Shown piece by piece: positions 1 through 34,809 of a stretch of DNA of 34,809 nt. Every line of letters begins with the position of its first letter. Position 1 is the stretch's first letter. Source of the stretch: Lachnospiraceae bacterium (lineage in GTDB: Bacteria; Bacillota; Clostridia; Lachnospirales; Lachnospiraceae); NCBI GenBank assembly GCA_017440575.1, contig JAFSGY010000024.1, positions 1 to 34,809 on the forward strand. Direction: 5' to 3'. The notes under the pieces were generated by a model that was not told the DNA's origin, ran no database searches, and worked only from the letters and a program-made list of their open reading frames with translations. The position numbers and the translations under genes are program-made.

Positions 1-493
1 CTTGCATGTGATTCACTTTGATGCGCATGCAGATTTACGAGATGATTACCTTGGTGCGAAGCTTTCTCATGCGACAGTGCTTCATAGAGTATGGGACATT
101 ATTGGTGATGACAGAATCTATCAGTTTGGAATCCGTAGTGGTGAGCGTGCAGAATTTCGTTGGGGAAGCGAGCACGTACATACGCAAAAGTTTAATTTTG
201 ACGGACTAGAGGAAGTTATCGAGAAGTTAAAGGGTAAGCCGGTTTATTTTACGATAGATTTGGATGTATTAGACCCATCTGTTTTTCCGGGAACAGGTAC
301 ACCGGAGGCAGGGGGTGTGACGTTTGTACAGCTTTTAGAAGCCATATTAAAGGTTGGAGAGCTGAATATCGTAGGCTGTGATATCAATGAGCTGTCGCCA
401 TTACTGGATGCAAGCGGAGCATCAACAGCTGTTGCCTTAAAGGTATTACGAGAGCTTTTGTTGAAGCTTGAGGAACGATATATTAGAAATTAG
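1..493 (+). CDS. speB: Agmatinase / ureohydrolase family protein, 5' truncated by window edge
   Basis: Ureohydrolases of this type hydrolyse agmatine to putrescine and urea with a binuclear Mn centre. The visible 163 residues are the C-terminal half of the fold. They contain the metal-binding FDAHADLRDDY stretch near the start and the second metal motif FTIDLDVLDPS around residues 83-93, then GCDINELSP near the end. Full-length family members have roughly 280-300 residues, so about 120 are missing upstream of the window, and the TTG at base 2 is not a real start. The gene ends 13 bp before the next ORF, which has its own AGGAGG site, so the two are probably co-transcribed. The neighbours (carboxyspermidine dehydrogenase and decarboxylase) support a polyamine role, since putrescine would feed that route. 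Agmatinase is preferred over arginase or formiminoglutamase on this context. Confidence 0.9.
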   Translation, partial: LHVIHFDAHADLRDDYLGAKLSHATVLHRVWDIIGDDRIYQFGIRSGERAEFRWGSEHVHTQKFNFDGLEEVIEKLKGKPVYFTIDLDVLDPSVFPGTGTPEAGGVTFVQLLEAILKVGELNIVGCDINELSPLLDASGASTAVALKVLRELLLKLEERYIRN

Positions 494-506
494 GAGGACA
501 TAGAGA

Positions 507-1763
507 ATGGGAAGAGTGTTAATTATCGGTTGTGGTGGAGTTGCAAGTGTTGCAATTCATAAGTGCTGCCAGAACAGCGAGGTATTTGAGGAGATTATGA
601 TTGCCAGCAGAACCAAGTCAAAGTGTGATGCATTGAAAGCAAAGCTTGATGGAGGAAAGACCAAAATTGAAACAGCACAGGTAGATGCAGACAACGTGGA
701 TGAAGTAATTGCCTTGATTAAGAGCTATAAGCCGGATTTGGTTATGAATATTGCACTTCCGTATCAGGATTTAACGATTATGGATGCATGTCTTGCATGT
801 GGTGTAAATTATATGGATACAGCGAACTATGAGCCGGAAGATATTGAAGAGCCGGAATGGAAGGCTGCTTATGAAAAGAGATGTAAAGAGGAAGGCTTCT
901 CTGCTTATTTTGATTATTCTTATCAGTGGGCATACAAGAAGAAGTTTGAAGAAGCAGGCTTAACAGCACTTCTTGGTTCAGGTTTTGACCCGGGTGTAAC
1001 ACAAGCATATTGTGCTTATGCATTAAAGCATGAATTTGATGAGATTGATACCATTGATATTTTGGACTGTAACGGTGGCGACCATGGTTATCCATTTGCA
1101 ACCAATTTTAATCCTGAGATTAATTTAAGAGAGGTGTCAGCACCGGGAAGCTATTGGGAGAATGGTCACTGGGTAGAGGTTCCGGCAATGAGCATTAAGA
1201 GAGAATATAATTTCGACCAAGTAGGACAGAAGGATATGTATCTTCTTCATCATGAGGAAATTGAATCTCTTGCAAAGAACATTCCGGGTGTAAAGAGAAT
1301 TCGTTTCTTTATGACCTTTGGACAGAGCTATTTAGACCATATGAGATGTTTAGAGAACGTAGGAATGCTTTCTACAACACCAATCAATTATGAAGGTAAG
1401 GAAATCGTTCCAATCCAGTTCTTAAAGGCATTATTACCAGACCCTGCAAGCTTAGGACCACGTACAAAGGGTAAGACCAACATTGGCTGTATTTTCACCG
1501 GTAAGAAGGATGGAAAAGAGAAGACCTTTTACGTATATAATGTATGTGATCATCAGGAATGCTATCAGGAAGTTGGTTCACAGGCGATTTCTTATACAAC
1601 AGGCGTACCTGCTATGATTGGTGCGATGATGTTACTTACAGGAACATGGAATAAACCGGGTGTTTATACGGTAGAAGAGTTTGATCCGGATCCATATATG
1701 GAGGCGTTAAATAAGTGGGGGTTGCCATGGCAAGTTAGTTATGAGCCTGTTTTGGTGGATTAA
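507..1763 (+). CDS. Carboxynorspermidine/carboxyspermidine dehydrogenase (saccharopine dehydrogenase family)
   Basis: The enzyme condenses aspartate beta-semialdehyde with a diamine (putrescine or diaminopropane) and reduces the Schiff base with NADPH to give carboxy(nor)spermidine, the step before decarboxylation to spermidine. At 418 residues it has the usual family length. The N-terminal Rossmann motif VLIIGCGGVASVAIHKC (about residues 4-20) binds the nucleotide, and the FDPGVTQAYCAYAL segment near residue 160 is typical of the LYS9-like family. The ATG is preceded by TAGGAGGACA at good spacing. It sits between agmatinase and the nspC homologue, the standard order of the alternative spermidine pathway in gut Firmicutes. 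The product length and neighbours argue against a lysine-catabolic saccharopine dehydrogenase. Confidence 0.9.
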   Translation: MGRVLIIGCGGVASVAIHKCCQNSEVFEEIMIASRTKSKCDALKAKLDGGKTKIETAQVDADNVDEVIALIKSYKPDLVMNIALPYQDLTIMDACLACGVNYMDTANYEPEDIEEPEWKAAYEKRCKEEGFSAYFDYSYQWAYKKKFEEAGLTALLGSGFDPGVTQAYCAYALKHEFDEIDTIDILDCNGGDHGYPFATNFNPEINLREVSAPGSYWENGHWVEVPAMSIKREYNFDQVGQKDMYLLHHEEIESLAKNIPGVKRIRFFMTFGQSYLDHMRCLENVGMLSTTPINYEGKEIVPIQFLKALLPDPASLGPRTKGKTNIGCIFTGKKDGKEKTFYVYNVCDHQECYQEVGSQAISYTTGVPAMIGAMMLLTGTWNKPGVYTVEEFDPDPYMEALNKWGLPWQVSYEPVLVD

Positions 1764-1772
1764 GAGGTAATT

Positions 1773-2945
1773 ATGAATAAACCAGCTATTTATAAAGAAG
1801 TAAACACTCCATGCTATATTGTGGATGAAGCCTTGTTGAAGAAAAACTTAGAAATTCTGCGTCATGTCTGTGATGAAACGGGATGCAAGATTTTGCTGGC
1901 GCAGTAGGCTTTTTCGATGTATTATTTTTATCCGCTGATTGGGAAGTATCTAGATGGTGCGACGGCAAGTGGCTTATATGAGGCAAAGCTTGCAGCAGAG
2001 GAGCTTTGTAATCAGGAGATAGAGGATATTAGTGGAAGGATGAAGAGATGTGAGAATCACATCTTTTCTCCTGCTTACCCGGAAAAGGATATGGACGAGA
2101 TTCTTTCTATCTGTGACCATCTGGTATTCAATTCCTTTGCACAATGGGAAAAGTATCGGGAAAGAGCATTGGCAGCAGGTAAGGAGTGTGGGCTTCGTAT
2201 CAATCCGGAGCGCTCTACACAGGACCATGCGATATATGACCCTTGTTCGGTTGGCTCTCGTCTCGGTGTAACCCTTGCGAACTTTAAGCCGGAGCTGTTA
2301 GAGGGGCTGTCAGGGCTTCATTTTCATTGTCTGTGTGAGCAGAATGTGGATGCCTTAGAAATGACCTTAGAAGCAGTAGAAGAGAAATTTGGAACTTATC
2401 TACATCAGATGAAGTGGCTGAACTTTGGCGGTGGACATCATATCACGAGAGCAGACTATGATGTGGATAAGTTAATAACGGTTATTAAGCGTATTCAGGA
2501 GAAATATCAGGTTCAGGTTTATTTAGAACCGGGTGAGGCTGTGGCTTTAAATGCAGGCTTTTTAGTAACAACAGTAGAGGAAATTGTCGACAATGTGAAG
2601 CAGATAGCGATTCTCGATACTTCCGCAGCGTGTCATATGCCGGATGTTATCGAAATGCCTTATCGTCCGCCATTAATCGATTCTGGCGAGGCAGGAGAAA
2701 AGCCATATACTTATACGCTTGGAGGGCCAACCTGTCTGGCAGGAGATGTGATTGGTGAGTATTCCTTTGATGTGCCGTTACAGGTTGGTGACAGACTTGT
2801 GTTTGGCGATATGGCAATCTATTCCATGGTGAAGAATAACACCTTTAACGGTATGGCACTTCCTGATATTGTGGCACTGCATGAGGATGGAAGCTACAAA
2901 GTAGTCAAGCATTTTGGGTATGAGGACTTTAAAATGAGGCTCTAG
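1773..2945 (+). pseudogene. nspC: Carboxynorspermidine decarboxylase with in-frame TAG at the PLP-lysine codon
   Basis: Fold III PLP decarboxylase of the alanine racemase/ornithine decarboxylase superfamily, which turns carboxy(nor)spermidine into (nor)spermidine. Read from ATG 1773, the frame matches the family from the N-terminus but meets TAG at 1905-1907 (codon 45). It then continues in the same frame to TAG at 2943-2945, for a total of 390 codons, the family's usual length. The residues around the stop read LLAQ-stop-AFSMYYFYP, where NspC proteins have ALK-(C/A)FA. The missing residue is therefore the lysine that forms the Schiff base with PLP, and AAG to TAG is a single change. The rest is intact, including FGGGHH (about residues 221-226), EPGEA and the conserved Cys motif GGPTCLAGD. 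An internal start at ATG 1917 would give 342 residues without the catalytic lysine. TAG is an ordinary stop elsewhere in the window. A recent nonsense mutation or a base-call error is likeliest. Confidence 0.88.
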
Positions 2946-2946
2946 G

Positions 2947-2972
2947 GTTACTGGAACAGAATAAACAGTAGC
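2947..2972. repeat. Copy 1 of a dispersed 26-bp imperfect palindrome
   Basis: GTTACTG and CAGTAGC arms flank a 12-base centre (GAACAGAATAAA). The copy begins 1 base after the nspC stop codon. The same architecture recurs at 7222-7247 and 28769-28794 in this window. Confidence 0.6.
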
Positions 2973-2996
2973 ACTCTGGGAAAAAGAGGAAACGCA

Positions 2997-4061
2997 ATGA
3001 ATATATTGGAAAAAGAGAAAAACTACCGTCTTGGTGGAAGACATACCTGGCAGAAAGGGATTTTATATCTGGCTTATTCTGCTTCCTATATGGAGTTTTG
3101 CTGTGAAGGTGCATGCACTGTAACAGCAGAACTGGTTTCTGACGGAATACCGGAAGGTAAGGAATATACTACTTGGGCAGCAGTGTTCGTTAATGATGAA
3201 GAACAGCCAAGCAGACGATTTGAGCTGCAAAAGGGAACAAATACATATACCTTATATGCAGCGGAGCAAAAAGAAAATGTAAAAATCCGCCTCATGAAAT
3301 ATTCTGAGGCAGCTTTTTCTTCTTTGGGAATCAAGGCAATTCATGTGGAAGGCGGGGCAATTCTTCCGCCGCCACAAGCGCCGGAGAAGCTGATTCAGTT
3401 TATTGGTGACTCGATTACTTGTGGATATGGTATTGAAGGAATGGTCAATGTGGATGTGTTTAACACTACGCAGGAGAATCCTTGGAATGCCTATGCATGC
3501 CGTACAGCAAGACTTTTGAATATGGATTTTGAATTAGTAAGCTGGAGCGGAAATGGTGTGATTAGTCACTATGTAGATGAGACGGTAAATGAGCAACGTC
3601 ATGATAAGCCATGGATGCAGGAGCTTTATCCTTATAGTGACCGAGAACTGGAGGAACGTCTTGGAAAATCAGAAGCAGAACTTACCGTTTGGAATACAGA
3701 GCATGAGCCGGATGTGATTGTGGTACATTTAGGAACGAATGACGGCAGCTTTACTAGATTTATCGAAGAACGAAATGTGTTATTTGTAGAAGCCTATATG
3801 GCATTCTTACAGCAGATTAGAGCATTGCATAAAGAGGCGCCGATTATCTGTATGCTTGGTGTTATGCGACAGGAATTGAATGATCAGGTTGCAAAAGCAG
3901 TAGCCTTAACCAGACAACAGGGAGATGGCAATGTGTATTTTATTGACGTTCCTCTTGCAAGAGATTGGGACGGATTAGGTACGGATAATCATCCAAGCCC
4001 AAGAACACAGGAGAAAATGGCAGAGCTACTTGCACAGTATATACATTTTCTTGTGGATTAA
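2997..4061 (+). CDS. SGNH-hydrolase esterase, carbohydrate esterase family 2-like
   Basis: A two-domain esterase of 354 residues: an N-terminal beta-sandwich (about residues 1-120) and a C-terminal SGNH hydrolase fold. This is the arrangement of family CE2 acetyl esterases, which remove O-acetyl groups from plant polysaccharides or oligosaccharides. The nucleophile lies in FIGDSITCGYGIE (Ser139), the oxyanion block is HLGTNDGSF (Asn248), and the catalytic acid and base lie in TDNHPSP (Asp330, His332). No signal peptide is visible, so it is probably cytoplasmic and may act on imported acetylated oligosaccharides. AGAGGA precedes the ATG. It follows the polyamine genes on the same strand, separated by a short palindromic repeat, and ends at a strong bidirectional terminator. 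The substrate is not determinable from sequence. Confidence 0.82.
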   Translation: MNILEKEKNYRLGGRHTWQKGILYLAYSASYMEFCCEGACTVTAELVSDGIPEGKEYTTWAAVFVNDEEQPSRRFELQKGTNTYTLYAAEQKENVKIRLMKYSEAAFSSLGIKAIHVEGGAILPPPQAPEKLIQFIGDSITCGYGIEGMVNVDVFNTTQENPWNAYACRTARLLNMDFELVSWSGNGVISHYVDETVNEQRHDKPWMQELYPYSDRELEERLGKSEAELTVWNTEHEPDVIVVHLGTNDGSFTRFIEERNVLFVEAYMAFLQQIRALHKEAPIICMLGVMRQELNDQVAKAVALTRQQGDGNVYFIDVPLARDWDGLGTDNHPSPRTQEKMAELLAQYIHFLVD

Positions 4062-4102
4062 AAATGGGTATTTTGGATTTGAACGATTGATGTTTGCAAT
4101 AG

Positions 4103-4147
4103 AAAAAGCTTCCATTAGAGATTGAAAAACTCTATGGAAGCTTTTTT
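4103..4147. terminator. Bidirectional intrinsic terminator between convergent genes
   Basis: A long stem of AAAAAGCTTCCAT-type arms (left arm from 4103, right arm ending 4147) encloses an ATTGAAAAA-type loop, with T tracts on both strands. It separates the plus-strand esterase from the convergent DUF3737-like gene and can serve both. Confidence 0.85.
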
Positions 4148-4178
4148 ATGTATGCAGAATCATTTTAATATGACGTAA

Positions 4179-5033
4179 TTAAGCTTTATTTTCATTGCGA
4201 CAAAAAATAGTAGTTTTTGTAACATCAATTCTTTCCGTTTCTAAAATAATTTCTCCAATGGAATCTGCCTCAATGTGACCACATATCGGATTCTTCACAC
4301 TATCAATATGTCCTTTTATGGTTGCCTGAACCTCACTGTTTTCAAAGGCAAGATCGCAACCTTCTAAAGTACAGTCCTCTAATACAAGTCCCTTGCAATA
4401 GCAAAATGGCTGTGTACCGATAATATGGCAGCGCACAAGCTTTAGATTCTCAGAATACCAGCCTAAGTATTCGCCACGGACAACAGAATCCTCTACGGTA
4501 ACATTCTTACCATGCCAAAAGGCATCCTTGGTATTCAGGTTTGAGTTACGAATCGTAACATTTTCAATGTATTGGAAGGAATATTTTCCGGTCATCGTAA
4601 AGCTATCAATATCCATATTTTTACATTCAAAAAATGGATACTCAGAGGTTAAGGTGCACTCTGAAATCTGCATATTCTGACAGCGCCATCCAAATTCCGG
4701 CGATACAATGGTGCATTCATGAAGGCGGATATTCTGACATTCGCGAAGTACCTTGATACCGTTCATAGTAGCCTGTTCCAACGTGATACCGTTGTCATAC
4801 CATAATGCGGCACGACAGCCCTCTGTCATGGTAATATCACGAATTACGGTATTGTTACAGTGCCAAAAAGGATAACGCAGATTGAAGTAACAGCGTTCAA
4901 CTAAAAGGTTGTTGGTTTCCTTTAAGGCAGATTCTCCATCAGCCGGACCATCAAAGGTGCAGTCTGTAACCGAAGCATCATGGATTCCATAAAGTGCACG
5001 TTCTTCATCATAGGTTTTGTTTGAGAAGTTCAT
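4179..5033 (-). CDS. DUF3737-like protein, predicted right-handed beta-helix
   Basis: This 284-residue protein is built of imperfect repeats of about 20 residues, with recurring patterns such as (N)VTIRNSN, (N)MQISECTL, NLKLVRCHI and GLVLEDCTL. Each repeat carries an aromatic/Cys segment like YPFWHCNN, YPFFECKN, QPFCYCKG or FGWRCQN. This is the signature of a parallel beta-helix of the DUF3737 family, whose function is not established. No signal peptide or membrane segment is visible. The ATG has GGAGG 7 bp upstream on the minus strand. It lies 78 bp downstream of butyrate kinase on the same strand, but a terminator hairpin between them argues for at least partly separate transcription. The family assignment is by repeat pattern and recall. 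Confidence 0.72.
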   Translation of the reverse strand: MNFSNKTYDEERALYGIHDASVTDCTFDGPADGESALKETNNLLVERCYFNLRYPFWHCNNTVIRDITMTEGCRAALWYDNGITLEQATMNGIKVLRECQNIRLHECTIVSPEFGWRCQNMQISECTLTSEYPFFECKNMDIDSFTMTGKYSFQYIENVTIRNSNLNTKDAFWHGKNVTVEDSVVRGEYLGWYSENLKLVRCHIIGTQPFCYCKGLVLEDCTLEGCDLAFENSEVQATIKGHIDSVKNPICGHIEADSIGEIILETERIDVTKTTIFCRNENKA

Positions 5034-5057
5034 GAAAAGTCCTCCCCTTTCTTTGTC

Positions 5058-5090
5058 AAAAAGCTCGAAAACCGTTACGATTTTCGAGCC
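5058..5090 (-). terminator. Intrinsic terminator downstream of butyrate kinase
   Basis: On the minus strand, GCTCGAAAA and TTTTCGAGC arms (5081-5089 and 5063-5071) form a perfect 9-bp stem followed by a T run. It lies just after the buk stop codon and before the DUF3737-like gene. Confidence 0.8.
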
Positions 5091-5111
5091 TTTCCGCTTT
5101 GTTAAGAAAAA

Positions 5112-6179
5112 TTAATATTCACAAGCTGCTTCTTCGCCATTTAATACGCGAAGTGCACCTTGTGCAAGTGCAAGAAGCTCGTCCTCACCTGCGTAGATTA
5201 CGAAGTCAGCAATCCAGCCACACATTTTCTGTAAAGCATCACAGGTAGTCTTGTTGTAAGCGATACCACCAGTCAGGATAATCTTATCAACCTTTCCTTC
5301 CAGTACGCAAGCCATAGAACCAATATCCTTTGCAATTTGATAGTGGAATGCATCTAATACCATCTTTGCTTCCTCATCACCAGAAGTAGCTCTCTGTGTT
5401 ACGGTACGAGCATCGTTTGTTCCAAGGTAAGCATTGAAACCACCGTTTCCTACTAATTTCTTATATACTTCTTTTTCTGTATACTCGCCTGAGAAGCACA
5501 TCTTAACAAGTGCACCAACTGGAACACCACCAGCTCTTTCTGGAGAGAATGCACCGTCACCATCTAAAGCATTGAACACGTCGATAATTTTGCCGTTCTT
5601 ATGAGCGCCAACAGATACACCGCCACCCATATGTACAACGATTAAGTTCAGGTCTTCGTATTTCTGATTGCTTTCCTTTGCATATCTCTTAGCAACTGCC
5701 TTCTGGTTTAGTGCGTGGAAGATACTTACTCTTGGAAGCTCTGGAACGCCTGAATATCTTGCAACAGGCTGTAATTCGTCAACAACAACCGGGTCAACGA
5801 TAAAGGAAGGAAGTCCTAATTCATCACCGATTTCTCTTGCAAGGATACCACCAAGGTTAGAAGCATGCTGTCCCTGAACACCAACACGAAGGTCTGCTAA
5901 TAATTCGTCTGTTACACGATAAGTACCGCCTGGAATTGGCTTTAACATACCGCCACGTCCAACGATAACGCTAAGCTCTTTCATATCGAAGTTCTTTTCT
6001 TTTAAAATGTTAAGAATAACGTTCTTTCTGAAATCCTTCTGCTCAACGATAGAAGCATACTGAGCAATTTCCTCTGTAGAGTGTCTTAATGTTTCCTCAA
6101 ATAATAAGGTTTCATCTTCAAATACACCAATTTTGGTAGAAGTGGAGCCTGGATTGATAATCAATGACTTGTATGACAT
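5112..6179 (-). CDS. buk: Butyrate kinase
   Basis: Converts butyryl phosphate and ADP to butyrate and ATP, the energy-conserving last step of the Ptb-Buk butyrate route. The 355-residue length is normal for Buk. Acetate/butyrate kinase family motifs are visible: [15 protein letters not shown] at residues 6-20 (phosphate-binding loop), [20 protein letters not shown] near residues 181-200, and [20 protein letters not shown] after it. The ATG is preceded on the minus strand by an ideal AAGGAGGATG site. It follows ptb by 31 bp with no terminator between, so the two form an operon. Propionate or branched-chain acyl kinase activity is possible in related enzymes, but adjacency to ptb favours butyrate. 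Confidence 0.95.
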
Positions 6180-6210
6180 AAGTTCATCCTCCTTAAAAAT
6201 ATATGATATA

Positions 6211-7131
6211 TTATTTATTTTTCTTCATTTCTTCTGCTACAACAGCTGCAAGAGCGATAGAGTAAAGCTTAGTCTCGCAGGAATCTGAACGGGAAGTTAA
6301 GATAACAGGAGCCTCTGTACCTGTTAAGATATTTCCGTTCTTTACTTCACACAAATGTGTTAAGGTCTTGTATACTAAGTTTCCGGCATGAATGTCAGGG
6401 AAGAGAAGAACATCTGCATCACCTGCAATCTTACGGTCTGTACCACCCTTATGAGTAGCAGCTTCTTCATCAATAGCCATATCCATGGAAAGTGGTCCAT
6501 CAACGATACAGCCGGTAATCTTGCCTTCGTCATTCATTTTTGCTAATTCAGCAGCTTCTACGGTACAAGGCATCTTAGGATTTACCACCTCAACAGCGGC
6601 AAGTGGAGCAACCTTAGGATTTGCAATACCGCATGCATGGCAAACCTTTACAGTATTGTCAATGATAGCAACCTTGTCCTCTAAGGTAGGGTATGTCATA
6701 AATGCAACGTCTGTTAAGAACAGAAGACGGTTTACTCCCTTTACCTCGAATACACATACATGAGATAATGGCTTACCGGTACGAAGACCAACTTCCTTAT
6801 CGAGAACACTCTTTAAGAAGTTCTTAGTGTCGATAAGTCCTTTCATATACATATCAGCTTCCCCATTATGTACAAGACTTACAGCCTTTAAAGCAGCCTG
6901 AACATCGTCAGTTTCATTTACGATTTCAAAGCCTTCTAAGCTCATATTGATAGAAGCAGCAACTTCCTTAATCTTTTCCTCATCACCAACTAAAATTGCA
7001 TCAGCGATTCCCTGTTCCTTTGCAGCCATAACAGCCTCTAATACAGGAGCATCCTGAGCAACAGCAACAGCAACCTTCTTCTTGCTGCATTCGGAAACTT
7101 TTTTCAGTAAATCATCAAATCCTTTGCTCAT
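6211..7131 (-). CDS. ptb: Phosphate butyryltransferase
   Basis: Transfers the butyryl group from butyryl-CoA to phosphate, feeding butyrate kinase. At 306 residues it has the usual length of the phosphate acetyl/butyryl transferase family. Recognisable blocks are [15 protein letters not shown] (about residues 40-54), [19 protein letters not shown] (about 100-118), [14 protein letters not shown] (about 136-149) and [19 protein letters not shown] (about 210-228). GAGGTG precedes the ATG on the minus strand. It is first in a ptb-buk operon. The presence of this pair suggests the strain can end butyrate synthesis by substrate-level phosphorylation. Whether butyryl-CoA:acetate CoA-transferase is also present cannot be told here. 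Confidence 0.95.
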
Positions 7132-7221
7132 TTGAACACCTCATCATCTTTAATAAAAATAGTAGTGTGTATGATTACTCACTTGTTAAAAGAATAACAC
7201 TTTGTGCGAGGAAGGTCAAGG

Positions 7222-7247
7222 GTAACTGGAGCGGAGTGAACATTAGC
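7222..7247. repeat. Copy 2 of the dispersed 26-bp imperfect palindrome
   Basis: GTAACTG-N12-CATTAGC, with the centre GAGCGGAGTGAA closely matching the copy at 28769-28794 (GGACGGAGTGAA). It lies in the intergenic region between the divergent ptb and membrane-protein genes. The arms are less well matched than in the other copies. Confidence 0.5.
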
Positions 7248-7274
7248 TGCCAAGGCAAGAGCGAAAAATTCGTG

Positions 7275-7303
7275 TTGTGAAAAGTAAAAAGGTAATCTAT
7301 AAT
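7275..7303 (+). promoter_or_regulatory. Predicted sigma-A promoter of the membrane-protein gene
   Basis: TTGTGA (7275-7280) and TATAAT (7298-7303) are separated by exactly 17 bp, with the start codon 39 bp downstream of the -10 box. Confidence 0.6.
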
Positions 7304-7342
7304 GAGTCCTAAATCAGAATAAAATAAAAAAGGGGTAAAAAC

Positions 7343-9025
7343 ATGCTGACAGTTCTTTTCAATTGGCTTTATATCTTTATTACAACGTTGAGCTTAGGCT
7401 ATGCGTTTTCGAAATGTATCGAGAAAAAACTTCATTATAGAATAAAACGGTTGTACAACCTTGCAGCGGTTGGATTAGTAATTGCTACGGTATATGCACA
7501 GGTTTTCAGCATATTTTATAAGGTGGGACTTGTGGCAAATCTGTTGCTGATTATTAGCTGTATAGGAAGTATTGTGCTGTACAGACAGCAGATGAAAGCA
7601 GACATTGAAAAATATGGTAAGAAACTTTTTTCGATAAAAGGTGTCGTTATTGTGGCGCTTGTACTGCTTTGGGCATATTTTACATCGCGTGGAATCATTC
7701 ATTATGATACTGATTTGTACCACGCACAGAGCATTCGCTGGATAGAGGAATATGGAGTGGTTCCGGGGCTTGGCAATCTGCATGTGCGTTTTGCATATAA
7801 CAGCTCTGTATTTGCATTATCTGCTTTGTATAGCATGAAGTTTCTGCTTGGACAGTCACTTCATACCATCAGCGGCTTTTTTGCATTGCTTCTTAGTATT
7901 AGTGCTATGGATATTATGGGAAGTTGGCAGGAAAAAAGATTTCGGCTTTCTGACTTTGCACGAATTGCAGCTATATATTATCTAACCATGATATGTGATG
8001 AGGTGGTATCTCCAGCATCCGATTATGTGATTATGTGTACCATATTTTATCTCGTGATTGAGTGGCTTACGGTTTTGGAAGCATCCAAGGAAAAGAGCGA
8101 AAGTATTGTGCCGTATGCGCTTCTTTGTGTCGGTGGAGTCTTTGCCGTGTCTTTGAAGCTGACAGCAGGATTAATTCTTATTTTAGTGATAAAACCGGCA
8201 TATATGCTGATAAGAGAAAAGAGATGGAAAGAAATTTTACTTTACATAAGCATTGGATTGATAGTGATTACACCGTGGATTGTGCGTACCGTTTTGATTT
8301 CAGGTTATCTTCTTTATCCATTTCCGTCACTTGACTTGTTTGATGTGGACTGGAAGATTCCAACGGCGGCAGCTACACTGGATGCGGCAGAGATTAAGAC
8401 ATGGGGACGGGCGATTTATGATGCATCCAAGGTAGGTATGCCGATACAGGAATGGTTTCCGAACTGGTTTTCAACCACGCTTTCGGGAACGGAAAAGCTT
8501 TTGATTCTGGCCGATATAGTGACACTTTTCGTGCTTGTAGTCATAGCTGCCTGGCAGATTAGCAGAAAAAAGTGGAGAGAACTTGATTTTCTTCTTGTCA
8601 TGGCAGCAGTCGCAGCCTCTTACCTGTTCTGGCAGATAAGTGCACCACTTATGCGATATGGATATTCTCATGTATTGTTGTTAGTCGCGCTGACAGCCGG
8701 GTATCTGTTGCAACGATTTATGATAAAGAGAAAAAGGATTTGTCAAGTATTTTATGCTTTGGTGCTTGTGATAGGTATTGCAAAGCTTGTTCCATTATAT
8801 TCTTACGCAGTGAGTGTTGGGGGACAGTCGTTTTATCTGACACAGAAAGATTATGGAAAGTATGAGAGTGTTTCATATAAAATAGAAGGAGTGACCTTTT
8901 ATTATCCGGTAGAAGGAGATAGAATTGGATATGAGGCATTTCCTTCAGCAACTACAAAGGTTGATATAGAGTTTCGTGGAAAGAGCATAGAAGAGGGATT
9001 TAGGTTACAAAATCTTAACTTTTAA
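7343..9025 (+). CDS. Polytopic membrane protein, possibly GT-C/PMT-like (resembles LIC_10190-type proteins)
   Basis: A 560-residue integral membrane protein. Strongly hydrophobic segments fall near residues 5-25, 33-52, 57-74 and 95-113, with many more to about residue 480, followed by a soluble C-terminal tail. A conserved-looking loop after the fourth segment reads HYDTDLYHAQSIRWIEEY and continues with VPGLGNLHVRFAYNSS. An acidic and aromatic first extracytoplasmic loop of this kind is typical of GT-C glycosyltransferases and of the uncharacterised LIC_10190-type membrane proteins. This suggests, without proving, a lipid-linked sugar transferase role at the envelope. GGGG lies 9 bp before the ATG. 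It has its own promoter and ends at a terminator, so it is monocistronic. No substrate can be proposed. Confidence 0.65.
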   Translation: MLTVLFNWLYIFITTLSLGYAFSKCIEKKLHYRIKRLYNLAAVGLVIATVYAQVFSIFYKVGLVANLLLIISCIGSIVLYRQQMKADIEKYGKKLFSIKGVVIVALVLLWAYFTSRGIIHYDTDLYHAQSIRWIEEYGVVPGLGNLHVRFAYNSSVFALSALYSMKFLLGQSLHTISGFFALLLSISAMDIMGSWQEKRFRLSDFARIAAIYYLTMICDEVVSPASDYVIMCTIFYLVIEWLTVLEASKEKSESIVPYALLCVGGVFAVSLKLTAGLILILVIKPAYMLIREKRWKEILLYISIGLIVITPWIVRTVLISGYLLYPFPSLDLFDVDWKIPTAAATLDAAEIKTWGRAIYDASKVGMPIQEWFPNWFSTTLSGTEKLLILADIVTLFVLVVIAAWQISRKKWRELDFLLVMAAVAASYLFWQISAPLMRYGYSHVLLLVALTAGYLLQRFMIKRKRICQVFYALVLVIGIAKLVPLYSYAVSVGGQSFYLTQKDYGKYESVSYKIEGVTFYYPVEGDRIGYEAFPSATTKVDIEFRGKSIEEGFRLQNLNF

Positions 9026-9041
9026 AACGTTGAATTTATAT

Positions 9042-9074
9042 ACTAAATCTGTTACAATATGATTTAGTTTTTTT
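9042..9074 (+). terminator. Intrinsic terminator after the membrane-protein gene
   Basis: ACTAAATC (9042-9049) pairs with GATTTAGT (9061-9068), followed by a run of T. It lies between the membrane-protein stop and secA. Confidence 0.75.
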
Positions 9075-9145
9075 AAAGATGTTATGTAACTGTGTGATTT
9101 ATAAGAATCTTACAGACAAAAAGCTTTAAAGGATTGGAGTCAAAA

Positions 9146-11710
9146 ATGGGTATTATCAATAAAATGTTCGGCACACATAGCGAACGTGAGTTAAAAAGAA
9201 TTGAACCAATAGTAAAGAAAATAGAAGGCTATCGTGATGCAATGGGACAGCTCTCTGATGAAGAGCTTCGTGGGAAGACAGAAGAATTCAAGAAGCGTCT
9301 AGCAGACGGAGAAACGCTTGACCAGCTGTTACCGGAAGCGTATGCAGTAGTAAGAGAAGCGGCAAAGCGTGTAATGAATCAGGAACATTACCGTGTACAG
9401 TTAGTCGGTGGTGTTATTCTTCATCAAGGACGTATTGCGGAGATGAAAACAGGTGAAGGTAAGACGCAGACAGCTCTTTTACCTGCATATCTGAATGCCT
9501 TGGAGGGAAAGGGTGTACATGTTGTAACAGTTAACGATTATCTTGCAAAACGAGATGCTGATTGGATGGGACAGGTACACAGATTTTTAGGACTTACAGT
9601 AGGTGTTGTTCTGAACAGCATGACACCGCAGGAACGTCAGGAAGCATATGGCTGTGATATTACTTATGTAACCAATAATGAGCTTGGTTTTGATTACTTA
9701 AGAGATAACATGGTTATCTATAAGGAACAGCTTGTATTAAGAGATTTGAACTTTGCGATTATCGACGAGGTTGACTCAGTATTAGTTGACGAGGCAAGAA
9801 CACCGTTGATTATTTCAGGACAGAGTGGAAAGTCAACCAGATTATATGAAGTGTGTGATATTCTTGCAAGACAGATGAAACGTGGTGATGACGTAGAAGA
9901 CATGTCTAAGTTAGACATTATCATGGGTATCGTGCAGGAAGAAAATGGTGACTTTGTTGTTAACGAGAAGGATAAGGTAATCAATCTTACAGCAGAAGGT
10001 GTGGCAAAGGTAGAGAAGTTCTTCCAGATTGAGAACCTTGCAGACCCTGAAAACCTTGAGATTCAGCACAATATCATCCTTGCACTTCGTGCGCATAATC
10101 TGATGTTCCGCGATAAGGACTATGTGGTAAAAGACGATCAGGTTATGATTGTTGATGAATTTACCGGTCGTATTATGCCGGGACGTCGTTATTCTGATGG
10201 TTTGCATCAGGCAATCGAGGCAAAGGAAAAGGTAAAGGTTAAGCGTGAGAGCAAGACACTTGCTAATATTACCTTCCAGAACTTCTTCAACAAATATAAG
10301 AAGAAGGCAGGTATGACTGGTACAGCGCTTACAGAAGAGAAGGAATTCCGTGATATCTATGGAATGGACGTTGTAGAAGTTCCGACCAACCGTCCTGTGG
10401 CAAGAATCGATATGCAGGATAGTGTATATAAGACTAGAAAAGAAAAGTTAAAGGCAATTGTAGATGCTGTAGAAGCTGCACATGCCAAGGGACAGCCTGT
10501 ACTGGTAGGTACGATTACCATTGAAGCATCTGAAGAATTAAGTGGTATGCTGAAGAAGAGAGGTATTCAGCATAAGGTATTGAATGCAAAGTTCCACGAA
10601 CTGGAAGCAGAAATCGTTGCAGATGCAGGACAGCATGGTGCAGTAACCATCGCTACCAACATGGCTGGTCGAGGTACCGATATCAAGCTTGATGAGGAAG
10701 CAAGAGCAGCAGGCGGTTTAATGATTATCGGTACAGAAAGACATGAGTCAAGACGTATTGATAACCAGTTAAGAGGTCGTTCAGGTCGTCAGGGTGACCC
10801 TGGTGTATCTAAGTTCTATATTTCTTTGGAAGATGACCTTATGCGTTTATTCGGTTCTGAGCGTCTGATTAATATGTTCAATACACTTGGTATTCCGGAA
10901 GGACAGGAAATTGAGCATAAGATGCTGACAACTGCCATTGAAAATGCGCAGAAGAAGATAGAGAACAATAACTTTGGTATCAGAAAGAACCTGTTAGAGT
11001 ACGATCAGGTTATGAATGAACAAAGAGAAATTATCTATGAAGAGCGTCGACGTGTATTAAATGGAGAAAGTATGCGTGATGCAATTTACAAGATGATTAC
11101 AGATCTTGTAGAAAATGCAGTAGATACTGCTATAAATGATGATTTGGAGCCGGAAGAGTGGGATTTAAAGGAATTGAATTCTCTTCTGTTGCCAACGATT
11201 CCAATTATGCCGGTTGCATTAAGTAGAATCAACAAGAAGACTAAGAATGGCTTAAAGCATCAGCTCAAGGAAGAAGCAGTTAAGCTTTATGAGAGCAAGG
11301 AAGCAGAGTTCCCTGAACCGGAATCCATTCGTGAGATTGAACGTGTCATTCTTTTGAAGGTAATTGATAGAAAGTGGATGGATCACATTGACGATATGGA
11401 TCAGTTACGTCAGGGTATTGGTCTTCAGGCATATGCGCAGAAGAACCCATTAATCGAGTATAAGATGAGCGGTTATGATATGTTTGATGCCATGACATCG
11501 AATATCAAGGAAGATACCGTAAGACTTCTGCTTCGTGTTAGAGTAGAGCAGAGGGTAGAAAGAGAGGAGGTTGCCAAGGTAACCGGTACTAACAAGGATG
11601 ATTCTGCCAAGGCTCCAGTTGTCAAAAAAGAGACTAAGGTATATCCAAATGATCCTTGTCCATGTGGAAGTGGCAAGAAATATAAGCAGTGCTGCGGACG
11701 CAATTCGTAA
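9146..11710 (+). CDS. secA: Preprotein translocase ATPase SecA
   Basis: The motor ATPase that drives unfolded preproteins through SecYEG. I start it at ATG 9146 (854 residues) because GGAG lies 6 bp upstream; the TTG at 9134 overlaps that ribosome binding site. Visible features are the N-terminal SecA signature, Walker [17 protein letters not shown] (around residue 103), the [19 protein letters not shown] Walker B region (around residues 205-225), the second nucleotide-binding fold with [13 protein letters not shown] and [17 protein letters not shown], and a C-terminal SEC-C zinc motif [17 protein letters not shown] that contacts SecB-like partners or ribosomes. The length is typical for a Clostridia housekeeping SecA, not an accessory SecA2. 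Terminators lie on both sides, so it is probably monocistronic. Confidence 0.98.
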
Positions 11711-11721
11711 AAGATAAAAAT

Positions 11722-11760
11722 AAATAGCCTTGGAAAGCTTGCTTTCTAAAGGCTATTTTT
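11722..11760 (+). terminator. Intrinsic terminator after secA
   Basis: AAATAGCCTT pairs with AAAGGCTATTT around an inner GAAAGC/GCTTTC stem, and ends in five T. It lies 12 bp after the secA stop codon. Confidence 0.85.
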
Positions 11761-11836
11761 GTATGATTGCTATGTGAGTGATGGTGTGAATACATCTTAT
11801 TGCAGAATTAAGATAGAATAAAAGGTGGTGAACGCA

Positions 11837-12965
11837 ATGGTAGAACTCGACCAGATGAAACAAGAGTTACAAACATACGAAAGTCCATTAGCGGAAGTGA
11901 GGGATTCACTTTGACCTTGTAAGCAAGGAGAAGAGAATCGAAGAATTAGAACGAGAAATGGAAGCACCGGGTTTTTGGGATGATCCTGACCGTTCAAACC
12001 GTTTGATGAAGGAATTAAAGGTATTAAAGGGAACCGTAGAACAGGGCAACCATTTGAAAACACAATATGAAGATATTGAGACACTGATAGAGATGGGATA
12101 TGAAGCCGATGACCCGGATATGATTCCCGAAATCAGACAGGAGTTGGATTCCTTTATTGAGGAATTTGAAGCATTAAGAATCAGCACTCTATTATCTGAG
12201 GAGTACGATAAGTGTAATGCGATTTTGAAGCTGAATGCTGGTGCAGGTGGAACTGAAAGCTGTGATTGGGCAAATATGCTCTATCGTATGTATACCAGAT
12301 GGGCAGAGAAAAAAGGTTTTGCACTTGAAGTGTTAGACTTTTTAGATGGTGATGAAGCCGGAATTAAGTCCATTACCTTTCAGGTAAATGGTGAAAATGC
12401 GTATGGATATCTCAAATCAGAAAAGGGTGTACACAGATTAGTGCGAATTTCCCCGTTTAATGCACAGGGAAAACGACAGACATCCTTCGTATCCTTAGAT
12501 GTTATGCCGGATATCGAAGAAGATCTTGATGTAGAGATTAATGAGGACGATTTACGAATTGATACCTACCGAAGCAGTGGCGCAGGTGGACAGCATATCA
12601 ATAAGACATCATCCGCAATACGTATCACGCATCTTCCTACAGGAATTGTAGTACAATGTCAGAACGAGCGTTCACAGTTCCAAAATAAAGATAAAGCAAT
12701 GCAGATGTTAAAAGCAAAGCTGTATATGCTGAAAAAGGAAGCAAATGCAGAGAAACTCTCAGATATTCGTGGTGAAATCAAGGATATCGGGTGGGGTAAT
12801 CAGATTCGTTCTTACGTTATGCAGCCATATACCATGGTAAAAGACCACAGAACAGGCTGCGAATCTGGTAACGTAGATGCCGTGATGGACGGAGCTCTTG
12901 ACAGCTTTATCAACGCTTATCTCAAGTGGAAGAGCGTTGGCGGCAAGCCGGTAGAAGAGGTATAA
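11837..12965 (+). CDS. prfB: Peptide chain release factor 2, with programmed +1 frameshift
   Basis: RF2 recognises UGA and UAA stop codons and triggers peptide release. Translation starts at ATG 11837 (GGTGG site upstream) and reads 25 codons to an in-frame TGA at 11912-11914. The slippery context CTT-TGA-C and an upstream GAGGG Shine-Dalgarno-like element allow a +1 shift, after which reading continues from 11913 to 12965. The joined product has 375 residues, the usual length. The stop-codon recognition tripeptide SPF lies in RISPFNAQGKRQTSF, and the catalytic GGQ motif in SSGAGGQHINKTSSAIRIT. The frameshift provides the classical autoregulation: low RF2 favours slipping and more RF2. A gene finder that does not model the shift would start it wrongly at 11958. 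Confidence 0.97.
11909..11915 (+). promoter_or_regulatory. prfB recoding site (CTT TGA C)
   Basis: This is the conserved RF2 frameshift heptamer: CTT at 11909-11911 in the zero frame, TGA at 11912-11914, then C. The purine-rich GTGAGGG lies a few bases upstream and can pair with 16S rRNA to promote slippage. Confidence 0.93.
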
Positions 12966-13014
12966 AATGGGGAGAAACGCATTCTGCGCGAAAGCAGCTC
13001 CCTAGCTAATAATT

Positions 13015-13059
13015 GAGATAGATATCTTGGAGTTTGTTCAAGATACCTATCTCTTTTTT
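13015..13059 (+). terminator. Intrinsic terminator after prfB
   Basis: GAGATAGATATCTTG pairs with CAAGATACCTATCTC (one mismatch) and is followed by six T, 50 bp after the prfB stop. Confidence 0.85.
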
Positions 13060-13155
13060 GATGTGAAAAGGTGCCCTTTTTGGTATGCATGAGAGCCTTC
13101 AGCCCAATCATTATCATAGAAGATTAGTATTTACAGACTTTTCTTCACACACTCG

Positions 13156-13196
13156 AAAAAGCAAGGAAAGTTTCTTTAAACACTCCTTGCTTTTTT
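13156..13196. terminator. Bidirectional terminator-like hairpin in an intergenic region
   Basis: GCAAGGA (13161-13167) pairs with TCCTTGC (13184-13190), flanked by A5 on the left and T6 on the right, so it can work in both directions. No gene ends directly at it. Confidence 0.65.
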
Positions 13197-13371
13197 ACTA
13201 TTTCATATTTAAATATAACAGTTCCACATCCAAACTTGTAAAATCAAATTTACTTAACTGAATCAAGCCTAGATTCCTATCCTATCAATATCTATGTGTT
13301 TTTCCCTTTGCCCTTGCATCTCTTATCAATAGTTTTAAAGAAATTCGTTTTCAGTTCCTGTGGCTTATAGT

Positions 13372-13400
13372 AAAAAAGGCGGGAAATTCTTCCCGCCTAC
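13372..13400 (-). terminator. Intrinsic terminator of the DUF975-like gene
   Basis: On the minus strand, GGCGGGAA and TTCCCGCC form a perfect stem followed by six T, about 50 bp after the stop of the minus-strand gene. Confidence 0.85.
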
Positions 13401-13451
13401 GGTGGTTCAAAGAGCTCTCGCCCAGACTAAAAATTGTAATGCATTACAGCT

Positions 13452-14189
13452 TTATTCCTGCATCTTCCTATTCCTGTGCGCCATAATATCTAGATAGAAA
13501 TTCGTGCAGGTCACATTCATGTACGGAATAATCCATACCAATGGCAGACAACAAAGAAATACACTAAGAAACATCAATGGAAGAAAACAAAACTGTAATA
13601 ACAAATAACGAATGCAATTTCCCTTCATAATCTCCAAGCTTTTCTTGAATAGCTCCATAACAGTCAGATTTGGAAAATCCAACAACAGATAGAACATCGG
13701 AAAAATAGGAAGTGTAATCAGCATATACACAATCGTACCGATTAAGGTAGCAATACTGGTTGTTAATAAGGTGTTATAGTCCAAACCATCAGGTGCAAGC
13801 CATAAGATAATATTGGACGGTAACATGCAAATGGTATTTAACAGGGCAAAGATAAACTGAACCTTGATTGCCTTATCCGGACTATGCTTGAAGGCATAAA
13901 ATAAATCAGAAATTTGACATGGCATACCACACGCTGTATGTAGGAAGAGTAAACAGGAACCAACCTGTAAAATACCTGCAAATAGCTGAATAATGAAGCT
14001 GATAATAAAATAAAAAATATTACTAACTAAATCTGTTTCAGGAAACAGAAGAATTCCGATAGAATTGGCAAACAGGATAATAAGCTCCTGCAGAAGTAAG
14101 GCACCGATTAGGGTAGCCAGTTTTCCGTTCATCTGCCTGCGTGCAAGTGTCATAAGTTCCGTAAAGGATTTATAAAGGGGCATAATCAT
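13452..14189 (-). CDS. DUF975-like integral membrane protein
   Basis: About 245 residues. I start it at ATG 14189, because AAAGTGAG lies just upstream on the minus strand; the longer reading from 14216 would begin with TTG and has no ribosome binding site. The protein has an N-terminal cytoplasmic ARRQMNGKLATLIGALLLQ segment, then about five or six hydrophobic helices and a short basic C-terminus. The pattern, with FYAFKHSPDKAIKVQFIF in the middle, resembles DUF975-type membrane proteins of Firmicutes, whose role is not established. A promoter (14233-14261) and terminator bracket it, so it is monocistronic and divergent from tex. Confidence 0.65.
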   Translation of the reverse strand: MIMPLYKSFTELMTLARRQMNGKLATLIGALLLQELIILFANSIGILLFPETDLVSNIFYFIISFIIQLFAGILQVGSCLLFLHTACGMPCQISDLFYAFKHSPDKAIKVQFIFALLNTICMLPSNIILWLAPDGLDYNTLLTTSIATLIGTIVYMLITLPIFPMFYLLLDFPNLTVMELFKKSLEIMKGNCIRYLLLQFCFLPLMFLSVFLCCLPLVWIIPYMNVTCTNFYLDIMAHRNRKMQE

Positions 14190-14232
14190 TCTCACTTTCT
14201 TACCTATAAAATACAATTAGAAATACTTAAAT

Positions 14233-14261
14233 AGTGTATCATTTTTAACCAAATAAGACAA
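14233..14261 (-). promoter_or_regulatory. Predicted sigma-A promoter of the DUF975-like gene
   Basis: On the minus strand, TTGTCT (plus 14256-14261) and TACACT (plus 14233-14238) are 17 bp apart. It is back-to-back with the tex promoter. Confidence 0.6.
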
Positions 14262-14268
14262 TTCTTTC

Positions 14269-14297
14269 TTGAATGGAAAGGGGAGATTTGGTAAAAT
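14269..14297 (+). promoter_or_regulatory. Predicted sigma-A promoter of tex
   Basis: TTGAAT (14269-14274) and TAAAAT (14292-14297) are 17 bp apart, with the start codon 39 bp downstream of the -10 box. Confidence 0.55.
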
Positions 14298-14335
14298 CAA
14301 AAGGATTGGAACAAAAGTAAGAAAGGATATGACGA

Positions 14336-16684
14336 ATGGATATCATACTGAAACTGAAAGACGAATTAAACGTTGAAAAATGGCAGGTAGAAGCTGCTGT
14401 AAAATTAATAGATGAAGGCAATACCATTCCTTTCATCTCTCGATACCGTAAGGAGGTAACCGGTTCGTTAAACGATGAGGTTTTAAGAAATCTCCATGAG
14501 AGATTGACCTATCTTCGTAATCTGGAAGAGAAGAAGGAGCAGGTATTAAATAGTATTGAAGAACAGGGACAGCTGACAGAGGAACTGAGAGCCAAGATTG
14601 TAGCAGCAGAGACCATGGTAGTTGTAGAGGACTTATATCGTCCGTACAGACCAAAGAGAAAGACAAGAGCAAGTGTTGCCAAGGAAAAGGGCTTAGACGG
14701 ACTTGCGAATATCATTCTTGCACAGGAAACAACAAAGTCACTGATAGAAGAGGCAGAAAGCTTTGTTAGTGAGGAAAAAGAAGTAAAGAATGTAAAGGAA
14801 GCATTACAGGGTGCTATGGACATTATTGCAGAAATGATTTCTGATAATGCAGATTATAGAGCTTATATTCGTGAGGCAACCTTTGAAGAAGGAAAGCTTA
14901 TCAGTCAGGCAAAGGATGAAAAGGCAGAAAGTGTATATGAGATGTATTACGCTTACGAAGAGCCTGTCAGCAAGGTTGCAGGACACAGAGTGCTTGCTAT
15001 TAATCGTGGTGAAAATGAGAAGATTTTAACCGTAAAGATTGCAGCACCGGAAGAAAGAATCTTACGTTTCCTTGAGAAAAAGGTTATCATAGCTGAGAAT
15101 GAAAATACCACTCCTGCATTACAGGCAACCATTCAAGACAGCTATCAGCGTCTGATTGCACCTGCTATTGAAAGAGAAATCAGAAACGAATTGACTGAAA
15201 AGGCAGAGGATGGTGCGATTTCCGTATTTGGCAAGAACTTAGAGCAGCTTCTTATGCAGCCGCCAATTGCCGGAAAGGTTGTATTAGGATGGGATCCTGC
15301 ATTCAGAACAGGTTGTAAGCTTGCTGTTGTTGATGAGACAGGAAAGGTACTTGATACTAAGGTAATCTATCCAACAGCGCCACAGAATAAGGTTGAGGAA
15401 GCCAAGGCAGAGCTGAAAAAGCTCATTAAGAAATATAACATTAGTCTGATTTCTGTAGGAAATGGTACAGCTTCTAGAGAGTCAGAGCAGGTTATTGTAG
15501 AATTAATTAAGGAGCTGGATACACCGGTTCAGTACATCATTGTAAATGAGGCAGGAGCTTCTGTATATTCAGCAAGTAAGCTTGCAACCGAAGAGTTCCC
15601 TAATTTTGACGTAGGACAGAGAAGTGCTGCTTCCATTGCAAGAAGATTACAGGATCCATTAGCAGAGCTGGTAAAGATTGATCCAAAATCCATCGGTGTA
15701 GGTCAGTATCAGCATGATATGAACCAGAAGAAGCTTGGAGAAGCATTGAACGGTGTCGTAGAGGATTCTGTAAATAAGGTTGGTGTAGACTTAAATACAG
15801 CTTCTGCTTCCCTGTTAGAATATATTTCCGGCATCAGCAAGGTAATTGCGAAGAATATCGTAGATTACCGTGAAACAAATGGCCGTTTTACCAACCGTAA
15901 GCAGCTGTTAAAGGTTGCAAAGCTTGGACCAAAGGCATTTGAGCAGTGTGCTGGCTTTATGCGTATCTTAGATGGTGACAATCCACTGGATGCGACAAGT
16001 GTACATCCTGAGTCTTATGAGGCAGCAGAGAAATTATTAGAAAAACTGAACCTTACGATGGATGATTTAAAGGAAATCCAGAAAAAGGCAGTAGCGCAGA
16101 AAGGTAAGCCGGTACAGAAGACAAAGCCTGCAAAGCAGGATAATAAAAAGAACAAAATCGTTATCCGTAATACCAATACTGCAATGGGTAAGGCTCTTGC
16201 AGCAGCAATGGGCGGTGTAGAATTACAGCAAGAGAATACCAAGACAGCAACCGCAGTTATGGATAAGGAAGCGGTAATGGCAGGCGGACTTGAGAGAAAA
16301 GTTAAGGATAAGAAGAAGCTTGCGGAAGAGCTTGGAATCGGTGAGATTACCTTAACGGATATCTTAAAAGAGCTTGAAAAGCCGGCTCGTGACCCTAGAG
16401 AGGACATGCCCGCACCAATTTTAAGAAGCGATGTCTTAGACATGAAGGACTTAAAGCCGGGCATGGTATTAAAGGGAACCGTAAGAAATGTTATCGACTT
16501 TGGTGTATTCGTAGATATCGGTGTACATCAGGATGGTCTGGTTCACATTTCCCAGATTACTGAGAAATTCATCAAGCATCCGTTAGAGGCAGTCAGCGTA
16601 GGTGATATCGTTGACGTTAAGGTTATGGATGTAGACTTGGCAAAGAAGAGAATTTCACTGACCATGAGATTGGACGAGAAATAA
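14336..16684 (+). CDS. tex: Tex family S1 RNA-binding transcription accessory protein
   Basis: Tex proteins bind nucleic acid and act in transcription termination or processing. The 782-residue product shows the standard order: an N-terminal helical Tex domain with ISRYRKEVTGSLNDEVLR (about residues 33-50), a YqgF/RuvC-like domain with VLGWDPAFRTGCKLAVVDE (about 317-335), a helix-hairpin-helix region with SGISKVIAKNIVDYR and LGPKAFEQCAGFMRI (about 500-545), and a C-terminal S1 domain with GTVRNVIDFGVFVDIGVHQ (about 710-730). Between the HhH region and the S1 domain lies an extra lysine/alanine-rich stretch of some 60 residues (about 580-670) that makes the protein longer than many Tex proteins. 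It has its own promoter and a weak hairpin after the stop. Confidence 0.95.
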   Translation: MDIILKLKDELNVEKWQVEAAVKLIDEGNTIPFISRYRKEVTGSLNDEVLRNLHERLTYLRNLEEKKEQVLNSIEEQGQLTEELRAKIVAAETMVVVEDLYRPYRPKRKTRASVAKEKGLDGLANIILAQETTKSLIEEAESFVSEEKEVKNVKEALQGAMDIIAEMISDNADYRAYIREATFEEGKLISQAKDEKAESVYEMYYAYEEPVSKVAGHRVLAINRGENEKILTVKIAAPEERILRFLEKKVIIAENENTTPALQATIQDSYQRLIAPAIEREIRNELTEKAEDGAISVFGKNLEQLLMQPPIAGKVVLGWDPAFRTGCKLAVVDETGKVLDTKVIYPTAPQNKVEEAKAELKKLIKKYNISLISVGNGTASRESEQVIVELIKELDTPVQYIIVNEAGASVYSASKLATEEFPNFDVGQRSAASIARRLQDPLAELVKIDPKSIGVGQYQHDMNQKKLGEALNGVVEDSVNKVGVDLNTASASLLEYISGISKVIAKNIVDYRETNGRFTNRKQLLKVAKLGPKAFEQCAGFMRILDGDNPLDATSVHPESYEAAEKLLEKLNLTMDDLKEIQKKAVAQKGKPVQKTKPAKQDNKKNKIVIRNTNTAMGKALAAAMGGVELQQENTKTATAVMDKEAVMAGGLERKVKDKKKLAEELGIGEITLTDILKELEKPARDPREDMPAPILRSDVLDMKDLKPGMVLKGTVRNVIDFGVFVDIGVHQDGLVHISQITEKFIKHPLEAVSVGDIVDVKVMDVDLAKKRISLTMRLDEK

Positions 16685-16697
16685 TGAAGGTTTTATG

Positions 16698-16722
16698 GAG
16701 GCATCCGAGAGGGTGCCTCTTT
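16698..16722 (+). terminator. Weak intrinsic terminator after tex
   Basis: GAGGCATCC pairs with GGGTGCCTC with wobble and a four-base loop, followed by only three T. It is a plausible but weak terminator 14 bp after the stop. Confidence 0.55.
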
Positions 16723-16807
16723 GCATAAGCGAATTAGAGCAAAGAGGAATACAGCTTATAAACAGTCAGATATGCATTTGGAATAGAAAGGGAGTACAGT
16801 ACTACAA

Positions 16808-17419
16808 ATGAAGGAAACAGAATGGGATAAAAAGCTGAAAATACAAACAACAGGACATGATGATTACAGGGCAGACCAATACCATTTTCCATACGAACCC
16901 ACACCATATTCTGTACTGGAACGATTGGTAGAGAGTGGTTATATAAATGCAAAGAATATTTTGGTAGATTATGGCTGTGGAAAAGGCAGAGTCGGGTTCT
17001 ATCTAAACTATATAATTGGTTGTAACACAATCGGTATCGAATGCGATAAGCGGATATGCGATGTCGCATGGCAGAACCAAAAGACATATGCAGGAAAGAA
17101 AAATGTGGAAATTCTATGTATGAATGCAGAAGCGTATGAGATAGAAAACGCAGACTGTTTTTATTTTTTTAATCCCTTTTCCATAGAGATACTGCGGTCA
17201 GTAATCGGACAAATCATGACTTCTTATTATGAAAAACCAAGACAAATAAGACTGTTTTTCTATTATCCGAACGATGAGTATGTAGCCTATCTAATGAGTG
17301 CACAGGATTTAACTTATATAGATGAGATAGATTGCAGGGATTTGTTTGATGGGAATAATGAAAGAGAGAGAATTATGGTGTTTGAGGTGTCTTTTTGTAA
17401 GCAGATGAAGAATGACTAG
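16808..17419 (+). CDS. Class I SAM-dependent methyltransferase, substrate unknown
   Basis: A 203-residue protein with a Rossmann-type SAM-binding motif I VDYGCGKGRVGFYLN (from Asp54), an acidic motif II end TIGIECDK, and a motif IV-like FYFFNPFS (Asn122-Pro-Phe). The NPF replaces the NPPY of adenine-N6 or glutamine-N5 enzymes, so nucleic acid or protein amide methylation is not implied. No target-recognition domain is visible. It lies at the left end of the accessory island, 123 bp after tex, with AAGGGAG unusually far (about 14 bp) before the ATG. The substrate cannot be proposed. Confidence 0.75.
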   Translation: MKETEWDKKLKIQTTGHDDYRADQYHFPYEPTPYSVLERLVESGYINAKNILVDYGCGKGRVGFYLNYIIGCNTIGIECDKRICDVAWQNQKTYAGKKNVEILCMNAEAYEIENADCFYFFNPFSIEILRSVIGQIMTSYYEKPRQIRLFFYYPNDEYVAYLMSAQDLTYIDEIDCRDLFDGNNERERIMVFEVSFCKQMKND

Positions 17420-17426
17420 AAAAAGG

Positions 17427-17455
17427 TTGTGTAATCTTTTAGATTTGAGTATACT
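17427..17455 (+). promoter_or_regulatory. Predicted promoter and palindromic operator of the toxin-antitoxin-like pair
   Basis: TTGTGT (17427-17432) and TATACT (17450-17455) are 17 bp apart. Within the spacer lies the palindrome AATCT-TTT-AGATT (17433-17445), a position where an autoregulating antitoxin could block polymerase. The regulatory role is inference. Confidence 0.45.
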
Positions 17456-17495
17456 AAAATATATTTAAAGATTTCTCATGTGAGGAGATGATTTG

Positions 17496-17675
17496 ATGTG
17501 TGATGTAAAAAAATATGATGAGATATATCAAGAAATTCTTAAATTACAGCCGGATGATACACTACAATTAATGTTAGAGGCTAAGACAGATGAGGAAAGA
17601 GAATTCTATGAAGTAGTGGGTAATTTTTTGCTACAAATAAAACAGAGACAGGTAATTGCGAGGAAATTGTTCTAG
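17496..17675 (+). CDS. Small protein, putative antitoxin partner of the zeta-like kinase
   Basis: A 59-residue acidic-then-basic helical protein. I start it at ATG 17496, with GAGGAG 8 bp upstream. It ends with TAG whose last base is the first base of the GTG start of the next gene, so translation of the two is almost certainly coupled. The sequence shows an N-terminal YDEIYQEILKLQPDDTLQ stretch and a C-terminal helix FYEVVGNFLLQIKQRQVIAR. I do not see a DNA-binding motif. Position and size match the small companions found directly upstream of zeta-type kinases, so an antitoxin or inhibitor role is inferred from context alone. Confidence 0.6.
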   Translation: MCDVKKYDEIYQEILKLQPDDTLQLMLEAKTDEEREFYEVVGNFLLQIKQRQVIARKLF

Positions 17676-18235
17676 TGAAGAAATACATTTTGATTGCAGG
17701 AGTGAATGGAGCAGGAAAGTCAACTTTATATCAAACTAATTCGGGATTACAAGGAATACCAAGGGTAAATACAGATGAAATACTGCGAGAATTTGGTGAT
17801 TGGAAAAATATCAATGATGTATTTAAAGCTGGAACAATTGCACTTAAAAAAATTACGCAGTATTTTTTGGAAGGAATAACCTTTAATCAAGAAACTACTT
17901 TATGTGGCAATGCTGTAGTGAAATACATTCAAAAAGCAAAAGAGGCAGGTTATCTTATAGAAATACATTATGTTGGAGTTGATTCTGTAGAAATTGCGAA
18001 AGAACGTGTTAGACAACGTGTTCTTGATGGAGGACATGGAATTGACGAAAGTGATATAGAAAGACGATATTATGAATCGTTTAAGCAAATGAATAAGATT
18101 CTCAAAGAATGTGATTTGGTTGTATTTTATGATAATACGGAAGACTTTCGGCGCTTTGCTTTTTTCCAAAGAGGAGAAGTAAGGCTTTTATCAAGGAATA
18201 TACCGAAATGGTTTGAGGAATATATAGAATACTAA
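17675..18235 (+). CDS. Zeta toxin-like P-loop kinase
   Basis: A 186-residue P-loop protein resembling the zeta toxin/COG4185 group. Characterised zeta toxins phosphorylate UDP-N-acetyl sugars and block cell-wall synthesis. Walker A is GVNGAGKST at residues 9-17. VNTDEILREFGDW follows at about residues 30-42, matching the substrate-binding Asp region, and NQETTLCG contains a conserved-looking Glu73. The segment ERVRQRVLDGGHGIDESDIERR near residues 110-131 matches the Arg-rich lid of this kinase family. The start is GTG overlapping the upstream stop codon by one base (TAGTG). Many chromosomal members have not been shown to be toxic, so toxicity is uncertain; the kinase fold is clear. Confidence 0.75.
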   Translation: MKKYILIAGVNGAGKSTLYQTNSGLQGIPRVNTDEILREFGDWKNINDVFKAGTIALKKITQYFLEGITFNQETTLCGNAVVKYIQKAKEAGYLIEIHYVGVDSVEIAKERVRQRVLDGGHGIDESDIERRYYESFKQMNKILKECDLVVFYDNTEDFRRFAFFQRGEVRLLSRNIPKWFEEYIEY

Positions 18236-18236
18236 G

Positions 18237-18265
18237 GCGTCAGCTTCTTTTTTTGGAGCTGACGT
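18237..18265 (+). terminator. Hairpin after the zeta-like kinase gene
   Basis: GCGTCAGCT pairs with AGCTGACGT around a T-rich loop, immediately after the stop codon. The downstream T tract is poor, so termination may be partial. Confidence 0.5.
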
Positions 18266-18290
18266 CGTATATTTTATATTGAAAAAGAAC

Positions 18291-18380
18291 ATGAATATCT
18301 GGAATAATGTCTTTGAAGAGCTGGTATATGATGAATCGGAGTTAAAGGTAAATTATTATAATATGTTGCCACAAAAGTAA
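18291..18380 (+). other. Short unassigned ORF, possible gene remnant
   Basis: A 29-codon ATG-to-TAA frame encodes an acidic, codon-usage-plausible peptide beginning MNIWNNVFEEL and ending in MLPQK. There is no ribosome binding site ahead of it, so it may be the tail of a lost gene. Weak support. Confidence 0.25.
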
Positions 18381-18500
18381 GAGGTTGTATAAGGATTAGT
18401 TTGAGCGGAGCAGAGTAGTTATGTACTTTTGTATGAGGAATTGTAAGAATTAGCATAGTTAGATTTTGATATAAAACAAATGTGGATAGGAGCGAGGAAA

Positions 18501-19259
18501 ATGGATAAAGTCAATTTTTACACGAATAGAATTAATACGGAAGATGGAATTATTGATTTGCAAGTTGCGGAAAATATGTGTAATACTTTTTTATATCCGG
18601 AATTTTTGTTGAGTAATTATTCTAAAATTTCTGATATTATAGATGATGAAATAGAAAATGTATTAGATGTAGGATGTGGTGCGGGACCATTTGGAGTGTT
18701 TTTTGCAAGACGAGGAAAAAAAGTAGTAGCTATTGATATTAATCCAATAGCTATAGAGTGTTGTAAAGAAAATGTAAAGCGGTATGAATTGCAAAATTTT
18801 ATGGAAGTAAAAAGAGCAGGAATAGAAGAGTACGAGTGCAAAAAGCGGTTTGATATGATTGTCTGTAATCCACCATATGGAGATAATTCTTATATGAGAA
18901 AAGAACTATCAAAAGATATAAAAAACATTCTACAAAAAATTAGTAACGATATATTTGATGCAGAAGTAGAGGATTATCTGACAAACTGTTGGAAAGATAG
19001 TTTGGGAAGAGATATGATGGATTATATTTTTGCGAGGGCAAAAGAACTACTTGATTCTAATGGAAAAATATTGGTAGTTTGTGGAAATGATTTTATTGAT
19101 AGTAAACAGTATATGATAAATAAAGCAGATAAGTTTGATTGTATATCCTTGATTTATCATGATAGTGTAAAGAAGGATGTATGCATAAAAGATGGAAATA
19201 TGATTTATAGAGGGAAAAAGATTTTTAATATATTGGTTTTTAAATATATTGGTTTTTAA
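18501..19259 (+). CDS. Class I methyltransferase with NPPY motif, substrate unknown
   Basis: A 252-residue protein. I start it at ATG 18501 because GGAGCGAGG lies immediately before it; the ATG at 18480 has no such site. The SAM-binding motif is VLDVGCGAGPFGVFFARRG (Asp56), the second acidic motif is VVAIDIN, and motif IV is IVCNPPYGD (Asn123). NPPY is typical of enzymes that methylate amide or exocyclic amino nitrogens, such as HemK/PrmC and TrmN6-like methyltransferases. A C-terminal part of about 110 residues (LTNCWKDSLGRDMMDYIFARA onwards) is not familiar to me. The gene is AT-rich compared with the flanking housekeeping genes. It ends 159 bp before the peptide gene and is on the same strand, but the promoter at 19361 suggests a separate unit. 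Confidence 0.72.
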   Translation: MDKVNFYTNRINTEDGIIDLQVAENMCNTFLYPEFLLSNYSKISDIIDDEIENVLDVGCGAGPFGVFFARRGKKVVAIDINPIAIECCKENVKRYELQNFMEVKRAGIEEYECKKRFDMIVCNPPYGDNSYMRKELSKDIKNILQKISNDIFDAEVEDYLTNCWKDSLGRDMMDYIFARAKELLDSNGKILVVCGNDFIDSKQYMINKADKFDCISLIYHDSVKKDVCIKDGNMIYRGKKIFNILVFKYIGF

Positions 19260-19311
19260 ATATATTTAACAAACTTTATATATATAATTACAAAAAGAGG
19301 AGCTATTGAGG

Positions 19312-19364
19312 TTGAAATGGTTGAGATATTGCAAAACATAAAGCTGATAGTTTGAAATGATTGA
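19312..19364 (+). repeat. 13-bp direct repeat upstream of and overlapping the peptide-gene promoter
   Basis: TTGAAATGGTTGA (19312-19324) and TTGAAATGATTGA (19352-19364) differ at one position and lie exactly 40 bp apart. The second copy overlaps the -35 box. This is a plausible regulator-binding arrangement. Confidence 0.6.
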
Positions 19365-19389
19365 CGAAAAGCTATGCACATGGTATAAT
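19361..19389 (+). promoter_or_regulatory. Strong predicted promoter of the peptide gene
   Basis: TTGACG (19361-19366) and a consensus TATAAT (19384-19389) are separated by exactly 17 bp. The peptide start codon lies 28 bp downstream of the -10 box. Confidence 0.75.
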
Positions 19390-19417
19390 TTTTTTATTAA
19401 ATAAGGAGGTATTTTTT

Positions 19418-19516
19418 ATGAAGATAAAATTAACATGGAAGATAAAGAAAAGCAACGTTAACATGGGAAGGGGAATTCCTTGTTTTTCTGGTTGCAAAGT
19501 TCAAAAGAATGGCTAG
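19418..19516 (+). CDS. Small basic Cys-X3-Cys peptide, candidate RiPP precursor
   Basis: A 32-residue peptide too short for most gene finders. Evidence that it is real: a consensus promoter, a full AAGGAGGT ribosome binding site 7 bp before the ATG, and a terminator 26 bp after the TAG. The next gene is a radical SAM/SPASM enzyme with an N-terminal peptide-recognition-like domain. The N-terminal half is lysine-rich with a single Trp7 (TWKIKK), as in a leader. The C-terminal half contains GRGIPCFSGCK, with Cys22 and Cys26, Ser24 and Gly25 as candidate modification sites, and ends in Asn-Gly. There is no GG leader cleavage motif and no signal peptide. By position it would be the substrate of the downstream maturase; the chemistry (thioether, C-C or epimerisation) is not determinable. 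I do not recognise the peptide family. Confidence 0.72.
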   Translation: MKIKLTWKIKKSNVNMGRGIPCFSGCKVQKNG

Positions 19517-19541
19517 TGGTTTTGCATTGAGGTGAAATTTT

Positions 19542-19568
19542 AAATAGACCGTATTGCGGTCTATTTTT
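19542..19568 (+). terminator. Intrinsic terminator/attenuator between the peptide gene and its maturase
   Basis: AAATAGACCG (19542-19551) pairs perfectly with CGGTCTATTT (19557-19566) and runs into T's. No separate promoter is evident before the maturase gene, so partial readthrough would give abundant peptide mRNA and little enzyme mRNA. Confidence 0.8.
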
Positions 19569-19655
19569 TGTTTCAGCATACTGTAATAATAGAACGATAA
19601 AATAATAATGGTACTTTTCAAGTATATGAAGATTTGTACATTTATGGGGGTCAGT

Positions 19656-21005
19656 ATGAATACTAAGTATGAGGAAGAAAAAGAAGTAGAGATAGACGAA
19701 AATAAAATATATAAAATGCCGGATTATATAATAAAAAGTTATAATAAAAAATATTTAGTTATTGTTCCAGATACAGGAATTTGGATCGTATTAAATACAG
19801 ATGAGGAGCTTAAAATTTTTGACTTTTTAGCAAATGGGAATAGCATTAAAGATGCTCTTTTGAAGTTTGATGAAGAAGATGTTATTAATGTATTAGTACA
19901 GATTGAAGCGAAAGGTTTTATAGATTTACAAACAGAGAATATTGATAATGCAGAAACAATGCAAATATATTTAACAAATGCCTGTAATTTAAGATGTAAA
20001 CATTGCTATATGTATGCAGACAATTCATTTGAAAATGAATTAACGTATGATGAAATAATTGAAGTTTGTAAGATGTTTAAATTGACGGGAGGAAAGTATG
20101 TAACTTTAACAGGGGGAGAAGTGTCAGTTAGAAGAGATTTTCCACAGTTATTAAGAGGTATAAATGCTGTGGGATTAGGAATACACATTCTTAGTAATGG
20201 AGTATCGTGGGATGATGAATTGATAGATCTTGTTGCAGCAATAGATGTTGAACGAGTTCAGATTAGCTTAGATGGATTTGATGAAATTACAAATGCAGAG
20301 GTAAGGGGCAAAGGGTGTTTCGAAAAGGCGTTGACTACAATAGATAAACTTGTAAAAAAAAATGTAAATGTATATTTGGCTGTAACACCGTTATATGATA
20401 TTATTCTAAAAAATAAAAAAGGATATATTGAATTTGCCAAAAATTTAGTGGAAAAGTATAAGGAATACAATTTTTTGATAAATTTTAGCTTTGAATTGAT
20501 TGAAGGAAGAGACATATCTAATACAGACATAATAAAGTATAATAAACAATATATGAAAATAATGGGAGAAATATGTGAAGCAGTTTATCCAGGGTCAGAA
20601 TTAGAAAGTTTTGTAATAAATCATAAAGATAGAAAAATATTTAATAATTGTGGATATGGGAGAATAAATATTTCTTCGACAGGAGATGTTTATTTTTGCT
20701 CACGGGTGACAGAAATAAAAAAATACGGAAATATTCGAAAAGATTCTTTCGACAGAATAAAAGAAATCATGAGTAGAGTGCGAGAACTTGCAGATGTGAC
20801 GAATTTACAACCTTGTAAAGAATGTGAGTTAAAATACATTTGTGGTGGAGGTTGTAGAGTAGATCATTTTAGAGAATTGAGTCAAATAGAAGATATTTTT
20901 GATGAGAATGCAATGTGTAATATTAAAGCTAGAAAATGTGATCAATATAATAAAGAATATTTGTATCAAATGATGATTGATTCGAATGAAAGGCTTTACG
21001 GGTAG
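19656..21005 (+). CDS. PqqD-like/radical SAM/SPASM peptide maturase
   Basis: A 449-residue enzyme. I start it at ATG 19656, with GGGGG 5 bp upstream; the upstream ATG 19608 lacks a site and would add 16 unrelated residues. Residues about 15-95 resemble a PqqD-like RiPP recognition element (IVPDTGIWIVLN, then IFDFLANGNSIKDALLKF). The radical SAM motif is CNLRCKHCYMY (Cys110, Cys114, Cys117, binding the SAM-cleaving 4Fe-4S cluster), followed by LTGGEVSVRRDF. The C-terminal SPASM domain holds auxiliary-cluster cysteines: Cys332, Cys348, Cys387, Cys390, Cys396, Cys400 (CKECELKYICGGGCR), Cys421 and Cys428. This build is characteristic of enzymes that cross-link or otherwise modify ribosomal peptides. 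The small peptide gene just upstream is the obvious candidate substrate. The gene is very AT-rich (a sampled 60-base line has 17 G/C). Confidence 0.88.
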   Translation: MNTKYEEEKEVEIDENKIYKMPDYIIKSYNKKYLVIVPDTGIWIVLNTDEELKIFDFLANGNSIKDALLKFDEEDVINVLVQIEAKGFIDLQTENIDNAETMQIYLTNACNLRCKHCYMYADNSFENELTYDEIIEVCKMFKLTGGKYVTLTGGEVSVRRDFPQLLRGINAVGLGIHILSNGVSWDDELIDLVAAIDVERVQISLDGFDEITNAEVRGKGCFEKALTTIDKLVKKNVNVYLAVTPLYDIILKNKKGYIEFAKNLVEKYKEYNFLINFSFELIEGRDISNTDIIKYNKQYMKIMGEICEAVYPGSELESFVINHKDRKIFNNCGYGRINISSTGDVYFCSRVTEIKKYGNIRKDSFDRIKEIMSRVRELADVTNLQPCKECELKYICGGGCRVDHFRELSQIEDIFDENAMCNIKARKCDQYNKEYLYQMMIDSNERLYG

Positions 21006-21010
21006 GTAGT

Positions 21011-23446
21011 ATGGATGATCTGATATTTGTATTTAATGCAAAGGAATCTAGGAAGAATGGTATAATTATAATAGAAACATATTTATGCAATAATAAGTTT
21101 AATAAAAAAAAGAAATATATAGGAGGTATTGTAAAGAAAATCAACATATTAGATAGATTAGAAGTGGATAATTTTACGAGAGAAGAATTCAATAATATAC
21201 AAAATGAATTTTGTAAAGTTGCCTATAATGTATCTTCATTTCAATATATAATAAAAACTTTTGAGTTTTGTAATTTGTTGCTGCATTATGGTAATAAAAA
21301 TATTTTCTATTTTCAGACATATAAACAAGATATGCATTTAATATGCAATTATACAATGATGGAAAAGTATCAAGAAAAAAAGAATGATATTTTGTGTAAT
21401 ATATTAGGGCATAATATTTGGTATGTAAGTAAAAAGAGTGAATTATATTTGATTTCAAATGGTACAGAAGAAAAGAAGATATTAGATGTAGTTCCAGTTG
21501 CGAAAGTTATTATTTATGATGACGAGTTCAAGTTAGTGTTTGAATATGCAGGAGTAGAAGTGGATTATTCATCGTCGGCTACTTTATTTGAATATGGTGA
21601 GGAAATTATTGCTAGACAATATAGCTTGGAAAGGGAGCAAGAGAATAAACTTGTTTCATTGGGATTTAAAAAGAAAAAGGGAAATATATATATAACAACA
21701 TTAGAAGTTGATGTGGAAGATATTTTAGTTGAAAAAGGTTTTAATATAGAGCATTTTTATGCGGAACGACAAAAAAATAATCAACTTAGTATAGAAATTA
21801 ATCAATCAGGGAATGATTGGTTTGATTTGAAAGTTTATTATAAATATAACAATGAAACAATAGAACTAGGGAAAAGGATTGATTTGTTTGCAAAAAAAAC
21901 ATCAGTTATGGTTGGAACTGATAGAATAAACATACCATTTAGCATTATAGAGAATGCTGAGAAAATAATTAAAGACGAGGAAGGATTAAAAATCCCTAAG
22001 AAGAATATATGGACATTATTGCGAATAGCCGAAGAAAATAATATAGATGTAAATCACTTTTTAACATATAATACTGTAGAAATCAAATTTGATAATTTAA
22101 TTGAAGGTCGATTATTTGATTATCAACGTACAGGTGTTAGATGGCTAAAATGGTTATACATTAATAAAATTGGAGGGTGTTTAGCTGATGATATGGGAGT
22201 GGGAAAAACGATCCAAACAATTGCTTTTTTATGTGAAAACGAAATACAAAAGCAAATTAAACATGTATTAATTATTGTGCCGTATGTTTTATTGACTAAT
22301 TGGGTAAGAGAATTTGAAAAGTTTTCAAATGAAAATAAAATAGTTATTTATCATGGAGGAGCACGAGAAGAACTCCTTTATACAGATAATATAATTTTTA
22401 TTACTACTTATGCTACAGCTGCAAGTGATATAGCTATACTGTCGGAATTTTTATATGATGTGGTGATATTTGATGAAATACAATATATAAAGAATAATTC
22501 TTCCAAGACATATAATGCATTAAGTAAAATAAATGCAAGGTGTCGAATTGGATTATCAGGTACTCCGTTTGAAAATAGAATTGATGAATTGTGGAATGTT
22601 TTAAGTATACTTAATCCGGATATGCTTATTGGTAAAAAGAATTTTATAAAACGATATGTTAATGATAACTCTATGGAATTGCATAAATTATTAGCTCCTT
22701 TTATTCTTCGCCGAACAAAAGAAGAAGTGCTGGATGAGTTACCGGAAAAAACGGAAGAGATAATTTTCTGCGATTTCAGTGAAAAACAGAAAAAGTTATA
22801 TGATGCAATAAAGATAGCAGTTAAAAATAGTATGTGTAATTATTCAATAGTGAATAATGCAACAATATTAAAAGGGTTGCTATTATTAAGGCAAGTATGT
22901 TGTCATCCGTTATTACTCCCAAAGGAAGTGAATGTTGAAAATATTCATGAATCCTGTAAATTTGAAGTAATGAAAATAAAGGTTTCAGAAATTATTGCTA
23001 ATAGGAATAAAGTAGTTATATTTAGCCAATTTACAAGCATGTTAAATTTGATAAAAGAATGGTGTGAAATGGAAAAATATAAGTATTTTTATATTGATGG
23101 ACAAACAACAAGAAGGCAGAAAGAGATAGATGCATTTGAAAAGGCAAATGAAGGGGTTTTTCTTATTAGTTTGAAAGCAGGAGGAGTAGGATTAAATTTG
23201 ACAAGTGCACATTATGCTATTATTTTTGAACCTTGGTGGAATCCTTTTGCTGAACAACAAGCGGAAGATAGAATATTTAGAATTGGTCAGAAACAAGATG
23301 TAATTATATATAAAATGATAGTTACCAATAGTATTGAAGAGAAAATATTAAATTTACAAAATTCAAAAAAAGAATTGTTTGAATCTGTAATGAATGGTAT
23401 TCCATATGAAAGATTAAATATGCAAGAGTTAATCGAACTGCTATAG
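21011..23446 (+). CDS. SNF2-family helicase-like ATPase linked to the radical SAM operon
   Basis: An 811-residue protein starting 5 bp after the maturase stop, so almost certainly co-transcribed. The C-terminal half is a complete SNF2 motor: the Q-motif-like FDYQRTGVRWLKWL, Walker A LADDMGVGKTIQT (about residues 392-404), Walker B/DExx FDEIQYIKN (about 486-494), motif III LSGTPFENRIDELWN, motif V LISLKAGGVGLNLTSA, and motif VI QQAEDRIFRIGQKQDV (about 747-762). The N-terminal 370 residues resemble the beta-rich region found before the motor in bacterial SNF2 proteins, without a zinc-finger SWIM cluster or nuclease domain. SNF2 motors translocate on double-stranded DNA. Why one accompanies a peptide maturase is unclear: it could be regulatory, a defence component or the target/immunity factor. 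Confidence 0.88.
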   Translation: MDDLIFVFNAKESRKNGIIIIETYLCNNKFNKKKKYIGGIVKKINILDRLEVDNFTREEFNNIQNEFCKVAYNVSSFQYIIKTFEFCNLLLHYGNKNIFYFQTYKQDMHLICNYTMMEKYQEKKNDILCNILGHNIWYVSKKSELYLISNGTEEKKILDVVPVAKVIIYDDEFKLVFEYAGVEVDYSSSATLFEYGEEIIARQYSLEREQENKLVSLGFKKKKGNIYITTLEVDVEDILVEKGFNIEHFYAERQKNNQLSIEINQSGNDWFDLKVYYKYNNETIELGKRIDLFAKKTSVMVGTDRINIPFSIIENAEKIIKDEEGLKIPKKNIWTLLRIAEENNIDVNHFLTYNTVEIKFDNLIEGRLFDYQRTGVRWLKWLYINKIGGCLADDMGVGKTIQTIAFLCENEIQKQIKHVLIIVPYVLLTNWVREFEKFSNENKIVIYHGGAREELLYTDNIIFITTYATAASDIAILSEFLYDVVIFDEIQYIKNNSSKTYNALSKINARCRIGLSGTPFENRIDELWNVLSILNPDMLIGKKNFIKRYVNDNSMELHKLLAPFILRRTKEEVLDELPEKTEEIIFCDFSEKQKKLYDAIKIAVKNSMCNYSIVNNATILKGLLLLRQVCCHPLLLPKEVNVENIHESCKFEVMKIKVSEIIANRNKVVIFSQFTSMLNLIKEWCEMEKYKYFYIDGQTTRRQKEIDAFEKANEGVFLISLKAGGVGLNLTSAHYAIIFEPWWNPFAEQQAEDRIFRIGQKQDVIIYKMIVTNSIEEKILNLQNSKKELFESVMNGIPYERLNMQELIELL

Positions 23447-23970
23447 GGGACACAAAAGTGAAATTTGGATAAAAATAGAAGCATAAGATAAAAAAGAAAA
23501 TATTCAAAAACACAATGAAATGCAAAAAATGAATTTGTTTCTAAAGTAAAAACTAATTTGGAATGTTGTGTCTAAAGATAGTGTGATTTGTGTGAAGGAA
23601 TACATATAAAAGAAAAAATATAAGGGACTTATGATGTAAATAAAGACGAGTTATTGGGGGCATATGTGATTTTGTATGTGATTTACAGTCAAGAAATTGA
23701 TAAGAAATAATTCTAAGGGGAATAATTGTTCTGATATTGATAATTGATTATGATACAAGGTACATTTTCATTTCATTATTTCAGCAGAAAAAGAGATTGT
23801 AACATACAAAAATAGCAAAGGAAAGCTTTTAGGAGAGATAAATTGTGATTTTGACCTTATATAGTTTGAAGAGTTGTGTATGTAAAATTATAAATATTGT
23901 ATGTCGGTAATGAATAATTGCACTTGCATAATCCCTTATATAGAGTTATAATAAATCGAAATAAAATAAG
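23447..23970. other. AT-rich intergenic region, apparently decayed (about 520 bp)
   Basis: No intact gene is seen. One fragment at about 23754-23848 reads as coding (AEKEIVTYKNSKGKLLGEI within it) but has no start or ribosome binding site and ends at TAG, so it may be a remnant. The 3' end carries the promoter of the riboswitch-controlled ribU transcript. No clear terminator for the SNF2 gene is visible near its stop. Confidence 0.5.
23924..23952 (+). promoter_or_regulatory. Predicted sigma-A promoter of the FMN-riboswitch/ribU transcript
   Basis: TTGCAT (23924-23929) and TATAAT (23947-23952) are 17 bp apart, about 20 bp before the riboswitch begins. Confidence 0.7.
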
Positions 23971-24097
23971 AAATTCTTCAGGGCAGGGTGAAATTCCCTA
24001 CCGGCGGTATAGTCCGCGACCCGCTTGTACAATAGGTATAAGTGGCTGATATGGTGTGATTCCATAACCGACAGTAAAGTCTGGATGAGAGAAGAAA
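23971..24097 (+). ncRNA. FMN riboswitch (RFN element)
   Basis: The conserved RFN blocks are present in order: TTCAGGGCAGGGTGAAATTC near the start, CCGGCGGTA, AGTCCGCGACCCGC, a variable stem, GGTGTGATTCC, GACAGTAAAGTCTGGATG, and the closing GAGAGAAGAA. It binds flavin mononucleotide and here precedes a terminator and the riboflavin transporter gene. Confidence 0.95.
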
Positions 24098-24132
24098 TGT
24101 GTTTTGTAGATGATATTTTTGTATGCATTTAT

Positions 24133-24161
24133 GCCCCGAATTTGATAATTCGGGGCTTTTT
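24133..24161 (+). terminator. Riboswitch-controlled terminator before ribU
   Basis: GCCCCGAAT pairs with ATTCGGGGC around a TTGATA loop, followed by five T. It lies between the FMN aptamer and the ribU start, as expected for transcriptional attenuation when FMN is plentiful. Confidence 0.88.
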
Positions 24162-24221
24162 ACATTTTATTTATTACATAAACACCAAGAAGAATTTCCT
24201 CATAAGAAAAGGAGATTAAAA

Positions 24222-24983
24222 ATGAACGAATTTATTACAAACATCATGGAAAATGTAACCTTTGTACTCGAATTCTTAGGAATCGTGGCAATTCTTGTAT
24301 TAGTAGCTCTTGTTGCTGAGAAGTTAATTCAGAAGAAAAACGGCAATACCGATACTAAGATTCTTTCAACGAAGAAGATTGCTATGATTGGAATGTTTTC
24401 TGCAGTTTCTGGTATTATGATGCTCTTAGAACTTCCAATGCCATTTGCACCATCCTTCTATAAGATTGATCCAAGTGAGCTTCCGGTATTAATCTGTGGC
24501 TTTGCTTTTGGACCGGTTGCAGGCGTTTTAACAGAGTTTGTTAAGATTATCATTAAGCTTTTCTTCAAGCCTACTTCAACAGCGTTTGTAGGTGAGCTTG
24601 CGAATTTTTGCGTAGGCTGTTCCATGATTTTACCGGCAACCATTATCTATCATGTGAAGAAGAAGAAAATAACTGCCTTGATTGCATGTATTGTAGGAAC
24701 TATGACCATGACTATCTTTGGAACCTTGTTCAATGCCGTGTATTTACTTCCAACCTTTGCTGTTATGTATGGCATGCCACTTGAGGCATTAATCGGTATG
24801 GGAACTGCATTAAATGAAAATGTTACAGATGTATTTACTTTTGTTGCTTTCTGTGTAGCTCCGTTGAACCTGTTAAAGGGTGGGGCGGTGTCTGTATTGA
24901 CCTTTGTTCTGTATAAGCCGCTTAGTCCTATTTTAAAGACGGCATATGAGACAAATGCAAAATCAAGAAGAGTAAATGCGTAA
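24222..24983 (+). CDS. ribU: Riboflavin ECF transporter substrate-binding subunit RibU
   Basis: The integral-membrane S component that binds riboflavin and works with a shared ECF energising module encoded elsewhere. I start it at ATG 24222, with AAAGGAG 7 bp upstream (253 residues). After an extra N-terminal hydrophobic segment (about residues 13-35) the S-component fold begins at KKIAMIGMFSAVSGIMMLLE. The family motif MPFAPSFYKIDPSELPVLICGFAFGP is centred at about residue 90 (shown here in part: YKIDPSELPVL), and the remaining helices run to about residue 240. The upstream FMN riboswitch and terminator confirm the flavin role and give the regulation: transport is shut off when FMN is abundant. 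A terminator follows. Confidence 0.93.
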   Translation: MNEFITNIMENVTFVLEFLGIVAILVLVALVAEKLIQKKNGNTDTKILSTKKIAMIGMFSAVSGIMMLLELPMPFAPSFYKIDPSELPVLICGFAFGPVAGVLTEFVKIIIKLFFKPTSTAFVGELANFCVGCSMILPATIIYHVKKKKITALIACIVGTMTMTIFGTLFNAVYLLPTFAVMYGMPLEALIGMGTALNENVTDVFTFVAFCVAPLNLLKGGAVSVLTFVLYKPLSPILKTAYETNAKSRRVNA

Positions 24984-25022
24984 TTCTAAAATATTTCTAA
25001 AAAAACATAGACGAAAATGATT

Positions 25023-25052
25023 AAAAAGATGCTAAAAAGGCATCTTTTTTTT
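25023..25052 (+). terminator. Intrinsic terminator after ribU
   Basis: AAAAAGATGC pairs with GCATCTTTTT around a TAAAAAG-type loop and ends in eight or more T, about 40 bp after the stop codon. Confidence 0.85.
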
Positions 25053-25055
25053 ATG

Positions 25056-25118
25056 TTCCTTAAAATTTCCTTAATTTGGATATAAAATTAACACAACAGT
25101 GTGCTAAAGTGCTATACT
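25056..25118 (+). promoter_or_regulatory. Putative OmpR-family operator and promoter of the ABC export operon
   Basis: TTCCTTAA occurs at 25056-25063 and again at 25067-25074, an 11-bp spacing typical of direct-repeat sites for OmpR/PhoB-type response regulators. Downstream are TTAACA (25088-25093) and TATACT (25113-25118), with a long 19-bp spacer that suggests an activator-dependent promoter. No regulator gene is in the window. Confidence 0.4.
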
Positions 25119-25173
25119 GCCAAAGTAAACTAGTAGAGAGCAAATAATTGTTTACAGAATGAGGGGTATCGTT

Positions 25174-25896
25174 ATGGAAAACACATTGATAGAAATCAGC
25201 GATATGTGTAAAATTTACAATCCGGGCGAAAACGAAGTACGTGCTCTTGATGGTGTGGATTTATGTATTAGTGAAAATGAATTCGTAGCTATTATAGGGC
25301 ATTCCGGTTCCGGTAAGTCAACCCTGATGAATATGCTAGGCTGTCTGGATGTTCCAACCAGTGGTAAGTATTTATTACATAATCAGGATGTATCGGACTT
25401 GGAAGATGATGAATTGTCGGATGTACGAAACCGGGAAATTGGTTTTATTTTTCAGGGCTTTAATCTGATTCAGAACATGACAGCCTTTGAAAATGTAGAA
25501 TTGCCACTAATTTATCGAGGAGTAGGAAAAAGAGAGAGAACAAAACTTTCCTTACGTTCATTGGAAAAGGTTGGACTGGCACATCGAATGGATCATAAGC
25601 CTGCGCAGATGTCAGGCGGACAGCAGCAGCGAGTTGCCATTGCCAGAGCCATTGCACAGGCACCGCCTATTATTCTTGCGGATGAGCCGACAGGTAATCT
25701 TGACTCGAATTCTACCAAGGAGATTATGCAGATATTACGGGAGCTGCATAAGGAAGGAAGAACGGTCATAATCATTACACATGACAATGAGATTGCTGAA
25801 CAGGCAGACAGGGTCATTCGAATCAGTGATGGCAAGATTGTAGAGGACACGAATAAGGTAAGGGAAAATGAGGAGGAGAATTATGAAAAAGCGTAA
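25174..25896 (+). CDS. ABC transporter ATPase (MacB/LolD-type)
   Basis: The 240-residue nucleotide-binding subunit of a MacAB/FtsX-class exporter. I start it at ATG 25174 because GAGGGG lies 7 bp upstream; ATG 25159 overlaps that site. Walker A is GHSGSGKST (from Gly42), followed by [14 protein letters not shown]-loop [21 protein letters not shown], signature [15 protein letters not shown] (from Met146), Walker [14 protein letters not shown], and the H-loop THDNEIAE. These motifs are those of the MJ0796/LolCDE group. Its 3' end overlaps the start of the adaptor gene by 14 bases, so translation is coupled. In Clostridia such systems often export antimicrobial peptides or lipophilic compounds; the substrate is unknown. 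Confidence 0.93.
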
Positions 25897-27403
25897 AAAG
25901 AAAGTATGGAAAATATTAGTACCAGTAGCTATTGTACTGGTTATCGCACTTGTAGTTATGAATATGGCAAGTGGAAGCAGTGCCGGCGTTGCAGTCTATA
26001 CAACAACCGTTTCCAGTGGAGATATTCGTTCTGAACTGAGTACGAGTGGTACGGTAAAGGCAGAGGATACCACCACTTATTTCGCACCTGCAAATGGCAA
26101 GGTAGCAGGCGTGCAGATAGAGCAGGGAGATGTGGTAAAGAGTGGAGATATGCTCATTTGTTTTGATGAGGAAACGGTGGCACATGCGCAGAAACAGAGT
26201 CAGCTTGAGAGACAGATTAGTACGGCAGATTATACAGCAACGGTACAGGATTATCAGAAGCAGAAGGAGAAACTTGCAATTGCAGAGGCAGAGATTGTAG
26301 CCTATGAGCAGCAGGTGGATACCTATGAGCAGCATATTGAGGATTTAACAAATGGTATTACGGATGTAAATGCTTTAAAAAAGGCCGATTTATATGCCGA
26401 TTTATACAGCGTGGAAAAAGCAATCAATAACTATGAGCTTGCTATGCAGACACCAAATGAAGATACCGATATGGATGCTCTTATGAAAAGAAGAACAGAG
26501 AAGCAGAATGAAATGCTTAAAATTCAGAACGAATTGAATTTGCTCGCAGATTATAAGACTGATTATGGTTGGGAAGACCTTCTTACACAAACAAAAAAAG
26601 ATTTAGCAGACTGTCAGGAGAAGCTTCAGGAAGCTAAGAATAACAAAGCAAGTGCAGAAGCAGCGCTTTTAAATGACAATAAGTTAACTGGCTATCAGCT
26701 GACGCAGGAGAAGACCAAGCTTGCGACACAGGATACAGAACGTAAATATGCTGCTGCATTAAATGGTGTTGTTGCAGAGTTTGATGGTGTTGTTACCAGC
26801 TTGAGTGCAGTAGAAGGTGCTACCATTCAGGAGGGAACGCAGCTTTTAGTACTGGAAAGTTATGAGGAGATTTGTGTAGAATTTCAAGCATCAAAGTATG
26901 ACTTAGAAGAGCTTCAGATAGGACAAAAGGCAATTGTTGATGTATCCGGTAAGGAGTATGAAGGAACGGTATCCAAGATTAATAAAATGGCACAGCCGAA
27001 TTCTTCTGGAATTCCAATGGTAGGTGCAAGAGTACATATTGAGAATCCGGATGAAAATATTTTCCTTGGCATTGAAGCAAAGCTTACCATTATCACTGCA
27101 GAGGAAGAGGGTGTATTACTCCTCCCGGTGGAAGCAGTGAATATCGACAATAACGGAAGCTTTTGTTTTATCATCGAAAATGGCATCCTGACTAAGAAAT
27201 ACATCACAACAGGAATTTCATCCATTGAGTACATTCAGATTTTAGATGGACTGGAAGAAGGGGATGAGGTTGTAACATCAGGTTATATGGGACTTGATAT
27301 TGAAGAAGGTATGGCAGTAACTGTTATGCCTGATATGACAGCAGTTTCAGAAGTAATGACAACAGAAGAAGCATCAACAGAAGTAACGACAGCAGCAGAA
27401 TAA
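25883..27403 (+). CDS. HlyD/MacA-like membrane-fusion adaptor protein
   Basis: A 506-residue adaptor of the exporter. I start it at ATG 25883, with GAGGAGGAG just upstream, instead of ATG 25868, which lies within that site. It has a polybasic N-terminus ([10 protein letters not shown]), one membrane helix at about residues 9-30, then a biotinyl-lipoyl-like half-motif (GTVKAEDTTTYFAPANGKVA). A long coiled-coil hairpin rich in Gln/Glu/Lys follows (about residues 95-285), then the second lipoyl half (NGVVAEFDGVVTSLSAVEGA), beta-barrel and membrane-proximal domains. The tail is rich in Thr and Glu. In a Gram-positive cell it would face the outside and couple the permease to substrate release or sensing. 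It lies between ATPase and permease in one operon. Confidence 0.9.
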   Translation: MKKRKKKVWKILVPVAIVLVIALVVMNMASGSSAGVAVYTTTVSSGDIRSELSTSGTVKAEDTTTYFAPANGKVAGVQIEQGDVVKSGDMLICFDEETVAHAQKQSQLERQISTADYTATVQDYQKQKEKLAIAEAEIVAYEQQVDTYEQHIEDLTNGITDVNALKKADLYADLYSVEKAINNYELAMQTPNEDTDMDALMKRRTEKQNEMLKIQNELNLLADYKTDYGWEDLLTQTKKDLADCQEKLQEAKNNKASAEAALLNDNKLTGYQLTQEKTKLATQDTERKYAAALNGVVAEFDGVVTSLSAVEGATIQEGTQLLVLESYEEICVEFQASKYDLEELQIGQKAIVDVSGKEYEGTVSKINKMAQPNSSGIPMVGARVHIENPDENIFLGIEAKLTIITAEEEGVLLLPVEAVNIDNNGSFCFIIENGILTKKYITTGISSIEYIQILDGLEEGDEVVTSGYMGLDIEEGMAVTVMPDMTAVSEVMTTEEASTEVTTAAE

Positions 27404-27416
27404 TGGAGGTCTTAGT

Positions 27417-28658
27417 ATGACAAGGATATGGGAATATATCAAGATTGCCTTGAAAAATATCCAGAGTAATAAAGGACGTTCCTTCCTTACCATGCTGGGT
27501 ATTATCATAGGTATCTCATCTGTTATTCTGATTGTATCAACCGGTGAAGGTGTCAAAGAAGGCGTCAGTGGTTCCTTGGATGATTTGGTTGGCGGCTATA
27601 TTGAATTTTATGCACCAAATAATGATGAGAGTGGAGAATACATCGAATTTACGGATGCAGATTTAGACATGATTATTGAAAAGGTAGACCATGTTAAAGG
27701 TGCTACGGATTTTTGGATGTTTAATAATGCAACAGCGCAGAGTAGTAAAGGAACCTTTGCAGCAGCCCCTACCTTTGGAAATGAGTCCCTGCAATATTAT
27801 AATACAGCACCCATTGTAAAGGGACGCTATTTTACTAAAAGTGATTGTCAGAAAGGCAATAAGGTCTGTGTCATTACAGAGAAAAGTGCCAAGAAGCTTT
27901 TTGGTTCTACGGACGTTCTGGGAATGACAGTCAGCATGAATTTGTATGGCATTACGCAGGATTATACGATTATCGGAATCCGAAAGGACAATGATTCTGC
28001 GGCAAAGGGAATGGTCTTTGCAACAGCAGATGTAGAAATGGAGATTCCGATTAGTGTATTAGAGTCTGTATATGGGTATTATACGGAGAAGTTTACCATG
28101 TTTTATGTATTTTGTGATTCGACAGAATACGTAGATACTGTTTCCAGACAGGTTATGAATCTGCTGGAGGCAAGATACAACGTCCGGGGAAAAGATGCCA
28201 TTGAGGTATATGATTTAGCAAGTTCCGTCGATACCATTAGCGATGTCTTAAACTATGTTACGGTATTTGTTGTGCTGGTAGCAGCGATTGCCTTGGTGGT
28301 AGGTGGTATCGGTGTTATGAATATTATGCTGGTATCCGTAACTGAGCGAACCAAAGAAATTGGTATCAGAAAAGCGCTTGGCGCTAAGACGTCATCCATT
28401 ATGTTTCAGTTTTTGATGGAGGCAGTTATCATTACCTTGATTGGAGGTTTGTTAGGAATCCTAATTGGAATCCTTGGAGCAAAGGGAATCTGTTCGTTAA
28501 TTGTAATGCTTGGTATGGATGGCATTACAGCACGAATTGATCCTGTAGTGGTGCTCGGAGCAACTGCATTTTCTTCCATGGTTGGTATTTTCTTTGGAAT
28601 TTATCCGGCAAAGAAGGCAGCAAGGTTAAGCCCGATTGAAGCGCTAAGACATGAATAA
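27417..28658 (+). CDS. ABC transporter permease, MacB/FtsX type
   Basis: The 413-residue permease of the exporter. The order is an N-terminal KIALKNIQSNKGRSFLTMLG cytoplasmic/first-helix motif (residues 9-28), a large extracytoplasmic MacB-PCD domain (about residues 50-270), and three C-terminal helices in the FtsX domain. The last part carries the conserved ERTKEIGIRKALGAK loop (about residues 304-318) and the terminal PAKKAARLSPIEALRHE motif. TGGAGGT precedes the ATG, 13 bp after the adaptor stop. This is the third and last gene of the ATPase-adaptor-permease operon. Confidence 0.94.
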   Translation: MTRIWEYIKIALKNIQSNKGRSFLTMLGIIIGISSVILIVSTGEGVKEGVSGSLDDLVGGYIEFYAPNNDESGEYIEFTDADLDMIIEKVDHVKGATDFWMFNNATAQSSKGTFAAAPTFGNESLQYYNTAPIVKGRYFTKSDCQKGNKVCVITEKSAKKLFGSTDVLGMTVSMNLYGITQDYTIIGIRKDNDSAAKGMVFATADVEMEIPISVLESVYGYYTEKFTMFYVFCDSTEYVDTVSRQVMNLLEARYNVRGKDAIEVYDLASSVDTISDVLNYVTVFVVLVAAIALVVGGIGVMNIMLVSVTERTKEIGIRKALGAKTSSIMFQFLMEAVIITLIGGLLGILIGILGAKGICSLIVMLGMDGITARIDPVVVLGATAFSSMVGIFFGIYPAKKAARLSPIEALRHE

Positions 28659-28676
28659 AGCGTTACCGTTCAGACA

Positions 28677-28701
28677 GCACTTAGCATTAACTGCTAAGTG
28701 C
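28677..28701 (+). terminator. Perfect 10-bp hairpin after the permease gene, without T tract
   Basis: GCACTTAGCA and TGCTAAGTGC flank a TTAAC loop. No T run follows, so it may be an mRNA 3'-end stabiliser rather than a terminator. Confidence 0.5.
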
Positions 28702-28724
28702 GTGAGAAAATGTATTATGGTTAA

Positions 28725-28766
28725 GCAAAAATCCATTTGCGAAGCAAATTTTGGATGGATTTTTGC
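28725..28766. terminator. Long hairpin between the ABC operon and the ycxB-like gene
   Basis: GCAAAAATCCAT (28725-28736) pairs perfectly with ATGGATTTTTGC (28755-28766), enclosing a small TTGC-GAA-GCAA stem. The T run is inside the right arm, so termination function is uncertain. Confidence 0.55.
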
Positions 28767-28768
28767 AT

Positions 28769-28794
28769 GTTACTGGGACGGAGTGAACAGTAAC
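28769..28794. repeat. Copy 3 of the dispersed 26-bp palindrome
   Basis: GTTACTG and CAGTAAC are perfect inverted arms around GGACGGAGTGAA. It lies 3 bases after the long hairpin at 28725-28766 and is the best-formed copy in the window. Confidence 0.65.
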
Positions 28795-28803
28795 AATAAA
28801 GCC

Positions 28804-28831
28804 TTGCACTTTAAGCAGATTTCGATATAAT
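28804..28831 (+). promoter_or_regulatory. Predicted promoter of the ycxB-like gene
   Basis: TTGCAC (28804-28809) and a consensus TATAAT (28826-28831) are 16 bp apart. Confidence 0.65.
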
Positions 28832-28848
28832 AGAAGTAGGTTAACAGA

Positions 28849-28875
28849 AAGCACCTGTCATAACAGGTGCTTTTT
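28849..28875 (+). terminator. Terminator-like hairpin in the leader of the ycxB-like gene
   Basis: AAGCACCTGT pairs with ACAGGTGCTT around a CATA loop and ends in five T. It lies between the predicted promoter and the start codon, so it would act as an attenuator or end a very short RNA. Confidence 0.75.
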
Positions 28876-28899
28876 CGGATAGGAAGGGACAGAGATTGT

Positions 28900-29379
28900 A
28901 TGGAATTGGAATTTGACGTAAAAATGACTCCTGCAGCGATGTATGATTATCTGATGCACCATACGTATAGTGGCATGTCTGGAATCATAGGAGCGATAGC
29001 CGGCGCATTTTGTATCATGGTATTTCTTGCCAATAAATATGTGATTTATCTGATAGCAGGAGTGGTTATTCTTGCGTATCTGCCGATATCGTTATTATTA
29101 AAGGCGCATCAACAGGTTCAGCTAACACCAGCATTTAAGAAACCACTTCATTATAGGCTTACAGAAGATGGCATTTGTGTATCGCAGGATGGAAATGAAG
29201 AAACACAGAACTGGGCTGCGTGCTTTAAGGCTGTTTCCACCAGAAGCAGTATTATTTTATATACTTCTAAGACAACAGCATCTATTTTTCCGAAAAAGGA
29301 TTTGGGAGAGAAAACAGAAGCAGTGATTCAGATTATTTCCACACATATGCCGCCAAGCAAGGTTAAGATTCGTTTTTAG
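28900..29379 (+). CDS. YcxB-like membrane protein
   Basis: A 159-residue protein that I start at ATG 28900, the first ATG in the frame (the longer reading begins with TTG inside the leader hairpin). It has a short N-terminal strand region (ELEFDVKMTPAAMYDYLMHH), two adjacent membrane helices (about residues 27-65), and a C-terminal soluble domain with LTEDGICVSQDGNEETQNWAACF. This matches the YcxB-like C-terminal domain pattern (a pleckstrin-like beta fold after two helices). The function of this family is not established. It is followed by tsaE 40 bp downstream without a visible terminator, so the two may share a transcript. Confidence 0.65.
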   Translation: MELEFDVKMTPAAMYDYLMHHTYSGMSGIIGAIAGAFCIMVFLANKYVIYLIAGVVILAYLPISLLLKAHQQVQLTPAFKKPLHYRLTEDGICVSQDGNEETQNWAACFKAVSTRSSIILYTSKTTASIFPKKDLGEKTEAVIQIISTHMPPSKVKIRF

Positions 29380-29419
29380 GCTTTGTGAGGCAGAATAAAT
29401 AAAAGGAAACGGTAAAGAA

Positions 29420-29842
29420 ATGATAATAGAAACATGGAGTCCTGAGGAGACCCTTGCGGTTGGAGAGCAGCTAGGAAGGGAAGCAAAGGCAGGAGCAATT
29501 TATACGTTAAATGGTGATTTGGGCGTTGGTAAGACGGTATTCACACAGGGAGTTGCCAAGGGCTTGGAAATTAACGAGCCGGTAAATAGTCCAACCTTTA
29601 CCATTGTTCAGGTTTATGAGGAAGGAAGAATACCTTTTTATCATTTTGATGTCTATCGAATCGGAGATATTGAAGAGATGGACGAGATAGGTTATGAGGA
29701 TTATTTCTATGGTGAGGGTTTATGCATGATTGAATGGGCAGAGCTGATTCAGGAGATTATTCCTGAGCATGCGAAAAAGATAACTATAGAAAAGGATTTG
29801 GAAAAAGGCTTTGATTATCGGAGGATTACGATAGAAGAATGA
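29420..29842 (+). CDS. tsaE: tRNA t6A biosynthesis ATPase TsaE
   Basis: A 140-residue P-loop ATPase that supports the TsaB-TsaD complex in making N6-threonylcarbamoyladenosine at position 37 of ANN-decoding tRNAs. Walker A is GDLGVGKTVFTQGVAKGL (from about Gly32), the switch-like segment is EPVNSPTFTIVQVYEEG, and the conserved HFDVYRIGDIEEMDEIGYEDY block spans about residues 74-94 (key residues HFDVYR). It overlaps tsaB by four bases (ATGA), which indicates translational coupling. Confidence 0.95.
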   Translation: MIIETWSPEETLAVGEQLGREAKAGAIYTLNGDLGVGKTVFTQGVAKGLEINEPVNSPTFTIVQVYEEGRIPFYHFDVYRIGDIEEMDEIGYEDYFYGEGLCMIEWAELIQEIIPEHAKKITIEKDLEKGFDYRRITIEE

Positions 29843-30564
29843 AAATACTTGCATTAGACAGCTCAGGGTTAGTAGCCTCTGTGGCAGTAATTGAGAATGA
29901 TAACTTAATTGCAGAATATACGATGAATCATAAAAAGACACATTCCCAGACACTTGTGCCTATGCTTGATGAGATTCGTAATATGATAGAACTGGATATG
30001 GAAACAATAGATGCGATTGCACTGGCAGCAGGACCAGGCTCCTTTACCGGACTTAGAATCGGTTCTGCAACGGCGAAGGGATTAGGGCTTGCACTGAATA
30101 AGCCTGTAATTGCTGTACCTACTGTGGATGCATTAGCATATAATTTATACGGTAGTACCAGTGTTATTTGTCCGCTGATGGACGCACGCAGGAATCAGGT
30201 GTATACCGGGCTGTATGAATTTGTCAGAGAGCCAGAGAGTACTATATATGAAATGAAGCATGTATTAGAACAGTGTGCAGTTGATATTCAGGAAATAGCG
30301 GATAAAATAAATGAGCTTGGAAGGGAAGTTATCTTTTTAGGAGATGGTGTATCTGTTTTTGCAGAGAAACTTGCAGATATTATAAAGGTACCATATAGCT
30401 TTGCACCGGCATGTTGTAACAGACAGCGTGCAGCCTGTGTGGCAACACTTGGACAAGTTTTATATGAAAAGGGTATAGTACAGACAGCGGCAGAGCATGC
30501 ACCTGATTATCTTCGTTTATCTCAGGCAGAAAGAGAACGTGCCGAAGCACAGAAAAATGTGTAG
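29839..30564 (+). CDS. tsaB: tRNA t6A biosynthesis scaffold protein TsaB
   Basis: A 241-residue ASKHA-fold protein that dimerises with TsaD and is needed for threonylcarbamoyl transfer to tRNA. The N-terminus MKILALDSSGLVASVAVI and the segment IDAIALAAGPGSFTGLRIG (about residues 54-72) are diagnostic; the latter is the GPGSFTGLR motif. The length matches the family. The start overlaps tsaE by four bases. rimI follows 88 bp downstream, the usual order in Firmicutes. Confidence 0.95.
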   Translation: MKILALDSSGLVASVAVIENDNLIAEYTMNHKKTHSQTLVPMLDEIRNMIELDMETIDAIALAAGPGSFTGLRIGSATAKGLGLALNKPVIAVPTVDALAYNLYGSTSVICPLMDARRNQVYTGLYEFVREPESTIYEMKHVLEQCAVDIQEIADKINELGREVIFLGDGVSVFAEKLADIIKVPYSFAPACCNRQRAACVATLGQVLYEKGIVQTAAEHAPDYLRLSQAERERAEAQKNV

Positions 30565-30652
30565 AGGATGGTGTGAAAAGCAAATTTTTCACACGTAAAT
30601 TTGTGTTTAGTGAACCAAAGTTTGCAGTCAGCGGAAAGGCATGGTTATTAGA

Positions 30653-31102
30653 ATGAATATAAGAATTCGTGAAATGCAGGCAGAGGATGTGGAGGCGGTA
30701 ACTGCATTAGAGGCAAGCTGTTTTTCCATGCCGTGGAAAAGACAGGATTTTGAGGATATATTAACCAATCAGGATAGAATTTATCTCGTTGCAGAAGGTG
30801 ATAAGGGCATTGTAGGAGGCTGTATGTTGACTATGATAGCAGGAGAAGGCGATGTTTCTAATGTGGCAGTAGAGGAAGCGTATCGTGGTCAGCACATTGC
30901 AACGGCACTTATGCAGGAGCTTCTGCGTGTAGGAGAAGAGAATGGTATTTGTGATTTTACTTTAGAGGTAAGAGAGCAGAATCTGTCAGCAATTCGATTA
31001 TATGAAAATGCAGGCTTTGAATCAGAGGGAATACGTCCGAACTTTTATGATAAGCCCAAGGATAATGCAGTGATTATGTGGAAAAGAGCACAGAATATGT
31101 AG
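30653..31102 (+). CDS. rimI: Ribosomal protein S18-alanine N-acetyltransferase RimI
   Basis: A GNAT acetyltransferase that acetylates the N-terminal alanine of ribosomal protein S18. I favour ATG 30653 (149 residues, family length 145-150). The ATG at 30641 is also in frame, but the GGAAAGG site then lies only one base before it. The acetyl-CoA pocket motif is VSNVAVEEAYRGQHIATALM (about residues 68-87, containing Arg-Gly-Gln-His-Ile-Ala), followed by DFTLEVREQNLSAIRLYENA and the C-terminal GFESEGIRPNFYDKPKDNAV. It lies in the t6A cluster, and the tsaB-rimI-tsaD association is widespread. Confidence 0.9.
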   Translation: MNIRIREMQAEDVEAVTALEASCFSMPWKRQDFEDILTNQDRIYLVAEGDKGIVGGCMLTMIAGEGDVSNVAVEEAYRGQHIATALMQELLRVGEENGICDFTLEVREQNLSAIRLYENAGFESEGIRPNFYDKPKDNAVIMWKRAQNM

Positions 31103-31161
31103 GATAATGTGTTTACAAAGTTGTGACTGTGTTAGATTTAGAAAGGAAATAGAAATAATAA

Positions 31162-32085
31162 ATGCTAGATATTTGTTTATTGGGAACTGGCGGTATGATG
31201 CCGCTTCCACATCGATGGCTTACATCATTGATGGCAAGATATAATGGAACCAGTATATTGATTGATTGTGGAGAAGGCACACAGGTAGCGATGAAGGAAA
31301 AGGGATGGAGTCCGAAGCCGATTGATATTATGTGCTTTACCCATTATCATGCAGATCACATTTCCGGTTTACCGGGGATGCTTTTAACAATGGGAAATGC
31401 AGAAAAGACAACGCCATTGCTGATGATAGGACCAAAAGGCCTTACAAAAGTAGTGAATGCATTGCGTGTGGTAGCGCCGGAGCTTCCGTTTGAGATTCAG
31501 TTTATGGAGATAACAGAGTCAGAGCAGACCTTTCAGTTTGATGGCTTTCGCATCGAGACCTTCCGTGTAAATCACAATGTGATATGCTATGGCTATAATA
31601 TAGTCATCGAGCGAAAGGGCAAGTTCCAGTTGGATAAGGCGATGGCATTAGGCATCGACCGCAGATATTGGAATAGATTGCAAAAGGGTGAGACATTAGA
31701 GCTGGAGGAAGGTGTTTTCACGCCGGATATGGTCATGGGAGAGGAACGAAAAGGCATCAAGGTAACCTATTGTACCGATTCTAGACCGACAGAAAGTATT
31801 GTTAGAAATGCCAGAGGTGCAGACCTCTTTATATGTGAAGGAATGTATGGAGAGCCTGATAAGAAGGAAAAGGCAAAAGAGTATAAGCATATGACCTTTT
31901 ATGAGGCAGCGCAGATGGCAAAGGATGCGGGGGTTACTAAAATGTGGCTTACGCATTATTCACCATCCTTGATTCGTCCGGAGGAGTACAAAAAGGAAGT
32001 ACGGGCAATTTTTAAGGAAACCTATATTGCAAAGGATGGAAGAAGTGAAGAACTTCTTTTTGAGGATGAAAAGGAACAGAAATAG
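31162..32085 (+). CDS. rnz: Ribonuclease Z
   Basis: An endonuclease of the metallo-beta-lactamase fold that cuts tRNA precursors just 3' of the discriminator base. The 307-residue length is that of the short bacterial RNase Z. The zinc motif is FTHYHADHISGLPGML (HxHxDH, about residues 53-68). Later metal ligands lie in VTYCTDSR (Asp) and MWLTHYSP (His). A substrate-gripping exosite region corresponds to IDRRYWNRLQKGETL. It lies within the t6A gene cluster, so two tRNA maturation activities are probably co-transcribed. Confidence 0.94.
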   Translation: MLDICLLGTGGMMPLPHRWLTSLMARYNGTSILIDCGEGTQVAMKEKGWSPKPIDIMCFTHYHADHISGLPGMLLTMGNAEKTTPLLMIGPKGLTKVVNALRVVAPELPFEIQFMEITESEQTFQFDGFRIETFRVNHNVICYGYNIVIERKGKFQLDKAMALGIDRRYWNRLQKGETLELEEGVFTPDMVMGEERKGIKVTYCTDSRPTESIVRNARGADLFICEGMYGEPDKKEKAKEYKHMTFYEAAQMAKDAGVTKMWLTHYSPSLIRPEEYKKEVRAIFKETYIAKDGRSEELLFEDEKEQK

Positions 32086-32142
32086 TATGACAACAGCAGT
32101 ATGACTGCAGCAGAAAAAACTGCAACGAAAGGGGAATGTATT

Positions 32143-32709
32143 ATGGGGAAAAAAGTAAAACCGATTATTGTGATTGTGATTATGGCATTAATTGTAGGCG
32201 GATATTATTTCTATCTGTCTAATAAGGTTGAGTCAAACGAAAGCGAAGAGGTAGTAACAGCAGTACAGAATGTACTTTTGAAGGATTTGGATAAGAATTA
32301 TCCACCTACTCCGAAGGAAGTAGTAAAATATTATAGTGAGATTTCAAAATGTCTGTACAATGAAGAGTATACGGATGAACAGTTAGAGAAAATGGCAGAC
32401 AAGCTTCTTGCTATTTATGATGATGAACTGGCAGCCAATAATCCAAGAGAAGAATATATTGAAAGCTTGAAAAAGGATGTAGCGGATTTTAAAGAGAATT
32501 CCTACACTATTTCAACCTATACACCGTCTTCTAGTACAGATGTAGAGGAATATACTGTTGCAGGAAGAGAATGTGCAGAGCTTTACTGTACTTATACGAT
32601 TCGTGTTGGAGCCAATTATTCCAACAATCTGCAAAGATTTATTTTAAGAAAAGATGTAGAGACACAGCACTGGAAGATTTTAGGATTCGATGTTCCGGTT
32701 GAGGAATAG
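32143..32709 (+). CDS. Membrane-anchored protein of unknown function (possibly DUF6715-like)
   Basis: About 188 residues from ATG 32143 (AAAGGGGAATG upstream); an earlier in-frame ATG at 32101 lacks a site. A short basic N-terminus (MGKKVKP) precedes one membrane helix (about residues 8-26, [18 protein letters not shown]), then an extracytoplasmic acidic domain of about 160 residues. The C-terminal part has a small beta-rich pattern ([20 protein letters not shown]). I do not recognise a motif of known function. Its position between rnz and tsaD suggests co-expression only. The family name is recalled, not verified. Confidence 0.55.
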
Positions 32710-32740
32710 TGCTGTGGAAGTGTTAGAAAGGCATGAAAAA

Positions 32741-33769
32741 ATGGAAAAAACAGAAGATGTTCTTATATTGGCAATTGAAAGCTCATGTGATGAGACTGCG
32801 GCAGCAGTTATCAAAAATGGGCGCGAGGTGTTATCAAATGTCATATCATCACAGATAGCGTTGCACACATTATATGGTGGTGTAGTCCCTGAGATTGCAT
32901 CAAGAAAGCATATTGAGAAGATTAATCAGGTAATAGAGGAAGCATTACAGGAGGCAGGAGTTACCTTAGAGGATATTACTGCTATTGCGGTTACTTATGG
33001 ACCGGGACTTGTAGGAGCCTTGCTTGTTGGAGTATCTGCAGCTAAGGCGATCAGCTTTGCTGCAAATAAGCCACTGATTGGTGTACATCATATCGAAGGA
33101 CATATTTGTGCAAATTATATCGAGAATAAGCAGCTTGAACCACCATTTGCATGTCTTGTTGTATCAGGTGGACATACACATTTAGTGGTTGTGAAGGATT
33201 ACGGTGAGTATGAGATTTTAGGAAAAACGAGAGATGATGCAGCAGGAGAGGCCTTTGATAAGGTTGCTCGTGCCATTGGCTTAGGATATCCGGGTGGACC
33301 AAAGATAGATAAACTGTCAAAAGAAGGTAATCCTGATGCTATTGCATTTCCAAGAGCTAAGGTAGCGAATGCAGTCTATGATTTTAGCTTTAGTGGGCTA
33401 AAGTCGGCAGTATTGAATTATCTAAATTCATGTGAGATGAAGGGATTCGAAGTAAACCGTGCAGATGTGGCAGCATCCTTCCAAAAGGCAGTTATTGATG
33501 TCTTGGTGGAGCATGCGATGGAGGCAGTTAAAGAATATGGATTCACTAAACTTGCCATTGCAGGAGGAGTAGCATCGAATTCGGGGCTTCGTGAAGCATT
33601 TGAAAAAGCATGTGCAAAACGTAAGATAGAGTTTTATCATCCTTCACCAATATTCTGTACTGATAATGCAGCCATGATAGGAGTTGCTGGATATTATGAA
33701 TATCTAAAAGGAAGCAGAAGTGGATATGATTTAAATGCAGTGCCGAATCTGAAGCTGGGAGAACGTTAA
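32741..33769 (+). CDS. tsaD: tRNA N6-adenosine threonylcarbamoyltransferase TsaD
   Basis: The catalytic subunit that transfers the threonylcarbamoyl group from TC-AMP to A37 of tRNA. I start it at ATG 32741 (342 residues, family length about 335-345), with GAAAGG nearby; the longer reading from 32690 would overlap the upstream gene. The motifs are [15 protein letters not shown] (from about residue 10), the metal-binding [11 protein letters not shown] (HxxxH, about residues 111-121), [15 protein letters not shown], and [13 protein letters not shown] (about residues 276-288). It lies at the end of the tsaE-tsaB-rimI-rnz-membrane protein-tsaD cluster and is closed by a terminator. Confidence 0.95.
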
Positions 33770-33778
33770 TGAGAAAAT

Positions 33779-33810
33779 GGGGGCAGTACATAGTGTGCTG
33801 TCCTTTTTTA
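33779..33810 (+). terminator. Intrinsic terminator after tsaD
   Basis: GGGCAGTACA pairs with TGTGCTGTCC (two G-U wobbles) around TAG, followed by six T, 10 bp after the stop. Confidence 0.8.
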
Positions 33811-33906
33811 GATAACCGTATGTGATATAGTTAAATAGAGTGAGTTGAAGCAGCATGAAAATGCGGTATTATTATGTGATGTAGGAAGAAAGGAATAAAC
33901 GATAGT

Positions 33907-34617
33907 ATGAATAGAAAGACAACTGCAATCGTACTGGCAGCAGGACAAGGAAAGAGAATGCAGAGTAAAGTGCATAAGCAATATCTGCTAATAAAGGATA
34001 AACCAGTTCTCTATTATGCATTGCAAGCTTTTGAAAATAGTTTTATTGACGATATTGTGCTTGTGGTAGGAAAAGATGAGGAAGAATACTGCCAAAAGGA
34101 AATTGTTGATAAATATGGATTTACCAAAATCAGAACAATAGTAGAAGGTGGTAAGGAACGGTATCATTCTGTTGCATATGGAATCAAAGCGATAGAATGG
34201 AATTGTGACTATATCTTTATACATGATGGAGCGCGCCCATTTATCAATGAGGAGATTTTAGGACGTGCTTTTGAGCAGGTACAAAAAAGCAAGGCTTGTG
34301 TAGTAGGCATGCCGGTAAAAGATACCGTGAAAATTGCAGATACAGCAGGATTTGTAGAGAGTACACCAAACAGGGCAAGAGTATGGCAGATACAGACACC
34401 GCAGGTATTTGAAGCAGAGTTAATTAAAAGTGCATATGAGCGTTTGTTGACAGAAGAAGTACAATTGTTATCCAGTGGAGTTGTAATTACAGATGATGCA
34501 ATGGTAGTGGAATATTTCACAAAACTTCCGGTAAAATTAGTAGAAGGTTCATATCAAAACATTAAGATTACAACCCCGGAAGACCTTGAAATTGCTGGGG
34601 TTTTCCTGGAAAAATAA
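33907..34617 (+). CDS. ispD: 2-C-methyl-D-erythritol 4-phosphate cytidylyltransferase
   Basis: The third enzyme of the MEP isoprenoid pathway; it attaches CMP to methylerythritol phosphate. The 236-residue length is normal. The nucleotide-binding signature is IVLAAGQGKRMQSKVHKQYL (residues 8-27, with Gly and Lys contacts). The IFIHDGARPFI motif (about residues 101-111) and RARVWQIQTPQVFEAELI (about 157-174) are conserved. GAAAGGA lies upstream of the ATG. It is separated from tsaD by a terminator. A poorly formed CCCC/GGGG hairpin overlaps the last codons, and the tRNA gene follows. Confidence 0.95.
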   Translation: MNRKTTAIVLAAGQGKRMQSKVHKQYLLIKDKPVLYYALQAFENSFIDDIVLVVGKDEEEYCQKEIVDKYGFTKIRTIVEGGKERYHSVAYGIKAIEWNCDYIFIHDGARPFINEEILGRAFEQVQKSKACVVGMPVKDTVKIADTAGFVESTPNRARVWQIQTPQVFEAELIKSAYERLLTEEVQLLSSGVVITDDAMVVEYFTKLPVKLVEGSYQNIKITTPEDLEIAGVFLEK

Positions 34618-34645
34618 AAAAGTTTAAAAAAAATAAAAAAAAGTG

Positions 34646-34674
34646 TTGACAGAAAGGGGGGACATGGATATAAT
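34646..34674 (+). promoter_or_regulatory. Strong promoter of the tRNA-Ser gene
   Basis: Consensus TTGACA (34646-34651) and TATAAT (34669-34674) are separated by exactly 17 bp, about 52 bp before the tRNA. Confidence 0.85.
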
Positions 34675-34725
34675 AAATTTTGTTCGCTGGACAACACAGA
34701 ATGAAAGCGAAAGAAAAGAAGGCAT

Positions 34726-34809
34726 GGAGAGGTATCGAAGTGGTCATAACGAGGCGGTCTTGAAAACCGTTTGTCCGCAAGGGCGCGTGGGTTCGAATCC
34801 CACCCTCTC
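34726..34809 (+). tRNA. tRNA-Ser(UGA), 3' end cut by the window
   Basis: The acceptor arm GGAGAGG pairs with the terminal CCTCTC (last base beyond the window). The anticodon loop is CTTGAAA, so the anticodon is TGA. A long variable arm (TTTGTCCGCAAGGGCG) and the T arm GTGGGTTCGAATCCCAC identify a class II tRNA of the serine type. Confidence 0.93.

Follow-up and report, generated by a model that had tools for sequence, protein, structure and literature searches.

The roles known for peptides made by radical SAM enzymes are mostly those of antibiotics, signals and redox cofactors. The cofactors PQQ and mycofactocin are built on Val-Tyr or Glu-Tyr pairs, and their pathways combine a short conserved core with a radical SAM/SPASM enzyme, as does the cassette described here, which in many of its copies also lies next to a peptidase gene. 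The precursor of another enzyme of this class, CteB, differs from the peptide of the cassette. CteB is a ranthipeptide-type maturase according to PMC10352776; its system differs from the cassette also in the SNF2 and M42 partners, which belong to the latter. SkfB and StsB/GggB (of SKF and streptosactin) have the RRE, radical SAM and SPASM layout of the maturase studied here, and PMC8172795 attributes to these systems a short cysteine-bearing precursor, similar in this respect to our peptide; the cassette differs from them by the addition of a DNA motor and by another core. For the vWA-MoxR/FtsH conflict systems, a stand-alone peptide effector accompanying a radical SAM protein has been proposed (PMC7159879), and the idea of a radical SAM enzyme producing such an effector resembles the cassette.

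Here we analyse a stretch of 34,809 nucleotides from a Lachnospiraceae bacterium, called hereafter the window, in which a small peptide gene precedes genes for a radical SAM/SPASM maturase and an SNF2 ATPase. No description of such a cassette was found in the open literature searched, to which most subscription papers do not belong, and which included passages of PMC12715929, PMC10352776 and PMC8326336; nor was one found in those of PMC8172795, PMC10853773 and PMC7159879.

Results

The peptide gene (19418–19516, plus strand) is an open reading frame for 32 residues, MKIKLTWKIKKSNVNMGRGIPCFSGCKVQKNG, with a leader containing LTW (residues 5–7) and a core in which Cys22 and Cys26 flank FSG. A full ribosome binding site, AAGGAGG (19403–19409, plus strand), is placed 8 nt ahead of the ATG. 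Upstream lies a promoter-like site on the same strand (19361–19389), TTGACG-17-TATAAT, with 11 of 12 consensus matches and a TG ahead of the -10 element. Four such sites were counted over 401 bases, where shuffled sequence gave 2.5 on average (sd 1.8), so that the site is notable for its quality only, and not for the number of sites. Between the peptide and maturase genes, an intrinsic terminator or attenuator (19542–19576, plus strand) consists of an 11-pair stem (19542–19566) and a T-rich tail; its fold z is -4.1, and one such structure was found where 0.1 was expected. The peptide gene therefore has its own promoter and is separated by a hairpin from the genes for the two enzymes, and the promoter, ribosome binding site and terminator proposed in the initial annotation were all recovered. 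NCBIfam gave no match for the window peptide and has no family for the cassette peptides scanned. With the peptides of ten relatives, at E values up to 1, the sole match was FliE (0.09) to the open reading frame of locus L048, which was taken as chance.

The maturase gene (19608–21005, plus strand) may in reality start at 19656, behind GGGGG, which would give a protein of 449 residues, nearer the length of most relatives. Pfam detected a radical SAM domain (96.8 bits) and a SPASM domain (26.4 bits), and found no match, PqqD included, in the N-terminal RRE-like part. The predicted structure has in this part a b-b-b-a-a-a domain (residues 41–101, pLDDT above 90), the closest fold is that of SkfB, and the structural alignment to CteB begins at residue 38. 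Hence, of the two parts announced beforehand, SPASM is supported by Pfam, and a leader-binding RRE domain is predicted by fold only. Among the best 25 of 63 NCBIfam rows, none exceeded its cut-off: StsB came first (111.8 bits versus a cut-off of 625), followed by the mycofactocin maturase (105.8 versus 265), and PqqE scored 60.7 versus 381.

The SNF2-family ATPase gene (21011–23446, plus strand) begins 5 nt past the maturase stop, the spacing originally noted. Pfam assigned it an SNF2-rel_dom (209 bits) and a Helicase_C domain (63 bits); its motor core covers approximately residues 355–790, and residues 1–134 are without a confident model. None of all ten NCBIfam rows was over cut-off. The SNF2 ATPase core is shared with the SNF2 proteins DpdE, ZorD and DrmD of defence systems, and the best PADLOC scores were those of DpdE (382 bits, match starting at residue 358) and ZorD (353 bits, from residue 261). 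However, the seven window neighbours scanned matched no PADLOC model for the partner proteins of Dpd, Zorya or DISARM, and Pfam detected no vWA, MoxR or FtsH among the window neighbours scanned.

A genome scan yielded at least 18 member maturases, at least 12 of them linked to SNF2 and six without it. Left out of these counts were the cousins L146–L151 (140–190 bits), which have no window-like SNF2, and L175 (214 bits); L027, on an Agathobacter plasmid, was dropped from the members, its annotation being without SNF2. The order peptide, hairpin, maturase, SNF2 was found in 11 SNF2-linked loci, which span Bacillota, Bacteroidota and Thermodesulfobacteriota, so that the proposed gene order recurs in three phyla. 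Carriers of the cassette include Oribacterium sp. C9, Desulfamplus magnetovallimortis and Treponema saccharophilum; in the Treponema locus (L049), candidate peptides are located downstream and are shaped differently.

The peptides have in common the motif C[FY]xxC, and seven of 11 end in MYCFKxCxxNQN; the window peptide is without the usual FKxC..NQN letters. Most members have a hydrophobic-[TS]-Trp motif in the leader. At the C-terminus, the amino acids are kept and the third codon positions vary. An open reading frame of 20–75 residues with C[FY]xxC preceded the maturase gene, at a distance of no more than 1,000 nt, in 16 of the 18 members and in none of 69 control maturase loci (8 of the control loci had less than 520 nt of upstream sequence). 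The two exceptions were L049 and L048, the latter having no C[FY]xxC motif. When 520 nt were taken from the gene start, with the motif anywhere, the counts were 15 of 18 versus 0 of 69, L172 being lost through a far-back start; counted from the start of similarity, a point often inside the gene in controls, they were 11 of 15 versus 0 of 69. Thus the small upstream reading frame is a regular companion of related maturases, and the core is kept across loci; the absence of either had been named beforehand as grounds for refuting the proposal, and neither absence was observed.

Distances between maturases and between SNF2 proteins agreed across cassettes (r 0.89), which indicates that the two were inherited together. 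Two SNF2 proteins stood apart: that of L055, the tenth cassette SNF2, matched the window protein in the motor core only, and that of L059 grouped with non-cassette SNF2s. The six maturases without SNF2, five of which keep a similar peptide, nest among the SNF2-linked ones, and the peptide can therefore do without SNF2. Taken together, these comparisons show that peptide core, maturase and SNF2 have been retained jointly across distant bacteria. An M42 aminopeptidase gene lies just upstream of the peptide in seven of the 12 SNF2-linked cassettes, and the other five have no M42 neighbour. Consequently, the stated absence of a protease is a property of the window insert and cannot be extended to cassettes at large.

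The insert of the window (16685–23969) carries three further genes in addition to the cassette, and is bounded by a Tex-like S1-domain gene on one side and an FMN riboswitch on the other. This 7.3-kb segment is mostly AT-rich, from about 17 kb on, and is missing at that site in two genomes of the same genus. By Pfam, the window insert has no transporter and no recognisable immunity gene, in agreement with the first reading, that is, neither the dedicated exporter nor the immunity gene that mark an ordinary bacteriocin cluster. An ABC gene beyond the riboswitch (25159–25896) was considered as a host-encoded exporter and rejected, since it belongs to the host: its counterpart in the insert-less genome G008 (L188) is 87% identical. 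It adjoins an ECF gene in 8 of the 18 loci examined. Of the candidate host genes, which also comprise HlyD and permease genes, the rejection concerns the ABC gene. Viral contigs, queried with the window maturase and with a three-row alignment, gave no relative, and plasmids and phages gave no match to the peptide of one relative. In a further search for viral or plasmid carriage, two of three matches were attributed to chance.

Neighbours were also compared with defence models at a threshold of 1e-15. Among the matches listed, up to 9 of 68 on the member side matched, versus up to 8 of 93 on the control side; matches were tallied by model name and not assigned protein by protein, for members and controls alike, generic ABC matches were disregarded, and the control tally lacks 12 families. 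There is no clear excess of defence genes around the cassette, and a defence island is therefore not claimed as proof of function.

Individual neighbours picked by hand were RdrB-like genes in L054 and L056, a weak SIR2 match in L056, AbiEii in L059, McrBC in L053 (by Pfam; PADLOC gave nothing), an M.Eco57I C-terminus in L047, and FRG in Treponema.

Discussion

That peptide, maturase and SNF2 occur together in distant bacteria suggests that the peptide is modified and acts intracellularly alongside a DNA motor. We consider it probable that the locus is a RiPP cassette, acquired on an insert, whose product acts in this way. The peptide is very probably the substrate of the maturase. Its leader would dock, via the hydrophobic-[TS]-Trp motif present in most members, on the RRE-like domain, and the maturase, with SAM and auxiliary clusters, would link the cysteines of the core to residues close by. 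The cross-links would most likely be thioethers, as in sactipeptides or ranthipeptides, a chemistry that we favour by a narrow measure. One bond of streptosactin is reported to join Cys31 to Gly34 (PMC8172795), three positions further on; in the MYCFKxCxxNQN peptides, the residue three positions past the second Cys is Asn. The leader could then be trimmed up to the cross-link by the M42 aminopeptidase, or by a host peptidase in cassettes that have none. The small mature peptide may stay inside the cell and bind or serve the SNF2 translocase on double-stranded DNA; whether SNF2 uses the matured product is, in our estimate, evenly balanced. Their joint action might perhaps be directed against invading DNA, although a role of the cassette in defence is doubtful. 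The most specific version, in which SNF2 carries or senses the matured C[FY]xxC peptide on DNA, as an intracellular and horizontally spread device, probably against foreign DNA, is tentative and rather unlikely as a whole.

It is quite unlikely that DNA or a DNA enzyme is the target of the mature peptide, with SNF2 protecting the producer by removing or repairing the damage. The SNF2 protein is a DNA motor by its fold, and the distant relative L175 has in a row a maturase, a methyltransferase and an ABC protein that we take to be UvrA-like; however, the window insert offers no exporter by Pfam, the members without SNF2 would be unprotected, and a conserved core such as that of the peptide is unusual for a weapon. 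The short, conserved core and the aminopeptidase adjoining seven of 12 cassettes would also fit a peptide that is converted into a redox cofactor, as for PQQ or mycofactocin, SNF2 being a regulator or a passenger. Although the mycofactocin maturase ranks second among the NCBIfam models (106 bits), its score remains under the cut-off of 265, that of PqqE is 61 versus 381, and the core contains two cysteines, not a Val-Tyr or Glu-Tyr pair, so that we regard a cofactor as improbable. Equally improbable, in our view, is a common sactipeptide bacteriocin that leaves the cell through a host transporter and has SNF2 next to it by chance: the maturase does resemble sactipeptide maturases (StsB, 112 bits versus a cut-off of 625), but SNF2 is its neighbour in 12 of 18 members and the distances of the two proteins match, the core is conserved across phyla, and the insert lacks transporter and recognisable immunity genes. 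Finally, the arrangement of reading frame then hairpin upstream of the enzymes, seen in 11 of 11 upstream cases examined, could describe an attenuation leader peptide of a maturase-SNF2 operon whose maturase acts on something else, but this is very improbable given C-terminal amino acids kept over varying third codon positions, C[FY]xxC kept in the relatives without SNF2, and a maturase with an RRE-like domain and the predicted fold of a RiPP maturase.

We thus retain the interpretation of a modified peptide acting inside the cell with the DNA motor. With its conserved core, small gene set and named carrier strains, the cassette is directly testable. With a DNA motor as a frequent partner, and an exporter missing from the window insert, the family points to a new, intracellular job for radical SAM peptides. 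If this is true, the product would be a RiPP outside the roles of secreted antibiotic and redox cofactor, serving as a working part of a DNA translocase.

The cassette in the window

The cassette lies on the forward strand and consists of a peptide ORF (19418–19516), a maturase gene (19608–21005) and an SNF2 ATPase gene (21011–23446), and all three ORFs agree with the initial annotation. The signals proposed for the peptide gene were likewise upheld, namely a promoter-like site near consensus, with TG ahead of the −10, a complete ribosome binding site and, after the gene, a terminator. Pfam matched Radical_SAM and SPASM domains in the maturase, in agreement with the SPASM part initially noted, and both ATPase lobes in the SNF2 protein. 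Seven cysteines of the SPASM part were invariant in a 12-row alignment (C348, C364, C403, C406, C412, C416 and C444).

A rare maturase family with a conserved peptide

Among 98 genomes, its own included, no close second maturase was found: besides itself, the best match of the window maturase reached 78 bits. A plasmid collection contained a Treponema saccharophilum maturase that shares 36% identity with that of the window across 448 residues; the SNF2 protein encoded after it shares 41% with the window SNF2 across 691. A profile of these two maturases retrieved genome G200 (315 bits, next match 108), and a three-row maturase profile, scanned against 84,980 species with one genome each, gave at least 11 loci at E ≤1e-59, the next among the matches listed being at 2e-29. 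Genomes G755, G907, G1132, G1111 and G1793 were added from further genome samples. The family thus defined has at least 18 member loci, 12 with SNF2 (the window, L047, the Treponema locus L049/L026, L053, L054, L055, L056, L057, L059, L145, L172 and L173) and six without (L048, L050, L051, L052, L144 and L174).

The family is rare among the genomes sampled. In counts that include the centre genome each time, and for groups that overlap, matches above 300 bits occurred in 2 of 397 genomes from the taxonomic family of the window, and matches above 450 bits in 2 of 246 from its order. The corresponding counts were 4 of 348 genomes in the phylum of the window, 2 of 393 of the order of L054, 1 of 297 of the phylum of L059, and 3 of 175 of the order of Treponema, one of these three at only 214 bits.

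Upstream of the maturase, the C-terminal parts of the SNF2-linked peptides are RGIPCFSGCKVQKNG (window), RINTMYCFKSCEKNQN (L047), RINTMYCFKSCERNQN (L172), RVSSMFCFKHCEKNQN (L053), RINAMYCFKSCERNQN (L057), RVAAMYCFKSCSANQN (L145), RVNAMYCFKSCSANQN (L173), RVGAMYCFKHCDVNQN (L054), RVGAMYCFKRCDVNQN (L056), RVGAMYCFKNCSVNSN (L055) and RIGHGYCFKNCEKNQN (L059). The leader contains a Trp in 10 of these 11, all except L055, mostly after a Thr or Ser that itself follows a hydrophobic residue. In the Treponema locus, SNF2 is followed by a methyltransferase gene and then by two cysteine-rich ORFs that carry LTWNV close to their N-termini (L026:11768–12722). SNF2-less loci keep C[FY]xxC among other residues: GCFTRCCTNVDWGGEY in L144, GCFFSCCTHVNRGTDY in L050, GCYTKCEVNVDYGADY in L051 (the same in L052, with M for T) and GCYTQCCDYTDHGNTWYK in L174; the motif is absent from L048.

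ORFs of 20–75 residues with C[FY]xxC were counted upstream from the maturase gene start. One lay within 1,000 nt in 16 of 18 member loci, versus none of 69 control loci, whose maturases came from the same scan but are not members, and within 520 nt in 15 of 18 versus none of 69, eight of these controls having less than 520 nt of upstream sequence. When codons were compared in five peptide pairs, third positions varied most in each (14, 13, 17, 21 and 17 of 32), an excess that was clear in four pairs; for L145–L047, first positions were nearly as divergent (18).

Gene order and shared descent

A hairpin separates peptide and maturase in all nine loci tested, at most 4 of 200 shuffles being equally low in energy (for L047 the tested stretch overlaps the maturase ORF); L172 and L173 also show a stem there. 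This arrangement, a common one, may serve to make much precursor and little enzyme. An M42 aminopeptidase gene ends 25–144 nt ahead of the peptide in 7 of 12 SNF2-linked cassettes (Pfam scores of 166–297 bits for four of the seven); the fuller order is M42, peptide, hairpin, maturase, SNF2. A tblastn search gave no M42 in the remaining five cassettes or at the six loci that lack SNF2, two of which (L051 and L052) have less than 1 kb of upstream sequence. The window's genome, 78% complete, has a single M42 match, a partial one of 27 bits. In the Lachnospira locus, SNF2 is split into two overlapping ORFs (L057:7265–8095 and 8019–9764), by a frameshift or an assembly error.

In the maturase tree, a branch with support 97/91 separates the 18 members from seven outside maturases. 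Because SNF2-less members are interspersed with SNF2-linked ones (three changes, with moderate supports there), SNF2 has perhaps been lost or replaced in them. Most groupings recur in the SNF2 tree, and maturase and SNF2 distances are correlated (0.889; p 0.0001, the lowest value attainable with 9,999 permutations), so the two genes were inherited as a pair. The exception is the SNF2 of L059, which groups with three SNF2s from outside the cassettes. When the window SNF2 was used to search 12 genomes, the match extended ahead of residue 300 for 9 of 10 cassette copies; the L055 copy matched only from residue 364, and three non-cassette SNF2s only from about residue 362.

Genomic setting

The window cassette lies in a 7.3 kb insert (16685–23969) between a Tex-like gene and an FMN riboswitch. 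The insert is AT-rich from about 17 kb, with a GC content of 26–33% at 17 to 24 kb versus 36–44% in the rest of the window. The insert also carries a methyltransferase-like gene (16808–17419), a zeta-toxin/AAA-like gene (17675–18235) and a second methyltransferase-like gene with an NPPY motif (18480–19259). Third-position GC is 0.20–0.21 in the latter two, the maturase and SNF2. The first insert gene has 0.36, the ECF gene 0.35, and the Tex-like and ABC genes both have 0.39. The FMN riboswitch (23970–24100; RF00050, 121 bits) precedes the ECF S-component gene, which therefore probably encodes a riboflavin transporter. Among 18 ECF loci in genomes of the same genus, two reached the Tex-like gene (L188 of G008 and L190 of G001), the other 16 being uninformative; in both, about 70 nt separate this gene from the FMN-riboswitch region, versus 7.3 kb in the window, and the insert is missing at that site. 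The Treponema cassette is plasmid-borne, and that of L173 lies near a gene that we take, from its sequence, to encode an integrase.

Large RdrB-like (RADAR) proteins, each accompanied by an adjacent small gene, adjoin two Bacteroidales cassettes (L054:9557–12199 and L056:1501–4158). Other neighbours matched AbiEii (L059), FRG (Treponema), the M.Eco57I C-terminus (L047) and, by Pfam, McrBC (L053). Counted over all neighbours and against controls, defence matches showed no clear excess.

An orphan peptide homologue, ITLKWQVIKVKDRARASAMYCFKICDKNQN, was found on an IMG/VR phage contig (L195, reverse complement 145–219), with GTG or no clear start and a terminator-like hairpin after it. The genes just after it are presumably phage scaffold and capsid genes, and no maturase, SNF2 or M42 match was found in the 11.8 kb examined, of which 180 nt lie upstream of the homologue. 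It may be a decoy, a remnant or a cargo gene. Separately, at L175 of genome G1747 (reverse complement 6541–10745), a methyltransferase-like gene comes after a distant maturase, and next to it lies what we take to be a gene for a UvrA-like ABC protein; so read, this is another radical SAM and DNA-ATPase pairing.

A RiPP-type cassette with a DNA motor

The analysis shows that the cassette is conserved in sequence and gene order, which folds its enzymes have, and that they were inherited jointly. By analogy with the established roles of RRE-bearing radical SAM/SPASM maturases (SkfB, StsB, CteB and SuiB) and of SNF2 motors, the peptide would be the substrate of the maturase chemistry, its leader would be trimmed, and the product would be linked to the motor. 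The general idea has precedent, since passages of PMC7159879 propose a radical SAM enzyme making a peptide effector in a different conflict system, and passages of PMC12715929 note RiPP clusters near defence genes. No description of an SNF2-linked peptide-maturase family was found in the literature searched. Judged by its sequences, the cassette is a conserved one of RiPP type, without a name in the family libraries scanned, and for such a cassette a DNA-motor protein is an unusual partner.
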